A stretch of DNA of 64,000 nucleotides. It comes from Paraburkholderia ginsengiterrae. Lineage in GTDB: Bacteria; Pseudomonadota; Gammaproteobacteria; Burkholderiales; Burkholderiaceae. The DNA is taken from positions 1 to 64,000 of the forward strand of contig NZ_LXKA01000332.1 in the NCBI RefSeq assembly GCF_001645125.1, read 5' to 3'. Shown in pieces: positions 1 to 64,000 of this stretch. Made by a program: the position numbers and the translations under genes. The notes below the pieces were generated by a model. The model saw nothing but the letters and a program-made list of their open reading frames with translations. It ran no database searches and was not told where the DNA came from. Numbering within the stretch: position 1 is the stretch's first letter; each line of letters begins with the position of its first letter.

Positions 1-132
1 CCCCACACCCACTCCCCCACCGGGTCGTCACGCTCACGCCCCTGCCGCGCACACCTCCCACGCAAGCACGAGCATCCGCGCCGCCCCCGTCCGCACGCGC
101 GTCAAAGATAGATTGCCCACATAACCCAGGGG

Positions 133-151
133 GCCAGTATTTCTGACTGGC
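133..151. promoter_or_regulatory. Inverted repeat upstream of the ketoacyl synthase gene
   Basis: The arms GCCAGT and ACTGGC are perfect 6-bp inverted repeats separated by 7 bp, about 120 bp before the synthase start. The half-sites point the opposite way to a classical lux box (CTG...CAG). It could be an operator or a small hairpin. Nothing else is recognised in the first 269 bases. Confidence 0.3.
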
Positions 152-269
152 GGTGGACGCGTTAATGTACGAGCGCCGCAAAGGCGGGGTACCTGAGCTC
201 CGGGTGCCTGCATGCCCGACGCGCGAAACCGGCTTCCAACCACCGCATTTATCTTTTCATGGATTGTTT

Positions 270-1307
270 ATGCTCATTAAGAATGTAGCAGCCAGCCTGC
301 CCTCCAGGGTCGTGACGAACGAGGAAGTGGTCGACATGATCCGCTTTCACTCCACGGAGTACGAGGGCGACATCGACCGGGGAATGCGCACCATCAAGAC
401 CTTGCTCGACAGGAGCGGGCTGGTCAACCGGCGCTGGTGCGAAAGCCACGAGTCGCCACTCGATCACGTTGCGATGGCGACGCGCACCGTGCTTTCGGAA
501 ACGTATCTGCGGCCGGAACATATCGAGCTGTTCATTTATGTCGGCATCGGCAGAGGATTCCTCGAGCCGGGCAACAGCCACATGATGGCCGGCACACTTG
601 GGTTCGTTAATGCCGAATGCTTCGATGTGGTTGATGCCTGCATGAGCTGGACTCGCGCCATGTCGATTATCGACAGCCTTTTCAAGTCCGGTCAGTACAG
701 AAACGCTATGATAGTAAATGCCGAGTTCAATATGCTTGCAGGCGGTCCACTCTACCCCGGGAACTTTGCGTTGAAGAACCAGGCTCAGATCGAATATACC
801 TTGCCCTCGTTTACGATCGGTGAAGCGGCGACCGCGACCCTGCTCGTTGCAAAAGAGCCGGATAATTTCAGCTTCGCTTTCCGGGCGAAGCCGGTCGTAT
901 CGGATCTGTGCACCATTCCGATCCCGGGTTACGAAGGGTTCTGCCACCCATCCGAGCGGATCGGAAAAAATGGCGACATGCGTTTTACATCGTTTGGCCA
1001 TGACCTTCACAAGAATTCGGACGAACTGTCCGCGGTGCTGACCAAACTCCCGGTTCCCAAGAAAGATATCGACATTGTCTTCACCCACGCGTCATCCAAA
1101 GCGGCATGGCACGGCTATGGGGAAAAAGCAGGGATCGAGGACAAGATGTTCCACATCTATCCTGAGACCGGCAATCTCGTGTCGGCTTCGATCCCGGCTG
1201 CCATTTCACTGGCAAAGGACAGTGGATCGCTCAAGCGAGGAGACAGGGTGATGTGCTGGGTAGGCAGCGCCGGCATGTCATTCAACGCCAGCAGCTTCAA
1301 GTTCTGA
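270..1307 (+). CDS. Beta-ketoacyl-ACP synthase III (FabH/PqsD-like) enzyme
   Basis: This 345-residue thiolase-fold condensing enzyme is expected to accept an acyl group on an active-site cysteine and extend it by decarboxylative condensation. The triad is visible: Cys124 in DVVDACMSW, His273 in FTHASS and Asn302 in ETGNLVSAS, at the spacing usual for FabH-type enzymes. The ATG at 270 is chosen because MLIKNVAASLPSRVV is the normal N-terminus of the family; an in-frame ATG at 153 would add 39 unrelated residues. The gene sits 34 bp before a CqsS-like hybrid sensor kinase on the same strand. It is therefore more likely a dedicated specialised synthase, such as one making or modifying a fatty-acid-derived signal, than the housekeeping FabH, which normally sits among fatty-acid synthesis genes. 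The substrate cannot be read from the sequence. Confidence 0.85.
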   Translation: MLIKNVAASLPSRVVTNEEVVDMIRFHSTEYEGDIDRGMRTIKTLLDRSGLVNRRWCESHESPLDHVAMATRTVLSETYLRPEHIELFIYVGIGRGFLEPGNSHMMAGTLGFVNAECFDVVDACMSWTRAMSIIDSLFKSGQYRNAMIVNAEFNMLAGGPLYPGNFALKNQAQIEYTLPSFTIGEAATATLLVAKEPDNFSFAFRAKPVVSDLCTIPIPGYEGFCHPSERIGKNGDMRFTSFGHDLHKNSDELSAVLTKLPVPKKDIDIVFTHASSKAAWHGYGEKAGIEDKMFHIYPETGNLVSASIPAAISLAKDSGSLKRGDRVMCWVGSAGMSFNASSFKF

Positions 1308-1341
1308 GGCCGGGCCAATAAAGACAAAGATAATTAATGAC

Positions 1342-3915
1342 ATGAGAGCCATAACGGGGAGCATCAGCTATCTCAACCGGGTGATTTCCGACTCCGCCAA
1401 GGTGTCGGATTACAGCATATTGGCTGTTGGCGTGATCGGCACGATCGGGCATCCGGTGTACTGGTTCTGGTGGACGTTCGTCGATCCGCAACCCAACGAA
1501 AGTCTGCTGATGCGGGTTTTCGGCACCATTGCCTGCGCGCTGCTGCTCCTGCGCCGCTTCTGGCCCGCTTCGATGGCGCGCTTCCTGCCGTGGTATTACT
1601 TCGTAACGGTAGCCTATTCGCTACCGTTCTTTTTTACCTATTACCTGATTGCCGGTCACTATTCGACGCTCTGGTCCATGGCCGAGCTCGGGATGATATT
1701 TTTCCTGATCGCCATTTTTCCATCATTCGTTGCGTTGGCACTCAATCTGGTTGTGGGAATCGGCGTTGCCGTCCTGTGCGCCAGAATCTTCATCCCGCAA
1801 TCGGTCCATGTGAATGGACACCTGTTTCTCTACACGTATTTGCCGGTTTTCACTTTCGGCATTACCGCCGGCCTCACGTTCAGCTACAGCAACCGGAAGG
1901 GCATCGTCGCCCAGGCGAAAAACGGCGCCCTTCGAGCGCTCGCCGGCACGATCGCGCATGAAATACGCAATCCCCTCAGCCAGCTGCGGCACGTGCTGGA
2001 CCGCGTCGAAGAAACCCTGCCGGCGGCGACGGACGCCAACCCGTCGCCGGTCCTGTCGCGCGAACGGGCGGCGTTGCTCTACCGGCACCTGGCCCACGGG
2101 CAATTGTCGATCGAGCGCGGTTTGCGCGTCATCGCCATGACGCTCGACGAAGTCAGCGCGAAGCCGATCCGCTCCGATCACCTCACCTATCTGAGCGCGG
2201 CGGCCGCCACGCGCCAAGCACTGGACGAATACGGTTTCGGCGATCAGAAGGAGCGCGGCAAGGTCAGACTCGTGGTGCTGGAAGACTTCACCTTCAAGGT
2301 CGACGAAACCGTTTATCTGTTCACCCTGTTCAATCTGATCAAGAACGCACTGCATCACATTGCGGCGCATCCCGCCGCGACGCTCACGCTCACGGTTGAC
2401 CGGCAAACCGTGCTGGTTCATGACACAGGACCCGGCATCGCGCCCGAGATTCTGCCGCATCTTTTCGAGCCCTTTCGTACCGCGGGCAATTCGGCGGGTA
2501 CGGGACTCGGGCTGGCCTACTGCCAGCGTGCCATGCGCGCTTTCGGCGGCACCATTGCCTGCCGTTCGGAGGTGGGCAAATTTACGCAGTTCACGTTGCA
2601 GTTCCCGGCCGTTGCCGAAAGCGAGGTAGCGGACTACGAGAAGAAGACGCTTGAGCGCGCCGCGCCGTTTTTCAGCGGGAAGCGCATTCTTGTCGTTGAC
2701 GGCGATGCCGGCCAGCGGGCACGCGCCCGCCGCACGCTGGCGAAGGTGGGCGCGGACGTGAGCGAGGCAGCCGACGGCGCGGCGGTGCTCACGCTGCTGC
2801 GCCAGCCCGCGCCGTGGGATCTCGTGCTGATGGACCTCAACCTGCCGGTGCTGGACGGCTATACGACCGCCGAAACCATCCGCGCCGACCGTCAGAATCC
2901 GAACTGGAACGTGCTGATCGCCGCCTACACGGCGGAGCCCGGCAATGTGGCGCGGGTTCTCGCGCGGCGAGCCGGCATGGATGAGCTGGTCAGCAAATCC
3001 AGCAGCATCGTTGAATTGGTCAGCGCGCTTCAGACGCTCTTTGAAAACGGCGCCCGGCATCTTCTGGGCCAGCGATTCGACGGCTTCGCCGGCAAGACAA
3101 TTCTGGTCGCGGACGACGACACCTTCAGCAGGCTGGTGACCAAGGGCTATCTGGAGCGCTGCGGTGCCAGGGTTATCGAGGCCGAACACGGGCGGGCGGT
3201 GCTGGCGCGCCTGCATGAGAACGCGGCTGTCGACGCCATTGTGATGGATTTGAACATGCCGGGCATGGGCGGCGTGGAAACGACCGCGCTGATTCGCGTT
3301 CGCACCGACGCCTATGGCAAGGTGCCGATCATTGCGTTGACCAGTCAATCCGATATGGACGCTGTGCAGTCGTGTCTCGCGGCGGGCATGAACGAGGTCA
3401 TGATCAAACCCGTGCAGCTGGTCTCCCTTTACGCCTGCCTCACGAGACAGTTCGCGCAGCACCGAACCGTCCACGCGCCGGGCGGCGCAGCGGTGCCGCC
3501 CACGCCCGCGGCGGCCGCCGGCAGGCCCACGCCCTTCAAGGAAGAACCGCTGCTCGATGAGAAGCACCTTCAGGAACTGGTGGCGCTCGATCTGCTGGAC
3601 CAAACGTTCCTCAACGGCATCGAGCAGCTTCGGTCAACCGTGACGCGACTCGGCACCAGCGTCACGGCCCGCGACCTCGTTTCGACACAAGGCACCTTGC
3701 ACGTCCTTCTCGGCATCAGCGGCAATATCGGCGCAAAGGCGCTGCATCAGTTCGTGCGGCAGATCTACCCGCGACTCGTGGAAGGTGAATGGCCCGCGGA
3801 GGCGGAATGGCTGGCGCGCATCCGCCTGTTGAGCGACCGTTCGGCCCCCGCGCTGCGAACCTATTTCGCTACGGCCAAAGCGCGTAGCGATCATCGGGAC
3901 GCGATGAGCGATTGA
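1342..3915 (+). CDS. CqsS-like hybrid sensor histidine kinase with two receiver domains and a C-terminal Hpt
   Basis: This 857-residue membrane kinase starts with about six hydrophobic segments (residues 22-185). They resemble the Vibrio CAI-1 receptor CqsS as I recall it, especially SLPFFF (93-98) and HYSTLWSM (106-113). A HisKA domain follows with phospho-acceptor His206 in AHEIRNPL, then an HATPase domain (N-box LFNLIKNALHH, G-box DTGPGIAP). Receiver 1 spans about 448-560 (Asp498) and receiver 2 about 586-705 (Asp636). A C-terminal Hpt-like helix bundle carries His787 in a HVLLGISGNIG motif. It therefore holds a whole His-Asp-His relay, whereas Vibrio CqsS has one receiver and uses the separate LuxU. 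Receiver 1 has VVDGD where an acidic pair is usual. No separate response regulator is seen in the window. An alpha-hydroxyketone-type ligand is inferred from family membership only. Confidence 0.85.
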   Translation: MRAITGSISYLNRVISDSAKVSDYSILAVGVIGTIGHPVYWFWWTFVDPQPNESLLMRVFGTIACALLLLRRFWPASMARFLPWYYFVTVAYSLPFFFTYYLIAGHYSTLWSMAELGMIFFLIAIFPSFVALALNLVVGIGVAVLCARIFIPQSVHVNGHLFLYTYLPVFTFGITAGLTFSYSNRKGIVAQAKNGALRALAGTIAHEIRNPLSQLRHVLDRVEETLPAATDANPSPVLSRERAALLYRHLAHGQLSIERGLRVIAMTLDEVSAKPIRSDHLTYLSAAAATRQALDEYGFGDQKERGKVRLVVLEDFTFKVDETVYLFTLFNLIKNALHHIAAHPAATLTLTVDRQTVLVHDTGPGIAPEILPHLFEPFRTAGNSAGTGLGLAYCQRAMRAFGGTIACRSEVGKFTQFTLQFPAVAESEVADYEKKTLERAAPFFSGKRILVVDGDAGQRARARRTLAKVGADVSEAADGAAVLTLLRQPAPWDLVLMDLNLPVLDGYTTAETIRADRQNPNWNVLIAAYTAEPGNVARVLARRAGMDELVSKSSSIVELVSALQTLFENGARHLLGQRFDGFAGKTILVADDDTFSRLVTKGYLERCGARVIEAEHGRAVLARLHENAAVDAIVMDLNMPGMGGVETTALIRVRTDAYGKVPIIALTSQSDMDAVQSCLAAGMNEVMIKPVQLVSLYACLTRQFAQHRTVHAPGGAAVPPTPAAAAGRPTPFKEEPLLDEKHLQELVALDLLDQTFLNGIEQLRSTVTRLGTSVTARDLVSTQGTLHVLLGISGNIGAKALHQFVRQIYPRLVEGEWPAEAEWLARIRLLSDRSAPALRTYFATAKARSDHRDAMSD

Positions 3916-3947
3916 TCACCTTCGGGCGGGGTTGGGCGGAAAATCAT

Positions 3948-4592
3948 TCACGCAACCTGCGCATGCCGCCTTGCCTGCTCCTCGCGATACAGCGCCTGCT
4001 CCTCCGCCAACGCTCTCGCGACAGGCGGCCGATGCACCGTTCGCCGGTAGTACGCCTCGACAGAAGGCCACCCGGCGAGGTCAACACCGCTGTACTGCGC
4101 CCAGTTCAACACGGTGACGAGATAAGCGTCCGCGACGGTGAAGTGATCCAGCAAGAACTCCCGCTCGCCTAGATGGCGTTCGAGCATGTCGAGGCGCAAG
4201 GCGATTTTCTTTTGCGTGTAGGCCCGAACGTCCGCCGGCGCGAGAGGGTCAAGCAGCGGCACGAATACGCCCTTGTGCAGTTCGGTGCCGATAAAACCCA
4301 GCCACTCCTGCAACTTCGCGCGTTCCGCGGTGCCCGCTGCCGGGGCAAGCCGGGCCGCGGGAAATGCATCGGCCACGTACGGCAGGATCGCGGTGTTTTC
4401 CCTCAATAGCCAGCCCTCGTTGGTGCGGAGTACCGGCACCTGCCCCAGCGGGTTGATCGGATAGAAATCCGAACCGTCACGCAACTGCTTCGACTTCGTA
4501 TCGACTTCGATGAATCGCGCGTCAGCATTGGCTTCATACAGCGCGATGCGTGTCGCGAGGGAACAGGCGAGCGGTGAAAAATAAAGCTCCAT
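3948..4592 (-). CDS. Glutathione S-transferase (beta-class-like)
   Basis: This 214-residue cytosolic enzyme has an N-terminal thioredoxin-like half beginning MELYFSPLACSLATRIAL. Cys10 is in the position used by bacterial beta-class GSTs, and NPLGQVPVL carries the cis-proline of the glutathione site. The C-terminal half is the helical domain (HFTVADAYLVTVLNW). The ATG at 4592 is preferred to one 18 codons upstream because the family begins with MKLYYSP-like residues. It is divergent from a TetR regulator with only 71 bp between starts and an operator-like palindrome in the gap, so it is probably that regulator's target, perhaps for electrophile detoxification. The specific substrate is unknown. 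Confidence 0.88.
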   Translation of the reverse strand: MELYFSPLACSLATRIALYEANADARFIEVDTKSKQLRDGSDFYPINPLGQVPVLRTNEGWLLRENTAILPYVADAFPAARLAPAAGTAERAKLQEWLGFIGTELHKGVFVPLLDPLAPADVRAYTQKKIALRLDMLERHLGEREFLLDHFTVADAYLVTVLNWAQYSGVDLAGWPSVEAYYRRTVHRPPVARALAEEQALYREEQARRHAQVA

Positions 4593-4620
4593 GCTGAAGT
4601 CTCCGGTCGTTGGGATTGTT

Positions 4621-4640
4621 TTTGTACTATAGTGAACAAA
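4621..4640. promoter_or_regulatory. Candidate TetR operator between GST and TetR genes
   Basis: A perfect 8-bp palindrome, ACTATAGT, is flanked by TTTGT on the left and ACAAA on the right, with a two-base offset on the right side. It lies 24 bp before the TetR start and 29 bp before the GST start. This suits a repressor that blocks both divergent promoters. Binding is inferred from position and symmetry only. Confidence 0.5.
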
Positions 4641-4663
4641 AATCATCCTGCCAAATTATTTTC

Positions 4664-5326
4664 ATGCGCACCAGTACAAAAACTGAGAAACGATCTCGCG
4701 GACGGCCTCGCGCCTACGATCCCGAGCAGGCGCTGCGCGATGCGCGAGACGCGTTCTGGGACGGAGGCTATTCCGGCACGTCGCTCGACGCACTGAGCGA
4801 CGCCACTGGCATGAACCGGCCGAGCCTGTATGGCGCATTCGGCGATAAACATGCGCTCTATCTCTACACACTGGACCGATATATCGAACTGGGGCGTCAG
4901 GAGATGGAAGCCGCGCTCGAGGGTGACCGTCCGTTAGCCGACGCATTGCTGCGCGTCTACGACGGCGCGTTGGCCATCTACTTCCCGGCCAGCGAAACGC
5001 CGCGCGGGTGTTTCCTGATCGGTACGGCGCTGGTGGAATCAAGAGAGGATGCCGAGGTTCGCGACAGGCTCGCGGCAGGCTTGAATACCTTTGATGCCGC
5101 GTTTGAGCGGCGGCTCGAACGCGCAAGAGCCGAAGGCGAACTCGACGAGACGGCAAATCCCGCCCTGCTCGCGAAGGTCGCCTCCGCGATCCTTCATAGC
5201 CTTGCGCTGCGCTCGCGTGCCGGCGACTCGCGCGAGTCGTTGCGCGCGACGGCCAAGGCGGGTATCGCGCTGATTTGCGGCACGCAAGTCGAGCGTCGCT
5301 CCCAGCCTGTCAGAAAGCGCCGGTAA
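4664..5326 (+). CDS. TetR/AcrR family transcriptional regulator
   Basis: This 220-residue repressor has a basic N-terminus (KTEKRSRGRPRAYD) and a TetR helix-turn-helix at about residues 28-60 (GGYSGTSLDALSDATGMNRP, then SLYGAFGDKHALY). A variable all-helical ligand-binding domain follows. The ATG at 4664 is chosen over one 18 codons upstream because the family starts just before the basic segment and the longer version would run through the operator. It is divergent from the GST gene and probably controls both itself and the GST. The ligand is unknown. Confidence 0.9.
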   Translation: MRTSTKTEKRSRGRPRAYDPEQALRDARDAFWDGGYSGTSLDALSDATGMNRPSLYGAFGDKHALYLYTLDRYIELGRQEMEAALEGDRPLADALLRVYDGALAIYFPASETPRGCFLIGTALVESREDAEVRDRLAAGLNTFDAAFERRLERARAEGELDETANPALLAKVASAILHSLALRSRAGDSRESLRATAKAGIALICGTQVERRSQPVRKRR

Positions 5327-5469
5327 TCTTTGCCCGAAGAACTTTGTTGCTGAGTGGCAATGCGATAGTCAGGAGTCCCACATCGCAGCACTTAGCCCGG
5401 AGGCGGGACACGACAGCACGCTAGTTCTGACCTGTATCGAGTCGACAGGCGCGGGCAAGTGAAACGCGC

Positions 5470-5886
5470 CTACTTCGCTCGCTTCGTCTTCGCCTTGCTG
5501 CCGGACGCATTGAGCGCGACCGCGGCATGAATGAGTGCCTTGAACGCGTCCGCGTCGATCTCCTCGCCTTCATGAATGTCGATTGCGCGCCGGGCATTGC
5601 CGTCGAGACTCGAGTTGAAGAGCCTGGCCGGATCCGCCAGCGATGCCCCCTTCATGAAAGTCAGCTTCACAATCGCCTTGTAGGACTCGCCGGTGCAGAT
5701 TATCCCGTCATGTGACCAGACGGGTGTGCCCATCCATTTCCACTCTTCCACAGCGTCCGGAATCGCTTCCTTGATGAGTTGGCGCATCCGGCTCAAGGTC
5801 TCACCGCGCCAGTCTCCGAGTTCGGCGATTCGATTGTCGATCAGTTCAGATGCCGGCTGGGTTTCGGTCGAAACCGCTTTTTTCAT
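5470..5886 (-). CDS. DUF1801 domain protein
   Basis: This 138-residue protein has the DUF1801 fold signature. It shows ELIDNRIAELGDWRGETLSRMRQLIKEAIPDAVEEWKW split over two helices, then TPVWSHDGIICTGESYKAIVKLTFMKGASL and a C-terminal helix with a Lys-rich tail (SKAKTKRAK). Family members are small cytosolic proteins of unknown biochemical role. A good ribosome-binding site (AGGAGAAG) precedes the ATG at 5886. It lies just downstream of, and on the same strand as, the SRPBCC gene that ends at 5944, so it may be the third gene of the ArsR operon. Confidence 0.85.
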   Translation of the reverse strand: MKKAVSTETQPASELIDNRIAELGDWRGETLSRMRQLIKEAIPDAVEEWKWMGTPVWSHDGIICTGESYKAIVKLTFMKGASLADPARLFNSSLDGNARRAIDIHEGEEIDADAFKALIHAAVALNASGSKAKTKRAK

Positions 5887-5943
5887 GTTCTTCTCCTAAA
5901 CGTCCAGACGCTTCCAGATTTCAGGGGACATCGTTCCCCACGC

Positions 5944-6471
5944 TCAAAGTCCAAACTGCTTCGTGTATTCGGTGTTCAGGCGAGGCCAACCGAATTTCAT
6001 TGCTTCGCCGCCGACGATACGCCCAATGGGGTCACCGCCCACCAAACGATCGAGCACATCCAGGCAGATATGCCAGCCGGCCGCACCCATCGCGATGAAA
6101 CCGCGATCGATGTTATGCCACAGCGTAAGACGCGTGCCGCCGCCAACCGGCTCGAGTTGCCAACGCATATCATTGTCGCCCCAGCGGTACTCGAGCAGAC
6201 TCGGCGCATCGGCACGCGTCACGCGCGTCTCCGAGACTTGCGGTGTCGGCGCGCCGACCGTGGAAAGCGTGACGGGACCGACAGTGCCAAGGCTCCGGTC
6301 GGCGTCGAACGGCGCCCATTCGCGCAGGCTGGCCGGATCGGTCAACGCCGTCCAGACTTTCTCCGGCGAATGGCCCAATTCGCGGACCAGAACGAGCGTC
6401 CATTTATCTCCGTCCTTGCGGACTTCGGCGCCGGCGGCGGAGCCCGGCATATAGGTGTCGCGGTTGCTCAT
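5944..6471 (-). CDS. SRPBCC (AHSA1-like) domain protein
   Basis: This 175-residue START/Bet v1-fold protein of the activator-of-Hsp90 ATPase homologue type carries the typical LGHSPEKVWTALTDPASLREW segment. The central WGDNDMRWQLEPVGGGTRLTLWH strand and a C-terminal helix follow. Such proteins bind hydrophobic ligands, and their function is often unassigned. The start at 6471 overlaps the stop of the upstream ArsR gene by four bases (ATGA), so the two are translationally coupled; ArsR-SRPBCC pairs are common in proteobacteria. The ATG is preceded by GGAAGAACCC. Confidence 0.88.
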   Translation of the reverse strand: MSNRDTYMPGSAAGAEVRKDGDKWTLVLVRELGHSPEKVWTALTDPASLREWAPFDADRSLGTVGPVTLSTVGAPTPQVSETRVTRADAPSLLEYRWGDNDMRWQLEPVGGGTRLTLWHNIDRGFIAMGAAGWHICLDVLDRLVGGDPIGRIVGGEAMKFGWPRLNTEYTKQFGL

Positions 6472-6803
6472 GGGTTCTTCCTTTTGCGTTGCGGTGCGGG
6501 ATCCATCTGATCGAGATGGCGTTCGAGAGCATCGACATGGACCGACCAGAACTGACGGAACTGTGCAAGCCACGCGTCGATTTCCATCAGCGGTTCCGGC
6601 TTGATCCGGTACAGGCGCCGCTGTGCGTCAACGCGCGACTGCACGAAGCCGGCGTCTCGAAGCACCCGCAGGTGCTTTGAAACCGAGGGCTGCGACAGGT
6701 TCAGCTTCTCCTCGATATCCCCCACCGAGAGTTCGGAGGAGGCGAGCAGACTCAAAATGGCGCGACGGCTCGGCTCGGCGATGATGGCAAATGTCGATTC
6801 CAT
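6468..6803 (-). CDS. ArsR family winged-helix repressor
   Basis: This 111-residue ArsR/SmtB-type regulator begins MESTFAIIAEPSRRAILSLL. Its recognition helix region is LSQPSVSKHLRVLRDAGFV and its wing is VDAQRRLYRI. No cysteine cluster for metal binding is visible, so it belongs to the non-metal-sensing group usually found beside SRPBCC genes. It overlaps the SRPBCC gene by four bases. A strong promoter with an internal palindrome lies directly in front of the start (see 6811-6840), suggesting autoregulation. Confidence 0.9.
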   Translation of the reverse strand: MESTFAIIAEPSRRAILSLLASSELSVGDIEEKLNLSQPSVSKHLRVLRDAGFVQSRVDAQRRLYRIKPEPLMEIDAWLAQFRQFWSVHVDALERHLDQMDPAPQRKRKNP

Positions 6804-6810
6804 ACCTCTT

Positions 6811-6840
6811 ATATACTTGACGGGGTATATACATGTCAAG
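6811..6840 (-). promoter_or_regulatory. Promoter plus CTTGAC/GTCAAG operator of the ArsR operon
   Basis: Read on the minus strand, a perfect -35 box TTGACA is followed after 18 bp by TATATA and then AGAGGT immediately before the ATG. Six bases separate the -10 box from the start codon, so the mRNA would have little or no leader. The inverted repeat CTTGAC (6816-6821) and GTCAAG (6835-6840) overlaps the -35 box and the spacer. This fits repression by the encoded ArsR protein. Confidence 0.6.
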
Positions 6841-6903
6841 GAACGAGTTTTCGTACGGCGCCAACTGGCGCGCTCAGCGCATATGCCCCGGGACCGGTTG
6901 ATG

Positions 6904-6915
6904 ATTGTTGACAAT
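6904..6915. promoter_or_regulatory. Candidate PhnR operator in the phnR promoter
   Basis: ATTGTTGACAAT is a near-perfect palindrome with ATTGT/ACAAT arms. It contains the TTGACA -35 hexamer (6908-6913), and a weaker -10 (TATGGT, 6932-6937) follows after 18 bp. Eleven of the twelve bases recur in the phnS/phnA intergenic region, again over a -35 box. The TTGT..ACAA core is typical of GntR/FCD operators. Confidence 0.55.
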
Positions 6916-6985
6916 AAACAAGGTGTCACGTTATGGTCAGGAAGCTGGCTTTCCACTCCCTACCTTTCGTTCTGCATCACTGATC

Positions 6986-7699
6986 ATGAACACGCCAACC
7001 ACGTCTAGCGCTATTGAATTGCTGCAGCGGCATTCCCTTGCCACGCTGGTCCAGGAAACGCTCGAACGCAGCATCGTGTCCGGGGAATTCGCCCCGGGAG
7101 AAAAGTTGAACGAAGTCGAAGTCTCGGCACGGCTGAATGTGTCGCGCGGACCATTGCGAGAAGCGTTTCGCGCATTGGAACAAGCGGGTTTACTGAAGAC
7201 GGAAAAAAACCGCGGTGTCACGGTGCGCGCTCTGTCGCTGCGCGAGGCCGAAGAGATCTACGAAGTCCGCGCGATGCTCGACGAATCGGTTGCCCGCGCG
7301 CTAGCCAAGCGGATGACGCCCGACACGCTCGCCACGTTAAAAGGCATTATCGCTTCGATGAAAGCCGCGAAGAAGGATCACGACCTGACCCGCTACACGG
7401 CATTGAACGTTCAGTTGCACGATGCAATGGTCACGGGCGTCGGCAACCAGCATTTGATCGACACCTATCGGCATCTCGTGCGCCAGCTCGGCCTGCTCCG
7501 TCAGGCGGCCATCGAATCGGAGCAAAGCGCGCTGGCGACGTCGGTCACGGAACACGAAAAAATCGTCAGCGCGCTCGCTAAAGGCGATGCGGAGAGCGCG
7601 GTCACGCTCGTGCGCGAACACGTCGCTCATGGCCTCGCCCGCATGCGGCGTGCCCACGAGCACTGGGCCGCATCCGCGAGCAATACCGGCAAGAGTTAA
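6986..7699 (+). CDS. phnR: GntR/FCD-family regulator of phosphonate utilisation (PhnR type)
   Basis: This 237-residue regulator has an N-terminal GntR winged helix (residues about 15-85: VQETLERSIVSGEFAPGEKL, NVSRGPLREAFRALEQAGLL) and a C-terminal all-helical FCD effector domain (EIYEVRAMLDESVARALAKR and a HEKIVSALAKGDAESA helix). Burkholderia AEP clusters are known to encode a GntR-type regulator of this kind. Here it lies beside the AEP operon, convergent with it. The ATG at 6986 matches the normal FCD N-terminus; a longer in-frame start lies in the promoter. It probably responds to AEP or a degradation intermediate and acts at the shared palindrome in its own promoter and in the phnS/phnA gap. 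Confidence 0.85.
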   Translation: MNTPTTSSAIELLQRHSLATLVQETLERSIVSGEFAPGEKLNEVEVSARLNVSRGPLREAFRALEQAGLLKTEKNRGVTVRALSLREAEEIYEVRAMLDESVARALAKRMTPDTLATLKGIIASMKAAKKDHDLTRYTALNVQLHDAMVTGVGNQHLIDTYRHLVRQLGLLRQAAIESEQSALATSVTEHEKIVSALAKGDAESAVTLVREHVAHGLARMRRAHEHWAASASNTGKS

Positions 7700-7708
7700 C
7701 AGCGGGAC

Positions 7709-7732
7709 GGACGCGCGGCGCGCCGCGCGTCC
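7709..7732. terminator. Bidirectional terminator between phnR and the AEP operon
   Basis: A perfect 24-bp GC-rich palindrome (arms GGACGCGCGGCG and CGCCGCGCGTCC, no loop bases) fills the 42-bp gap between two convergent genes. It is followed by TTACT rather than a true T-run. Confidence 0.6.
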
Positions 7733-7741
7733 TTACTCGCA

Positions 7742-9130
7742 CTACGCCTTATCCGACTTGCCGGCGGCGTTGGCGAGCTTGCTCAGCAAGCGATCGACCA
7801 GCCAGGGCTGCCGGTCTTCGTCTTCCGCGCGCTCCTTGCGCCGGATTGCGTCGCGCACGGTAATCGAGCCCACGTAACGGATCGGTTCAGGCGGGAAATA
7901 GCCCAACGGTCCATTCGTCAAAGGACTGCGCGTCCATTCGTTGTCCAGATCGAGCAATAATGACGACAGGATCTGCCCGCCCATATAGGTCGGCCCCACG
8001 CCGTTGCCGGAATAGCCGAATCCATAGAGCACGTTCGGTGCGCCGTCGAGCCGGCCGAAAAATGGGAAACCCGTAACCGACCGGTCCGATGGACCGTTCC
8101 AGCTCGCCGTCACCGGCACCTCGCGCAACGCCGGGAAGAAATCGTGCAGACTGCGCGTCAGATCGGCTTCATAAGGCGAGCGCTGATCGAACACCGGCGC
8201 GATCCGGCCACGCCATGCGAAGGTATTGCCGCCCTTGCCGAGCATCAGCCGGCCGTCCGGCGTGCTGCGATAGTAGTAGACGAAGATGCGTGAATCGAGC
8301 ACCGACACACCATCTTTCAGGCCCATCTGGTGCAGCAAATCCGGGCACTTCTCGGTGACGATCATGTCGCTGGAGACAACCGCCAACGTTCTTTCGAACT
8401 GCTTGAAGCGGCTCGCCATCCACGCATTGATCGCGAGCACCAGCTTGCGTGCCGTCACGCTGCCAGCCGGCGTGTTGACGGTCACACGTTCGCCGCCCGT
8501 GAAGTCGAGCATCGGCGTGCGTTCGTAAATGCGAATGCCCATTTCGATCGCAACGCGCCGCAATCCGCGCACGAGCTTGCCGGGATGAACCGTTGCCGCG
8601 ACCGGCGAATACACGCCGCCGAGATTGCGTGCCGAGCCGGAACGGCTCGCCACTTCCTCCGGTGGGAGATGCTGGTAGGAGTTGATGCCATGCTCGCCAA
8701 GCGCGGCAATCACCGGATCGAGCAGGCCGATTTGCGCGCGTGAGGTCGCCGTGTAGAGCGTGCCGTCGAGCCGGAGTTCGGCGTCGACAGCGTGCTCGGC
8801 ACAGAAGTCGCGAATCCGTCCCACCGCGGCCTCGGACGCCTTCACCAGGCGGATCGCCTCGGCCTCGCCGAACAGACGCCGCAGCGTGAAGAACTTCGTC
8901 GACCACGTCAGCAGGCAGCCACCGTTGCGGCCGCTGGCACCCGCCCCGCACAGATCGCTCTCGATGATCGCGATATCGAGAGCGGGGTTTTTCTGTTTGG
9001 TCTGGATGGCCGTCCACAAACCGGTGAAACCGCCGCCGACAATGCAGACATCGGCGGTGGTCGACCCTTGCAGGGCGGGCGCCAATGAACCATCGGCAAA
9101 GAGGGCTTGTTCAATCCAGAACGGACGCAT
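7742..9130 (-). CDS. FAD-dependent aminophosphonate oxidoreductase (DAO superfamily)
   Basis: This 462-residue flavoenzyme of the D-amino-acid/glycine oxidase superfamily has a dinucleotide-binding motif GGGFTG at residues 32-37. GAGASGRNGG follows, and a C-terminal segment (YGFGYSGNGVGPTYMGGQ) closes the FAD site. The subfamily is recognised by its consistent position in AEP transport and degradation clusters. The proposed reaction is oxidative deamination of AEP, or of an N-alkylated AEP, to phosphonoacetaldehyde, the same product as PhnW. Here it is the last gene of the operon, 72 bp after phnW. The ATG at 9130 has only a weak Shine-Dalgarno sequence. The substrate is inferred from context, not from residues. 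Confidence 0.82.
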   Translation of the reverse strand: MRPFWIEQALFADGSLAPALQGSTTADVCIVGGGFTGLWTAIQTKQKNPALDIAIIESDLCGAGASGRNGGCLLTWSTKFFTLRRLFGEAEAIRLVKASEAAVGRIRDFCAEHAVDAELRLDGTLYTATSRAQIGLLDPVIAALGEHGINSYQHLPPEEVASRSGSARNLGGVYSPVAATVHPGKLVRGLRRVAIEMGIRIYERTPMLDFTGGERVTVNTPAGSVTARKLVLAINAWMASRFKQFERTLAVVSSDMIVTEKCPDLLHQMGLKDGVSVLDSRIFVYYYRSTPDGRLMLGKGGNTFAWRGRIAPVFDQRSPYEADLTRSLHDFFPALREVPVTASWNGPSDRSVTGFPFFGRLDGAPNVLYGFGYSGNGVGPTYMGGQILSSLLLDLDNEWTRSPLTNGPLGYFPPEPIRYVGSITVRDAIRRKERAEDEDRQPWLVDRLLSKLANAAGKSDKA

Positions 9131-9202
9131 AGATAACTCGCATTGATGTGACTGTGTGATTCTCGTTGTGACTCACGCTATAACTCGCGGTGTAACCCGC
9201 GC

Positions 9203-10333
9203 TCAGGCCGGCGCCTGCGCCGATACCTGATTGATCCCCATCGCTTTCAGCGTATCGGCGATCGCCGCGACGGCGCCGGGAATGCCGGATTCGCCGAAGT
9301 GGCCGATACAGCCGACGCGAAACGTTTCCAGCTGGGTCAGCTTGCCCGGATACAGGATGTAGCCGCGCTTTTTCACTTCCGCATAGAACGTCTTGAAGTC
9401 GTAGTTGGGATCGTCCGGCGCATGGAACGTGACGATGATCGGCGCCTGAATCGACGGATCGAGGAAGGTCCGGAAACCGAGCGCGGCCATGCCTTCGATC
9501 AACGCCCGGCAATTGCTCGCATAGCGCGCACCGCGCGCTTCGAGACCGCCCTCTTCCACGTATTGCACGATCGCCTGATCGAGGGCCGCTACCACATGCG
9601 TGGGCGGCGTGAAGCGCCACTGTGTCGTGCGGTTCATATAGACCCACTGATCGTACAGATCCATCGCGAGCGAAGGGCTATTGCCTTCGCATTGTTCGAG
9701 CGTGCTGCGGCGAATGATCACAAAGCCCATGCCGGGGACGCCTTCCAGACATTTCCCGGAGGCGGCGACGACGGCGTCGAATGGCGTACGCCGCGCGTCG
9801 ATGTCGATGGCGCCGAACGAACTCATCGCGTCGACGATCAGACGGCGGCCGTGCTTCGCGACCACCTCGGCAATCTCGTGCAGCGGATTGAGCACGCCCG
9901 CGCCGGTTTCACAATGCACGAGCGCGACGTGCGTAATGCCGGGATCGGCTGCGAGTGCGCGATCGACATCCGCCGCCTTGACCTGGGTATCCTCGGGATA
10001 GTCGATGGTCTGATGACGGCGCCCAAGCGCGCGGCAAATCTTCGCAATACGCTGGCAATAGGCGCCGTTGTTCGGCACCAGCACATGTCCGTCGCGTGGC
10101 ACCAGCGTGCCGATCGCGGCTTCCACGGAGAACGTGCCGCTGCCTTGCAACGGCACGCATTCATGCGTGTCTTCGCCATGCACGATGCGCAGCGTCTGCT
10201 GGCGCACGCGGGCGGTGATCTGGTTGAAGTCGCCGTCCCACGATCCCCAATCGCGCAGCATGGCCTGACGCGTGCGATCGGAGGTCGTGAGCGGACCGGG
10301 TGTGAGCAAAACAGGTGCGGAGGACAGGTTCAC
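9203..10333 (-). CDS. phnW: 2-aminoethylphosphonate:pyruvate transaminase
   Basis: This 376-residue class V PLP enzyme converts AEP plus pyruvate to phosphonoacetaldehyde plus alanine. It starts [18 protein letters not shown], the conserved opening of PhnW. PLOP-family landmarks follow: [10 protein letters not shown] (phosphate binding, 63-72), [11 protein letters not shown] (PLP aspartate D168) and Lys194 in [10 protein letters not shown] as the Schiff-base lysine. Length and motifs are normal. The start codon is GTG, supported by AAGGAG six bases upstream. The gene follows phnU in the same orientation after a 76-bp spacer with 14-bp tandem repeats. It supplies the substrate for PhnY. Confidence 0.93.
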
Positions 10334-10364
10334 AACAGCTCCTTATCGATCTGGATGATTGTAT

Positions 10365-10406
10365 GGTTCAACTTCAGCGGTTCAACCACAGCGGTTCAAC
10401 TACAGC
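10365..10406. repeat. Three 14-bp tandem repeats between phnU and phnW
   Basis: Three adjacent copies of GGTTCAACYWCAGC run from 10365 to 10406, directly after the phnU stop in the direction of transcription. A degenerate partial copy overlaps the phnW start. They may be slippage products. Their intra-operon position leaves open an effect on mRNA processing or phnW translation. Confidence 0.75.
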
Positions 10407-10409
10407 GTT

Positions 10410-12137
10410 TCACCCACGGCGCGAGGTTCGCCATGCCTGGGTTCTACGCAACACGCCATGCGACACGCAGGCAAACAGCACACAGGCGAATGCCGCGGTC
10501 ACGAGGACCAGTGTGGCCATGGCCGCAGCCGGCCCAATCTGTCCGGCGTCGTCAAGATTGAGAATCGCGACGGAGGCCGGCTGGGTATCGGGGGAATAGA
10601 GAAACGCCACAGCCGATACCGTAGTCATGCCGTTGACAAACAGATAGCGCGCAATCTGCAGGATCGACGGCAGGCACACCGGCACGGTGACGCGCCAGAA
10701 CGTTTTGTAGAACGGCACTTTCAGCGAGGCCGAGACCGCTTCGAACTCGTTGTCGATCTGACGCAGCGCGGTGACCGCGGTCAGGTGGCTAGATGAGTAG
10801 TAGTGCACGACTGTGACAACGGCGAGTAGCGCCAGCGTGCCGTACAGGCCGTTCAAAGGGTTGACGGGCGAGTTGAACAGAAAGATGTAGCTGATGCCGA
10901 GCACGAGACCCGGCACGCCCATCGGCAGGATCGCGCACAGGTTGATAAAGCCGCGCAGCCAGCGTGGCCCACGCGTCTTCTCGACGAGATACGCGCCGCC
11001 GAACACAACGACGGTACCGCCTAGCGCCACGCACGAGGCCATTTTCAGGCTGTTTTTGTACGCATCGAAAATCCCGGCGCCGATCAGCCCCATCTTGTAG
11101 TGCTGCAGACCGAGACTCATCTGATACGGCCAGAACTTCACGAACGACGCGAAGACGGAAATGCCGACCACCGCCAGCAGCAGCGCACAGACGATTGCAC
11201 AATACCCGAGCATCGTCATGTCGAAACCACGTGACGGTTTGGGCTGGTACGGCGTCGAGCGCGCGCCGAGTTGCGACTGCTGCTTGCGGCGAATGAAGAA
11301 GTCGACGGCGAATGCCACCAATGCCGGACACAGCAGCAGCAGGCTGACCACCGCACTCCGGTTGAAGTCCTGCAAGCCGATGATGAGCTTGTAGATATCG
11401 GTGGAGAGCACCGAATACGGGCCGCCGATCACCACGGGCACGCCGAAGTCGTTGATGCAGATCGTGAACGACACCATGGTCGCGCTGATCAGACCATACT
11501 TCGCGCCCGGCAACGTGATCGTGAAGAACTTGCGCACGCGGCGCGTGCCCATCGCGTCGGCCGCTTCGTATAAGCGTCCGTCGGAGAGCGATAGCGCGGT
11601 CACCAGAATCATCAGCACATGCGGAAACGAAGCGTAGACCAGACTGCAGACGATGCCTGGCAGTCCATAGATCGAATGGCCGTGAAGCAGCGGCTTCAGA
11701 ATTCCCGAGTTGCCGAACCAGTAGATGAACGACACGGCGGACAACAACGTCGGCGCGAGCAGCGGCAGCAGCGCCACCGTGCGCACGGCGTTCTTCATCG
11801 GCATGCAGGAACGGGTCAATGCGTACGCAAACGTAAAGGCCATCGGAATCACGATCGCCGTCACGAGGCTGGCGACCGTGACCGAATGCAGCGTGGACCG
11901 CAACACGCCCGAGTCCGCCAGATAGCCGGTGAAATTGGCCAAGCCGACAAAGTGGCCATCCGCGTCGACAAAACATTTGCCGATCACCATCGCCAGCGGC
12001 AGCAGCAGAAACACGCCGAGAAACGCGGACATCAGCAGGAGCGCCAGTTGCGCGACCCGGTCGTGCCAATGACTTATCTGGCGCACCTCGGTGTGACTTT
12101 CGTCGGCACCGCGGCGCTCTGTCAGAACGGCGCTCAT
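10410..12137 (-). CDS. phnU: AEP ABC transporter, fused double permease (PhnU2 type)
   Basis: This 575-residue inner-membrane protein contains two binding-protein-dependent permease halves in one chain. The first (about residues 25-290) includes VTVASLVTAIVIPMAFTFAY and the coupling-loop region LYEAADAMGTRRVRKFFTIT. The second (about 320-565) includes ALRQIDNEFEAVSASLKVPF before its own C-terminal helices. Both carry the EAA-type loop that contacts the ATPase. Fused permeases of this size are typical of the AEP/iron-type family found in Burkholderia. The ATG at 12137 overlaps the phnT stop by four bases (ATGA). It works with PhnS and PhnT to import AEP. Confidence 0.9.
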   Translation of the reverse strand: MSAVLTERRGADESHTEVRQISHWHDRVAQLALLLMSAFLGVFLLLPLAMVIGKCFVDADGHFVGLANFTGYLADSGVLRSTLHSVTVASLVTAIVIPMAFTFAYALTRSCMPMKNAVRTVALLPLLAPTLLSAVSFIYWFGNSGILKPLLHGHSIYGLPGIVCSLVYASFPHVLMILVTALSLSDGRLYEAADAMGTRRVRKFFTITLPGAKYGLISATMVSFTICINDFGVPVVIGGPYSVLSTDIYKLIIGLQDFNRSAVVSLLLLCPALVAFAVDFFIRRKQQSQLGARSTPYQPKPSRGFDMTMLGYCAIVCALLLAVVGISVFASFVKFWPYQMSLGLQHYKMGLIGAGIFDAYKNSLKMASCVALGGTVVVFGGAYLVEKTRGPRWLRGFINLCAILPMGVPGLVLGISYIFLFNSPVNPLNGLYGTLALLAVVTVVHYYSSSHLTAVTALRQIDNEFEAVSASLKVPFYKTFWRVTVPVCLPSILQIARYLFVNGMTTVSAVAFLYSPDTQPASVAILNLDDAGQIGPAAAMATLVLVTAAFACVLFACVSHGVLRRTQAWRTSRRG

Positions 12138-13225
12138 TGGAGTCGCTCCTTCGCGGCGGAGAAGACGCACACGTGTTCGCGATTGATGGCGAGATTGAAC
12201 CGCGCCCCCGTTTGCAGGCGGGTGCGATGCATTTCGTGAAACGACAGATCGGCGACGATCTCCTGCTCGCCCAGCCCGTCCACCTTGAAACTCACCCGGC
12301 AGAACGCACCGAGAAATTCGAGCTTCTCGACGGAGGCCGGCAGCAGATTGTCCGCCTCGCTACCCGGCGCGCTGAGGTGAATGTCTTCCGGACGCACGAA
12401 GGCGGACACCTTCGAACCCGGCATCGCCTGTTGCGTTCCGCAGCCATAGCGCAGCGCGACGGAGCCTGCTTTGAGACTGCCGTCGCGTGCCACTTCGGCG
12501 GGGATCAGATTGACTTTGCCAATGAAGTCGGCAACGAACGGCGATGCCGGCTCACGGTAGATTTCGAGCGGCGTGCCGATCTGCTCGATCACGCCATGAT
12601 TCATCACCACGATCCGGTCGGCCATTGAAAGCGCTTCTTCCTGGTCGTGCGTGACCATGATGGTGGTCACGCCGAGGCGCTGCTGCAGCTGGCGGATTTC
12701 CTGGCGCAGCCGCACGCGCACGCGGGCATCGAGCGCCGAGAGCGGCTCGTCGAGCAGCAACAGTCCCGGCGAAGTCGCCAACGCGCGCGCCAGGGCGATG
12801 CGTTGCTGCTGCCCGCCGGACAGCTGGTTGGGATGCTTGCGCTGCGCATCCGGCAAGCCGACCAGTGCAAGCAGTTCGTTCACCCGCTCGGCAATCGCCG
12901 CGCGTTTCATTCTGCGGTTCACCAGACCATAGGCCACATTGTCGAAGATGGTCAGATTCGGAAACAGCGCGTACGACTGAAAAACGATGCCGTAATCGCG
13001 AAGCTGCGGCGGCAAGCGCGAAATATCGCGGCCGTCCTGCATGATCTGGCCGGCGCTCTGCGTTTCCAGACCGGCAATAATGCGCAGCAAGGTGGTCTTG
13101 CCGCATCCCGACGGTCCGAGGAAGCACAACATCTCCCCCTTCTTCACGCCGAGATTGATGTCCTCCAGAACCGGCGTGTCGTTGAACCGCTTATAGACCC
13201 GCTGCACGCTCAAATACGCTGTCAT
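12134..13225 (-). CDS. phnT: AEP ABC transporter ATP-binding protein (PhnT2 type)
   Basis: This 363-residue ATPase energises AEP import. Walker A is FLGPSGCGKTTLL, the Q-loop is FQSYALFPNLT, the ABC signature is LSGGQQQRIALARAL, and Walker B plus D-loop is LLLLDEPLSALD. The H-loop is VTHDQEEA. A C-terminal TOBE-like domain (about 240-363) is present, as in the spermidine/iron importer group. The ATG at 13225 has GGAGGAG just upstream and is preferred over a TTG four codons earlier. It is coupled to phnU by an ATGA overlap. Specificity for AEP comes from the neighbours. Confidence 0.92.
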   Translation of the reverse strand: MTAYLSVQRVYKRFNDTPVLEDINLGVKKGEMLCFLGPSGCGKTTLLRIIAGLETQSAGQIMQDGRDISRLPPQLRDYGIVFQSYALFPNLTIFDNVAYGLVNRRMKRAAIAERVNELLALVGLPDAQRKHPNQLSGGQQQRIALARALATSPGLLLLDEPLSALDARVRVRLRQEIRQLQQRLGVTTIMVTHDQEEALSMADRIVVMNHGVIEQIGTPLEIYREPASPFVADFIGKVNLIPAEVARDGSLKAGSVALRYGCGTQQAMPGSKVSAFVRPEDIHLSAPGSEADNLLPASVEKLEFLGAFCRVSFKVDGLGEQEIVADLSFHEMHRTRLQTGARFNLAINREHVCVFSAAKERLQ

Positions 13226-13258
13226 CTGCTCCTCCAATTACGCTTGCCTGCCTGCATG

Positions 13259-13286
13259 GAGGCAACGCGCCGTCGCGCGTTGCCTC
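13259..13286 (-). other. Strong stem-loop between phnS and phnT
   Basis: The perfect 11-bp arms GAGGCAACGCG and CGCGTTGCCTC enclose a 6-base loop in the 165-bp gap after phnS. No T-run follows, so it is more likely an mRNA-stabilising or partial-termination hairpin that raises binding-protein levels relative to the membrane components. A direct repeat of TACCGCACGT lies just beside it at about 13311-13341. Confidence 0.6.
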
Positions 13287-13390
13287 ATCGCGTCGTGTTG
13301 GGGGCGCACGTACCGCACGTATCGCTCATACCGCACGTGTCGCGCGCCTCGGTCTTCGTCAGGAATCGGCCTGATGCCTGATAGCCGGCC

Positions 13391-14446
13391 TTATTTCTGC
13401 TCCTTGCTGCCGTAACGCTTTTGCCAGTCGTCGAGAATGGCGTCGCGGTTCTTCGCGGACCAGGTGAAGTCGTTCTTCACGAGCAGTTCCGAATAGTTAT
13501 CCGGGATGCCCGAGAGCTTCTTCGCGACACCGGGGTAGGCCACGATCGCCCACCACTGCGCGGTGATTTCGTTGGCCTCTTTACTGGCCATGAAGTCCGC
13601 CAGCTTCCTGGCCGCTTCCGGCTGTTTGGTGGTTTTCATGATTCCGGTCGCTTCCATATCCCAGCCCAGCCCTTCTTTCGGGAAGATCAGGTCGATAGGA
13701 GCGCCTTGCGCCTGCAACTCATGTCCGCGGAATTCGAAGGAGATGCCGATCGGGAATTCGCCGGTGCCGGCCAGCGTGCAGGGCTTCGACCCTGAGTGCA
13801 CGTATTGCGCGACGTTCTTGTCCAGCGCGTCCATGTACTTCCAGCCCTTGTCCGTGCCGAACGTTTGCAGCCATGACGTCACGTCCAGATAGCCCGTGCC
13901 TGAGGACACCGGACTCGGCATCACCACCATGCCCTTGTAGACCGGCTTGGTCAGGTCTTCCCACGAAGTCGGCTTGGGCAGGTGGCGCTTCTCCGCCTCG
14001 ATGCGGTTGTAGCAAACCGTCGCGCCCCACACGTCCATACCGACCCAGTGCGGCGGCGTGTTGGCGTCGCTGTATTTGCGCGTCAGGCTGTCGAAGCCCT
14101 TCGGCGCATACGGCATCAGCATGCCCTGCAGGTCGAGCAGTGTCAGGCTGGATGCGGCGAGCCCGAGCACCACGTCGGCACGCGGATTGTTTTTCTCGGC
14201 CAGCAGTTTGGCGGTGACCGCCCCCGTCGAATCGCGCACCCAGCGGATTTCGATATCCGGATTGGCTTTTTCGAACGCGTCCTTGTACGGCTTCATCGCT
14301 TCGTCTTCCAGCGCCGTATAAACCAGCAACTGCGTTTTCGCCTGCGCGGTGTGGACCGCGCCAAGCGTGACAGCCGCCGCCACGAGGCAACGCAACGCCA
14401 TACCCAGACCACCTCGGTAACCGTTCAACCCCTGCTTTTCCTTCAT
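13391..14446 (-). CDS. phnS: AEP ABC transporter periplasmic binding protein (PhnS2 type)
   Basis: This 351-residue exported binding protein has a basic N-terminus, a hydrophobic core (LRCLVAAAVTLGAVH) and a likely cleavage after AQA at residue 36. The mature part begins KTQLLVYTALEDEAMKPYK, as in the iron/AEP binding-protein family, and continues with the hinge-region segment RADVVLGLAASS. It binds AEP in the periplasm and delivers it to PhnU/PhnT. The ATG at 14446 gives a normal signal peptide; 27 further in-frame upstream codons do not look like a leader. It is the first gene of the leftward operon, so it shares a 226-bp regulatory gap with phnA. Confidence 0.9.
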   Translation of the reverse strand: MKEKQGLNGYRGGLGMALRCLVAAAVTLGAVHTAQAKTQLLVYTALEDEAMKPYKDAFEKANPDIEIRWVRDSTGAVTAKLLAEKNNPRADVVLGLAASSLTLLDLQGMLMPYAPKGFDSLTRKYSDANTPPHWVGMDVWGATVCYNRIEAEKRHLPKPTSWEDLTKPVYKGMVVMPSPVSSGTGYLDVTSWLQTFGTDKGWKYMDALDKNVAQYVHSGSKPCTLAGTGEFPIGISFEFRGHELQAQGAPIDLIFPKEGLGWDMEATGIMKTTKQPEAARKLADFMASKEANEITAQWWAIVAYPGVAKKLSGIPDNYSELLVKNDFTWSAKNRDAILDDWQKRYGSKEQK

Positions 14447-14565
14447 TTTCAGACCCCTTGAGAAAGTGGCGTCGCTGCCAGCGACGAAAACGACCGGTGC
14501 TACGGGACCACTGCTTACTGCAACCATTCCGACCCTTGTTTTTACTCAATCGTGATTGTTGTCTG

Positions 14566-14597
14566 TTGTTGACAATCTACAAAGCATCAATTTTAAT
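14566..14597 (+). promoter_or_regulatory. phnA promoter with overlapping candidate PhnR site
   Basis: TTGTTGACAAT (14566-14576) matches 11 bases of the palindrome in front of phnR. It contains a perfect -35 box TTGACA (14569-14574), followed by a 17-bp spacer and TTTAAT (14592-14597), one mismatch from the -10 consensus. A second partial copy (ATTGTTGTC) lies at 14555-14563, towards phnS. Binding of PhnR here could control both divergent operons. Confidence 0.6.
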
Positions 14598-14657
14598 GTC
14601 AAGTATTGCCACATTTTGCCACACAACGCCTCACCACCAATACCCGACTTACCCTAG

Positions 14658-15908
<1,251 letters not shown>

Positions 15909-15921
15909 CCGGGGATCAGAC

Positions 15922-17376
15922 ATGAACGCTGTTGCGGAAACGAATACTCAATGGCAGGTGCGTCATGAAGCGCTGCGCATCGGTGGCGAAAAAATCTTTC
16001 GCGACGAAGTGATCGAAGTGCTCAACCCGTACGACGGCACGCTCGTCGGCACCGTGCCGAAAGCGACACTCGCGGACGTGCGCCGCGCGTTCGAATTCGC
16101 GCGCGCCTATCGCCCCTCCCTCACCCGGTTCGAGCGCGCGGCGATACTGCGACGCGCCGCCGAAGCGGTGCGGGCGCGCACGGAGGAAATCGCCGCCCTC
16201 ATCACCGCTGAGGCGGGATTGTGCAAAAAAGATTCGGTCTACGAAGCGGGACGCGTCGCCGATGTGCTGGTGTTCGGCGCCGGCGAGGTGCTGAAGGACG
16301 ACGGCCAGATCTTTTCGTGCGATCTCACGCCGCACGGCAAGAAGCGGCGCGTCTACACGCAGCGGGATCCGCTGCTCGGCGTGATTTCCGCAATCACGCC
16401 GTTCAACCACCCGATGAACCAGGTCGCGCACAAGATCGTCCCGTCGATTGCCACGAACAATCGCATCGTCGTGAAACCGTCGGAAAAAGTGCCGCTGTCA
16501 TGCTATCTGCTGGCGGACATTCTGCACGAGGCAGGTTTGCCGGTGCAGATGCTGCAGGTGTTGACCGGCGACCCGAGCGTGATTGCCGATGAGTTGATCA
16601 CGAATCCGGCTGTCGATCTCATCACGTTCACCGGTGGCGTTTCAATCGGCAAATCGATCGCCTCGCGCATGGGCTACCGGCGCGCGGTGCTCGAACTGGG
16701 CGGCAACGACCCGATCATCGTGATGGAAGATGCCGATCTCGACGAGGCCAGTTCGCTCGCCGTGTCGGGCTCGTACAAGAACTCGGGGCAGCGATGCACC
16801 GCCATCAAACGCATGCTGGTGCACGAGGCGGTGGCCGATCGCTTCACGGATCTCGTGGTGGAAAAGACCCGCGCGTGGACCTATGGCAACCCGGCGGATA
16901 GTTCGGTCGACATGGGAACCGTGATCGACGAGGCGGCCGCGCAGTTCTGCGAACGCCAGGTCAATGACGCGTTGTCGCGCGGCGCGCGCCTGCTTGCCGG
17001 CAACCGCCGCGATGGCGCGCTGTATTCGCCGACCGTGGTGGATCGTGTCACGCCCGACATGCCGCTCGTCAGGTACGAAACCTTTGGCCCGGTGTCGCCG
17101 ATCCTGCGCTTTGCCAACATCGACGAAGCGATTCGCATGTCGAACGGTACGGACTACGCGTTGTCGTCGTCGGTCTGCACAAACCGGCTCGACTACATCA
17201 CGCGCTTCATCACCGAGTTGGAGGTGGGCAGCGTGAACGTGCGCGAAGTGCCGGGTTACCGGCTCGAACTCACGCCGTTCGGCGGCGTGAAAGATTCGGG
17301 GCTCGGCTACAAGGAAGGCGTGCAGGAGGCCATGAAGAGCTTTACCAATACGAAGACCTACTCGCTGCCCTGGTAA
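15922..17376 (+). CDS. phnY: Phosphonoacetaldehyde dehydrogenase
   Basis: This 484-residue aldehyde dehydrogenase-superfamily enzyme oxidises phosphonoacetaldehyde to phosphonoacetate with NAD. Catalytic Cys292 lies in NSGQRCTAIKRM and the general-base glutamate in AVLELGGNDPIIV. The cofactor region includes SAITPFNHPMNQVAHKI and TFTGGVSIGK. The ATG at 15922 is used because the 46 extra in-frame codons upstream lie inside phnA. Position between PhnW chemistry and PhnA chemistry, plus linkage to phnA, supports the specific name over a generic ALDH. Confidence 0.93.
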   Translation: MNAVAETNTQWQVRHEALRIGGEKIFRDEVIEVLNPYDGTLVGTVPKATLADVRRAFEFARAYRPSLTRFERAAILRRAAEAVRARTEEIAALITAEAGLCKKDSVYEAGRVADVLVFGAGEVLKDDGQIFSCDLTPHGKKRRVYTQRDPLLGVISAITPFNHPMNQVAHKIVPSIATNNRIVVKPSEKVPLSCYLLADILHEAGLPVQMLQVLTGDPSVIADELITNPAVDLITFTGGVSIGKSIASRMGYRRAVLELGGNDPIIVMEDADLDEASSLAVSGSYKNSGQRCTAIKRMLVHEAVADRFTDLVVEKTRAWTYGNPADSSVDMGTVIDEAAAQFCERQVNDALSRGARLLAGNRRDGALYSPTVVDRVTPDMPLVRYETFGPVSPILRFANIDEAIRMSNGTDYALSSSVCTNRLDYITRFITELEVGSVNVREVPGYRLELTPFGGVKDSGLGYKEGVQEAMKSFTNTKTYSLPW

Positions 17377-17395
17377 GCGCGGGACACGTCGGCGA

Positions 17396-17429
17396 GCCTC
17401 CCGGCATGACTCCGGCCCGGCCGGGAGGC
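17396..17429 (+). terminator. Stem-loop after phnY
   Basis: The 10-bp arms GCCTCCCGGC and GCCGGGAGGC are separated by 14 bases, 20 bp after the phnY stop. No T-run follows, so termination may be partial or Rho-assisted. Confidence 0.5.
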
Positions 17430-17499
17430 GATTAGAAGCACGGCTCGCACTCGTCGCCCGTACAATTCCTCGCACGATTCGAGAGGAGACTGACAGACG

Positions 17500-18579
17500 A
17501 TGAGTTCGATCCTGCACCGCGGGCGGTCGCTCGCTACAGTGCGCCGCCTCGCGGGACTTGCGGCGTTTGCATGTGTTGCGCTTGCCGGCTGCGCCGGACA
17601 GGAACCGCCGCCACCCGCCGTCAGTGCGGCGCCGGCCGCCGTGCCGGACGCGGCGGCGTTGCCTTCATGGCAGGACGGGGCCGCCCGCGCCGCCATCCTC
17701 AAGTTCGTGGCCAGCGTGACGCGGCCAGGCACGTCCACCTATGTTCCGCCCGAGGCACGCATCGCCGTGTTCGACAACGACGGCACGCTCTGGAGCGAGC
17801 AGCCCATGCCGTTCCAGGTGCTCTTCATGATCGATCAGGTCAAGAATGCGGCGCCTCATCATCCCGAATGGCGGCGCAACCCGGCCTTCAAGGCGCTGAT
17901 GGCGCAAGACAACGCGGCGCTCGCCAGGCACAGCAAAGAACTGGTGCAACTGCTCGAGGCAGCGAACAGCGGCATGACCACCGACCAATACGATCAATCT
18001 ATCCGGGACTGGCTGGCGAACGCGAAGCATCCCACGCTGAACCGTCCTTATACCGATCTCGTCTATCAACCGCAGTTGGAACTGCTCAGTCTGCTGCGGG
18101 CAAACGGCTTCGCGATCTGGATCGTGTCTGGCGGGACGGCACAATTCATGCGCGTCTGGGCAAGCAAGGCCTACGGCATTGCCCCGGACCACATTATCGG
18201 CACCGAAGAGAAACTGGCGTACGACACGCGCGGCGGCAAGCAGGTGTTGATCCGCAAACCCGGACTCGACTTTGTCGACGACGGCGCCGGCAAGCCGGTC
18301 GGGATTTACCGTGCGATCGGCCGTCGCCCGATTCTTGCGTTTGGCAACTCCGATGGCGACCGCGAGATGCTCGAGTACGCGACGAGCGGCCCGGGCCCCT
18401 CGCTCGGACTGCTGCTGCATCACGACAATGGCGCGCGCGAGTTTGCCTACGATCGCAACGCAGGCTCGGTACGCCTCGACAAGGCATGGGACGATGCGCC
18501 GGCGCGCGGGTGGGTCGTGGTCAGCATGAAAGACGACTGGAAAACGGTGTTTCCCGCGCCGCGGCCGGGTTCACAGTAA
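17500..18579 (+). CDS. HAD-superfamily phosphatase, predicted lipoprotein
   Basis: This 359-residue protein has a lipoprotein signal (hydrophobic stretch ending LAGC, lipid-accepting Cys31) and a Pro/Ala-rich linker. The HAD catalytic domain has motif I FDNDGT (Asp92 and Asp94), motif II IWIVSGGT and motif IV FGNSDGDREML. It resembles phosphoserine-phosphatase-like HAD enzymes that act outside the cytoplasm. The ATG at 17500 has GAGAGGAGACTGACAGACG upstream. It follows phnY at 123 bp with a hairpin between, so it is probably a separate unit. Release of phosphate from periplasmic esters would suit the neighbouring phosphonate genes, but this is inference. Confidence 0.82.
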   Translation: MSSILHRGRSLATVRRLAGLAAFACVALAGCAGQEPPPPAVSAAPAAVPDAAALPSWQDGAARAAILKFVASVTRPGTSTYVPPEARIAVFDNDGTLWSEQPMPFQVLFMIDQVKNAAPHHPEWRRNPAFKALMAQDNAALARHSKELVQLLEAANSGMTTDQYDQSIRDWLANAKHPTLNRPYTDLVYQPQLELLSLLRANGFAIWIVSGGTAQFMRVWASKAYGIAPDHIIGTEEKLAYDTRGGKQVLIRKPGLDFVDDGAGKPVGIYRAIGRRPILAFGNSDGDREMLEYATSGPGPSLGLLLHHDNGAREFAYDRNAGSVRLDKAWDDAPARGWVVVSMKDDWKTVFPAPRPGSQ

Positions 18580-18657
18580 CCATTGGCCGCCCGTCATGCT
18601 GCGTTGCATCGCATCGGGTAATTCCAGCGCCGGAACCCTCGAACAAGGAGTGTCGAC

Positions 18658-19425
18658 GTGGCTTCATCCAGTATCAGCCCGAAGAACGGCGTATCACCTG
18701 CCGAATGGGACGCGCGCGTCAATCTGGCCGCGGCATACAGGCTCACCGCGCTGTTCGGGTGGGACGACCTGGTATTTACCCATATCTCGGCGCGCGTGCC
18801 AGGCCCGGAGCATCACTTCCTGATCAATCCGTACGGCATGATGTTCGACGAGATCACCGCGTCGTCATTGGTCAAGATCGACCTCGACGGCCGTAAGGTG
18901 ACCGAATCGCCGTATGACATCAATCCAGCCGGATTCACGATTCACAGCGCCGTGCACGCGGCGCGCGAAGACGCGCATTGCGTGATGCACACGCATTCGG
19001 TCAATGGCGTGGCGGTGTCGGCGCAGGAAGCGGGACTGTTGCCGCTTTCGCAGCAGTCGCTTGGCGTGCTGGCGTCGCTCGGCTATCACGACTACGAGGG
19101 CATCGCACTCAATGAGGCCGAAAAGCCCCGGCTCGTTCGCGACCTCGGCAACAACACCAACCTGATGCTGCGCAACCACGGCTTGCTGACGGTCGGCGCC
19201 ACGCCGGCGGACGCGTTCGTCGCAATGTACTTCTTCGAGGTGGCCTGCATGATTCAGGTGCGCGCCCAGGCAGGCGGCGGAAAGCTGACGCCTATCGGGC
19301 AGCCGATCCTCGACGGTATCAAGCAGCAAATCGGACTGGTAACGCGGGGTGTCTCGCCTGGGGCGCTGGTGTGGCCCGGATTGCTACGCCGGCTCGACCG
19401 TCGCAACCCCGGATACGCTGACTAA
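18658..19425 (+). CDS. Class II aldolase/adducin family protein
   Basis: This 255-residue cytosolic protein has the zinc site expected for the fuculose-phosphate-aldolase fold: His111 and His113 in VMHTHS and His174 in LMLRNHGLLTVG. FLINPYGMMFDEITASS forms the phosphate/substrate region. The start is GTG at 18658, supported by AAGGAG 8 bases upstream. Many proteins with this sequence pattern are unassigned class II aldolase/adducin paralogues whose substrate is unknown. It lies between the HAD lipoprotein and a PanE-like reductase, all on one strand. Confidence 0.85.
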   Translation: MASSSISPKNGVSPAEWDARVNLAAAYRLTALFGWDDLVFTHISARVPGPEHHFLINPYGMMFDEITASSLVKIDLDGRKVTESPYDINPAGFTIHSAVHAAREDAHCVMHTHSVNGVAVSAQEAGLLPLSQQSLGVLASLGYHDYEGIALNEAEKPRLVRDLGNNTNLMLRNHGLLTVGATPADAFVAMYFFEVACMIQVRAQAGGGKLTPIGQPILDGIKQQIGLVTRGVSPGALVWPGLLRRLDRRNPGYAD

Positions 19426-19479
19426 CTCGCCGATGCAGGGTATGGCGGAAGTCATTGGGTAGGATGCAAGAGAATCTGG

Positions 19480-20523
19480 ATGGCTAAGATTGTTATCTAC
19501 GGCGCGGGCTCGATTGGCTGCTACGTCGGCGGACGGCTTCTTGCCGGAGGCAGCGACGTCAGCTTCATTGGGCGAGCCCGCATGGCGGATCAATTGCGCC
19601 GTGAAGGCATCACGCTGTCGCGGTACGACAATTGCCGCTGGCATGTCCCGCCGGAGCAACTCGACATATCCACGGACGCCGCTCGCGCCGCAGCAGCCGA
19701 CCTCGTGCTCGTCACCGTGAAGTCGGCCGCGACACCCAAAGCCGCGGCGGAACTGGCCAGCGTGCTTCGCCCGGGCACGATTGTGGTGAGCTTCCAGAAC
19801 GGCGTCGGCAATGCGGATGTGCTGCGCGCCGCGCTGCCGCAACACACGGTGCTGGAGGGCATGGTGCCATTCAACGTCGTCGAACGTGGCCCTGGCGCAT
19901 TTCATCAAGGTTCGGCGGGCGAACTGGAGATCAAGCAAGCGCCGGCCATGCAGCCCTTCGCCGACGAGTTCAGAAAAGCGAGGCTCCCGCTCGTCCAGCA
20001 TGCCGATATGCTGCCGGTGCAGTGGGCGAAGCTGTTGCTCAATCTCAACAATGCGATCAACGCGCTGGCTAACCGGCCTTTGAAGGAGGAGCTCTCGCAG
20101 CGCGCCTACCGGCTCTGCCTTGCCATGGCGCAGCGAGAAGCACTGGCGCTGCTCAAGCAAGCTGGCATACGGCCCGCCAGATTGACGCCGCTTCCGGCTA
20201 CCTGGATTCCGCGTGTTCTCGGCGTGCCCGATGCGCTGTTCGAACGGCTCGGCCGCGCGATGCTGACAATCGATCCGCTTGCGCGCTCGTCGATGTCCGA
20301 CGATATGGCGGCGGGCCGGCCCACAGAAATCAACTGGATCAACGGCGAAGTCGTGCGCCTCGCACAACGCCTCGGGCAACCGGCGCCGGTGAACGAACGA
20401 CTATGCGAACTCGTGCGGCAAGCCGAGCGAAGCGAGGTGCGGCCATCATGGCCGGGTGACGCGCTGCTCGCTGAACTGCGGGCTGCGGCGAACGCCACTT
20501 TGGCACTGCGCGGCACGGCCTGA
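19480..20523 (+). CDS. Ketopantoate reductase family protein (PanE/ApbA-like)
   Basis: This 347-residue NADPH-dependent 2-oxoacid reductase-like protein has an N-terminal Rossmann motif GAGSIGCYVGG, VTVKSAATPKAA and the strongly typical SFQNGVGNADVL. The C-terminal helical domain has the QWAKLLLNLNNAINAL motif with its catalytic lysine. It is longer than E. coli PanE (about 300 residues). Since there is no pantothenate gene nearby, it may be a paralogue for another 2-oxo acid. It begins 54 bp after the class II aldolase, so the two may act on related substrates. Confidence 0.82.
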   Translation: MAKIVIYGAGSIGCYVGGRLLAGGSDVSFIGRARMADQLRREGITLSRYDNCRWHVPPEQLDISTDAARAAAADLVLVTVKSAATPKAAAELASVLRPGTIVVSFQNGVGNADVLRAALPQHTVLEGMVPFNVVERGPGAFHQGSAGELEIKQAPAMQPFADEFRKARLPLVQHADMLPVQWAKLLLNLNNAINALANRPLKEELSQRAYRLCLAMAQREALALLKQAGIRPARLTPLPATWIPRVLGVPDALFERLGRAMLTIDPLARSSMSDDMAAGRPTEINWINGEVVRLAQRLGQPAPVNERLCELVRQAERSEVRPSWPGDALLAELRAAANATLALRGTA

Positions 20524-21262
20524 TACTCGCGTAGTTAAATGCCACGGGCGGACGGACGTTACTCCGGCTGCTATGTCCGCACCACTGTGTCGGGCGATTC
20601 TTCCGACCGTACGCTGGCGAGTGACGCGCACCTTCACACCTGAGATAGAGGCACCCGTGGGTACAAGTATTGTGCTCCTTTCGAATTAGCCAGGGCCAAG
20701 GACACGGCCGTTACCGCGGCCCGAGCACGCCGTCATCGCGGTCATTTTCTCGTACCGCACCCTATTTTCCAGCGGACCGCTTGAATGCGTCATCGGCTAT
20801 CTGCCTGTCGCATCATCGCAACGCCAAAGCGCGTGTAAAAACGAAGCGCGGCGGCGTGCGACCATCGCTTCACCCATCTGACAGCCGCGTTGTTGCTACA
20901 TTTTGACGGCAATGTGACGGAGCCCGCAAATATTCCCGACCACGTGTTATTTCGCGAAGGCCTCATTACTGAAACTTACCCATCGTAGACTCGCCTGGCT
21001 GATCGATGTTTGCATTGTTAATTAACAGTCAAGCCTGTCGCGATCGAAGCCAAGGATGAATATCCCATCCGGCGCGGTCCATCGCGAACGAAACTCGTCC
21101 GCCTTCGGTGGGGTGCATTCACTTCGCAACCGATGGCCGTTGCCGCAGCGTCACTCGCAATGGAAGCCCATCAGGGTTGCGACCCGGTTTGCCGGACGCT
21201 GTTTCTCGCAGGTTCGTCTACTCACGCCGTTTTCCCTTGTTCCAAAGAACTGGAGTGATTCA
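20524..21262. other. Long non-coding stretch before the porin gene
   Basis: Nothing convincing is coded in these 739 bp on either strand. Short open frames here are arginine-rich and lack ribosome-binding sites or recognisable domains. The AT-rich part around 21000-21035 is the most likely site of the porin promoter, leaving a long untranslated leader. No hairpin or riboswitch consensus was recognised. Confidence 0.4.
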
Positions 21263-22447
21263 ATGAGAAAGATTTCCGTTGCCCTCGCCGGCTGCGCCGC
21301 GCTTGCGGCATCCGCTGCCAACGCACAGAGCTCGGTCACGCTGTACGGCCTGATCGATGCCGGTATTGCGTATACGAACAATGTTCAGAACGGTACCCCC
21401 AGCCATGGTAGTGCGCGCGTCGCGCTCGCAAGCGGCAATATCAGCGGCAGCCGCTTCGGCCTGCGCGGCAGCGAAGACCTGGGCGGCGGTCTGCATGCGG
21501 TCTTCGTGCTCGAAAACGGCTTCAACGTCAACAACGGCGCGCTCGGCCAGGGTGGCCGCATGTTCGGCCGTCAAGCGTATGTCGGCCTGAGCGGCGATCA
21601 ATACGGCGTCCTCACTTTGGGCCGTCAGTATGACTCGATGGTCGACTTTGTCGCGCCGCTGTCCGGCACGGCGGGCACGTTTGGCGACTCGGGCTTCGCG
21701 CACGTGTACGACAACGACAACCTGCAACATACTGTGCGCTTCAGCAACTCGGTGAAGTTCACGAGCATGGACTACGCCGGCTTCAAGTTCGGCGGCGTGT
21801 ACGCGTTCAGCAACAGCACCAGTTTCGCCGTCGATCGTGCGTATAGCGCCGGCGCAGCCTACAACAACGGCCCGCTGCACCTGGCCGCGGCCTACCTCCA
21901 GATCAACGGCTCGGGCGCAGCGAGCACCCCTGCAGGCACAGCCAATCAGAACGTTGCGGCTGACCCGAGCGAGTTCAAGTCGACCGCGGGCGGCGGCAAC
22001 CTGACGGCGGACGTGCAGCGCACGGTCGGTGCAGGCATTGGTTATTCGTTCGGCCCTGCGGCGGTCAACTTCGTCTACTCGCACAGCCAGTACCAGAATA
22101 CGTCCGCGTTTGGCCTGACGGCCTCGAACGGTTCGGTTCACTTCGACAACTACGAACTGAACGTCAAGTACGCACTGACGCCGGCACTCTCTCTCGGCCT
22201 GATGGACACGTTCACGGACGGCCATCTGAACGGTGTGAGCAAGTCGAACATCGGCACCGATCCGAAGTGGAACCAGGTCAACGCGATTGCGCGCTACTCG
22301 CTGTCGAAGCGCACCGAGCTGTACGCTGAAGCGATGTACCAGCACGCGATCGGCAACAACAACACTGCCGTGATGTACAACGCCGGTGGCAACTCCGCGA
22401 CGAGCAATCAGGTGATGGGCGCCGTCGGCATGCTGACCCGCTTCTAA
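21263..22447 (+). CDS. Gram-negative trimeric porin
   Basis: This 394-residue outer-membrane porin has a signal peptide cleaved after ANA (residue 21). The mature start QSSVTLYGLIDAGIAY is typical of Burkholderiales porins. RFGLRGSEDLGGGLHAVFVLENGF and the loop-3 region follow. Alternating beta-strands run to MGAVGMLTRF, whose terminal phenylalanine is the usual assembly signal. It is a general diffusion channel for small hydrophilic solutes. The ATG at 21263 gives the normal signal peptide; the longer in-frame extension does not. A terminator hairpin follows, so it is monocistronic. Confidence 0.95.
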   Translation: MRKISVALAGCAALAASAANAQSSVTLYGLIDAGIAYTNNVQNGTPSHGSARVALASGNISGSRFGLRGSEDLGGGLHAVFVLENGFNVNNGALGQGGRMFGRQAYVGLSGDQYGVLTLGRQYDSMVDFVAPLSGTAGTFGDSGFAHVYDNDNLQHTVRFSNSVKFTSMDYAGFKFGGVYAFSNSTSFAVDRAYSAGAAYNNGPLHLAAAYLQINGSGAASTPAGTANQNVAADPSEFKSTAGGGNLTADVQRTVGAGIGYSFGPAAVNFVYSHSQYQNTSAFGLTASNGSVHFDNYELNVKYALTPALSLGLMDTFTDGHLNGVSKSNIGTDPKWNQVNAIARYSLSKRTELYAEAMYQHAIGNNNTAVMYNAGGNSATSNQVMGAVGMLTRF

Positions 22448-22471
22448 GCAGCACAGCCAGCGCCCGTTCAT

Positions 22472-22498
22472 GCCCCCGTCCAGCGGCCGGACGGGGGC
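22472..22498 (+). terminator. Terminator of the porin gene
   Basis: The perfect 10-bp arms GCCCCCGTCC and GGACGGGGGC enclose a 7-base loop, 25 bp after the porin stop. ACTCTT follows, so the T-run is weak. Confidence 0.7.
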
Positions 22499-22628
22499 AC
22501 TCTTGACACGGGATGCGGCTCAGCGGGCGGATATCTGAATAGACCATGCCGATGGTCGGCCATTTATGGGGTGGCGTCCCTACGCTTGCGTGCGCGACTA
22601 AAGCTAGAATTGTCGCGCTCACCTCGAC

Positions 22629-23132
22629 ATGTCCATGATGCTGACTATTCGCCCCCTCGCCAGCGGTTCGCACAGCGACCGCGCCAACGTGCTACGCATC
22701 TTTCTGGAAGCGCCTTCGTACACGGCACTCGTTGAAGGTCGGCAGCCGTCCGAAGAAGACGTTGAAGACTTCTTCAATGGCAAGCCAGACAGCAAGGATG
22801 CGGCGGACAAATCGGTCTTCGGGTTTTACGCTGGGCCGGCCATGGTCGGCTGTGCGGATGTGATCCGCTCGTACCCCGCCGGCGATTGCCTATGGATCGG
22901 CCTTCTGCTTTTCTCCGAAGCGCACCAGGGTCGCGGTCACGGGACGACAGCGTTGGCTTTGATCAACGAGATAGCGAAGGATTGGGGCTGCCGGAGACTG
23001 CAACTGGCCGCCATTTCGACGAATCCGCGCGCCCTCGGGTTCTGGCAACACGAGGGTTTTGAAACCGTGCGCCACACGACCAATCCGAGATTCATCGGCG
23101 AAGTCATCGTCATGGAACGCCCCGTCAAGTAA
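22629..23132 (+). CDS. GNAT family N-acetyltransferase
   Basis: This 167-residue GNAT-fold enzyme has an N-terminal strand LTIRPLASG, a central beta-4 and acetyl-CoA pyrophosphate loop in LWIGLLLFSEAHQGRGHGTTAL (the R/Q-x-x-G-x-G/A signature as HQGRGHGT), and a C-terminal RALGFWQHEGFETVRHT strand-helix. It transfers an acetyl group to an unknown amine. Several ATG codons cluster at the start, so the exact start may be a few codons later. It stands alone between the porin and a convergent phospholipase-type operon. Confidence 0.86.
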   Translation: MSMMLTIRPLASGSHSDRANVLRIFLEAPSYTALVEGRQPSEEDVEDFFNGKPDSKDAADKSVFGFYAGPAMVGCADVIRSYPAGDCLWIGLLLFSEAHQGRGHGTTALALINEIAKDWGCRRLQLAAISTNPRALGFWQHEGFETVRHTTNPRFIGEVIVMERPVK

Positions 23133-23193
23133 CGGCATCGGACGGCCCTTGCTGGTCGATCACCCGATCACGCAACCGGCCAGCCACCGCGCC

Positions 23194-23439
23194 TCATTTG
23201 CCGCCACCGTGGCGATGCCGCCGCCGCTTCTCGCGCTCCTCCGCCATGTGCGGCATCAGTTCCTCGATGTACCGTCTCGCGTCACCGCGCGTGGCGACCT
23301 CCTTGAAGCGCCGGTGTGCCGCATCTTCACCGACAAGCTCCATGTGGGACTTGCGCAGCACGTGCAGCAGCCCCATCAGCGTGCTGGAATCGGGTACGTC
23401 TTCGTGGTCGCGCTCATGCGCGGGCGTCGGCTGAGTCAT
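23194..23439 (-). CDS. Small conserved protein coupled to the phosphoesterase gene
   Basis: This 81-residue, highly charged protein of unknown function is probably helical (LMGLLHVLRKSHMELVGEDA, RYIEELMPHMAEEREKRRR) with a basic tail ending RHRHGGGK. No domain is recognised. Its ATG overlaps the stop of the upstream phosphoesterase by four bases (ATGA), showing translational coupling and suggesting a linked role. Confidence 0.65.
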   Translation of the reverse strand: MTQPTPAHERDHEDVPDSSTLMGLLHVLRKSHMELVGEDAAHRRFKEVATRGDARRYIEELMPHMAEEREKRRRHRHGGGK

Positions 23440-24686
23440 GTTCCGACCTCCTCTGGGCAGTCCTGGCGGCAGGTTTGGGTAATCAGCGACAGCACGTCAT
23501 TGGCGCTCCTGTCGCGATTCGTCAGCGGCTGGAGACCGAACAGGCGTTCAAGCGTCGCGAGCACCGAACTGTGATCGTACGTCGTGTGATCCACCTTGCC
23601 CGCTTCGACCCACGGCGACACGACAATCGCGGGAACGCGCACGCCATACACGTCGAACCCGAATCCGTTCACATTCAGCGTCGCGGGCGCGCCGTCGCCC
23701 GGCGGGATTGCCGGGCCGGGTTTGACCGAGTCGTAAAAGCCGCCGTGTTCGTCGTAGAGAATGACGAACAGGCTCTTGTCCCACAAGGGCGAGTTGCGAA
23801 TCGCGCTGTAGACGCGGGCGGCGAGCTGGTCGCCGGCGGCAAGGCCGTCCATCGGATGCTGCGAACTGCCGTTCTTATAGGTGTCGTTCACGACATCGCC
23901 GTAGCTCGGCTCGATGAACGTATAACGGGCCGTGTAGCCTGCGGCGAGGTCCGCTTCGAAGTGCGACAGATCGTCGACGTCGCATACGCTGATGCCTTTG
24001 ATCGACGCGACCTGCGGTATGCGGCCGAGCGGATCGCCCAGGTGGTCCTGGTACAGGCGATAGCTGCCTTTGCCGAGCGCATCGAAAATCGATCCTTTGG
24101 GATAGGCGAGGCCATCCAGCCCGACCCAATTGCACATCTCGGTCGAGGTCGGCGAATGATCGAGCCCGGCCGACGACGCGCCATGCAGGAAGTAGCGGTT
24201 CGGCCAGGTTGGGCCGGGCATCGACGAATGCCAGCCGTCGCACAGCACGAACTGCGTCGCGAGCTGGTACAGCGCGGGGGACTGCGTACGGGCGTCGACG
24301 CCGCGCATGATGTCGTCCACGTCGCCGCCTTGCGGTGGGGCGCCTTCCGAGCGGGTGGTCGCATAGTTCGAGACGAAGCCGGAATTGTCGACGGGCGGAT
24401 AGGGCTGCCCCCGCTGGAACGTCACATTCTCACCGCATAAATGCTCGACCACGTCGGCGAATTCGTGCCCGGGGTCGGTGGGCATCTGGCCGGGTGCGCC
24501 GTCGCCGAACGGGTAGGTGGTGCCGTTGTAAGTGTTCGCGTTGGCGGGCGTGGCGGCGACGATGCCGGGTATGCCCGACAGCGCGAACAGATGGTCGAAG
24601 GACCGGTTTTCCAGCATCAGCACGAACACGTGCTGGATGATCTCGTTCAGACCGGTTGCGGCTGCTGCATTTGCATTAGCGTTCAT
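23436..24686 (-). CDS. Phosphoesterase family protein (phospholipase C / acid phosphatase AcpA-like)
   Basis: This 416-residue member of the phosphoesterase family includes bacterial phospholipases C and AcpA. The family opening FVLMLENRSFDHLF, with metal-binding Glu and Asn, is at about residues 23-36. SMPGPTWPNRYFLHG, FVILYDEHGGFYD (metal-binding Asp, Glu, His) and YGVRVPAIVVSPW follow, and the histidine-containing YDHSSVLATLERLFGL closes the site. There is no clear signal peptide, which is unusual because many relatives are exported by Tat. The ATG at 24686 has AGGAGC upstream; a longer frame adds 23 atypical residues. It probably hydrolyses a phosphodiester or phosphomonoester; the substrate is unknown. 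Confidence 0.88.
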   Translation of the reverse strand: MNANANAAAATGLNEIIQHVFVLMLENRSFDHLFALSGIPGIVAATPANANTYNGTTYPFGDGAPGQMPTDPGHEFADVVEHLCGENVTFQRGQPYPPVDNSGFVSNYATTRSEGAPPQGGDVDDIMRGVDARTQSPALYQLATQFVLCDGWHSSMPGPTWPNRYFLHGASSAGLDHSPTSTEMCNWVGLDGLAYPKGSIFDALGKGSYRLYQDHLGDPLGRIPQVASIKGISVCDVDDLSHFEADLAAGYTARYTFIEPSYGDVVNDTYKNGSSQHPMDGLAAGDQLAARVYSAIRNSPLWDKSLFVILYDEHGGFYDSVKPGPAIPPGDGAPATLNVNGFGFDVYGVRVPAIVVSPWVEAGKVDHTTYDHSSVLATLERLFGLQPLTNRDRSANDVLSLITQTCRQDCPEEVGT

Positions 24687-24839
24687 GAAGCGTGCTCCTG
24701 TCGTTGGTTGGACGACTGAACTGTTCTTCTGCTTCGTTCTTCGTTGCTGGCGCACCCAATCGCTCGGGGTACGCCAGCGGCAACACTTTCAGGTAAGACG
24801 CGCGGGCGCATCGTTTTTACAAGGCGGCCACCCCGTACG

Positions 24840-25826
24840 CTACCGCAATTCCGACTCCGAGGGTTCCAGCACGCTGCGCAACTTCCCCAGAAGCCAGTTG
24901 ACCAGCGCGTTGTTGTGCCGGTAATGATTCCACGTGGGATGCTGACGAGCGCCCAGGATGCGTTTGAACTCATAAGACGTGGCGCCCAGTTCGACTTCCT
25001 CGTAGCCGCCCTGAATGCCGAATTCAACCGTGCGGATAAACATGGCGAAGTACAAACCGTACTCATGGCTCCTGGCGTAATCCAGACCGATATAGCGGTT
25101 GACCAGATGGCGCCCTTTCCCGATCAATTGCGTGAACCCGATCAGGTCGCCCTCCAGAAAGTACAGCAGATAATGGCTCAGGTCGCGGGTATTGGCGAAA
25201 TACGCCCGCGTCAGCTTCTCGAACTTCAACTCAGCCTTGTTATAGGTGTTCAAATATAGCTGATAGACCGGATCGACGAGGTGATCGGGCAGACCCGCGT
25301 GCTCTTCGTAGCGTAGTGCGGCGGCCTTCTTCAGCTTGCGCTTGAGCAGGTTCCGGCGGTCGCTCTTCATGCGCTGATAGTAGTCCGGGCCGAGGGCCAG
25401 CACGGGTACGGGCAAGCCTTTGGCCGCGACAAAACCCCGCATCGGCAAATCCTGATCGAATCCCTTGTAGGCGAGCAGACTCCCCTTCTTCGCCAGCCGA
25501 CTGTTGATGACCGCGAGCGTTTCCTCCGAGACCTCCCCGTGGATGCGGCCGGCATCCACCGTCGGATGCCCGATGCAAGCCAGCTTGAAGCGGATCCAAT
25601 GCAAACTCTTCTTCAGCCAGCCGTTGGGAAGCACCGTATTGAGCCGAAAATCCATCACGAAGTAAGGCGCCACTGTCACGAGCCTGTCTGCCCGGTAGAC
25701 GGCGAAATAACCGAAGCTGAAGTCATCCAGGCCGGCCGTCTGGAAGGCTTGGTAAAACTCCGCTCCCTCTGGCTCGCCGTCCAAAAAGCCGTCTGGCGGA
25801 ACGGCCAGATCTTCGATGTGCAGCAT
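24840..25826 (-). CDS. GNAT-fold (FemAB/DUF482-like) protein
   Basis: This 328-residue protein has the layout of the peptidoglycan-bridge/GNAT_6 group. The N-terminal alpha/beta part has ADRLVTVAPYFVMDFRLNT, the middle has a basic segment SDRRNLLKRKLKKAAALRYE, and the C-terminal GNAT-like core has GDLIGFTQLIGKGRHLVNRYIGLDY. YGLYFAMFIRTVEFGIQGG and VELGATSYEFKRILGAR follow. The last motif is typical of the DUF482/FemAB-like family. It is cytosolic with no membrane segment. The acceptor is unknown. Confidence 0.7.
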   Translation of the reverse strand: MLHIEDLAVPPDGFLDGEPEGAEFYQAFQTAGLDDFSFGYFAVYRADRLVTVAPYFVMDFRLNTVLPNGWLKKSLHWIRFKLACIGHPTVDAGRIHGEVSEETLAVINSRLAKKGSLLAYKGFDQDLPMRGFVAAKGLPVPVLALGPDYYQRMKSDRRNLLKRKLKKAAALRYEEHAGLPDHLVDPVYQLYLNTYNKAELKFEKLTRAYFANTRDLSHYLLYFLEGDLIGFTQLIGKGRHLVNRYIGLDYARSHEYGLYFAMFIRTVEFGIQGGYEEVELGATSYEFKRILGARQHPTWNHYRHNNALVNWLLGKLRSVLEPSESELR

Positions 25827-26066
25827 GGGTCGCCATCCTTCTTCTGACTGGTTCGTTGGCTGGGGGCACCGATTGTCTGCGATCTTTGCGGCGTTGTCGA
25901 ATGACAGTGGCCATCCGTCCAGCGTGCCCCTTTGCGCAAAGGTGATTTCGACTCCGGGTACTTCTGAGGCCCGCGACCGGCACCTATAGTCAGCTCAGCT
26001 TTCGAACGCGCCCGCAGATTCAAGGCGGGCCTGACACAAAGCTTCCCCTGTCCAAAGGAGCAGACC

Positions 26067-27011
26067 ATGCTGACCCAAACGTCCCCGGAGCTTCTCGCCG
26101 AACCCGCTGCCGTCACCTCGGATGCGCAATACTTCGAATACACCTCGTCCGCGAATCCCATTGGGGCGAAGCTCATCTCGCGGGTGCCGTTCCGCAACTT
26201 TCCGCCTTCGCTCTACGCAGCCGGCGCGACGCGCATCGTGCCGCTCGACCTTTCCGCCGAACTGGGCTGCCCTGGTCCCGCGACGAGTCCGGGCTTGAGC
26301 GCCAGTTTCCTGCGCATCAACGCGGCGGACGCATTGACGCTCGCGCCGAACGCGACTTCGCAGGTTTGCTATGTCATCAGCGGGACTGGCAGCGTCACGC
26401 AGGGCGAGAGCCGCTTTGCGTTCGCGCAGGGCGATTTCTTCACGCTGCCCGGCGGCGATCCCGCTGTGCTGAGCGCCGACACGACCGCTACGCTCTACTA
26501 CGTCAACGACGCCCCGCTGCTGGCGTATCTCGGCACGACCGGCGTTCAGCCGCGCTTTGCGCCGACGCTTTATCCCGCCGCCCGCGCGCAGGAAGAGTTG
26601 CGCAAGGTCTCGGAGGATGCCAATGCGGGCCGCCGCAACCGCATCAGCGTGCTGATGGGCAACGCCAACTTTCCGCAGACGCGCACCGTCACGCATGTGT
26701 TGTGGGCGATGTTCGGCATCGTGCCGCCCCACTCCGTGCAGAAGCCGCACCGCCATCAATCGATTGCGCTCGATTTCATCGCGGGTGGACAGCCGGGGGT
26801 CTACACCTTGGTGGGTACGGAGTTGGACGAGAACGGCAGTATCGTCAATCCGACGCGCGTTGACTGGGAAGCCGGCATGGCATTCGTGACGCCGCCGGGA
26901 TACTGGCACGCGCACTTCAACGAAACGAATGACAATGCCTATGTGATTCCGATCCAGGATGCCGGCTTGCAGACCTGGCTGCGCACGCTCGATATCCGCT
27001 TCGCCCGTTAA
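26067..27011 (+). CDS. Bicupin protein (gentisate-dioxygenase-like fold)
   Basis: This 314-residue protein has two cupin barrels. The N-terminal one includes QVCYVISGTGSVTQGESRFAFAQGDFFTLPG but lacks its metal histidines. The C-terminal one has PHRHQSIALDFIAGGQPGVYTLVG and GYWHAHFNETN, which supply the His residues for a metal site. One intact and one degenerate metal site is common in bicupin dioxygenases and sugar-binding cupins. It has AAAGGAG upstream and is tail-to-tail with a LysR gene, the two stop codons sharing TTAA. The substrate is unassigned. Confidence 0.8.
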   Translation: MLTQTSPELLAEPAAVTSDAQYFEYTSSANPIGAKLISRVPFRNFPPSLYAAGATRIVPLDLSAELGCPGPATSPGLSASFLRINAADALTLAPNATSQVCYVISGTGSVTQGESRFAFAQGDFFTLPGGDPAVLSADTTATLYYVNDAPLLAYLGTTGVQPRFAPTLYPAARAQEELRKVSEDANAGRRNRISVLMGNANFPQTRTVTHVLWAMFGIVPPHSVQKPHRHQSIALDFIAGGQPGVYTLVGTELDENGSIVNPTRVDWEAGMAFVTPPGYWHAHFNETNDNAYVIPIQDAGLQTWLRTLDIRFAR

Positions 27012-27967
27012 GGGTTACGCTCGAATGCGAGTCCGGCGTCCCAATACGGCGGCTCGCCAAACGTCTCGGCGTAGAAATCCACGAACGCGCGCACCTTCGA
27101 CGAAACGATTTTTTTCGGTGGATAAACTGCCCAGATTGCGGGTTCGGCGCGCCCCGTGCGCGCCTCCCATTCGGGCAGCACGTGCAGCAGGCGTCCTTCG
27201 CACAGGGCAGTGGACGCGAGCCACGTCGGCAGAAGAGCCAAGCCGCAACCGGCTATGGCGAGTTCCAGCACGGCGTCGGAGTCGTCGGCGCGCAAGCGTC
27301 CCCGCAATTGCACCGGCATCGGTTCGTGCTCCGGCAACGGATGCACATCGTCGACACGAATGAAAAACCAGGTGTCGTCCGGCATCAGGGACAAGCGCAG
27401 CACGTTGTGTGCAGCCAGATCCTCAGGATTCCGAGGCATTCCGTTGCGCTCGAAATACGCCGGACTACCGCAGACGATACGACGATGCGGCGCCATCCGC
27501 CTCGCCATCAATGACGAATCGGGCAGCACGCCGATACGGATCGCCACGTCGATGCGGGCCTCGATCAGGTTGAGCGTTTCGTCGGCCGATACGATATCGA
27601 GGTCGATGTCGGGATAGCGCGACATGAATGCCGGCAGATGCGGCACGACATGCCGGCGCCCGAATGCCGACGGCATTGTGACGCGCAGCACGCCTTGTGG
27701 TGTGAGATTCAGTGACGACGTGACCTGGCGCGCGTCGTCGAGCGCATGCAGGGCGATCATGGCGTGCTCGCGAAACAGCCTGCCACCCTCGGTCAGAACG
27801 AGCCCGCGCGTCGACCGGTTAAACAAGGCAATGCCCAGATCCTTTTCCAACTCGCTAATGTAGCGCGAGATGGTCGAGGTCTTGACTGCCATTTCAAGAG
27901 CCGTTTTGCTAAAGCTCCGCAATTCCGCCGCGCAAACGAAGGCCCGTACCGCCGCAAAATAGTCCAT
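27008..27967 (-). CDS. LysR family transcriptional regulator
   Basis: This 319-residue LTTR begins MDYFAAVRAFVCAAELRSFS. Its helix-turn-helix is at residues about 18-40 (SKTALEMAVKTSTISRYISELE), and it has the CrgA-like effector domain (VLRVTMPSAFGRRHVVPHLPAFMSRYPDIDLD). The ATG at 27967 matches the family start; the extended frame upstream is unrelated. It lies between convergent bicupin and upstream ilvD, 155 bp from the latter. Its target is not obvious because no gene diverges from it. Confidence 0.9.
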   Translation of the reverse strand: MDYFAAVRAFVCAAELRSFSKTALEMAVKTSTISRYISELEKDLGIALFNRSTRGLVLTEGGRLFREHAMIALHALDDARQVTSSLNLTPQGVLRVTMPSAFGRRHVVPHLPAFMSRYPDIDLDIVSADETLNLIEARIDVAIRIGVLPDSSLMARRMAPHRRIVCGSPAYFERNGMPRNPEDLAAHNVLRLSLMPDDTWFFIRVDDVHPLPEHEPMPVQLRGRLRADDSDAVLELAIAGCGLALLPTWLASTALCEGRLLHVLPEWEARTGRAEPAIWAVYPPKKIVSSKVRAFVDFYAETFGEPPYWDAGLAFERNP

Positions 27968-28122
27968 GAGATTTCTGACGCGAATCGCGCTTTCTGCAAG
28001 GCACTTCACGAAGTAACAACCGGCCCGCGCACAATAACCTCGCAGCGCGGCGGCCGATAGACCGTACCTGGCCTGTCGGTCTCGTGGCCCTGCCCGCCTC
28101 AGCGCGGCAGGGCCGCAGCGCC

Positions 28123-29985
28123 TCACTTGCGCTTGAGTTGCGAGATGTCCCGCACCGCGCCGCGATCGGCCGAAGTCGCCAGGGCGGCGTACGCCTGCAA
28201 CGCTTGCGACACCACACGTTCACGATTCGCCGGCTGCCAGGCCTTGTCGCCACGAGCCTCCATGGCTTCGCGACGGCGTGCCAGGACCTCGTCCGACACC
28301 GCGAGATGCATCTTGCGATTCGGAATGTCGATCTCGATCACGTCGCCCTCTTCCACCAGACCGATCGTGCCGCCTTCGGCTGCTTCCGGCGATGCGTGTC
28401 CGATCACGAGGCCCGACGAACCACCCGAGAAACGGCCGTCGGTGAACAGCGCGCAGGTCTTGCCCAGGCCCTTGGATTTCAGATACGACGTGGGGTAAAG
28501 CATTTCCTGCATGCCGGGGCCGCCCTTCGGACCTTCGTAGCGAATCACCACCACGTCGCCCGCGACGACCTTGTCGCCCAGAATGGCTTCGACTGCGTCG
28601 TCCTGGCTCTCGAACACGCGCGCGCGCCCCGAGAAAATCCATTGCGATTCGTCGACGCCCGCGGTCTTGACGATACAGCCCTTCTCCGCGAGATTGCCGT
28701 ACAGCACGGCGAGGCCGCCGTCTTTCGAATACGCGCTCTGCTTGCTGCGGATGCAACCGCTCTTGCGGTCAGTATCCAGCGCAGCGTACGTCGCTTCCTG
28801 GCTGAACGCGACGGTGGTCGGAATGCCGCCCGGGGCCGCGCGGAACAGTTTCTGCGCTTCTTCGCCCGCGCTACCCGCGACGTCCCATTTGGCGATCGCG
28901 TCGCCCAGCGTGCCGCTATGCACGTTGCTGCACGACAGGTCGAGCAGTTCCGCGCGAGCCAGTTCGCCAAGAATGCCTGGGATGCCGCCGGCACGATGCA
29001 CGTCTTCGATATGGTACTTGTCGGTTGCCGGCGCGACTTTGCACAGGCACGGCACTTTGCGAGAAATGCGGTCGATGTCGGACATAGTGAAATCGACGCC
29101 GCCCTCCTGCGCCGCTGCCAGCAGGTGCAGCACGGTATTGGTCGAACCACCCATCGCCACGTCGAGCGCCATGGCGTTCTCGAAGGCCTGCTTGCTCGCG
29201 ATGTTGCGCGGCAGAACCGAGGTGTCTTCTTCCTGATAGTAGCGGCGGCACAGATCGACGATCAAGCGGCCGGCCTGTTCGAAGAGCCCCTTGCGGTATG
29301 CATGCGTAGCGACGATCGTGCCGTTGCCGGGCAACGCAAGGCCAATCGCCTCGGTCAGGCAGTTCATCGAATTCGCGGTGAACATGCCCGAGCAGGAGCC
29401 GCATGTCGGGCACGCGTTGCGCTCGATTTCCGCCACTTCCGCATCGCTGACCCGGGAGTCGCCCGCCTTGATCATCGCGTCGATCAGGTCGATCTTGGCG
29501 ATCACCTGGCCGTCCGTCGGCGATTTGACCTTGCCTGCTTCCATCGGACCACCGGACACGAACACGACCGGGATGTTCAGGCGCATGGCGGCCATCAGCA
29601 TGCCCGGGGTGATCTTGTCGCAGTTCGAGATGCAGACCATGGCGTCGGCGCAGTGCGCGTTGACCATGTATTCGACCGAGTCGGCGATCAGTTCGCGCGA
29701 GGGCAGCGAGTACAGCATGCCGCCGTGACCCATGGCGATACCGTCGTCCACGGCGATCGTGTTGAATTCCTTGGCGACGCCGCCGGCCGCTTCGATTTCT
29801 TTCGCCACCAGCGCGCCCAGGTCGCGCAGATGCACGTGGCCCGGCACGAACTGGGTGAACGAGTTTACGACCGCAATAATGGGCTTGCCGAAATCATCGT
29901 CCTTCATTCCGGTGGCGCGCCACAGCGCGCGGGCACCGGCCATGTTGCGGCCATGAGTCGAAGTTCGCGATCGATAGTTAGGCAT
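28123..29985 (-). CDS. ilvD: Dihydroxy-acid dehydratase
   Basis: This 620-residue iron-sulfur enzyme dehydrates 2,3-dihydroxy-isovalerate and 2,3-dihydroxy-3-methylvalerate in valine, isoleucine and leucine synthesis. Cluster cysteines are seen in [13 protein letters not shown] and [14 protein letters not shown], and the metal-binding region in [22 protein letters not shown]-terminal [21 protein letters not shown] is invariant in the family. Length matches E. coli IlvD (616). The ATG at 29985 begins [22 protein letters not shown], the conserved N-terminus. It is alone on its strand, with a 26-bp palindrome about 110 bp upstream. Confidence 0.96.
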
Positions 29986-30092
29986 CTGTGTCCTCAGGTA
30001 TTGCGGGCTTTGAAATTGGAATTGGATTGGCGCCCAGCGAGCGCTGGGAAGGTACGAATGGTGCGAGATCGCCGGTAATACGTCCAATATAT

Positions 30093-30118
30093 TTTTTCGA
30101 CGTTATTAGGTCGAAAAA
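30093..30118. promoter_or_regulatory. Long palindrome upstream of ilvD
   Basis: The perfect 9-bp arms TTTTTCGAC and GTCGAAAAA are separated by 8 bp. The site lies 108 bp before ilvD and 243 bp before the divergent DUF995 gene. The A/T-flanked CGAC core suits an operator better than a terminator. Apart from this palindrome, nothing is recognised in the 375-bp gap 29986-30360. Confidence 0.45.
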
Positions 30119-30360
30119 CATATTAATTGGCAGTTTGTCATGGTGGGTGCCGGGCGGGCGGTCAATGCAGAGCGATATGCGGCGGCCACTCTGGCAGTTT
30201 TCAGCGCTGCAACACTTTCGTTGAAATCAACCGCTCGCGGAGAATGGCATCGCCCTGTCTGGCCGTATCCCATTGCCGTGGTTCGCTTGTTGCATGGTTA
30301 TTGGCTTGCACGCGCCCCACGCCAATCCGGTCTGGCGCAACGCGAATACTGGAGACGAAC

Positions 30361-30780
30361 ATGACCTCGACTAACCGCGTCGCGGCAGCGGCATCGGCCG
30401 TTCTGCTTGCCTGCATCGCTTCCTCTGCATGGGCCGATGAGCCGCAGAAGCTGTCCAAGGACGAGTTGATGCAAGTCATTCCGGACTCGAAAGTGCTCAG
30501 CACCGGCGCAAGGGGCTTTATCCGGCGCTGGACGAACGACCCTTCGGGCAGCTTTGTCGCCAACTGGGAGGCGCCGCCGCAGTTCAGACATGGGACAGGC
30601 AACGCCCAAGGCACGTGGAAGGTGAATGACAAGGGGCAGTATTGCGTCCACATCGAGTGGGAAAAACTGCAAGCCGAAGGATGGTGTGCGTTCCTGCAAA
30701 AGACCGGCGACGGGAAGTACGGTATCGCCGATGAGGGACATAGTACGTGGGTGCCGACTACGTTTGAACTTAGCAAGTAG
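30361..30780 (+). CDS. DUF995 family exported protein
   Basis: This 139-residue protein has a signal peptide cleaved after AWA (about residue 25). The mature domain shows GTWKVNDKGQYCVHIEWEKL, EGWCAFLQKTGDGKYG and a C-terminal strand, which match the DUF995 pattern with two conserved cysteines that may form a disulfide. It is predicted periplasmic; the function is unknown. The ATG at 30361 is chosen because the signal peptide starts there. Confidence 0.78.
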   Translation: MTSTNRVAAAASAVLLACIASSAWADEPQKLSKDELMQVIPDSKVLSTGARGFIRRWTNDPSGSFVANWEAPPQFRHGTGNAQGTWKVNDKGQYCVHIEWEKLQAEGWCAFLQKTGDGKYGIADEGHSTWVPTTFELSK

Positions 30781-30893
30781 GTGGGGGAACGGGGAGTTTC
30801 TATCCACAGGCGTCACTTGTTTAGATGCTGCAAGACCCGCCGCCGACGCAGCGCGGCGGATCACTCCTGCGAACTGAACCTCCGAGGGCGTGC

Positions 30894-31190
30894 TTAAGCA
30901 GCCTTGGCAGCGGCCTCCCTGGCGAGCAGGCGTTGCGCCTGTTGATCGCCCTTTCCAGCTTCCTGCGCGGTTTGCACCGAGGTTTCGCTGGCTTCCGCCA
31001 TCAATGCGCGCGCGGCGCTGCTGATATTGACCGTATACGATGCCGTAGACGTGCTGGCACTCGATCCCGTATCTGACGAAGCGGTTGTGCTGGTGCGCGA
31101 TGCTGGGGTTGTCGACGCAGAACCCGAGTTCGATGTGACGGACGAAGTCGATGCTTGTACAGCACTTTGACCGACTGCCTGAATGGACAT
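30894..31190 (-). CDS. Small Ser/Thr/Ala-rich protein, function unknown
   Basis: This 98-residue protein has a low-complexity Ser/Thr-rich first half (residues 8-50). A short ordered-looking part follows, YTVNISSAARALMAEASET, and then a Gln/Ala-rich helix ending REAAAKAA. No signal peptide or membrane segment is seen. The VNISSAARAL segment resembles a short motif seen in small cytosolic proteins of Burkholderiales, but no family can be named. It has a ribosome-binding site (GGGAGATTGAG) before ATG 31190 and is monocistronic. Confidence 0.55.
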   Translation of the reverse strand: MSIQAVGQSAVQASTSSVTSNSGSASTTPASRTSTTASSDTGSSASTSTASYTVNISSAARALMAEASETSVQTAQEAGKGDQQAQRLLAREAAAKAA

Positions 31191-31344
31191 CTCAATCTCC
31201 CGATAGAAAAAACGTTTGTACTGCGGACTGTCTATCGGCCTCAACAAGTAAGGCTTGAGAAGTATATTTTTTGAGATTTCCAGGTTTCTTAAGCACCTCT
31301 TAAGGCTCCATCGAGAACGCCCATTGAGCGGCTGGAATCGGTTA

Positions 31345-32103
31345 TCAGTGAGCGGCCTTTGCTGCTCTTTGCCTGAAGACCATCAAACTGGTCAGGATGA
31401 AGCCTAGAAGCGCGATCGAAGCGGCATAACGGTTCATCGCGAGTCCACCATGGTCGATTGGCTTGTCGAGGAAGTCACCCAGCGCCGCACCGAGCGGGCG
31501 AGTCAGAATGAAGGCAGCCCAGAACAGTATCGTCGATGAGATTTTGGTCCTGTAGTGCGCAATAACCAGCACCAGCAGCAAGCCACCGAAGACAATGGCC
31601 GCGCCGCTGTAGCCGAGCGCAACCGTGTCGGCAGTCCAGTCGCCCAACGCGGTGCCGAGCGTCTGGGAAAACATAATTGTTACCCAGTAAAACATCTCCG
31701 CCCTGGGCGAAGAAACAGTCGTCACCGATACCGAACCCATCACCTTGTACCAGGTGAAGAGCGAGCCCAGCAGCAAAGCGAGAAGGATCGCACTTCCGCC
31801 CGAGTAGCCGATCCCGAGAGATCGGTCGGCAAAGTCGGCAAGCGTCGTACCGACTGTCGTTGTAGCGACGATGGTTACCCAGTAAAGAAGCGGATTAAAC
31901 CAGTTCGCCCGAATCTGGGCGCTAACAGCGGCGAAGAATATCACCGCGAAAATGATCGTGCCGACAAGGTAGCCCAGATTCATCGACATCGTGACGGCAT
32001 CTCCGCCGGTCTCGCCTAGTGTCGTCGCTGCGATCTTGACGATCCAGAAACCAAGCGTGATCTCCGGCACCTTGGCCATCGCCATGTGCTTTGTTGTGTC
32101 CAT
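31345..32103 (-). CDS. Polytopic membrane protein with four internal repeats (COG4705-like)
   Basis: This 252-residue inner-membrane protein has about eight transmembrane helices. Four repeated helix-loop units end in a shared motif: TLGETGGDAVT, TVGTTLADFAD, TLGTALGDWTA and PLGAALGDFLD, at about 58-residue intervals. The repeat T/P-x-G-x-x-x-(A/G)-D places an acidic residue in each unit. This could form a pseudo-fourfold ion or solute path. It matches the uncharacterised membrane-anchored COG4705 group as I recall it. No neighbour indicates a substrate. Confidence 0.75.
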   Translation of the reverse strand: MDTTKHMAMAKVPEITLGFWIVKIAATTLGETGGDAVTMSMNLGYLVGTIIFAVIFFAAVSAQIRANWFNPLLYWVTIVATTTVGTTLADFADRSLGIGYSGGSAILLALLLGSLFTWYKVMGSVSVTTVSSPRAEMFYWVTIMFSQTLGTALGDWTADTVALGYSGAAIVFGGLLLVLVIAHYRTKISSTILFWAAFILTRPLGAALGDFLDKPIDHGGLAMNRYAASIALLGFILTSLMVFRQRAAKAAH

Positions 32104-32504
32104 ATTCCCTCATGTAGGTAGCCAGGGGTCCCGTCACCGTCATGCAGGGACGCGGCGCTGACAGCGCAAACTTCGCGTCTTCTTCGCAATGTGGGACATC
32201 CCGTCAAGAAAATTAAGCCAACGTTGGATGTCAGTTTGCAGGACGCTTCCTTAGGAAATCCTTAGGCGCGACCGTGCTTTCTTGCAAAAGCGCTCGCGGC
32301 GGCCTGGAAATCCTCTCCTGATCCGGACCGATTGCGGAAGTTCGAGGTCTGTCGAGGCATTACTGACTTCGGACGACACTGAATTTCCACATCCGACCCT
32401 TCTGAGTCACCCAAAGGCTGTCCCAGATCTTCTGTTCCTGGATCGACGTGAGGCGATGGTTCCGACACGTGCTTATGAGACCGGCTTTCGGCGGCAATCC
32501 TGGT
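32104..32504. other. Non-coding stretch between the membrane protein and RidA-like genes
   Basis: No gene, repeat or clear hairpin is seen in these 401 bp. A short 68-codon frame on the minus strand (32262-32468) has no ribosome-binding site or recognisable domain. Confidence 0.4.
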
Positions 32505-33002
32505 TTACGGGCGCAGTCCGTCGATCTCAACTTCCGCTTCGCATTCGACGGGCACGTTTAGAGGGAGCGCGACGCCGACGGCTGACCGAGCATGCATACC
32601 GATGTCCGGCCCGAACAGTTCAAGGATCAAATCCGAGAAGCCATTTGCGATCCGTGGCATCTGGTCGAAACCGGGCGCTGCGTTGATCATTGCAAAGACG
32701 CGTACCCAGGCCGTAATGCGATCCAGATCCCCAAGCGCCTTCTGAAGACTCGCCAACTGTGCAAGCGCCACAAGGCGTGCTGCTGCGTAGCCTTCGTCTG
32801 AAGAAACTTCGGCGCCGACCTTACCGACCGGTTGCGCAATCGTCCCATCGAGGTTGAGCGGCACGTGTCCCGAGACAAAAACTCGTGTGCCGCTCACGCG
32901 CACCCAAGCAAATGGCAATGACATATTTACGTTTGCAGGCATCTGTAGCGTCTGCGGCAACGTCAGTCCCATCTCCGCGAGCTTCGCTTCGATTCTTGCC
33001 AT
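32505..33002 (-). CDS. RidA/YjgF-like family protein
   Basis: This 165-residue cytosolic protein belongs to the longer YjgF/chorismate-mutase-like subgroup. It starts ARIEAKLAEMGLTLPQ, with VFVSGHVPLNLDG as the first strand-turn. QLASLQKALGDLDRITAWVRVFAMINAAPGF follows, and MHARSAVGVALPLNVPVECEAEVEI includes the conserved Arg of the family's active-site cleft. Canonical RidA deaminates reactive enamines/imines; the longer subgroup is uncharacterised. No operon partner is evident. Confidence 0.88.
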   Translation of the reverse strand: MARIEAKLAEMGLTLPQTLQMPANVNMSLPFAWVRVSGTRVFVSGHVPLNLDGTIAQPVGKVGAEVSSDEGYAAARLVALAQLASLQKALGDLDRITAWVRVFAMINAAPGFDQMPRIANGFSDLILELFGPDIGMHARSAVGVALPLNVPVECEAEVEIDGLRP

Positions 33003-33167
33003 GGCCGTCTCCTCGTTAGCCTGCGAAGAACGTTAGATGCTGGCGGTCGGCTTTTCAAGTCGATCTGCGTCCCATGACCGCGCGCGGCGATCGTATAGGA
33101 CGTACGCTTTGCGCAAAGGGCATATCACGCCCCGGAGCGGCCCGTCCCGCATCTACAAAGCGGACAC

Positions 33168-34811
33168 TCAGACGTCGGGGCTTGTGCGCTGATCGGCACA
33201 TGCGTCAAATAACCTGTACGCGCGTAGCTGTATTCCAGCTTGCCGCAGAGTCAATCCCCATACCGCACCGCTCTCTGTGTGTTCGAACGTAATCTCGGCT
33301 CCGACTTCTTCGACGACAAAACAGCGACCGTCCGAGGAAGCGGCCTTTAGCTTGCGTTGTGCCGTAGCTTGCACGAATAGCTCGTTGCCATCGACGGTCA
33401 CCTCAACATACATGCGTGGGTGGCGGTAGCGTCCAGCGTACTGCAAGACGTCCGTAGAAATAGCTGGGGTTTCTTCGCGACTGCCCGGCTGCGGCCCATT
33501 CGCCGTTCGTCGAACCGCATCATCCACTCTCCGCCCCACCAACCTCACATTGCGCTCTCGCAGAGTTACCGTGGATACCTTTCCGTCCACCTCACGGTCA
33601 AATTTGATATCTATGTCGCTGGTTTTCGAAAAGAACACCCCAGATCCAGAGCATGCTAATGGCAGTCGCTGATGACCAGAAAAGCTGGCACACAGCGCGT
33701 CATTATCGAGGAAAATTTCCAGGAAATACCGATGACCCAGTTGGAACGCTCCCACAAACTCTTTTAGTTCCGGTACTCCCGGTGTGATCTCGCGACACGG
33801 CTGATACCGACCGACACCGGCTCGCGCGAGGCGCTGTGCAATCATCGGGACTTCGGCGCCTTGGAGGTTCGAAAGAACGATGACGGTCAGGTCGTCATCC
33901 ATGTGGACGTCAAGAGTGCACAGGAAGCCGTTTATGGCGCCACCGTGACTAACGCGAGTGCGCCCCTCGTCCGACCCAACGAACCAGCCGTAACCATATC
34001 CATGTCCGTGGTCACGCAACATCTCCTCAAGACGGGCTGGTTGGATCACGTCCCCATTCATGAGAGCCTTCGTCCAGAGATACAAATCATCCGCTGTCGA
34101 ATACAGTCCACCGGCAGCATACGGTAACGACATTGCGATGAATCTTGCATGCCTCCATCTGCCATCGACGCAGGTGTACCCTGCGGCTCGTCGATCGACG
34201 ATCTTCGACGTATGGTCATAACCACTGTCGACCATGCCAAGTGGCTGGAAAAATTCGTCCGTCAAAAAAGCGGAGTAGGTCTGGCCGCTGACGTTTTCCA
34301 CAATGCTGCCAAGTAAAATATATCCGGTATTACTGTAGACAAAGCGAACTCCTGGCTGGAATTCCAGTGGTTGATCGCTCGTCAGCCCAATGATCTGCTC
34401 CGGCGTTCGCTCTTCAAGTGATATGCGACTCAGGAAGTCCGGCAGGCTCGTATATGAAGGGACTCCCGAAGTATGGGTTAGCAACTGATGGATAGTGACG
34501 TCGTGCCAACTATTCGGAGCGTCGGGCAGATATTGGCCGAGCCGGTCTGCAACGTTCAGTTTGCCACGCTCTGCGAGGCGGAGAATCGCGGCCGCGGTGA
34601 ACTGCTTCGTAATTGAGCCGATGCGAAATTTTGTTTCCGGCGTATTGGGGATCCCCCACTCCCTGTTTCCGAGGCCGAAAGCCTGGCGAAAGACTATCTC
34701 GTCGTTTTTGGCGACCAACACGACACCTGAAAAGAGGTCGGCCTCCAGGAATGGCAATACGATTTCGTGTGCTTTTGCAGCGTAGTCATCCGCGCGAAGC
34801 GTAGAACACAT
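33168..34811 (-). CDS. Serine hydrolase of the class C beta-lactamase / penicillin-binding protein family
   Basis: This 547-residue protein has the three family motifs. Ser66-x-x-Lys69 lies in GSITKQFTAAA, a YSN motif in RFVYSNTGYILLGS, and HGG in RVSHGGAINGF. A C-terminal beta-rich region of about 200 residues (from about 340) probably forms a lipocalin-like accessory domain. The ATG at 34811 is used because the longer frame is unrelated to the family. There is no obvious signal peptide, so it may be cytosolic, like esterase or peptidase members. The substrate is unknown. Confidence 0.87.
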   Translation of the reverse strand: MCSTLRADDYAAKAHEIVLPFLEADLFSGVVLVAKNDEIVFRQAFGLGNREWGIPNTPETKFRIGSITKQFTAAAILRLAERGKLNVADRLGQYLPDAPNSWHDVTIHQLLTHTSGVPSYTSLPDFLSRISLEERTPEQIIGLTSDQPLEFQPGVRFVYSNTGYILLGSIVENVSGQTYSAFLTDEFFQPLGMVDSGYDHTSKIVDRRAAGYTCVDGRWRHARFIAMSLPYAAGGLYSTADDLYLWTKALMNGDVIQPARLEEMLRDHGHGYGYGWFVGSDEGRTRVSHGGAINGFLCTLDVHMDDDLTVIVLSNLQGAEVPMIAQRLARAGVGRYQPCREITPGVPELKEFVGAFQLGHRYFLEIFLDNDALCASFSGHQRLPLACSGSGVFFSKTSDIDIKFDREVDGKVSTVTLRERNVRLVGRRVDDAVRRTANGPQPGSREETPAISTDVLQYAGRYRHPRMYVEVTVDGNELFVQATAQRKLKAASSDGRCFVVEEVGAEITFEHTESGAVWGLTLRQAGIQLRAYRLFDACADQRTSPDV

Positions 34812-34993
34812 GGATCGCGTCCTTGAAGAAAATGGCAGGAGTGCAGTATCACGGTCTATAACGTGCGCTACGGAACCCCATTGCGATCGCGGGGCTTGCC
34901 ACAGATTGCCAACGAAGCCGCCCGTCGCATTGCGTGACCGCACCTGACCGATTCGAGCGTTCGTATGCTACAGGCAGTGACGAAGCACTCGTG

Positions 34994-35365
34994 TCAGTCC
35001 GCCTGTGAAAGTTGAAATACGTTTCCCTCGGGGTCCTCTCCGTCACACATCAGATAGGGAAAGCCATCGTAACGCTTCAGATCACGCATCGGGACGCCGG
35101 CCTTTACAAGTTTCTCGCGCAGTTCTGGCAATCCCGATTGCAGCGAGAAAACGATCTTGGAGTTCGAAGAATTGGGAGCTGACGCTCGGTTGCGGTAGGG
35201 CTCCCCGACGCGGTGCAGCGCAATCTCGATCTCACCCGCCTTAAGGACGGCCCATTCATCTTCAATTTCTTCCGTGAGCGGAAGGTCAAAGTGGGCACGA
35301 TAGAAGGACTTCAGCACTGCTACATCGCGGACGTACAGTATTAACCTGGTTATCGAGACGAACAT
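34994..35365 (-). CDS. VOC/glyoxalase-like protein
   Basis: This 123-residue vicinal-oxygen-chelate fold protein begins MFVSITRLILYVRDVAVLKSFYRAHFDLPL. The helix-strand repeat ends YLMCDGEDPEGNVFQLSQ, where a Glu or His normally binds metal. Family members include glyoxalase I, dioxygenases and antibiotic-binding proteins; this single-domain form cannot be assigned further. The ATG at 35365 matches the domain start. Confidence 0.82.
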   Translation of the reverse strand: MFVSITRLILYVRDVAVLKSFYRAHFDLPLTEEIEDEWAVLKAGEIEIALHRVGEPYRNRASAPNSSNSKIVFSLQSGLPELREKLVKAGVPMRDLKRYDGFPYLMCDGEDPEGNVFQLSQAD

Positions 35366-35683
35366 GAGATTCTCCGAATATGTTTCGCGATCCACCTTCG
35401 ACCGTAGCTGTATGCCACCTCCCAAACCGGCCGTGTCGAATGTCTCAATGTCGCCGAAGTGCGTCTTACGCTGACGTCTCAGATGCGTGCTAGGACCATA
35501 GGCGGTCGAACGTCGTTGACCTAACGATACGAGCATCGAATTGCGTCTCCGAATTTATCTCGTCGAACGTCCGGTCCCGGCCGAATCAAATCCGATGGCG
35601 TCGCCCGCAGTTGCCGGTGCCTTCCTCAAATCTCACTGCTATAACGCCAGGTCCTGGGAATACATGGGACCATCTCTCATGCC
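35366..35683. other. Non-coding gap between VOC and exported-protein genes
   Basis: These 318 bp lie between two genes read leftward. Nothing was recognised apart from the likely promoter of the VOC gene near its start. Confidence 0.35.
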
Positions 35684-36142
35684 TCAGTGCACCGGTTCGA
35701 TCTTGAAATCGTCGACCGCTACGCCAAGGTCCACTCCTTCGCCGCTGCCGCTCAACGCCATCGACGTAGTTCCCTTGGTCAGCACCTGGGCAGTACCGCT
35801 CTTCCCCGCACCGGCCGAAGCGCCAGCCTGCGCGTAACTGCCGTACACATCCTTGATGCTGTAGACATGGGTGATCTCACCGTGGCCGCTGACGTGGAAC
35901 TTGCCGGCGGTGAGGCCGCCGCCGTGCACGCTGATCGTGACCGCAGACCTTTGCCCGTTACTGCAGCTCACTTTGCCGCGTCCTTCGGCATGCTGATAAA
36001 TGGCCGACCATCCGGACATGCTGAAGGTCAGATGGCATTTCACCGGCGCGCTGCCTGCCTGAGCCGAAGTAGCAGTCAGACCGGCCAGGGCACCTGCGCA
36101 CAGCAACTTGATGGCAGTCGATACAACGATATGCTTGCTCAT
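35684..36142 (-). CDS. Exported glycine-rich protein of unknown function
   Basis: This 152-residue protein has a signal peptide (KLLCAGALAGLTATSAQA, cleavage near residue 29). The mature chain is rich in Gly, Ser and His with two cysteines (KCHLTF and KVSCSNGQ) that could form a disulfide. The C-terminal half (SYAQAGASAGAGKSGTAQ, then MALSGSGEGVDLGVAVDDF) suggests a beta-rich fold. It is predicted periplasmic or secreted. No family was recognised. Confidence 0.68.
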   Translation of the reverse strand: MSKHIVVSTAIKLLCAGALAGLTATSAQAGSAPVKCHLTFSMSGWSAIYQHAEGRGKVSCSNGQRSAVTISVHGGGLTAGKFHVSGHGEITHVYSIKDVYGSYAQAGASAGAGKSGTAQVLTKGTTSMALSGSGEGVDLGVAVDDFKIEPVH

Positions 36143-36416
36143 GGACGTCTCCAGGCACGTGAACGTGGATTATCCAGTGTAACTGTTATTCGCAGCGGAC
36201 CGGCCAACGGATGCCAACTGAGTCCGCCACCCTGACGAGCCATTCACTTAATGAATGCCCTGAAGTCCATTCTTTTCCAGAACCGAATTGATCAAGGCGC
36301 CCACCCGGAGACCGGTGGCCATGGAAGCTTGCCGAACCTGAGCCTGAACAGCAGGATTGTCGCCGGGACACCGCTGCTCCCGGCCGAACCGTCCGTCTGC
36401 CCACTCAAGATCATGA

Positions 36417-37028
36417 TCACAATTGACGCCGTCGGCGCATGGGATTCGCACGCGCGCAACGAAGCGCACCTGCTGCAGACGGGGCGGCTGAGACAATTCG
36501 TGCGGCTCGAACGGGGACGAGACTATTGCGCATGATCGCCATCCGCAAATGCCAGGCCCGAATTCTTTTCGGACTAACCAGTTGCGACCTCGGACTTCCC
36601 TTCCTGTTGCGCGATCGCAGTGCCGGAGCGCTCAGGATTTCGCCCAGGAGGGTCATCGCCTCTTCGCGTCGAACGGACGGCGTCCATGCTTCTGTGGGGA
36701 CTTGCCTGTCGTCCTGCACAGCGCCAAACGGCTCCGCGCCGCTTTTCACTCCCGCGAAACGGTAACCTCGACGCGGTACGGTAACAATGAGGTTGCGATC
36801 GGAGCCCAACTTCTTCCGGATGCTGCAGAGGTGCACGTCGAGATTGCTGTCCGCAACGATGACTCCTTTCCATACCACGTCTAGCAACTCATCCCGCGTG
36901 ACGAGCCGGCCGCCCGCAGCGACGATGAGGAGAAGAATGTCGAACGCTCGAGATCCGAGTTGCATATCTTCGCGTTCGAGCATCAGACGACGTGTCTCGA
37001 CATCCAGATAGAAGCGGCCAACTTTCAT
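36417..37028 (-). CDS. Winged-helix (OmpR/PhoB-type, CadC-like) DNA-binding protein
   Basis: This 203-residue protein begins with an OmpR-type winged helix (residues 1-95: MQLGSRAFDILLLIVAAGGR, RDELLDVVWKGVIVADSNLD, LIVTVPRRGYRFAG). It has no receiver domain, as in CadC/ToxR-type regulators. The C-terminal 100 residues have no recognisable domain and become Arg-rich (ending MRRRRQL), so the effector part may be missing or frameshifted. The ATG at 37028 begins the winged-helix domain exactly. Its targets are unknown. Confidence 0.68.
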   Translation of the reverse strand: MKVGRFYLDVETRRLMLEREDMQLGSRAFDILLLIVAAGGRLVTRDELLDVVWKGVIVADSNLDVHLCSIRKKLGSDRNLIVTVPRRGYRFAGVKSGAEPFGAVQDDRQVPTEAWTPSVRREEAMTLLGEILSAPALRSRNRKGSPRSQLVSPKRIRAWHLRMAIMRNSLVPVRAARIVSAAPSAAGALRCARANPMRRRRQL

Positions 37029-37327
37029 GATTTCCGGTAACCCGATGATTGAAAGATATGAGCCAGATGGGGTTGATGTCCGCCCGCAAAATAGGAAGTA
37101 CAAGCAAGCTCACGTTGCGCGCAGCGCAACTGAGCGACTCAGGGCGGCCCCCGTCAATCCAGAAGGCGGAGCGAACATGACAACAATGTAATGTGCGCGT
37201 CAGCGTGGATCAATCTTCGCTGTACAGAATAGGAACCACTCGCTCCCGTTTCCATCCGGTGGCGAGACTAAAGGCATCAGTCACGGCAGCGCAAGCTGAC
37301 CCAACCTAAGTTCAGGAGGTAATTACC

Positions 37328-37645
37328 ATGAAATCTCTTATCTATGCAGCGCTGATCGCCGGCGCACTTGCCACCCCGGTTGTTTCTTTCGCACAAGAGG
37401 CGACTGGTCCGTTGACGCGCGCCGAAGTACGCGCGGATCTGATTCAGGTAGAACAAGCGGGGTACCGGCCGGCCGCCAAAGATGCGTACTACCCAGCGGA
37501 TATTCAGGCGGCTGAGGCGCGGGTTCAAGCGCAGACTGTCACGGCGCCGGGAAGCAAAGATGTAGGCGGCATCCCGAATGGCTCATCGCAGTCGGGTGCG
37601 CCGGCGCCAACCGCAGGTACTCACTCGATCTACTTCGGCCACTGA
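37328..37645 (+). CDS. DUF4148 exported protein
   Basis: This 105-residue protein has a signal peptide cleaved after SFA (residue 22). The DUF4148 core is LTRAEVRADLIQVEQAGYRP followed by the YYPADIQAAEARVQ helix. The tail is Gly/Ser/Pro-rich and ends HSIYFGH. The family is abundant in Burkholderiales; its function is unknown. The ribosome-binding site CAGGAGG lies 10 bases before the ATG at 37328. Confidence 0.92.
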   Translation: MKSLIYAALIAGALATPVVSFAQEATGPLTRAEVRADLIQVEQAGYRPAAKDAYYPADIQAAEARVQAQTVTAPGSKDVGGIPNGSSQSGAPAPTAGTHSIYFGH

Positions 37646-37932
37646 AGCTCGCGTGTTTTACGAGCCATCGCCAGCCGCTTACTTTGGAATACGAATCAAA
37701 CCGCCGCTTTCGTGCTGTGTCTCTTGGAAAGCGTAAGCGGCCTGGCCGATGCGCAGCATCACGGTCTTTCAGAGGAACGATTCATAAACAATGCATTATT
37801 GTTATTGTTAAAAACATTAATTATCGTAAATTGATTGCCGAGTCTACGCTGTAACCATCCCCGTCGCACATGTTCAGGTCGAAGCGCCTGGGCCGCTGGC
37901 CGACAGGGGACGGGCGAAAGAAGGAGACGACC

Positions 37933-38181
37933 ATGAGCACCGCCGAGAGGTCCTTGCATTACCTGGTGGAAAAGTGGCTTGCGCCTGCCCCGCACACTCA
38001 AATTCGCGTCATACAGTTCGGACATATCCGCGAAGACAGGAGGCGCTTCGTGCATGTCGAGGCATCCGCTGCCGGCGGCTCGCGCACACTCTTTTTCTTT
38101 CGGCACGACGACGGCTGCTGGTGCGTATTTCCACCCCGGATCGCGCGCCCTTCGATGACTGGTAGTCGTCTTGCCGCTTGA
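37933..38181 (+). CDS. Small conserved hypothetical protein
   Basis: This 82-residue basic protein (LHYLVEKWLAPAPHTQIRVI, FVHVEASAAGGSRTLFFFRH, GCWCVFPP) looks like a short alpha/beta domain. A ribosome-binding site AAGGAG lies just before the ATG at 37933. An AT-rich stretch (37780-37835) upstream could carry its promoter. No function is known. Confidence 0.58.
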   Translation: MSTAERSLHYLVEKWLAPAPHTQIRVIQFGHIREDRRRFVHVEASAAGGSRTLFFFRHDDGCWCVFPPRIARPSMTGSRLAA

Positions 38182-38274
38182 GTCGCATCGCAACATCATG
38201 GATAAAACGGTGGCGGCGCGAAGGGGCGGCGTGACGTTTGAGCCGGGCAGGACGGCTTGCGTATTCGCTGCCGT

Positions 38275-39576
38275 CTATCGCATCCGGCTAAAGCAAGCAC
38301 GCAATTCGGCGACGAAGATGGACGGCTGCTCGAAGGCGGCGAAATGTCCGCCCTTCGCAACTTCATTCCAGTAAAAGAGCTTAGAGTAAGTACGCTCGCC
38401 CCAAATTCTGGGTGGTTGAGCGATCTCTCCGGGAAAGATAGACACGCCAACAGGAATATCAAGCTTCTGCAGCGAAAAGTCCGTCGCGAAGCTTTCAAAA
38501 TAAAGGCGAGCGGAAGAAGCGCCTGTATTAGCTAGCCAATAGAGCGTGATGTTGTCGAGCATCTCGTCGCGCGAAAGCTCTCGTTCCGGCTCATTGTTGG
38601 TGTCGGACCATTGCGCAAATTTTTCATATATCCACGCAGCCTGACCGGACGGTGAATCCGAAAGACTATAGCCGATCGTCTGCGGTCTCGTGGACTGGAG
38701 CTTTGAATATCCCATGCCGTAATTGGCGAACGCAGCGCCTTTCGCGAGAGCAACCTTCTCTTCGGCGGTCGGTTCTCCTTCGACCGGCGGCGGAAACAGA
38801 ATTGGCAAGTTCAGGTGGATCGCCTTGAGTCCCTCCACATGCTGTTTCGCCATCCACGTAGTAACTCCCGCGCCCCAGTCCCCGCCTTGCGCAACCCAGC
38901 TTGTATATCCCAGTCGCTTCATGAGCACGGCCCACGCTCGCGCAATATGAGGTATGCCCCATCCTCGCTCAGTCGGCTTGTCCGAAAATCCATAGCCTGG
39001 CAGCGACGGTATGACCACATGGAAAGCGTCATCGGCTGTACCACCATGTGCTGTCGGATCTGTTAACGGCCCAATAACTTTGAGGAACTCTATAACGGAG
39101 CCTGGCCAACCATGGGTAAGAACAATCGGCAGCGCGTTCTCGTGTTTCGACCGCACATGCAAGAAGTGGATGCCGAGACCGTCGATCTGAGTCCGGTATT
39201 GGGGCACGCTGTTCAGCCGCCGTTCGAGACGGTGCATATCGTAGCTGGATCGCCAATACTCCACGAGCGCTTTCATCTTCGCGAGCGGCACGCCTTCGGA
39301 CCAGTCGTCGACCGTTTCCTTCTCGGGAAAGCGCGTTGCTGCGAGTCGTACCTTAAGGTCCCGGAGCGCGCCGGGTGGAATGGCGACCTGAAACGGCGTG
39401 ACGGCTTCAGAGGTTGATGGAAGAACAATATCCATGGCGTTTGCCTCCGCATCCCGTACAGTTGCGAGGCCCGTTCCGAGGCTCAGTGTGCCAAGCCATG
39501 CGGCAGTACGAAGCACTTTGCGGCGCATTGGGTCCATGCCCGGTGATGTCGATGCGTCGGACGAAGTTGATGTCAT
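38275..39576 (-). CDS. Epoxide hydrolase (EHN-domain alpha/beta hydrolase), probably exported
   Basis: This 433-residue protein has a twin-arginine-like N-terminus (MRRKVLRTAAWLGTLSLG) and then an EHN domain (about 60-165: VAIPPGALRDLKVRLAATRF). An alpha/beta hydrolase core follows, with HGWPGS as oxyanion loop, nucleophile Asp233 in QGGDWGAGV, and His in VAKGGHFAAFEQP. This matches microsomal-type epoxide hydrolases, which open epoxides to diols. The ATG at 39576 fits the Tat-like leader; the frame extends far upstream through the regulator region and is discarded. It is divergent from a LysR gene with a 16-bp palindrome between them. Confidence 0.88.
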   Translation of the reverse strand: MTSTSSDASTSPGMDPMRRKVLRTAAWLGTLSLGTGLATVRDAEANAMDIVLPSTSEAVTPFQVAIPPGALRDLKVRLAATRFPEKETVDDWSEGVPLAKMKALVEYWRSSYDMHRLERRLNSVPQYRTQIDGLGIHFLHVRSKHENALPIVLTHGWPGSVIEFLKVIGPLTDPTAHGGTADDAFHVVIPSLPGYGFSDKPTERGWGIPHIARAWAVLMKRLGYTSWVAQGGDWGAGVTTWMAKQHVEGLKAIHLNLPILFPPPVEGEPTAEEKVALAKGAAFANYGMGYSKLQSTRPQTIGYSLSDSPSGQAAWIYEKFAQWSDTNNEPERELSRDEMLDNITLYWLANTGASSARLYFESFATDFSLQKLDIPVGVSIFPGEIAQPPRIWGERTYSKLFYWNEVAKGGHFAAFEQPSIFVAELRACFSRMR

Positions 39577-39740
39577 GGGAAACCTCAGTACGTTTGAAAG
39601 GGCGATTTTCCTAACTCCGCAGGGCCAGGAATAATCACGAAAGGTCGATATTCCAATCAGGATCAGCCAGCAATGTCGCGCCAATACCGATACGACACCC
39701 ACTGTACAAACTGGGAGAGTGTTGAATAAAGTGGCTAAAC

Positions 39741-39756
39741 TGGATAACTTTATCCA
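39741..39756. promoter_or_regulatory. Palindrome between epoxide hydrolase and LysR genes
   Basis: TGGATAA and TTATCCA are perfect 7-bp arms around CT. The site ends 19 bp before the LysR start, the usual place for an autoregulatory LysR binding site in a divergent promoter. Confidence 0.5.
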
Positions 39757-39774
39757 CATAGGTAGATAATCGAC

Positions 39775-40686
39775 ATGGACCAGTTGCTTGCCATACGTGT
39801 GTTCGCCCGCGTTGTCGAAGCGGGTGCATTCAGCCGTGCCGCCGACTCGCTCGACATGCCGCTCGCCACGGTGAGCAAACTGGTGCGTTCGCTGGAGCAG
39901 CATCTTGGCGTCAGACTGCTGCAGCGAACGACGCGGCGCGTCACCATCACGCCCGAGGGCGCCGCATACTACGAGCGCAGCTCGCGCGTGCTGAAGGAAC
40001 TCGAGGACATCGACTCGAGTTTCTCCAGCGCACATCAACGCCCGCGCGGACGGCTGCGTATCGATATCGGATCCTCGACCGCAAGCTGTGTATTGATCCC
40101 CGCCCTGCCCGACTTCATTGCGCTATATCCGGACATACGTATCGATCTCGGGGTGAGCGACCGGCGAGTCGATCTCATTGGCGAGAACGTTGATTGTGTT
40201 GTCCGCGGTGGCAACGCCGACGAGCTCTCGCTAATCGCGCGTCCACTTGGCCGTGCACCATGGGTGACCTGTGCGGCGCCGCAGTATCTGAAACAACACG
40301 GCAAACCGACGCACCCCGACCAGTTGAAAAGTGCTCATCGTATCGTGAGCTATGTTTCACCGCGTACCGGGCGCGTCATGCCTATGCATTTTCAGAAGGG
40401 CAGCGAGCGATTCGAAATCGGTGGCGTAAAGGGCATGGGGATCAACGAGAGCAACGCACACGTCGCGGCTGCGCTGGCAGGACTCGGTGTGATTCAGACT
40501 TTCACCTATGCTGTGAAGGGTGCAATCGCGCGTGGCGAGCTTGTGCCTGTTTTGTCGGCATGGCAACCCGATCCCCACCCCTTCTTCCTCGTGTATCCGC
40601 CAGACAGGCACATGAGCCAGAGGTTGCGTGCCTTCATCGACTGGGCGACGCAGCGGTTTGTACACAAGTTCGATCGGGCAACTTAG
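39775..40686 (+). CDS. LysR family transcriptional regulator
   Basis: This 303-residue LTTR begins MDQLLAIRVFARVVEAGAFS. Its helix-turn-helix is at about 19-42 (RAADSLDMPLATVSKLVRSLEQ). The CrgA/DsdC-type effector domain includes GRLRIDIGSSTASCVLIPALPDF and FFLVYPPDRHMSQRLRAFIDW. It is divergent from the epoxide hydrolase gene with 198 bp and a palindrome between, so it most likely controls that gene. Confidence 0.92.
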   Translation: MDQLLAIRVFARVVEAGAFSRAADSLDMPLATVSKLVRSLEQHLGVRLLQRTTRRVTITPEGAAYYERSSRVLKELEDIDSSFSSAHQRPRGRLRIDIGSSTASCVLIPALPDFIALYPDIRIDLGVSDRRVDLIGENVDCVVRGGNADELSLIARPLGRAPWVTCAAPQYLKQHGKPTHPDQLKSAHRIVSYVSPRTGRVMPMHFQKGSERFEIGGVKGMGINESNAHVAAALAGLGVIQTFTYAVKGAIARGELVPVLSAWQPDPHPFFLVYPPDRHMSQRLRAFIDWATQRFVHKFDRAT

Positions 40687-40727
40687 CCGTTGTCGCAATC
40701 GCACGCGTCCCCGCCCGTTTCAGGCTC

Positions 40728-41390
40728 TTAGTAAAGTCCTCGAAGAAACGCCGGGACCGGATTGTCAATCGAGGCAAGATACCCCGCCATAGCACCAGCA
40801 ACTTTCCGCACGGCCGGACGTGCAGTCATTCGCTCACGCCAGGCCAGCAGGTTAGGCGTTTCTCCTGTCATCGGAGCACCCTTGCGCGCGCCGAACAGCT
40901 GCGCCATGTAAAACGCAATGTCGGCATAAGAATAGGTCCCGGCCAGAAACTCTCGATCCGCAAGAACACGTTCCATGCGCAGATAGTATTGCGCCGCTTC
41001 GTTGCGCGCAGTCTGCGCCGCGGGATCGTCAGGCGTATCTTCCAGCCCCATTAGTCGGACAATGTGCGGAAAATAAATTTCATCGGAACAGTGTTCAAGC
41101 TGACGCGCCATGGCGCGCTCCCGTGGATGCGCCGGCCATAAGGCGGGATTGGGTTTCAGGTCTTCAAAGTACTCGAATATCTGCGTGGAATCGAAAATCT
41201 CCAGGTTGCCGTCGATCAACACCGGCACCTGGCGTTTCGGATTGGTGCGCAATACGTCTGGATGTTTGGGTTCGTAACCGCGCTGCTGGCTGAACGGGGT
41301 CATCACCAATTCGAAGTCGATACCCTTCTCGTGCGCCGCGATCTCGACTTTCGCACCGAACATGCTGAGGGGACCAGAAATTATTTTCAT
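40728..41390 (-). CDS. Glutathione S-transferase family protein
   Basis: This 220-residue GST has a thioredoxin-like N-terminal domain (MKIISGPLSMFGAKVEIAAH) and a glutathione site NPKRQVPVLIDGN with EIFDSTQIFEYFED. The C-terminal helical domain has YSYADIAFYMAQLFGA. The N-terminal Ser9/Met10 region replaces the Cys of beta-class enzymes, so catalysis would use Ser or Tyr. It is divergent from a WYL-domain regulator, its likely controller. The substrate is unknown. Confidence 0.88.
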   Translation of the reverse strand: MKIISGPLSMFGAKVEIAAHEKGIDFELVMTPFSQQRGYEPKHPDVLRTNPKRQVPVLIDGNLEIFDSTQIFEYFEDLKPNPALWPAHPRERAMARQLEHCSDEIYFPHIVRLMGLEDTPDDPAAQTARNEAAQYYLRMERVLADREFLAGTYSYADIAFYMAQLFGARKGAPMTGETPNLLAWRERMTARPAVRKVAGAMAGYLASIDNPVPAFLRGLY

Positions 41391-41588
41391 TTTTTATGCC
41401 AAAGGTAAGGTTACGCGTGGATAGCCGAGCGGGCTGTTGGCACAAGTCGATGCGTCTCGGCAGACCGCAGCGGCCAGTGCGCCAGTTGAGGAGCAACCTT
41501 GAGTTGCTTGTCGCGAGTGCTCTCGTTCATGTTTGACCTTCACATCGATCGACGCAGATTAGTAGTGTGGCAAATAATAAGTCCGATA

Positions 41589-41609
41589 ACATGACACCTT
41601 ATGTCATGT
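41589..41609. promoter_or_regulatory. Candidate operator before the WYL regulator
   Basis: The arms ACATGACA and TGTCATGT are perfect 8-bp inverted repeats with a 5-bp spacer, ending 21 bp before the start codon. The position suits autoregulation of the WYL protein and perhaps control of the divergent GST gene 199 bp away. Confidence 0.5.
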
Positions 41610-41630
41610 ATTTGAGGTAAGGTGCCATTC

Positions 41631-42608
41631 ATGAAAGCCAGCCGCCTTTTGTCGATCATGATGATGCTGCAAGCGCGTGGGCGTATGACCGCACCGGCTT
41701 TGGCTGAAGCACTGGAGGTCTCCGAGCGCACGATCCTGCGCGATATCGATCAGCTCTCCACTGCCGGCGTGCCCATCTGGGGGGATCGAGGCCGCAACGG
41801 GGGATTTCAATTGCGCGAGGGTTGGAGCACGGATCTCACAGGGCTCACTGAAGATGAAGCGCACGCCCTGTTCCTGGCAGGTTTGCCTGGGCCGGCGACG
41901 GAACTGGGCCTGGACGGCATGGCAAACTCCGCGCGACTTAAGATGATCGCCAGCCTGCCTCCGGACTCTCGGGAGCACGCTGATCGTGTCGCCAGCCGCC
42001 TGCACATTGATACTGTCGATTGGTATCGTGCCCAGGAAACGCCGTTATTCCTGCGTGAAGTCGCTAATGCCGTGTGGAGTTCGCACCGGATCGAAGTGAA
42101 GTATGAGAGTTGGCGTGGTTTGTCCCACCGCGAACTTGAACCGCTCGGCTTGGTGCTCAAAGGAGGTGCCTGGTACCTGATTGCCAGGGTGGTGGGCAAG
42201 CCCGACGCACTGACTTTTCGGCTAGCGAATATTCATGAGCTCAAGTCCTCTCGCCGCCGTTTCAAGCGTCCTGTTCGATTCGATCTGGCGAAACACTGGC
42301 GTGACGCCATGAGCCGGTACGAAACCGATCTCTATCGGTTGACGGCTCATATCGCCGTATCGCCGCGCGGTGAGGACTGGTTGGTCAACGCACGCATCAA
42401 AACCTCGCCTGCTTTGCAGAAGGCAGGCCGTGCAGAGGTCCCATCAGGGTGGAAAGAGTTGTTGATGCCCATCGAATCCATCGAGCTCGGCGCGCGGAAG
42501 TTGCTGGGATACGGTTCGGATCTGAAGATCATAGGGCCGCAGGAACTTAAGGATAAATTGACGGAAGAGTTGTCAGAGTTGAACGCGCTCTATAAAGGGA
42601 GGGCGTAA
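41631..42608 (+). CDS. YafY-type transcriptional regulator with WYL domain
   Basis: This 325-residue regulator has an N-terminal DeoR-like helix-turn-helix (MTAPALAEALEVSERTILRD, IDQLSTAGVPIWGDRGRNGG). The WYL domain is at about 135-220 (VKYESWRGLSHRELEPLGLV, LKGGAWYLIARV) and a WCX-type extension reaches the C-terminus. The family senses ligands or nucleic-acid signals through WYL and often regulates an adjacent enzyme. The ATG at 41631 follows GAGGTAAGG; a GTG three codons earlier is possible. It is divergent from the GST gene. Confidence 0.88.
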   Translation: MKASRLLSIMMMLQARGRMTAPALAEALEVSERTILRDIDQLSTAGVPIWGDRGRNGGFQLREGWSTDLTGLTEDEAHALFLAGLPGPATELGLDGMANSARLKMIASLPPDSREHADRVASRLHIDTVDWYRAQETPLFLREVANAVWSSHRIEVKYESWRGLSHRELEPLGLVLKGGAWYLIARVVGKPDALTFRLANIHELKSSRRRFKRPVRFDLAKHWRDAMSRYETDLYRLTAHIAVSPRGEDWLVNARIKTSPALQKAGRAEVPSGWKELLMPIESIELGARKLLGYGSDLKIIGPQELKDKLTEELSELNALYKGRA

Positions 42609-42630
42609 ATTTGGTGAGAGACACGAAATC

Positions 42631-43866
42631 ATGAGATCCGACACGTCCCCGACTCATCCGCCACAGGTCGCTGCGGCCCTGGAAGTTGCCGGCGTATTTC
42701 TCAAGCTGGGGCTGACGTGTTTCGGTGGCCCGGTCGCCCATATCGGCTATTTCCGCCGCGAGTTCGTCGAACGTCGGCGTTGGCTGGATGACGAAACGTT
42801 CACCGATCTCGTCGGGCTGTGCCAGTTCCTGCCGGGTCCGGCCAGCAGCCAGGTCGGGTTTTCCGTCGGGCTTCTGAGGGCTGGCTGGCTCGGCGGCCTG
42901 GCGGCATGGAGCGGATTTACCTTGCCGTCGGTCCTGTTGCTGCTGTTGTTTGCGGTCCTTGCTCCCAACCTGGGTGGTCCAATCGGATTGGGGTTCATCC
43001 ACGGTCTGAAGCTCGTGGCCGTTGCAGTAGTCGCCCAAGCCGTATGGGACATGGCGCGGCGCCTTTGCCCGGATCGCCGGCGCGCGGCGATCGCGTTGGT
43101 CGCTGTCGCCATATCCGCCCTGCTGTCTACGGTGTACGCGCAACTTGCGGTGATTGTGTGCGGAGCGGCCCTCGGTCTGGTGGTTTGCAGATCCGGCGTA
43201 TCGTCCGATGCAATGGCGAGTCCGCGGCATGCACAGGAATTCCATGTATCCCGCAAAGCAGGAGTGTTGGCGCTGGTGCTCTTCTTTGCCCTGCTCTTCG
43301 GTCTGCCCACCTTGGCGCGATTCGATGCCAGCCAAGCCGTCGCGGTCTTCGACGCGTTCTATCGTTCCGGTGCGCTCGTGTTCGGTGGTGGTCACGTGGT
43401 GCTTCCGTTGCTGCAGCAGCAAACGGTCGCTCCGGGATGGGTAACGCCGAACGATTTTCTGGCCGGCTACGGCGCGGCCCAGGCGATTCCGGGGCCGCTC
43501 TTCACGTTTGCCTCGTTCCTCGGCTGGATGGCGACCGGCGTGCCGAACCGCTGGAGCGGCGCGCTGCTTGCCACGGCGGGCATTTTCCTGCCCGGATTTC
43601 TGCTCGTGCTGGCGGCCTTGCCTTACTGGCAATCGTTGCGCGCGCATCCCTCAATGACGGCGGCGCTCGCCGGCGCGAACGCGGCTGTTGTCGGCCTGTT
43701 GGCGACCGCACTCTATTCGCCTGTATGGATCAGCGCGGTGCGTTCCGTGGCCGATTTCGCCATCGCGTGCGTGGGATTCGTCCTCCTGATTCGCTGGAAA
43801 GCGCCGCCGCTCGCCGTTGTCGCGCTATGCGCGCTGGCCGGCGTAGCCGAGGCCGTTCTGCGCTGA
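42631..43866 (+). CDS. chrA: Chromate transporter (ChrA family)
   Basis: This 411-residue inner-membrane protein has two homologous CHR halves. The first carries KLGLTCFGGPVAHIGYFR and FLPGPASSQVGF. The second carries RSGALVFGGGHVVLPLLQQQ and AQAIPGPLFTFASFLG. About ten to eleven membrane helices are predicted. The long-chain ChrA family exports chromate. It follows the WYL regulator by 22 bp on the same strand and may be co-transcribed with it. No ChrB is nearby, so a role in chromate resistance is likely but not certain. Confidence 0.92.
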   Translation: MRSDTSPTHPPQVAAALEVAGVFLKLGLTCFGGPVAHIGYFRREFVERRRWLDDETFTDLVGLCQFLPGPASSQVGFSVGLLRAGWLGGLAAWSGFTLPSVLLLLLFAVLAPNLGGPIGLGFIHGLKLVAVAVVAQAVWDMARRLCPDRRRAAIALVAVAISALLSTVYAQLAVIVCGAALGLVVCRSGVSSDAMASPRHAQEFHVSRKAGVLALVLFFALLFGLPTLARFDASQAVAVFDAFYRSGALVFGGGHVVLPLLQQQTVAPGWVTPNDFLAGYGAAQAIPGPLFTFASFLGWMATGVPNRWSGALLATAGIFLPGFLLVLAALPYWQSLRAHPSMTAALAGANAAVVGLLATALYSPVWISAVRSVADFAIACVGFVLLIRWKAPPLAVVALCALAGVAEAVLR

Positions 43867-43992
43867 AGGGCGGAACGATGCGAGTATGCACAGAAACGTT
43901 GGAAGCGGCCGGCCATGGATCCGGCCTTGACGATCAAAGGATCCATGATCCACCATTGAAAAGATGTTCTCCTCATCGATATGGGGTGCCAT

Positions 43993-44976
43993 ATGTCAAT
44001 CGCCACCGCCGTAACAAGCCTGCTGGGAATTCGTCATCCCATTCTGCTGGCGCCAATGGATCTAGTCGCCGACGCTCGCCTAACTGAGGCGGTCAGCGCT
44101 GCCGGGGGGTTGGGGATTCTGGGCGGCGGCTATGGCGATGAGGCGTGGCTGCGCCGGGAACTGGATTTATTACAGCCGACCGGGACTCGCTTCGGAGTCG
44201 GCTTCATCACCTGGAGCCTGGCAAAAAATCCGCATCTGCTTGATCTTGTTCTGGAGCGCAAGCCTGCGGCGGTCATGCTCTCCTTCGGCGACCCCGCGCC
44301 ATTTTCGGAAAAGATTAAAAAAGCCGGCTCCATTCTTATCTGTCAGGTTCAATCATTGGCCAGCGCCAAGGAAGCACTCGCGTGCGGGGCGGATATCCTC
44401 GTTGCGCAAGGCACGGAGGGCGGTGGTCATGGCGCCTCACGCGGCCTGTTTTCCCTTGTGCCGGAAATCGTCGATGCGCTCGACGCGACGATTCCCGTGG
44501 TCGCGGCAGGCGGCATCGCTGATGGGCGGGGACTCGCGGCCGCCCTATCCCTTGGCGCGTCAGGCGTGCTGATGGGTACCCGGTTCTATGCAACGCAGGA
44601 GGCCGCCGGAAAAGATGCTGCGAAGGCGAGGATTCAAACGGCAAACGGGGATGAAACCTTGCGAAGCATCGTATTCGACATTTCTCGCCGCAACGTTTGG
44701 CCCGCTCCGTTCACCGGCCGCTGCCTTCGGAATGCGCATCTGGATCGCTGGTATGGCCGGGAGGTTGAGCTTCTCCGTCACCTCGACGAGGAGTCGGGGA
44801 AATATGCCAACGCGCGTGCCGCGGGGGACTTCGACATCGCCGCCGTCATTGCGGGCGAATGCGTCGGACTGGTTCAAGATATCCCGACGGCACAGGAGGT
44901 CGTCGAGAGGACTGTGCGGGTGGCTTCAGCGATTCTTGCCAATGGTTCTCAACGAATTCAGCTGGACCCGGATTGA
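43993..44976 (+). CDS. Nitronate monooxygenase (NPD family)
   Basis: This 327-residue FMN-dependent TIM-barrel protein opens with LGIRHPILLAPMDLVADARL. AGGLGILGGGYG, QGTEGGGHGASRGLFSLVPEIV with the catalytic-region His, and VVAAGGIADGRGLAAALSLGASGVLMGTRF for phosphate binding of FMN follow. It oxidises alkyl nitronates or is an enoyl reductase-like relative. The ATG at 43993 is preferred to one four codons upstream. It is 126 bp after chrA on the same strand. The physiological substrate is uncertain. Confidence 0.88.
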   Translation: MSIATAVTSLLGIRHPILLAPMDLVADARLTEAVSAAGGLGILGGGYGDEAWLRRELDLLQPTGTRFGVGFITWSLAKNPHLLDLVLERKPAAVMLSFGDPAPFSEKIKKAGSILICQVQSLASAKEALACGADILVAQGTEGGGHGASRGLFSLVPEIVDALDATIPVVAAGGIADGRGLAAALSLGASGVLMGTRFYATQEAAGKDAAKARIQTANGDETLRSIVFDISRRNVWPAPFTGRCLRNAHLDRWYGREVELLRHLDEESGKYANARAAGDFDIAAVIAGECVGLVQDIPTAQEVVERTVRVASAILANGSQRIQLDPD

Positions 44977-45245
44977 ACGTTTGCCATTCAAGCCCGGCGA
45001 TGACCGGCTATGTGCCGCTACGTGCGGCCAAACCAGATCGTTGATCCTTCTCCGTCAGATCAGCGACAATCAGTACCCGCATGAATTTATCCGATGGAGA
45101 ACCATGAGTGCTATCCGACTCACGCGCGTGATCCGCGCCGACGCCACCGACTTGTATGACAGTCCACACCTGGCATCTCTCGCTAGTTGCTCGTGGAATT
45201 GGATCTTCCCGCGCCTATTTATCTCCCCATTGTGATGAGCCGAAA

Positions 45246-45743
45246 ATGATCGAACCAGTACGCTATAGACGTGCAACGCTCGACGACACTTTGAAGGTCT
45301 GCGAACTAGGACAAATTCTGAACTCCGTTCACCACCAGGCACGTCCAGACATCTATGTCGACGCAACGACGGAATTCGAGCGTGACAAATCTCACTGGGA
45401 GCCGTTTCTGCAGGCAGATGACCGTGCCACATTTCTTGCGGAGCAAGACGGCACAGCGGTAGGGTTTATTGCTGTCCAGGTGGTGAACCCAATCAGTCCG
45501 TTGCTGCAGCCGCTGGTCGTCGGTCGCATATGCTCCATTGCTGTCGCAGATGGGCTGCGTGGGCACGGCGTCGGGAAAGCGTTGATGAATCTCGCGGAAG
45601 ACTGGGCTCGGGAAAAGGGCGCCACCGACATAAGGTTAGCGGTCTGGGCCTTTAATGAGCATGCAGTCGATCTGTACACAGAACTTGGCTACGAGGTGCG
45701 TGCATTCGAAATGGGGAGGCCGCTCACGTCTGTGGTTGTTTGA
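45246..45743 (+). CDS. GNAT family N-acetyltransferase
   Basis: This 165-residue GNAT enzyme begins VRYRRATLDDTLKVCELGQ. The acetyl-CoA signature is VVGRICSIAVADGLRGHGVGKALMNLAEDWA (R-G-H-G-V-G). A C-terminal NEHAVDLYTELGYEVRAFEM completes the fold. The ATG at 45246 starts the domain; an in-frame ATG 30 codons upstream is unlikely. The 269-bp gap before it (44977-45245) shows no gene. The acceptor substrate is unknown. Confidence 0.87.
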   Translation: MIEPVRYRRATLDDTLKVCELGQILNSVHHQARPDIYVDATTEFERDKSHWEPFLQADDRATFLAEQDGTAVGFIAVQVVNPISPLLQPLVVGRICSIAVADGLRGHGVGKALMNLAEDWAREKGATDIRLAVWAFNEHAVDLYTELGYEVRAFEMGRPLTSVVV

Positions 45744-45835
45744 CGCGACATTGACGTTCCGCAAGCCAGCGAACGTGGTCATGGCTGCATTCCCCACGCA
45801 TACCAATAGCCTACTAAGCGCGGCCTCCCCACGCT

Positions 45836-46690
45836 TCAAACCGTCCTCGGGTCCACAAAGTTCGTGCTCCTGGTTATCTCCTCCCACTCATCGAGATCAC
45901 GCTGTAAATCCCCAATCTTCTTCCGAATCAGATCAAGCGCATCTCCACCGATAACCAGATGCAGCGGCGGCCGATCCGACTCCACCGCGGTGATGATCGC
46001 TTTGCTGCCCAGCACCGGATCACCCTGCTGTTTGCCATGCGCTGCAAATACGCTGTCGCGCGCTTTACCGGCCGTATCGGCGTAAACCGGAAGACGCACG
46101 TTCGACTGCTTCAACGAAGCCCCGCGAAAATCCGTCCGAAAAGCCCCTGGCTCAACCACCGTCACGCCGAGGCCAAACGGAGCAATCTCCTTGGCCAGCG
46201 TTTCGGACAGCCCCTCCACCGCGAACTTCGTCATGTGATAGAACCCAACGGCCGGAAAAGTCGTCAGTCCACCAACCGAACTGATATTGACGACATGCCC
46301 TCGCTTACGCTTGCGCATCCCCGGCAGCACCGCCTTGATCATGTGCCAGGTGCCAAACACATTAGCGTCGAACATAGCCTTTACGTCCGCATCCTCGCCT
46401 TCCTCGATCGCCGCGAGATAGCCGTACCCCGCATTGTTCACAAGCACATCGACGCCTCCAAACCGCGCTTCAGCCGCGGCAACCGCCGCCGTCACCTGAT
46501 CTGGCCGGGTGACATCGACCTCCACCGCAGCGGCGGCGTCGCCATGTGCCGTGACAATGTCCTCCAAAGTGGACACGTCCCGGGCACTCAAAACGACGCG
46601 ATAACCCGACTCGAGAGCCTGTTGAGCAAGTGCTCGGCCTAGACCCTTCGAGCACCCGGTGATAAGCCAGACCGCGTTCTTTCTGATCAT
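45836..46690 (-). CDS. Short-chain dehydrogenase/reductase
   Basis: This 284-residue classical SDR has a cofactor motif TGCSKGLGRALA. NNAGYG follows, the catalytic Ser is in NISSVGG, and Tyr-x-x-x-Lys is in FYHMTKF. The residues after the beta-2 strand (SARD) favour NADP(H). The ATG at 46690 has AAAGG seven bases upstream; another five codons earlier has no ribosome-binding site. It is divergent from the LysR gene that is broken by the IS element, so it may have lost its regulator. The substrate is unknown. Confidence 0.9.
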   Translation of the reverse strand: MIRKNAVWLITGCSKGLGRALAQQALESGYRVVLSARDVSTLEDIVTAHGDAAAAVEVDVTRPDQVTAAVAAAEARFGGVDVLVNNAGYGYLAAIEEGEDADVKAMFDANVFGTWHMIKAVLPGMRKRKRGHVVNISSVGGLTTFPAVGFYHMTKFAVEGLSETLAKEIAPFGLGVTVVEPGAFRTDFRGASLKQSNVRLPVYADTAGKARDSVFAAHGKQQGDPVLGSKAIITAVESDRPPLHLVIGGDALDLIRKKIGDLQRDLDEWEEITRSTNFVDPRTV

Positions 46691-46830
46691 GTCTATACCT
46701 TTCATCTAGCAAACAGACCGCTGCTCGACCAGCAGGCGGCGCCAGGTGCCATCCACTGTCCAGAGCAGCACCTTGACGTCATGGTAGAGACGATTAATCT
46801 TGCAATCATCCAGGATAATTCGAACGAGCC

Positions 46831-46987
46831 ATGCAATCCGATCGAACGATACCGAACACAAGCCTCGATGATCTATCGGCCTTCGCCATCGTGGCGCGCA
46901 CACGGAGCTTTACGCGCGCGGCAGCGGAACTCGGTGTATCGAATTCAATGCTGAGCTACACCATCAAAAGGCTCGAGCAACGTCTAG
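46831..46987 (+). pseudogene. LysR family regulator, 5' part (interrupted by IS element)
   Basis: Codons 1-52 of an LTTR: an N-terminal extension and then LDDLSAFAIVARTRSFTRAA plus the recognition helix region NSMLSYTIKRLEQRL. Translation runs into the insertion sequence and stops four codons later at a TGA (46996-46998). The 3' part resumes at 48325 in frame, so before the insertion this was one intact gene, divergent from the SDR. Confidence 0.9.
46984..46987. repeat. Target site duplication, left copy (CTAG)
   Basis: CTAG at the left edge of the insertion is repeated at 48325-48328 on the right edge. It fits the YTAR target preference of IS5-group elements. Confidence 0.88.
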
Positions 46988-48324
46988 CAGGCCGTTGAAA
47001 TATCCGTCGTTGATGCGCTCAGATGCATTACGACGGATGCCGGTTTCGAGTTTTCGAAACGCGTAACTCGTTTGCGGGCAAACGACGTTGTTCGCGGGGT
47101 CACCATATCGGTGTTATCCATTGCTTCCTGCCCCTCAACCGGCAAGTGTGCGCATACGCGTCAGGTTGTAGCCGACCTGCGTCAGCACGAAGAGCTGGTC
47201 TACACGTTCAAGTCCTCGATACACCGCTTGTCGAATCCGTCCGACTGTCTTGGCCCAGCCAAATACCTGTTCAATGCGCTTGCGCTTTTGCTGGCTGACG
47301 GCATAGCCTGGCCAGCGCGTAGTCCGACCGTCAATCGCTGAGCCACCGGCGCGGCCATCGTTTTGCGCTACATGTGGCGTGATTCGATTCGCTCGACAGC
47401 TGGCTACGAAGCCGGCGGTGTCGTAGTTCTTGTCCGCGCCGACCGTGATGGCGTGCGGCGCTATATTTGCGGCATCGGCAAGCATCTGTTCTGCGGCATC
47501 GCGCTCGGCGGTGCCCGTCGCCAGTGTTACCTGCGCGTTGACCACCAGTCCGTGCCGGTTGTCGGTCAGCACATGGCCCATATAACAGAGCGTCGCACCC
47601 GTGCCTTTGCTCTTGCGAAACAGGCGTGCCTGCTCGTCCGTCGTGGATTGGTGCGTCTCGTTACTGCGCTTCTGTCCGTGCCAGTTGTCATTCGGCGCGG
47701 GCGGGTCCTCAGGAGGTGTGTCCTCTTCGTCTGGACTTGCCTTCGGCACAAAGCTCTTATGCCCGGCCCATGCCTGAATCAATGTACCGTCGACGCTAAA
47801 GTGCTCCCCAGAAAGATGTCCACGCTCGCGCGCGGTCTCGACTGTCTCGTTGAAGAGCAACAACACCACATCGTGTTCGAGCAACCGGTCGCGGTTCTTG
47901 CTGAACGTCGAGTGGTCCCACACGGTCCCGTCCATCGGCAGGCCGACGAACCAGCGGAACAGCATGTTGTAGGAAATCTGTTCCACCAGCATACGCTCGC
48001 TACGAATCGAGTACAGCACCTGCAGCAAAAGAGCTCGCACCAGTTTCTCCGGCGCGATACTCGGCCGACCTCCTTTCGTGTCAGCCTCGTACATCCGCGC
48101 GAAAACGTCGTCCATGCGTTTAAGCGCGTCATTGAGCCACGCGCGAATCGGACGCAACGGATGGTCCTTCGGCACAAAATCGTCCAGCTTCAGCACCGTG
48201 AACATTGACTCGGTAAAACCATCTGGCCCACGCATCCGTTCCATCTCGCTCTCATTGATGACATCAGTTCAACGTTTACGCCTTCGTTATGGATGACCGC
48301 TGCATGAGGTATTTCAACGGCCTG
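46988..48324 (-). mobile_element. IS5-family insertion sequence, 1,337 bp
   Basis: A complete element bounded by perfect 15-bp terminal inverted repeats (CAGGCCGTTGAAATA at the left end, its complement at the right end) and a 4-bp CTAG target duplication. It carries one transposase gene reading leftward. The perfect ends and duplication, and the fact that the interrupted LysR gene is otherwise open, point to a recent insertion. Confidence 0.94.
47135..48244 (-). CDS. IS5-family transposase
   Basis: This 369-residue DDE transposase has a DUF772-type N-terminal domain (LKLDDFVPKDHPLRPIRAWL, SIAPEKLVRALLLQVLYSIR) and a catalytic core with Asp152 (HFSVDGTLIQAW), Asp271 (VGADKNYDT) and Glu325 (KRKRIEQVFGWAK). 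It appears intact and full length, so the element may still be active. The ATG at 48244 lies 80 bp inside the right end of the element. Confidence 0.95.
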   Translation of the reverse strand: MERMRGPDGFTESMFTVLKLDDFVPKDHPLRPIRAWLNDALKRMDDVFARMYEADTKGGRPSIAPEKLVRALLLQVLYSIRSERMLVEQISYNMLFRWFVGLPMDGTVWDHSTFSKNRDRLLEHDVVLLLFNETVETARERGHLSGEHFSVDGTLIQAWAGHKSFVPKASPDEEDTPPEDPPAPNDNWHGQKRSNETHQSTTDEQARLFRKSKGTGATLCYMGHVLTDNRHGLVVNAQVTLATGTAERDAAEQMLADAANIAPHAITVGADKNYDTAGFVASCRANRITPHVAQNDGRAGGSAIDGRTTRWPGYAVSQQKRKRIEQVFGWAKTVGRIRQAVYRGLERVDQLFVLTQVGYNLTRMRTLAG

Positions 48325-49095
48325 CTAGGCCTGGCATTACTGCGGCGAACCAGCCGCAGCGTCGCGCCGACTGAAGCGGGAGAAAAGTTATTGCTCACGC
48401 TGGATCCCGCATTGACGGCAATCCACGATACGTTGAGCAAGCTTGGCCGGGAGCGCGATCGCGTATTGGGCACGCTACGTATTACGGCGACCCGGCAGGC
48501 CTATGAGGCGGTGATAAGACCGGTGCTCGCGGACTTCTGCGCGGCACATCCGGATGCCACGATCGAGGTCATCATCGACTACGGGTTCCGGGACATCGTG
48601 TCCGATGGTTTTGATGCCGGCATTCGATTAGGCGAAAAATTACAGCAGGACATGGTCGCACTCCGGGTGGGACCGGAACTCCGAATGGCGGTAGTCGCTT
48701 CGCCCGCGTACTTTGCGCAACACCCCGCCCCGCGGATACCGGAAGACCTTCACGCACACCGTTGCATTAACTACCGGATGCTCACCGCAAACACGCTATA
48801 CGCATGGGAATTTGAAAACGATGGCCGCCGTTTGAAGTTAAAACTATCTGGACCACTAACATTCAACCAACCCGATCCGATGCTTCACGCCGCGGCGGAG
48901 GGGCTCGGCGTCGCCTACGTATTGGAGCACGAGGCGGCGCCCTTCCTCGAATCGGGTCAGCTGGTCAGAGTACTGAAGGACTGGACGCCGGCTTTCCCCG
49001 GGTTCTTCCTCTATTACCCTTCCCGCACACAGGTCTCCCCGGTTCTGGCCGCACTATTGACGCTGCTACGCCTGCGCCATCAGTCCGGAATCTGA
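48325..49095 (+). pseudogene. LysR family regulator, 3' part (interrupted by IS element)
   Basis: Resumes as GLALLRRTSRSVAPTEAGEKLL, exactly continuing the 5' part (LEQRL), and carries a complete LysR effector domain to residue SGI. The open frame upstream of 48325 is IS sequence, and any start there would give a regulator without its helix-turn-helix. The last 16 bp overlap the convergent SRPBCC gene. Loss of function is inferred from separation of the DNA-binding helix. Confidence 0.9.
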
Positions 49096-49526
49096 GGCTC
49101 GACCAACTTCGCCAACTGAACCAGCGACTCCTGCCAGCCGAGGTAGCACATCTCCACGGGGATGACCTCAGGAATCCCCTCCTGCAAGACGGTCAGTTCG
49201 GTCCCGCAGGAAACCTGCCGTAACGAAATCGTTGCCTGCATCTGGCCGGGCAGGTTCGGATCGTCGAATCGGTCGGCGTAGCGGATCTTCTCGAACGGCA
49301 CCAACTCGATATACTCGCCGCCGAACGAGTGGCCGTTGCCCGTGCCGAAGTTACGGAAGGACATCTTGTAGGTGCCGCCGACACGGGCATCCATGTGGTG
49401 GACCTGACAGGTGAACCCATAAGGCGGCAGCCACTTCGCGATCGCATCGGGTTCAAGAAACGCCCGATAGATGCGTTCGGGAGTCGCGCGCAGGATGCGG
49501 TGCAGATGGACGGTTCCGGTAGCCAT
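49080..49526 (-). CDS. SRPBCC (AHSA1-like) domain protein
   Basis: This 148-residue START-like fold protein begins VHLHRILRATPERIYRAFLE. PDAIAKWLPPYGFTCQVHHM, the SFRNFGTGNGHSFGGEYIEL loop and a C-terminal helix with CYLGWQESLVQLAKLV follow. Many close relatives are annotated as ATPase activator or polyketide cyclase-like; the ligand is unknown. It overlaps the 3' end of the LysR pseudogene by 16 bp, tail to tail. Confidence 0.86.
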   Translation of the reverse strand: MATGTVHLHRILRATPERIYRAFLEPDAIAKWLPPYGFTCQVHHMDARVGGTYKMSFRNFGTGNGHSFGGEYIELVPFEKIRYADRFDDPNLPGQMQATISLRQVSCGTELTVLQEGIPEVIPVEMCYLGWQESLVQLAKLVEPQIPD

Positions 49527-49655
49527 GATGTACTCGCCTTTTCACTCGAGAAGTTGACCATACTCCTACGACGGTTCGGCGACACAGGCATCGACATCGA
49601 TTAAGTCCACGAAAACCCGTAGACGCCCCTTGCGCGCATCTGCAACGACGTCACA

Positions 49656-50306
49656 TCAGCCGCGCTCCTCCTCCTGTTCCTGCACCTGCTCCTTGAGCCG
49701 CTTCCGGTGAGCCGCAACCTTCGCGCGATTGCCGCACGCCGCCATGCTGCACCAACGGCGCGCGTGCCCCCGCGTGTGATCGGCAAACATCAACGTGCAT
49801 CGAACGCCTTCACATGCCTTCACGTGAGTGAAATCCTGCTCGCACACCAGTCTCGCCAACGCATCGGCGATAGGCATCAGCAATGACTCCGGCGACTTCC
49901 ATCGCCGGTTCGACTGCAATTCAAAGGCCGCCCCACCGCCCGTGGCATCGGCAACGATCTCACCGTATCGCTCGTCCCGCTCCAGCAGTTGATTCAGCGC
50001 AGAGAGCTCGCGCAAATCCTTGGCGGACAGCGGCCGCCCCTTCCTGCTCCGCACAAACTTCCTGAACCACTCGCGCAGCGCGCGAGCCTGCGCCGCAACG
50101 GCGTCGAACTCAGCCGGCGCAGACTGCGCCCGCAACGCCGCGAGCGCCGCACGCGGCACCATGCTGGCCTGCTCGAGCCAGGCCAGCAGCCCTTCTCCGT
50201 CGCTGATCCAGTCGACTTCCTCATCCACCGGGGTGGCAACCGAGTTCAGGAAATCGAGGCCCGGTGCGTCGGCGACAAATAGGGCGGGAATCTGGTGGTA
50301 GTCCAT
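49656..50306 (-). CDS. CGNR zinc-finger transcriptional regulator
   Basis: This 216-residue protein has an N-terminal ABATE-type stress-response domain (DAPGLDFLNSVATPVDEEVD, WISDGEGLLAWLEQ). The C-terminal CGNR finger has CEGVRCTLMFADHTRGHARRWCSMAACGNRAKV, with cysteines spaced for one zinc. The basic tail (AAHRKRLKEQVQEQEEE) would contact DNA. The ATG at 50306 starts the domain; the frame continues upstream but is unrelated. It is divergent from an alpha/beta hydrolase gene with operator-like repeats between, so it probably controls that three-gene cluster. Confidence 0.88.
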   Translation of the reverse strand: MDYHQIPALFVADAPGLDFLNSVATPVDEEVDWISDGEGLLAWLEQASMVPRAALAALRAQSAPAEFDAVAAQARALREWFRKFVRSRKGRPLSAKDLRELSALNQLLERDERYGEIVADATGGGAAFELQSNRRWKSPESLLMPIADALARLVCEQDFTHVKACEGVRCTLMFADHTRGHARRWCSMAACGNRAKVAAHRKRLKEQVQEQEEERG

Positions 50307-50343
50307 TTTCTTATGACGGATGTGCGGTGACGATGACTGCATC

Positions 50344-50416
50344 GTAACCACTAAAAATGCACTTGACAAGTTACACGCCACATTAGTAACCTTTAAAACA
50401 CAATCAAATAGGTTAC
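50344..50416. promoter_or_regulatory. Two identically spaced inverted repeats, candidate CGNR operators
   Basis: GTAAC at 50344 pairs with GTTAC at 50370, and GTAAC at 50386 pairs with GTTAC at 50412. The start-to-start spacing is 26 bp in both pairs, and the pairs are offset by 42 bp, four helical turns. The second pair extends to GTAACCT/AGGTTAC. A TTGACA (50363-50368) lies inside the array and may be the -35 box of the rightward promoter. Confidence 0.6.
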
Positions 50417-50472
50417 ATAGATGCAACGAGAGCTGCCGCACGCAGCATCCACCATCTTCAAAGGAGCGGGAC

Positions 50473-51168
50473 ATGTCGTTTGGCAACGTAAGCGCGGTAC
50501 TGGTACACGGCGCATGGGCGGACGGATCGAGCTGGGGCAAGGTGATCGATCGCCTGAAGGAACAAGGGATCAATGCAATCGCGGCGCCGCTGCCGCTCAA
50601 GTCGTTGCGCGACGACGTAGCGGCGTTAGACCGGGTGCTCGAACGGATCGAAGGTCCGGTGGTGCTGGCCGGACACGCGTACGCAGGCGCCGTGATCGGA
50701 TCGACCCGCGCCGGCAATATCGCGGCACTGGTCTATGTCGCCGCGCTCGCGCCCGACGAAGGAGAAACGGTGAGCGACGTGTTCTACCGCGGCGAAACGC
50801 ATCCACAGTCGCCTCAACTCGCGCCGGATCGGCACGGGTGGATATGGCTGCCGCAAGAGGCCTTCGCGCAGGCCTTTGCACAGGATGCAACGCCGCAGGA
50901 GGTGGCGGTGCTCGCTGCGGTGCAGCGACCGATTTCGGTGTCATGCATCAGTGAAGCGGTCGGGCGTCCTCTGTGGAAGGAACGGCCGAGCTGGTTTCTC
51001 GTCGCCGAACAGGACCGGATGATCAACCCCGCCAACCAGCATGACATGGCACGCCGCATGAACGCGCGCGTGCGTTCGTATCAGACCGATCACACGCCGG
51101 TCGTGACGGCTGCCGATGCGGTGACGCACGTCATCGTCGAAGCGGTCGAGTCGGTTTCCGCTCGTTGA
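50473..51168 (+). CDS. Alpha/beta hydrolase-fold protein lacking the nucleophilic serine
   Basis: This 231-residue protein has the alpha/beta hydrolase fold (VLVHGAWADGSSWGKVIDRL at the oxyanion loop, LVAEQDRMINP for the acid strand, YQTDHTPVVT near the catalytic His). The nucleophile elbow reads GHAYAG, with Ala69 where the catalytic Ser is expected. I have the impression that close relatives share this, so it may be a conserved non-hydrolytic subfamily. The ATG at 50473 has AAGGAG upstream and is preferred to a longer frame. It is first in a three-gene same-strand cluster opposite the CGNR regulator. Confidence 0.82.
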   Translation: MSFGNVSAVLVHGAWADGSSWGKVIDRLKEQGINAIAAPLPLKSLRDDVAALDRVLERIEGPVVLAGHAYAGAVIGSTRAGNIAALVYVAALAPDEGETVSDVFYRGETHPQSPQLAPDRHGWIWLPQEAFAQAFAQDATPQEVAVLAAVQRPISVSCISEAVGRPLWKERPSWFLVAEQDRMINPANQHDMARRMNARVRSYQTDHTPVVTAADAVTHVIVEAVESVSAR

Positions 51169-51281
51169 GCTTATCCGCGAGTTATCGGTGAGTTGGACGC
51201 CAGTTGGGTGCGGCCCGTGATGCCGACCATCGCCCAGCGCCTTTCGTCACTCGCTTATTCCCGTTCCTTTGGAGAGAGATC

Positions 51282-52136
51282 ATGAGTTCTATTGCCTATC
51301 GCCATGCCGACGTCGACGGTTTCAAGGTGTTCTATCGTGAGGCCGGCCGCGCAGGTGCCCCAAAGCTGCTGCTCCTACACGGCTTTCCAAGCTCGAGCCA
51401 TATGTTTCGGGACCTGATTCCGAAGCTTGCCGACCGTTTCCGTATCGTCGCGCCGGATCTGCCCGGATTCGGCCAGTCGGACATGCCTGAGCGCGGTAGT
51501 TTTACGTACACGTTCGACAACATCGCGAAGGTTATCGAGCGGTTCACCGAGGTGATCGGTTTCGATCGCTACGCGATCTACGTATTCGACTATGGCGCAC
51601 CCACCGGTTTCCGGCTTGCAGTCAGTCATCCCGAACGCATCACCGCGATCATTTCGCAGAACGGCAATGCCTACGAAGAAGGATTGAGCGACGGCTGGAA
51701 TCCGATCCGTGCCTATTGGAAAGAGGCTTCGCCCGCGAATCGTGAAGCGCTTCGTGCACTGCTCACGCACGAGACGACCTTCTGGCAGTACACGCATGGC
51801 GTGCCCGATACGGCCTCCGTCTCGCCTGACGGCTACTCGCTCGACGAGTTCTATCTGAGCCGGCCTGGCGCTGACGAGGTGCAGTTGGACCTGTTTCGCG
51901 ACTATCAAAGCAACGTGGCGCTGTATCCCGTGTTTCAGCAGTACTTCCGTACCCATCAACCGCCTTTCCTTGCCGTGTGGGGCAAAAACGATCCGTTCTT
52001 CCTGCCCCCGGGCGCCGAGGCGTTCAAACGCGACATCCCGGGTGCCGTGGTGCGGTTCTTCGATACCGGCCACTTCGCACTGGAGACGCACGCGACCGAA
52101 ATTGCCGCAGCCATTGCGGACTTCCTCATTCGCTAA
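51282..52136 (+). CDS. Alpha/beta hydrolase with Asp nucleophile (haloalkane dehalogenase / epoxide hydrolase-like)
   Basis: This 284-residue enzyme shows LLLLHGFPSSSHMFRDLIPK as oxyanion loop, Asp103 in VFDYGAPTGF at the nucleophile elbow, LAVWGKNDPFFLP for the acid strand and DTGHFALETH with the catalytic His. Asp as nucleophile is the mark of haloalkane dehalogenases, epoxide hydrolases and dehalogenase-like hydrolases. The ATG at 51282 follows GGAGAGAG. It lies 113 bp after the serine-less hydrolase and 51 bp before an SDR. The substrate is unknown. Confidence 0.88.
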   Translation: MSSIAYRHADVDGFKVFYREAGRAGAPKLLLLHGFPSSSHMFRDLIPKLADRFRIVAPDLPGFGQSDMPERGSFTYTFDNIAKVIERFTEVIGFDRYAIYVFDYGAPTGFRLAVSHPERITAIISQNGNAYEEGLSDGWNPIRAYWKEASPANREALRALLTHETTFWQYTHGVPDTASVSPDGYSLDEFYLSRPGADEVQLDLFRDYQSNVALYPVFQQYFRTHQPPFLAVWGKNDPFFLPPGAEAFKRDIPGAVVRFFDTGHFALETHATEIAAAIADFLIR

Positions 52137-52187
52137 GGTATCCAAAGTATTTCATCGCACTTGATCCACGCAATCAGGAGAAGCAAC

Positions 52188-52958
52188 ATGTCCAGCAAAG
52201 TCGCCATCGTCACGGGCGCAAGCCAGGGTATCGGGCGTTCGACCGCCATCAGACTGGCGCGGGATTTCGACTCGATCGTGCTGGTTGCGCGTAACCGCGC
52301 CAACCTCGAAGAGACCGCCATCGAGGTGAAGAAGGCCGGCGCGGCGTCGCTTGTGATCGACGCCGACCTCGCGGAAGCCGGTGCGGCCCAGCAAGTCGTC
52401 GACCAGACGCTTGCCGCGTTCGGACGGATCGACGCCTTGCTCAACATTGCGGGCGCCGTGCCGCAGATCGACCTGCTGGAGATGACCGACGAGCAATGGG
52501 ACCGCGGCCTCGCACTCAAGCTTCACGGTGCGCGGCGCCTGACGATCGCGGCATGGCCGGCGCTGAAGGCCAGCTCGGGGGCGGTCGTGCTGATGTCGGG
52601 CAATTCGGCGCTGTTTCCCAAAGCGCCCTATGCCGCGGTCGGCACGATCAACGCGGCGATCGTCGCGCTCGCGAAAGCCTTCTCGGATCGCGGCATTGCC
52701 GACGGCGTGCAGGTCAACAGCGTGCTGCCGGGACCCGTGATGACGGACCGGCGGCGCTCGTACCTGGAACATTGGGCACCGCTGCACAACATGACCGTCG
52801 AGGAGGCGACGGCACAGTTTCCGGTCGAGGCGGGTATTGCACGCTACGGCACGCCCGAGGAGATCGCGGCGTTGATGGCGTTCATCGTCTCGCCCGAGGC
52901 GCGCTGGATGACGGGTTCGACGCTGCGGATGGACGGCGGTGAAGTGAAGTCGATCTGA
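52188..52958 (+). CDS. Short-chain dehydrogenase-like protein lacking the catalytic lysine
   Basis: This 256-residue classical-SDR fold has the cofactor motif TGASQGIGRS, NIAGA at 86-90 and a Ser near MSGNSA. Tyr148 is present in KAPYAAVG, but the residue four positions later is Gly152, not the Lys of the Y-x-x-x-K motif. No Lys follows at the usual distance. It may be a non-catalytic or differently acting member. The ATG at 52188 is used. It is probably co-transcribed with the two upstream hydrolases. Confidence 0.82.
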   Translation: MSSKVAIVTGASQGIGRSTAIRLARDFDSIVLVARNRANLEETAIEVKKAGAASLVIDADLAEAGAAQQVVDQTLAAFGRIDALLNIAGAVPQIDLLEMTDEQWDRGLALKLHGARRLTIAAWPALKASSGAVVLMSGNSALFPKAPYAAVGTINAAIVALAKAFSDRGIADGVQVNSVLPGPVMTDRRRSYLEHWAPLHNMTVEEATAQFPVEAGIARYGTPEEIAALMAFIVSPEARWMTGSTLRMDGGEVKSI

Positions 52959-53012
52959 CTCGCGGGCCGCGATTGCGTGCTAGGATTTCCACACTACCGG
53001 ACGGAGGCGGCC

Positions 53013-53264
53013 ATGTGGGACAAGATCGAGCACGACGGCTATGAAATCTGGGTACTCCCGGTCGTAGCCTATGGTCCACCGGCGCCCGGCACGCTCTTCC
53101 ACTTCATCGGCTACGTTTGCCGCCACGGGGCAAACGCACACATTGCCGGCCAGAGCGAACGGTTTCAGGAATTCGCGGAAACGTTTCATAGCGAAGACGA
53201 GGCCCGCGATGCCGGGTACCGCGCGGGCCGGCTTCTACTTGATAAGTTCGCCAAGTCACTCTGA
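53013..53264 (+). CDS. Small hypothetical protein
   Basis: This 83-residue protein (WDKIEHDGYEIWVLPVVAYG, FHFIGYVCRHGANAH, AGRLLLDKFAKSL) looks like a small alpha/beta domain. A ribosome-binding site ACGGAGG precedes the ATG at 53013. The last bases overlap the convergent DctD-like gene. No function is known. Confidence 0.6.
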   Translation: MWDKIEHDGYEIWVLPVVAYGPPAPGTLFHFIGYVCRHGANAHIAGQSERFQEFAETFHSEDEARDAGYRAGRLLLDKFAKSL

Positions 53265-54620
53265 TTCGCCCTGCGGTTCCCGGGTCGGAATCCTGAACTG
53301 GCGAATCTTGTGGTAAAGCGTCTTGCGCGGCATACCCAACGCGGCACTGGCCGCGCCGACATTGCCATGATGGCGTTGCAGCATTTCTTCGATCAATACG
53401 CGTTCGAAGTGTGCGGTCTGTTCAGCCAGTGTGCCGGACCTCGCCGCCGGATTCGCATCAGACAGCAGCGAGTCGCCAACGAGCCCCAGCACGAAACGGT
53501 CCGCGACGTTCTGCAGTTCGCGCACGTTGCCCGGCCATTGATGCGCCATCAATTCGGACACCTGCGACGCGGAGAGGGTCGGCGGGGATTGCCCAAAGCG
53601 CCGGGCCGCTGCGAGCACGAAGTGCTCGAATAGCAACGGAATATCTTCGCGGCGCTCGCGCAACGGCGGCAAGTCGATCTGCGCGACGTTCAACCGATAG
53701 AGGAAGTCTTCGCGAAAACGCCCTTCTTTCGCAAGTTGTGCAAGATCCGCCTTGGACGCGGCGACGATCCGGCAGTCCACCGGAATCGACTCATTGGCGC
53801 CCAGCCGTTCAATGTGGCGCTCCTGCAGCACGCGCAGCAGTTTGATCTGCAGCGCAACCGGCATGGTTTCGATTTCGTCGAGAAAGAGCGTGCCGCCGTG
53901 AGCCCATTCGATCTTGCCGACCCGGCTCTTGAGCGCCCCCGTAAAGGCGCCGGCTTCATGACCGAAGAGTTCGCTCTCAAACAGCTGCTCGGGCAGCCCG
54001 CCGCAATTGAGCGCGACAAAATGATGGTCGCGCCGCTGGCCAAAATCATGCAGCCCACGCGCGATCAGCTCCTTGCCGGTTCCCGTCTCGCCCGTGACAA
54101 GCACCGATACTGACGTATCCGCGAGCCGCAAGATCTTCTTGCGAACCTCGGCGATTGCGGGCGACTTGCCCAGCACCATCGCCTCGATGCCATGCCAGTT
54201 GCGCAGGGCATCGCGCAGCCCCTGCACTTCGAGCGTCAGACGCCGTTTTTCGACGGCGCGGGCCACCCGGCTCACAATGTGTTCCGATGAAAACGGCTTT
54301 TCTATGAAGTCGTAAGCGCCGCGGCGCATCGCGCCCACGGCTGTCGAGATGTCCGCATGGCCGCTGATCAACACCACGGGAATCTGCGCGTCGACCTCCA
54401 TCACGCGTTCGAGCAATTGCAGCCCGTCGATTCCCGGCATCCGCACATCGGACACGATCACCACCGGCGCGCCCGGCTCAACCTCGATCAACGCCGAACC
54501 CGCCGATTCATAGGCCTGAACCGCATAACCCGCCAACGCAACAGCCTGCTCGACGCCGAGCCGCACGTTCTCGTCGTCCTCGACCACTACGACACGAATC
54601 TCATCACCCTCATTACCCAT
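53256..54620 (-). CDS. Sigma-54-dependent response regulator (DctD/NtrC type)
   Basis: This 454-residue regulator has a receiver domain with phospho-acceptor Asp58 in VSDVRMPGIDG. A AAA+ domain follows with Walker A GETGTGKE and the sigma-54 contact loop GAFTGA. LFLDEIETMP is Walker B, with the sensor II region near its end. The C-terminal Fis-type helix-turn-helix is at about 415-450 (VGAASAALGMPRKTLYHKIR). The GAFTGA loop shows it activates sigma-54 polymerase. It overlaps the sensor kinase gene by 8 bp and is probably its partner. It likely acts on the -24/-12 promoter upstream of the 2HCT transporter. Confidence 0.94.
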   Translation of the reverse strand: MGNEGDEIRVVVVEDDENVRLGVEQAVALAGYAVQAYESAGSALIEVEPGAPVVIVSDVRMPGIDGLQLLERVMEVDAQIPVVLISGHADISTAVGAMRRGAYDFIEKPFSSEHIVSRVARAVEKRRLTLEVQGLRDALRNWHGIEAMVLGKSPAIAEVRKKILRLADTSVSVLVTGETGTGKELIARGLHDFGQRRDHHFVALNCGGLPEQLFESELFGHEAGAFTGALKSRVGKIEWAHGGTLFLDEIETMPVALQIKLLRVLQERHIERLGANESIPVDCRIVAASKADLAQLAKEGRFREDFLYRLNVAQIDLPPLRERREDIPLLFEHFVLAAARRFGQSPPTLSASQVSELMAHQWPGNVRELQNVADRFVLGLVGDSLLSDANPAARSGTLAEQTAHFERVLIEEMLQRHHGNVGAASAALGMPRKTLYHKIRQFRIPTREPQGESE

Positions 54621-56493
54621 TAGCCGTCCCCTGCACGGTTGCCGCTACAAAATCGATCCTGAATTGCGCCCCACCTTCGGGAAGGTTCGCAGCCGAGATG
54701 CGCGCGCCAAACCCCTCGACAAGACGCGACGTAATCGCCAGACCCAGCCCGAGTCCCCGCCCCCGCGGCTTTGTCGTGACAAACGGCTCGAAGAGATGAG
54801 CCAGTACCTCGGGCGCAATGCCCGCGCCACTATCGGTGACGGTGAAAAGCACGCGACCGTGCTCGTCCGGCTCGTGCGCATCAATGGCAATCGTACGCTG
54901 CGCTTCAGGTGCGACAGCATCGAGCGCATTGCCAAGGAGATTGACGATCACCTGCTGCAACTGACTCGGCTCCGCATACACCGTCGTTCCCGCCGCTACG
55001 TGCAGGTCGAGTCGCACCCGTTCGTCGCGAATTCGTGACTCGACCAGCAGGACTGCGTGGTTCACCGCCTCATTCAGCGACACGGGCACCCGTTCGACGC
55101 CCGGCCTGCGCGCGAACGTCTTCAGCTCGCCGGTGAGCAGCGCCATGCCGTCGACCAGACGCGAAATACGTTCGAGATTGGCGATTGCCGGGGCCGGCTG
55201 ATTGCGCTCGAAAAACGTGCGGGCGTTATCGGACAGTGTCCTGATGGCGACGAGCGGCTGATTCAATTCATGCGTCAACCCCGCGGCCATCTGCCCCAGC
55301 ACCGCCAGCTTGCCCGCATGCACGAGTTCCTGTTGCGAATCGCGCAGCGACTGCTCGGCCCGTATGCGCTCGGCGATTTCCTGGCTCATCCTCGCGTTGG
55401 CACTGGTCAGTTCTGCTGTGCGCTGCCGCACGGTGACTTCCAGACGCTCGTTGGCGCCGCGCAAGGCATCCTGTGCCTTCAGCTTCTCGGCAATCGCGCG
55501 ACGATGCTGGATCGCATACAGGCCATAGAGGCCGGCGATCAGGAACAGCCCTGTGACGAACGCAAGTGCAAGATATTGCTGGTGCCGCGCGGGTGCGACG
55601 TCGAGCAGCACGACGATCGAATCGCCCGCTTGCGGCGCCGGTTTCGACAGCGCAAGAAAGCGCTTATAGCGGCCCGGATGGGTCCAATCGGGAAATTGCG
55701 CAAACCAGCCGGTCGTGTCCCAGTCGCCAAGCCGCTGATAGGGCAGTGGCTCGACCGCCCGGCCCGCGTATTGCCTCGACGCCTGAATCTGTGTCTGACG
55801 ATCCGGCGTAATGGGTCTGACCGCCATGAATTTCCACGCCGGAACCGTGGAGATGACAACCACGCCGTTGGCGTCGACCACCATCGCGGCTTCGGCCGGC
55901 ACCCTCCATGCGGATTCGAGCGCATCGACGCTGATCTTGACCGCCGCCGCCCCGATGGCCCCGTTCGGCTCGCGCACCGCGCTCGCATAATAAAGACCCG
56001 GCTCGCCGGTATTGGTACCGATGCCGAAGAATCGCCCCGAGCCATTGGCGAGCGCGTCCTTGAAGTACGGCCGATACGAGACGTTAGTGCCGACAAAGCT
56101 CAGCGTCTGATCCCAGTTGCTCGCCGCGATCACGGTGCCATCCGGCTCGATCAGGTACACCGCGACGCTTCCCGCTTCGCGGTTGACCGCGGCCAGATAA
56201 GTATCGACAGCGTGCAGAAGCGTCGGCTGCGCGCCGGTTCGCTCACGCAACAGCGCATGGACGCTGTCCTGCCGCACGACGATGCTGGGCACCATTTCGT
56301 AACGGCCCAGTTCGCTTTTCAGGCTTGCAGCGTAGAGATCGAGACGGTAACCGCCCACCGCCGCAATGGCGCTCACCGAGCGTTGCCACGCGAACTCCAT
56401 GGCCACCGTGGCGAGGCCAGCGTATAGCACCGCCGCGGCGAGCCATCCCCACAACGGAACACCGCACACTCTCGCGTGCACGAACGACCTCAT
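54613..56493 (-). CDS. Sensor histidine kinase (DctB-like)
   Basis: This 626-residue kinase has a first membrane helix at about 14-33 and a periplasmic double-Cache-like sensor (about 35-300). A second helix lies at about 305-327, and a coiled coil at about 335-390. The HisKA has His408 in AAGLTHELNQPL, and the HATPase has LLGNALDAVAPEAQ and DSGAGIAPEVLAHLFEPF. Family DctB proteins sense C4-dicarboxylates. Here the neighbouring transporter is of the 2-hydroxycarboxylate type, so citrate, malate or a related acid is a reasonable ligand. It lies between the transporter and the DctD-like gene. Confidence 0.92.
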   Translation of the reverse strand: MRSFVHARVCGVPLWGWLAAAVLYAGLATVAMEFAWQRSVSAIAAVGGYRLDLYAASLKSELGRYEMVPSIVVRQDSVHALLRERTGAQPTLLHAVDTYLAAVNREAGSVAVYLIEPDGTVIAASNWDQTLSFVGTNVSYRPYFKDALANGSGRFFGIGTNTGEPGLYYASAVREPNGAIGAAAVKISVDALESAWRVPAEAAMVVDANGVVVISTVPAWKFMAVRPITPDRQTQIQASRQYAGRAVEPLPYQRLGDWDTTGWFAQFPDWTHPGRYKRFLALSKPAPQAGDSIVVLLDVAPARHQQYLALAFVTGLFLIAGLYGLYAIQHRRAIAEKLKAQDALRGANERLEVTVRQRTAELTSANARMSQEIAERIRAEQSLRDSQQELVHAGKLAVLGQMAAGLTHELNQPLVAIRTLSDNARTFFERNQPAPAIANLERISRLVDGMALLTGELKTFARRPGVERVPVSLNEAVNHAVLLVESRIRDERVRLDLHVAAGTTVYAEPSQLQQVIVNLLGNALDAVAPEAQRTIAIDAHEPDEHGRVLFTVTDSGAGIAPEVLAHLFEPFVTTKPRGRGLGLGLAITSRLVEGFGARISAANLPEGGAQFRIDFVAATVQGTANG

Positions 56494-56599
56494 TGAAACC
56501 TCACAGGCAACTGACGCCGGCCAATTCTCGCAAATCGCCCATCCGGCGTACAGCCCGCTCGCGGCGGCTGCCGTTCAACGCCCAGCTCCCGTCGGCATG

Positions 56600-57955
56600 T
56601 CACCTGAAGTGCGCAAGGACGATCAGCGTCCCGGTGACGATGATCGCGCCGCCAATACGCGTGGCGATCTGCGCGAACGGCATCAGTTGCATCCGGTTCG
56701 CCGCGGTCAGGATCGCGACGTCGCCGGTTCCGCCCTGGCCGCTATGGCATGCGTTCACGATCGCCGTATCGATGGGGTGCATCTTCAGCAGGAACGCCAC
56801 GGCAAAGCCGCTGCCCATTAGCGTCACCACCGTTGCCACGATGGTGACGATATTCGCGAAGGTAAACGCCGCCATCAGTTTGTCCCAGGGCGTCATCGCC
56901 ACGCCGATCGCGAACAGCAGCGGGTAGGTCACCGCGGTCGAGAAGAACTTGTAGACGACAAAGGCGCCCTCCTGCAACGGCGGTGATACCGCCCGCGCAA
57001 GTTTGACCAACACGGCGATGAACAGCATCGCAACAGGCGCCGGCAGGCCGAACAGATCGCGACACATCAAACCCAGCAGATAGAGCGTAATGGCCGTGAT
57101 CCCCGCGGCCGCGATATGGGTCACGTCGACGTGTCCGGTGATCTCATCGCGCATCGGCGCCAACTCATCCTGCTCGCCCACTTGCAGACGGCCCTGTCCG
57201 GTGAGGTGCGGCAAGCGTTTGCCGAGCATGTCGAGCGCACCGGACAGAACGATCGCCGTGAGGCTGCCCAGCATGACCGGCGGCAGCACTTGTGCAAACA
57301 GCTCGCCTTGCGGCAGATGAAGAATTTCCGAGTAGCCAATCGAGAGAGGAATAGCCCCTTCCCCGACGCCGCCCGCCATGATCGGCGCAACGATGAAGAA
57401 GAACGTATGGTGCGCGCCGAGTCCGAGCGCGGTGCCGACGGCGGTGCCGACGATCGCGGCGGCCACCGAGCCGACCGCGAGCGGAACGAAAATCTTCAGG
57501 AAGCCCTGGATCAGCACACGGCGATCCATGCTGAGAATGCTGCCGACAATAATCGATGCGATGAACAGGTACAGGAAGTTGGTTGACTTCGTGAAGTCCA
57601 TCGTCAGCGTCAGTATTGGCTTCGGCAGGAGATGGTAATAGGCCAGCGCTGACGGAATGAACGTTGCAAAGATCGCAGCCGCACCGATATTGCGGACGAG
57701 CGGCAGGCGCTTGCCGAGTTCCGCACACGTAAAGCCGAAGAAGGCGAGCACGGCGATCGCCATCGAGATCTCGCCCGGCACCTTGCCCGAGATCACGAAG
57801 CCGATGATCAACACCAGCAGCACAACATAGATTGGCAACGGGATGATGCCGATCCTGAACTCCATCAATTTCCACCAGCCTTCGGGCCAGAAACGGGTGT
57901 GGGCTTCAGTGCGTTGCGCCGGTGCCGGCTGTGAGGTGTGAGATGTGCTGTGCAC
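56600..57955 (-). CDS. 2-Hydroxycarboxylate transporter (CitS/2HCT family)
   Basis: This 451-residue inner-membrane symporter has about 11 helices and two re-entrant-loop signatures, GGVGEGAIP in the first half and GGTGDVAIL in the second. These define the 2HCT family (citrate, malate, lactate exchange or symport). The GTG at 57955 is chosen because AGGAG lies six bases upstream; an in-frame ATG seven codons earlier has no ribosome-binding site. It is first in an operon with the DctB/DctD-like pair and lies behind a sigma-54 promoter. The exact acid is not readable from sequence. Confidence 0.93.
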   Translation of the reverse strand: MHSTSHTSQPAPAQRTEAHTRFWPEGWWKLMEFRIGIIPLPIYVVLLVLIIGFVISGKVPGEISMAIAVLAFFGFTCAELGKRLPLVRNIGAAAIFATFIPSALAYYHLLPKPILTLTMDFTKSTNFLYLFIASIIVGSILSMDRRVLIQGFLKIFVPLAVGSVAAAIVGTAVGTALGLGAHHTFFFIVAPIMAGGVGEGAIPLSIGYSEILHLPQGELFAQVLPPVMLGSLTAIVLSGALDMLGKRLPHLTGQGRLQVGEQDELAPMRDEITGHVDVTHIAAAGITAITLYLLGLMCRDLFGLPAPVAMLFIAVLVKLARAVSPPLQEGAFVVYKFFSTAVTYPLLFAIGVAMTPWDKLMAAFTFANIVTIVATVVTLMGSGFAVAFLLKMHPIDTAIVNACHSGQGGTGDVAILTAANRMQLMPFAQIATRIGGAIIVTGTLIVLAHFR

Positions 57956-58133
57956 GTGTGTCTCCTGACTGTTCATGGGCCGCTCACGCAGCGAAGTGAC
58001 GCGTGACGGCTTTCTAGCTGATTGATTTGTATGACCTCGCCGGCTGACCGTGCAGCGGATCGTTTGTCCGCTTCAAGACGGGCTCCGGACGCGCGCCTGG
58101 CAGTCCGGGGAAGTCGCTTGCCGGCTGATAAAC

Positions 58134-58148
58134 GCAAGAACCGGGCCA
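58134..58148 (-). promoter_or_regulatory. Sigma-54 (-24/-12) promoter upstream of the 2HCT transporter
   Basis: On the minus strand the sequence is TGGCCCGGTTCTTGC, one base off the TGGCAC-N5-TTGC consensus, with the invariant GG and GC at exact spacing. It lies 179 bp before the transporter start, and the operon encodes a GAFTGA-type activator. Confidence 0.75.
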
Positions 58149-58239
58149 GCTCGCAGATATTTTTTGCGTCGCTATGTGCTTGATAATGTTACGTTTTATT
58201 TGGCACGGGTCGCAGGGTGACGGGCTGCCGGCTCAAACC

Positions 58240-58617
58240 TCAGAATCCGGCGGCTGGGATGGCTGAGATTTCAGCCAGGGGGAAAGCACTCTGAACGGCG
58301 GTGCCGGGCCCGTCACGCTCTGGCATGCCGTCAACTTCCATCGGCAGATCATTGTCCTGAGCGAACCGCGCAACGAACTCGAACGCCGCCGGGCAAACCA
58401 GTTGAAGCTCGCTGGCAACGAGCAGGCACTTGAGTTCCGCCTGAACGACTGGCATGGCCAACCGCGTGCAGGCGATATGAATGCCTGGCCGGCGCTCGCC
58501 GACGAACAGCGTGATGACGCCCGTCAGCCGTTCGGCCCAGTCGCCCGGCCGGAATGTCTTGCCGCTGACGGTCCTGCCTTTGATCAGGAAGTGCCGGGTG
58601 CCGATGTGCGTCGTCAT
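58240..58617 (-). CDS. DUF3579 protein
   Basis: This 125-residue cytosolic protein has the DUF3579 pattern HFLIKGRTVSGKTFRPGDWAERLTGVITLF, then ELKCLLVASELQLVCPAAFEFVARFAQDNDLPMEV. The family is restricted mainly to beta-proteobacteria and has no known function. The ATG at 58617 begins MTTHIGTRHFLIKG, the domain start; the longer frame runs through a 12-bp repeat and is not used. Confidence 0.9.
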   Translation of the reverse strand: MTTHIGTRHFLIKGRTVSGKTFRPGDWAERLTGVITLFVGERRPGIHIACTRLAMPVVQAELKCLLVASELQLVCPAAFEFVARFAQDNDLPMEVDGMPERDGPGTAVQSAFPLAEISAIPAAGF

Positions 58618-58656
58618 GGTTTGACAACCGGCAGTTCGAACGCCAAGGCTCGTGTT

Positions 58657-58692
58657 CCGGACGAGGTACCAGACGAGGTGCCCGATGAAGTC
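58657..58692. repeat. Three 12-bp imperfect tandem repeats upstream of DUF3579
   Basis: The units CCGGACGAGGTA, CCAGACGAGGTG and CCCGATGAAGTC follow one another 40-75 bp before the DUF3579 start. The 12-bp length is codon-compatible, but neither strand gives a convincing gene here. Confidence 0.6.
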
Positions 58693-58885
58693 ATTGCATA
58701 GTCTCCGTGAGTGCGACGTCGTGATCGCGTCGATGTCATGCCAGACACGGCTTTCCAATCTCGACAGGAAGCCGTCGGCAGGCAGCAACTATGCAAGGCC
58801 CATACCAGGCGAGCGCGCGAATACGCGCGACTAGTCTTTTGATTTTTCTACGCTTTTTCTCGACTCCGCCCGACAGGAAAGCGAC

Positions 58886-60205
58886 TCAGTCGCAAATCTC
58901 GGAATTCGGTCTCGCGGATGTCCGGGATCTCAGCCAATCCGCTGCGCGCCCTGCGTGACTTCCTTTGCTACGCCGGATGGTGAGCATGACCAGCAACACG
59001 ACCGGGACGATCAGGAGTCCTTCGGCCAGTTCCGGATCAAGCGGAAAATGCAGCGTATGAAGAGCCTTGAGCCCGGCCGACGTCAGCGAGAGCACATAGT
59101 ACGAGATGGCTGCAACCGAAAGCCCCTCGACCGCGTGTTGCAGCCGCAACTGATTTCGCGCCGTCTGATTCATGCCTTCCAGCAGCCGGGTCGTGTCCTC
59201 TTCCTGCGCGAGATTGACGCGCGTGCGCAGCAGATCGACGGCTCGCGCCACCCGTCCGGCAAATTGTTCGTGGCGAGCCCAGACGGTCTTGCACGTTTCC
59301 ATCGCGGGAGCGAAGCGCCGCTCCATGAATTCGGCAATCGTCGGCATTCCTTCGATGCGCTCTTCGCGCAATTCATGAATGCGCGCAAGCACGAGCTTTT
59401 CATAAGCACGCGACGCGCTGAAGCGCCCGCTCGCCCCCGCTAGCGACTCGATGCGCACGGCGAGATGCGTGAGGCGCACCAGCAGTTCCGCGTCGTTGCG
59501 GCGCCCCTGACTCGTGTCCATGCTGTGCATTAACGGTTGAAGCGCCGCCTGCAAATCGTCGAGACTTCTGCCCAGTTCGCGGGCGACCGGCAGCGCCAGC
59601 AAGGCCATCATCCTGTACGTCTCGATCTCGTAGAGGCGCTGCAGCAGACGTCCGCCCTGCTCTTCCCGAAAGTCGTCGTCGATCACGAGAAATCGCGAGA
59701 AACCGTCGGGCCGGATGGTCCAGTCGCAGTAAACCTGTCCGCCGCCCAGCACCTCGCTGCCCACCAGAATCGGGCCGTCAATCCACTGCCGCACGTTCTG
59801 GCGCGCCGCCGCGGTTGCGTCGCCCGATACGAGTTCCATGCGGATCGCCACGAACCGCTTGCCTGCAAAACCGCGAAACCATTCGGATGGAACGTGTGCC
59901 GACGGCAGATCGGAAAAGTAGTCCGCGTCGTGACGTTGCGCCACAAACGTGAAGGTGGAGAATTCCGTGTGCCGCTCCCACTTCAACTGCGTTTCCTCGT
60001 TCCAGTGTGCCGAGTAGTGCGTCGTTCCGTCGGCGGGAGTCTCGAGGTGGGTCTCTTTGCATAGGGACCGAAGCAGCACCTCGTGAATGGAAGGGTCGCC
60101 GTCGGAATAAATGGCAAAGTGAGTGAGCGCCACCGATCCGCCAATCCGCAGAAACGGCCGCGCGTGCAACTCGCGCGCAAGGCTGGCGCGCAGGAAATGA
60201 TCCAT
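58886..60205 (-). CDS. DUF3422 family membrane-anchored protein
   Basis: This 439-residue protein matches the DUF3422 family: an N-terminal domain starting LARELHARPFLRIGGSVALTH, WNEETQLKWERHTEFSTFTF, ALLALPVARELGRSLDDL and the helical middle. Two hydrophobic C-terminal helices (SVAAISYYVLSLTSAGLKAL and LLIVPVVLLVMLTI) probably anchor it in the membrane. The function is unknown. The ATG at 60205 (MDHFLRASLARELHARP) matches the family start. It lies 68 bp downstream of the upstream alpha/beta hydrolase on the same strand. Confidence 0.9.
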   Translation of the reverse strand: MDHFLRASLARELHARPFLRIGGSVALTHFAIYSDGDPSIHEVLLRSLCKETHLETPADGTTHYSAHWNEETQLKWERHTEFSTFTFVAQRHDADYFSDLPSAHVPSEWFRGFAGKRFVAIRMELVSGDATAAARQNVRQWIDGPILVGSEVLGGGQVYCDWTIRPDGFSRFLVIDDDFREEQGGRLLQRLYEIETYRMMALLALPVARELGRSLDDLQAALQPLMHSMDTSQGRRNDAELLVRLTHLAVRIESLAGASGRFSASRAYEKLVLARIHELREERIEGMPTIAEFMERRFAPAMETCKTVWARHEQFAGRVARAVDLLRTRVNLAQEEDTTRLLEGMNQTARNQLRLQHAVEGLSVAAISYYVLSLTSAGLKALHTLHFPLDPELAEGLLIVPVVLLVMLTIRRSKGSHAGRAADWLRSRTSARPNSEICD

Positions 60206-60273
60206 GGCTGCTCTACTTTCGGAAGGTTGCGGAAGTTGCCGAGGGTGTCCGGATTGCCCGGCACCCCGTTCGA

Positions 60274-61125
60274 TCACGCGCTCACGAAGGCCTGGACCAG
60301 CCGGTTGAATACCCCCGGCTTCGCGACGTTCATCCCATGCGATGCGCCCGCAATGGTTTGCTTGTCCGCGTAGTCGACCCAGTCCGCCAGTTTTTCGACG
60401 TTGTTGCGAAACATGCGGGGACTCTTTTCCCCTTCGATCAGCAACGTCCTGCACTTCACGTCGCGTGCCGCGTCACGCGAGTACGCCGGCAAGGGGTCGC
60501 GAAACTGCTTGGGCAGCGTGGCGGCGTTGTCGATCGCCATGGTGCGGAAACTGGCGGGACTCTTGCGCCAGAAGCCGGGCATGCTCACCGAGTCGACAAA
60601 AAGCTCCAGTCCGGCGTCGATCGCACCGTTCTCGATCAGGTCGGCAACTTTGGTGCGAAGCACATTGGTTGCGGGTGGCAGGGACGCTTCCGGCATCCCG
60701 TCGATTTGCAGCGGGCCGCCCGGATCGGCGAGCGTCAGCGTTTTCACGAGCCGCGGATACTCGCGCGCCACATGGAATGCCACGCACCCTCCGCGCGAGT
60801 GCCCCACCAGATGAACCGGTCCGAGATTCATCGCGGCAATGAACTCAGCGAGTTCCGCCACATGCGTTTTCCAGCCGAATTCGCTTTGAATAACGGCATC
60901 GCCAGCCGGCCAATAGTGGCTGAGGCTCACAGAAACGCAGAGGAAATGCTTCGAGAGAAACTCGGTTTGACTGTTCCAATAGCGGTAATCGCAAAGCGAT
61001 CCGTGCACGAACACCAGCGGCTCGCCGGAACCGCTGATCACATACGGCACGCTGATGCCGGAAGGCACGGTCGCGAAGCACAGTTCCGGGGCGGCAAGTA
61101 GTGAAGGGTCGGTTCGGGCGTTCAT
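60274..61125 (-). CDS. Alpha/beta hydrolase
   Basis: This 283-residue hydrolase has nucleophile Ser110 in LVGHSRGG, oxyanion loop VHGSLCDYRYW, an acidic residue region in LIEGEKSPRM, and catalytic His in AGASHGMNV. The ATG at 61125 is preceded by AAGGAG. It is divergent from a LysR gene with a 27-bp palindrome in the 89-bp gap, so it is the likely target of that regulator. It may be co-transcribed with DUF3422. The substrate is unknown. Confidence 0.9.
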   Translation of the reverse strand: MNARTDPSLLAAPELCFATVPSGISVPYVISGSGEPLVFVHGSLCDYRYWNSQTEFLSKHFLCVSVSLSHYWPAGDAVIQSEFGWKTHVAELAEFIAAMNLGPVHLVGHSRGGCVAFHVAREYPRLVKTLTLADPGGPLQIDGMPEASLPPATNVLRTKVADLIENGAIDAGLELFVDSVSMPGFWRKSPASFRTMAIDNAATLPKQFRDPLPAYSRDAARDVKCRTLLIEGEKSPRMFRNNVEKLADWVDYADKQTIAGASHGMNVAKPGVFNRLVQAFVSA

Positions 61126-61187
61126 GCATGGGCTCCTTTCCAGCACTATGCACGACGCAACAATCTAAGAAAATCGCGTAATATTGA

Positions 61188-61214
61188 TGGTATCGATCAA
61201 TTTATCTGATACCA
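61188..61214. promoter_or_regulatory. Palindrome abutting the LysR start, candidate operator
   Basis: The perfect 7-bp arms TGGTATC and GATACCA are separated by 13 bp and end exactly at the LysR ATG. The position and symmetry suit a LysR recognition site controlling both divergent genes. Confidence 0.6.
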
Positions 61215-62066
61215 ATGAAGGCACTGGATCTGGACGTTCTGGCCATGATCGTGGCCGTGGCGGACACGGGGAACATCAGCCGCGCGGCTGAGGTCGTGCA
61301 TCGCACGCAATCGGCGGTGAGCATGCAGATCAAGACGCTCGAAACCGCACTCGGCAAGCCGCTGTTCGTGCGCAAGCCGAGAAGCGTCATCCCGACGCAA
61401 GATGGCGAGGTTCTGCTGACGTACGCGCGGCGCATGCTAGCGCTGCGCGAGGAAGCGTGGGCGGCGGTGGTCCGTCCCGACGTGACTGGCCGGGTGGTGA
61501 TCGGCGTGCCCGACGACTACGCGTCGTCACTGCTGCCGTCGATCCTCAAGAAATTCTCCGCGACCTACCCGAAGGTCGAGATTCAGGTCGTCGGACTACC
61601 GAGCGTGGCGCTCGCGCCCATGGTGAAGGACGGCTCGGTCGACCTGGTCTGCGGGACACGTGTGAAGGGTCTGTCTGGCGAGTTCATCCGGCACGAGCCG
61701 ATGGTCTGGACCGCGGCGCCCGACGCACATGACATCTGGCGCGAGCGGCCACTGCCCATTGCAGTCTTCCTGCCGGGCAGCGTCGCCCGGGAAAACGCGA
61801 TCCGCAGTCTTGAACGGGCCAAGCTCCCCTACCGGACCTCGTACGAGAGCCCGAGCCTGCTGGGCCTTCTCAGCATGGTCGAAGCGGGGCTCGCGGTGGC
61901 GCCGCTGGCGCAGTGTGCAGTTCCCGCTCACCTGAGCCTGCTCGGTCACGCGCAGGGCTTGCCCGAAATCGCCGCGCTGGAGGTCATACTTGCGCGGAGC
62001 GCCAAATCGAAACGGCCGCCTTGCGACTTTCTCGCCGAAAAGATCATGTCGGAATTGCGGCGTTAG
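61215..62066 (+). CDS. LysR family transcriptional regulator
   Basis: This 283-residue LTTR begins MKALDLDVLAMIVAVADTGN. Its helix-turn-helix is at about 21-45 (SRAAEVVHRTQSAVSMQIKTLE), and the effector domain begins VTGRVVIGVPDDYASSLLP. The ATG at 61215 immediately follows the palindrome. It is divergent from the alpha/beta hydrolase. No ligand can be inferred. Confidence 0.92.
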   Translation: MKALDLDVLAMIVAVADTGNISRAAEVVHRTQSAVSMQIKTLETALGKPLFVRKPRSVIPTQDGEVLLTYARRMLALREEAWAAVVRPDVTGRVVIGVPDDYASSLLPSILKKFSATYPKVEIQVVGLPSVALAPMVKDGSVDLVCGTRVKGLSGEFIRHEPMVWTAAPDAHDIWRERPLPIAVFLPGSVARENAIRSLERAKLPYRTSYESPSLLGLLSMVEAGLAVAPLAQCAVPAHLSLLGHAQGLPEIAALEVILARSAKSKRPPCDFLAEKIMSELRR

Positions 62067-62108
62067 CCGCACAGCGCGGCGTCTCGATAGCGCTTCCCTT
62101 CAACGCAA

Positions 62109-62363
62109 TCAATGGCGATGCGAACGTGGCGTGCCAAGCTGCGCCAGCCCCACGCCTTTCCCAGACCTGCGGGTGTGGCGCAACGCACGGTCATGCCGTC
62201 CTCGATCGCTCAGATGTGAGGCGCGAAGGTTCGCCGTATGTCGCAGATGTCCCCCTCCGATACCTTCCGAACCCGACGGCGTGAGGTTGCCATCGTCATG
62301 GCGAGCGAAGCAGGTATCGCCGGGTTTGATCACGGCCAACATGGTTTTGAGTCTCTTCATCAT
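62109..62363 (-). CDS. Possible small ORF after nasA
   Basis: An 84-codon frame starting MMKRLKTMLAVIKPGDTCFA lies 16 bp after the nasA stop, with AAGGAG 11 bases upstream. No domain is recognised and the C-terminal half is Arg/His-rich, as in random GC-rich frames. If it is not real, the 313-bp stretch 62067-62379 between the convergent LysR and nasA genes holds no gene. Confidence 0.25.
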   Translation of the reverse strand: MMKRLKTMLAVIKPGDTCFARHDDGNLTPSGSEGIGGGHLRHTANLRASHLSDRGRHDRALRHTRRSGKGVGLAQLGTPRSHRH

Positions 62364-62379
62364 GAAACGTCAGTCTCCT

Positions 62380-64000
62380 TCAAGCCGTGCTCAATCTTTC
62401 CAGTTCGGTGTCGACCAGCAGCTTCTTCAACTCCGGCACGCATGACCCGCAGTTGCCACCGGCCTTCAGGCACGCGGTGATTTCCGCAGCTGTCTTGAGC
62501 CCTTGCTCGCGGATCGCCGTGCAGATCGTATTGCGCCCCACACCGAAACACGAGCAGACCGTGGGCCCGGTATCGACACCCTTGCCAATCGGCTGTCCGA
62601 TCAGCAGGCCGGCACGATCCTCCTCGTCGAGCCTGTCCTTCGCGAACAGGCCCGCGAGCCACGTACGCGACGGCAAGGGCGACTCGGGGCGCGCCGATAC
62701 GAAGATGCAACTCTCGATTCGCTCGTCGACCAGATGCACCGCGCGATAAACGCCCGCCGTCCTGTCCTCGTACTCGAGCCAGTCGGCGTGCGGATCGTCG
62801 ATACCGAACAGCGCCTGCGCCCAGTTGCCGTGATCGGCAAGCGGTTTGCGCCCTGCGAGTTCGTAGCGCACGAACTGCGCGCCGTGGACACGCGTCCAGT
62901 AGGTCATGCCGTCCAGCTCCGGAGCGTGACGGCTCAACGAGAAACCGTGCCACGCGACGTCGAACCTGTCGACGCGCACGGGCGTATGCTTGAATTCGGG
63001 CTCTCCGGAAACCGGATCGACCTCGGGATTCACCACTGCGCCGATGCGCGCGTCGGACGCCACCTGATCGTTCCAGTGAATCGGCACGAACACATTGCCA
63101 CGCGACATGCCGCCGCCATGCTGCACCCGCGCGACCATGGCGCCCCAACGGCTCGACACGCGCGCGAGTTCACCTTCCCGCACGCCGCACAACAGCGCGT
63201 CCTGCGGATGCAAATCGACGAATGGTTCCGTCACGTGGCCGGCGAGCTTCTCCGACTTGCCGGTGCGGGTCATCGTGTGCCATTGGTCGCGCACCCGGCC
63301 GGTATTGAGCGTGAGCGGATACTCGTCGTCCGGCGCGTGGACCGGTGCGCGCGGTGGCGTCGCGACGAATCGCGCCTTGCCGTCCGCGTGGGCATAGCGG
63401 CGATCGCCGAAGAGACGCGCGGTACCGCGCTGCTCGGCACCGTTGCCCGCCTGCACCGGCCACTGAATTGGCTGCAGCGCATCGTAGCGCTCGCGGCCGA
63501 GGCCGACGAGTCCTCCCAGATTGAACACGCGCGGCACGTGATCCTCGATGTGATCGTTGCCCGCGTCGTTACGATGCGCACTCAGCCGCGCATGCTCGTC
63601 GAAGATCTCATGCGGAGCCGAAAAATCGAAACCGGCATACCCCATGCGCTGCGCAACCTCGCAGATGATCCGCCAGTCGGCACGCGATTCGCCCGGTGCC
63701 GGCAGGAACGCGCGCTGGCGCGAGATCCTGCGTTCCGAATTGGTGACGGTGCCGTCTTTCTCGCCCCAGCCGAGCGCGGGCAACAGGACGTGGGCAAACG
63801 CATTGGTGTCCGTGTTTTCAACAATGTCCGAGCTGACGACGAGTTCGCAGTGCGCGAGCGCGCGCTTCGCCTGGTTCCCGTCCGGCAGGCTCACGACAGG
63901 GTTCGTGCCCATGATCCAGACGGCCTTGATCCGGCCTGCTTCGATCGCCTCGAACAGCTCGACCGCTTTGAGTCCCGGCCGTTCGGCGACGGCGGGCGAG
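62380..64000 (-). CDS. nasA: Assimilatory nitrate reductase catalytic subunit, 3' part
   Basis: The last 540 or so codons of a molybdopterin-dependent nitrate reductase; the 5' part lies beyond the right edge. Visible are the molybdopterin domain (IKAVWIMGTNPVVSLPDGNQ, HVLLPALGWGEKDGTVTNSERR) and the C-terminal molydopterin-dinucleotide domain (YPLTLNTGRVRDQWHTMTRT, NVFVPIHWNDQV). A fused BFD-like [2Fe-2S] domain follows, with cysteines in TVCSCFGVGRNTI and GGNCGSCVPEL. The enzyme reduces nitrate to nitrite in the cytoplasm. This C-terminal fusion is typical of the longer NasA form. Confidence 0.92.
   Translation of the reverse strand, partial: SPAVAERPGLKAVELFEAIEAGRIKAVWIMGTNPVVSLPDGNQAKRALAHCELVVSSDIVENTDTNAFAHVLLPALGWGEKDGTVTNSERRISRQRAFLPAPGESRADWRIICEVAQRMGYAGFDFSAPHEIFDEHARLSAHRNDAGNDHIEDHVPRVFNLGGLVGLGRERYDALQPIQWPVQAGNGAEQRGTARLFGDRRYAHADGKARFVATPPRAPVHAPDDEYPLTLNTGRVRDQWHTMTRTGKSEKLAGHVTEPFVDLHPQDALLCGVREGELARVSSRWGAMVARVQHGGGMSRGNVFVPIHWNDQVASDARIGAVVNPEVDPVSGEPEFKHTPVRVDRFDVAWHGFSLSRHAPELDGMTYWTRVHGAQFVRYELAGRKPLADHGNWAQALFGIDDPHADWLEYEDRTAGVYRAVHLVDERIESCIFVSARPESPLPSRTWLAGLFAKDRLDEEDRAGLLIGQPIGKGVDTGPTVCSCFGVGRNTICTAIREQGLKTAAEITACLKAGGNCGSCVPELKKLLVDTELERLSTA

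What the first reader, a model, noticed from the sequence alone, without database searches (positions are those of the whole stretch)
270..3915. A ketoacyl synthase III paired with a CqsS-like receptor kinase: candidate acyl-signal system without CqsA in view
Sequence: an intact FabH-type enzyme (Cys124, His273, Asn302) is followed 34 bp later by a membrane kinase whose N-terminal half looks like the Vibrio CAI-1 receptor CqsS. Known: CqsS/LqsS receptors normally pair with CqsA/LqsA, PLP-dependent alpha-hydroxyketone synthases. Inference: the condensing enzyme may make, trim or modify the ligand, giving a different chemistry from CAI-1. The left edge cuts the region, so a CqsA homologue could lie just outside.
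Basis: partly seen in the sequence, partly recalled or inferred. Interest (0 to 1): 0.75.

Follow-up and report, generated by a model that had tools for sequence, protein, structure and literature searches.

The report
Ketone-maker gene paired with CqsS-like receptor
A two-gene unit in Paraburkholderia and a few other bacteria couples an enzyme of the kind that joins two fatty-acid chains head to head with a membrane receptor of the cholera CAI-1 receptor type, which looks like a chemical-signalling system with a new kind of signal maker.

Summary
Window 270-1307 encodes a ketosynthase (Cys124, His273, Asn302), followed 34 bp later by an 857-aa hybrid kinase with a CqsS-type sensor. The enzyme is not FabH: it carries the OleA/PpyS catalytic Glu-Pro (E99-P100), kept in 71 of 71 rows tested. 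It probably belongs to a group that the PpyS paper left without a role. The pairing is real: 24 of 24 intact genus orthologues precede the kinase. Of 72 loci in named genomes, all 28 at 52% identity or more have the receptor (one decayed), including Ramlibacter and Thiosymbion; 0 of 44 at 49% or less do. Across 98 genomes 20 of 20 synthases have their receptor; CqsA has another receptor type (38 of 38) and is independent of the synthase. No CqsA passes cut-off in this genome. A second kinase there follows an acyl-reductase-like gene; the two kinase cores match, the sensors differ. Best reading: a CqsS-type signalling pair whose synthase makes a ketone or beta-keto-acid-like ligand. Reaction, ligand and diffusion are unproven.

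The parts
270..1307 (+). OleA/PpyS-type ketosynthase III (345 aa), proposed signal synthase
   Evidence: Pfam ACP_syn_III and ACP_syn_III_C; best PDB sequence match OleA; clade of receptor-linked synthases
564..569 (+). Glu99-Pro100, equivalent of OleA Glu117-Pro
   Evidence: E99 aligned to OleA 117, Asp in 5vxh, whose title says E117D; 71 of 71; 14 of 14
639..641 (+). Cys124, acyl-carrying nucleophile (OleA Cys143)
1086..1088 (+). His273 (OleA His285)
1173..1175 (+). Asn302 (position 315 in the OleA chain)
1342..3915 (+). CqsS-type hybrid sensor kinase (857 aa)
1342..1941 (+). N-terminal membrane sensor module (residues 1-200), about 31% identical to the own-genome paralogue while the rest is much closer
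1957..1959 (+). His206, phospho-acceptor in AHEIRNPL
   Evidence: motif reading
2680..3036 (+). Receiver 1 with Asp498 (codon 2833-2835); second acid-pocket residue is Gly here
3094..3456 (+). Receiver 2 with Asp636 (codon 3247-3249)
3640..3830 (+). C-terminal phosphotransfer-like segment with His787 (codon 3700-3702) in HVLLGISGNIG; motif recalled, Pfam does not report it

Best explanation
The two genes are a cognate signal synthase and receptor. Cys124 takes an acyl group; Glu99 of the partner subunit acts as base, as Glu117 does in OleA and Glu105 in PpyS; the enzyme joins two acyl thioesters head to head into a beta-keto product that leaves as a beta-keto acid, ketone or pyrone-like molecule. 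This lipid-soluble product is sensed by the CqsS-type membrane module of the kinase next door, which changes phosphate flow His206 -> receiver Asp -> C-terminal His and then to a response regulator, perhaps the RR-kinase protein that co-occurs with this receptor group. Shown: pairing, conservation, catalytic residues, distribution, and sensors that track synthase type. Inferred: reaction, ligand, diffusion between cells, phosphate route.
For: Adjacency: 24 of 24 intact genus orthologues (20, 4); in named genomes 27 of 28 loci at 52% identity or more have a full sensor and 1 is decayed, against 0 of 44 at 49% or less. Receptor-linked synthases are one clade, 100/99. No gene besides the pair recurs in all loci. 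Co-occurrence in 98 genomes: synthase with receptor A 20/20, plus 2 receptors without synthase, p = 7e-19; no link with CqsA, p = 0.61. E99-P100 in 71 of 71, at OleA Glu117. PMC7064751 passages: all but two OleA proteins have Glu117 followed by Pro, and it is essential. PMC4578411 passages: PpyS E105 is needed for the photopyrone signal; [quoted passage not shown] these genera are among the hits. Sensors follow synthases while cores follow lineage: sensor tree A+Ramlibacter 99/97, core tree A+B 99/96, A+Ramlibacter rejected in the core, p = 4.6e-6. At the site taken as CqsS Ser107: Ser in 9 of 9 CqsA-linked, Thr in 32 of 32 reductase-linked, Ala/Cys/Met/Leu in 32 of 32 ketosynthase-linked sensors; PMC3376566 passages give W104/S107 as head-group determinants. 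RR-kinase 'G2' is in 40 of 45 genomes with receptor A or B and in 3 of 53 others.
Against: No ligand, assay or mutant. Identity to OleA is low and the enzyme is far below the NCBIfam cut-off of its best model (109 against 285 bits). Fold search does not separate OleA from FabH; a FabH ranks first. A+B sensors held together are not rejected at 0.05 (p = 0.08), and the clades tested were named after seeing the trees. The Thiosymbion sensor sits weakly with the reductase-linked group (85/53), and its kinase frame is only 430 aa (L219), so the hybrid layout is not universal. The Ser107 mapping rests on the W-x-x-S pattern, not on an aligned V. cholerae sequence; the Trp is Arg in 3 ketosynthase-linked sensors, and among 15 CqsS-like sensors with no synthase in the held flank only 7 have Ser there. 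A crude hydropathy scan gave four segments, not six. Receiver 1 lacks one acid-pocket residue here. Neighbouring genes can also mean regulation of a metabolite rather than cell-cell signalling. Genomes in the co-occurrence counts are related, so the p values are too small.
Confidence: 0.72

Rival explanations
1. The synthase makes a lipid or antibiotic-like product and the kinase is its local regulator or self-sensor; there is no cell-to-cell signalling.
For: Relatives at 49% identity or less have no such receptor in the held flank; the few whose neighbours I looked at (L060, L061, L153-L155) lie beside genes that read like FabD, hotdog, RND, acyl-ligase or P450 genes (names from reading the sequences, no family search).
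Against: No further gene recurs in all receptor-linked loci; the sensor belongs to the family of CqsA-linked receptors; receptors persist without the synthase, as expected if ligand can come from other cells.
Confidence: 0.17
2. The synthase changes membrane acyl chains and the kinase senses membrane state.
For: None direct; the enzyme should act on acyl chains and the sensor is a membrane module.
Against: Type-specific sensor residues track each synthase type; OleA/PpyS-type condensation does not feed phospholipid acyl chains (recalled).
Confidence: 0.05
3. A CqsA product is the ligand and the ketosynthase only supplies or alters its acyl part.
For: The sensor family is shared with CqsA-linked receptors.
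Against: Own genome has no CqsA over cut-off (best 192 of 428 bits); 11 of 20 synthase-bearing genomes lack CqsA and the association is nil (p = 0.61); CqsA has its own receptor type in 38 of 38.
Confidence: 0.04
4. Chance neighbours.
For: None found.
Confidence: 0.01

Closest known systems
CqsA/CqsS (Vibrio) and LqsA/LqsS (Legionella) alpha-hydroxyketone systems
   Same: Receptor sensor family, neighbouring synthase and receptor genes, acyl-derived ligand expected
   Different: Synthase is a ketosynthase III of the OleA/PpyS kind, not a PLP enzyme; hybrid kinase with two receivers and a phosphotransfer-like end; Ser107-equivalent replaced
PpyS/PluR photopyrone signalling (Photorhabdus)
   Same: A head-to-head ketosynthase with a catalytic Glu makes the signal (PMC4578411 passages)
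   Different: PluR is a LuxR-type receptor; here a membrane kinase. The enzyme probably belongs to the uncharacterised second PpyS-homologue group; PpyS itself was not aligned
OleA (olefin and beta-lactone pathways)
   Same: Cys-His-Asn triad and Glu-Pro motif; best PDB sequence match
   Different: Low overall identity; linked to a receptor. No third gene recurs beside the pair in all loci; oleBCD were not searched for
PhcB/PhcS/PhcR (Ralstonia)
   Same: Acyl-derived signal sensed by a sensor kinase (abstracts); an RR-kinase partner type is recalled for PhcR, and G2 has receiver, HisKA and HATPase
   Different: PhcB is a methyltransferase; homology of G2 to PhcR and of this sensor to PhcS was not tested

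Membership tests
CqsS/LqsS-type sensor kinases | N-terminal membrane sensor homologous to CqsA-linked receptors | tested here: met
   One profile finds types A, B and C; 14 columns invariant in 9 rows of types A-D, among them PQP, R and WP
CqsS/LqsS-type sensor kinases | Six transmembrane helices | tested here: inconclusive
   Crude hydropathy gave four segments; the alignment covers the whole sensor
CqsS/LqsS-type sensor kinases | Histidine kinase core with phospho-acceptor His | tested here: met
   HATPase_c; His206 by motif; Pfam HisKA not reported
CqsA/CqsS alpha-hydroxyketone system | CqsA/LqsA PLP synthase linked to the receptor | tested here: not met
   No NF005526 match over cut-off in this genome; no CqsA match in the sequence held around 28 receptor-linked loci
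CqsA/CqsS alpha-hydroxyketone system | Trp104/Ser107 head-group residues | tested here: not met
   Window has Trp111 but Ala114; Ser absent in 32 of 32 ketosynthase-linked sensors; site mapped by pattern
OleA/PpyS head-to-head ketosynthases | Cys-His-Asn triad plus Glu followed by Pro at OleA 117 | tested here: met
OleA/PpyS head-to-head ketosynthases | Condensation of two acyl thioesters | not testable with these tools
   Needs purified enzyme
NCBIfam PRK09258 (3-oxoacyl-ACP synthase III; its link to OleA is recalled) | Curated score 285 bits | tested here: not met
   109.3 bits
Housekeeping FabH | Groups with genome FabH and lacks the Glu | tested here: not met
   26% identity; separate in the tree; Phe at that site in 3 of 3 FabH
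Quorum sensing | Diffusible, density-dependent signal | not tested
   No experiment

The most novel reading that the evidence does not exclude
CqsS-type receptors form a plug-in family: one kinase chassis carries sensor modules that are exchanged together with unrelated acyl-processing synthases (PLP enzyme CqsA, head-to-head ketosynthase, acyl-reductase-like enzyme, and possibly a haem-oxygenase-like iron enzyme), giving a set of separate fatty-acid-derived signals within one genus. The uncharacterised PpyS/OleA second group would then include dedicated signal synthases.
Probability: 0.5. Interest if true: 0.88.

Novelty: new variant of a known kind. Interest (0 to 1): 0.78.

Why it matters
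It gives a concrete function to test for a widespread ketosynthase group that was reported without a role. It also adds a synthase class to CqsS-type signalling, in Paraburkholderia and elsewhere. The sensor/core split offers a natural experiment: closely related kinase cores with sensors matched to different synthases, so ligand specificity can be mapped. Receptors kept after loss of the synthase hint at listening to neighbours.

Tried and rejected
Housekeeping FabH was rejected. CqsA outside the window: the left side is the contig end; no CqsA over cut-off in the genome (the model also passed in 0 of 14 control genomes). Fold search of the synthase model (pLDDT 74) confirmed the ketosynthase III fold but did not separate OleA from FabH. 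The acyl-reductase-like model was too poor to use (pLDDT 46). A PDB search with the sensor profile found nothing up to E = 5. The first FabH comparison picked wrong frames and a second script failed; one search replaced them (17 of 20 pair-bearing genomes, 136 pairs): synthase, sensor and core distances correlate with FabH distances (0.82-0.86), so inheritance inside the genus looks largely vertical although flanks differ between groups of genomes.

Rows dropped: L216 (decayed) and L222 (in-frame stop) from the synthase tree; L162, L175 and L220 lacked the pattern used to split sensor and core, and L218 had too short a core; one search regained L220, dropped L218 and kept 6 of the 14 class-level rows; one search dropped identical sensors and frames without the pattern.

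Literature: ten searches listed no paper whose title or abstract start couples a ketosynthase to a CqsS-type kinase; the lists were capped, and the library lacks most subscription journals and all preprints. PMC3285556, PMC3376566, PMC7064751 and PMC4578411 were seen as passages only; the rest as listings with starts of abstracts.
Full report
What is there. The window begins at a contig end (C333:1-64000 of an 8.53 Mb genome in 393 contigs). A 345-aa ketosynthase III (270-1307) is followed after 34 bp by an 857-aa hybrid kinase (1342-3915). Pfam sees the ketosynthase III domains, HATPase_c and two receivers. By motif reading the phospho-sites are His206, Asp498 and Asp636, with a phosphotransfer-like HVLLGISGNIG near the end (His787); Pfam reports neither HisKA nor the last domain.

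The enzyme. Its best PDB matches by sequence are OleA entries. In the profile alignment Cys124, His273 and Asn302 fall on OleA 143, 285 and 315, and Glu99 falls on 117, where 5vxh shows Asp (its title is OleA E117D). Glu99-Pro100 is present in 71 of 71 rows tested, while three FabH proteins of the genus have Phe-Pro. Passages of PMC7064751 say that all but two of the OleA proteins aligned there have Glu117 followed by Pro and that this Glu is essential. [quoted passage not shown] The relatives found in named genomes include these genera. PpyS itself was not aligned, so placement in that second group is inferred from taxa and motif. Own FabH is 26% identical.

The pairing. In the 98-genome genus sample 20 genomes have an intact orthologue (80-100% identity) and all 20 have the kinase 24-42 bp downstream; in one of them (G065) the kinase frame is broken. 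Four further genomes show the same. G032 has a split synthase and a truncated kinase. At family level 22 of 399 genomes matched at E <= 1e-30, three of them outside the genus and those distant; these three and the two 38-39% relatives inside the genus have no such kinase nearby. In named genomes 72 loci were found. L195-L222 (28 loci, 52-93% identity) all have the receptor downstream: 27 with a full sensor (L195 has a broken kinase frame, L222 an in-frame stop in the synthase) and one (L216, P. ultramafica) decayed. They are Paraburkholderia/Burkholderia records (23), Candidatus Thiosymbion (2) and Ramlibacter (3). L223-L266 (44 loci, 33-49%) have none in the sequence held, which is short for some. 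In the tree the receptor-linked rows form one clade (27 rows, 100/99). Sets from G handles and named records overlap and are not added up. Around the pair, flanking genes differ between groups of genomes and are shared only within groups.

Receptor types. A profile of the sensor found matches in 65 of 98 genus genomes; I sorted them by score and frame length. Type A (22 genomes) goes with the ketosynthase. Type B (35, including this genome) follows a gene of about 408 aa in 31 of 34 fetched loci plus the own locus; the other three keep only fragments. That gene resembles long-chain acyl-ACP reductase weakly (TIGR04058, E 3e-4, 20 of 450 bits; PDB 9e4x E 9e-9). Type C (38) is a shorter kinase that occurs in exactly the 38 genomes with CqsA over cut-off. 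One genome (G048) has a further hybrid receptor behind a haem-oxygenase-like iron protein (Pfam Haem_oxygenas_2); this is a single case. Counts both/first only/second only/neither: synthase-receptor A 20/0/2/76, p = 7e-19; CqsA-receptor C 38/0/0/60, p = 5e-28; synthase-CqsA 9/11/29/49, p = 0.61; synthase-receptor B 12/8/23/55, p = 0.018; receptors A or B with G2 40/5/3/50, p = 4e-18. They treat related genomes as independent. G2 is a protein with a receiver, HisKA and HATPase, counted at E <= 1e-80; four of its matches contain stop codons. At class level 17 of 369 genomes (this one included) had CqsS-like sensors, one of them beside CqsA in the short flank held.

Sensor modules. Own kinases A and B are 20-40% identical in 40-residue blocks over residues 1-200, 62% in the next block and 55-90% beyond; third-position identity rises from 0.18-0.42 to 0.50-0.90. 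In the sensor tree Paraburkholderia type A joins Ramlibacter (99/98, 99/97); in the core tree type A joins type B (99/94 and 99/96), and A+Ramlibacter is rejected (p = 4.6e-6). The reverse test is weaker: A+B sensors held together, p = 0.08; and the groups were named after one search had been seen. Module exchange, or gene conversion between cores, would give this; either way each sensor stays with its synthase. Thiosymbion does not fit neatly: its sensor joins type B weakly (85/53) and the L219 kinase frame is 430 aa. PMC3376566 passages name W104 and S107 of V. cholerae CqsS as head-group determinants. Taking the W-x-x-S of CqsA-linked sensors as that pair, the Ser site is Ser in 9 of 9 CqsA-linked, Thr in 32 of 32 reductase-linked, and Ala 27, Cys 2, Met 1, Leu 2 in 32 ketosynthase-linked sensors; Pro127 is in 32 of 32 of the last and in none of the first two. 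Among 15 CqsS-like sensors with no synthase in the held flank the site is mixed (Ser 7, Thr 3, Asn 2, Ala, Cys, Glu 1 each), and Trp is Arg in 3 ketosynthase-linked sensors (95 distinct sensors).

Orphans. Two genomes have receptor A without the synthase: G022 keeps a remnant of the synthase C-terminus (residues 320-345, 69% identity, E 1e-7 in a search of five short stretches) just upstream, G011 shows none. Three type B receptors keep reductase fragments. Receptors outliving synthases fits listening to a signal made by others, or early decay.

Conclusion. The pair is a conserved unit and most likely a signal synthase with its receptor. By its catalytic residues the product should be a head-to-head condensation product: a beta-keto acid, the ketone formed by its decarboxylation (as noted for OleA in PMC7064751), or a pyrone if one partner is a beta-ketoacyl chain as proposed for PpyS. 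CqsS ligands are ketones too (PMC3285556 passages), which makes a ketone attractive; this is inference. I put about 0.8 on the enzyme making the ligand or its skeleton, and about 0.5 on a ketone or beta-keto acid.

Noticed in passing
L039 7607-12593 (own genome C348): Second pair in the same genome: acyl-ACP-reductase-like protein (weak match), type B CqsS-like hybrid kinase and convergent receiver-HisKA-HATPase protein.
   Followed up: partly
L141 3451-6336 (G048): Haem-oxygenase-like iron protein just upstream of another CqsS-like hybrid kinase; single case.
   Followed up: partly
L102 and L103 (G022, G011): Type A receptors without the synthase; G022 keeps a C-terminal remnant of it.
   Followed up: yes
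L133, L134, L135: Type B receptors with only fragments of the reductase-like gene upstream.
   Followed up: partly
window 2680-3036: Receiver 1 has Gly where most relatives printed have the second acidic-pocket Asp (VVDGD against VVDDD); L040 has Asn.
   Followed up: partly
L041/L195 (kinase), L059/L216, L222 (synthase): Decayed members: kinase frame broken in G065, synthase and kinase broken in P. ultramafica, one in-frame stop in the R. rhizophilus synthase.
   Followed up: partly
   Followed up: partly
   Followed up: no
L238 (Microcystis): 45% relative of the synthase with a CqsA-like PLP enzyme (25% identity) about 2.7 kb upstream.
   Followed up: no
window 7742-12170: Genes that read like FAD oxidoreductase, aminotransferase and ABC permease, perhaps an aminophosphonate cluster (recalled annotation, no family search).
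   Followed up: no
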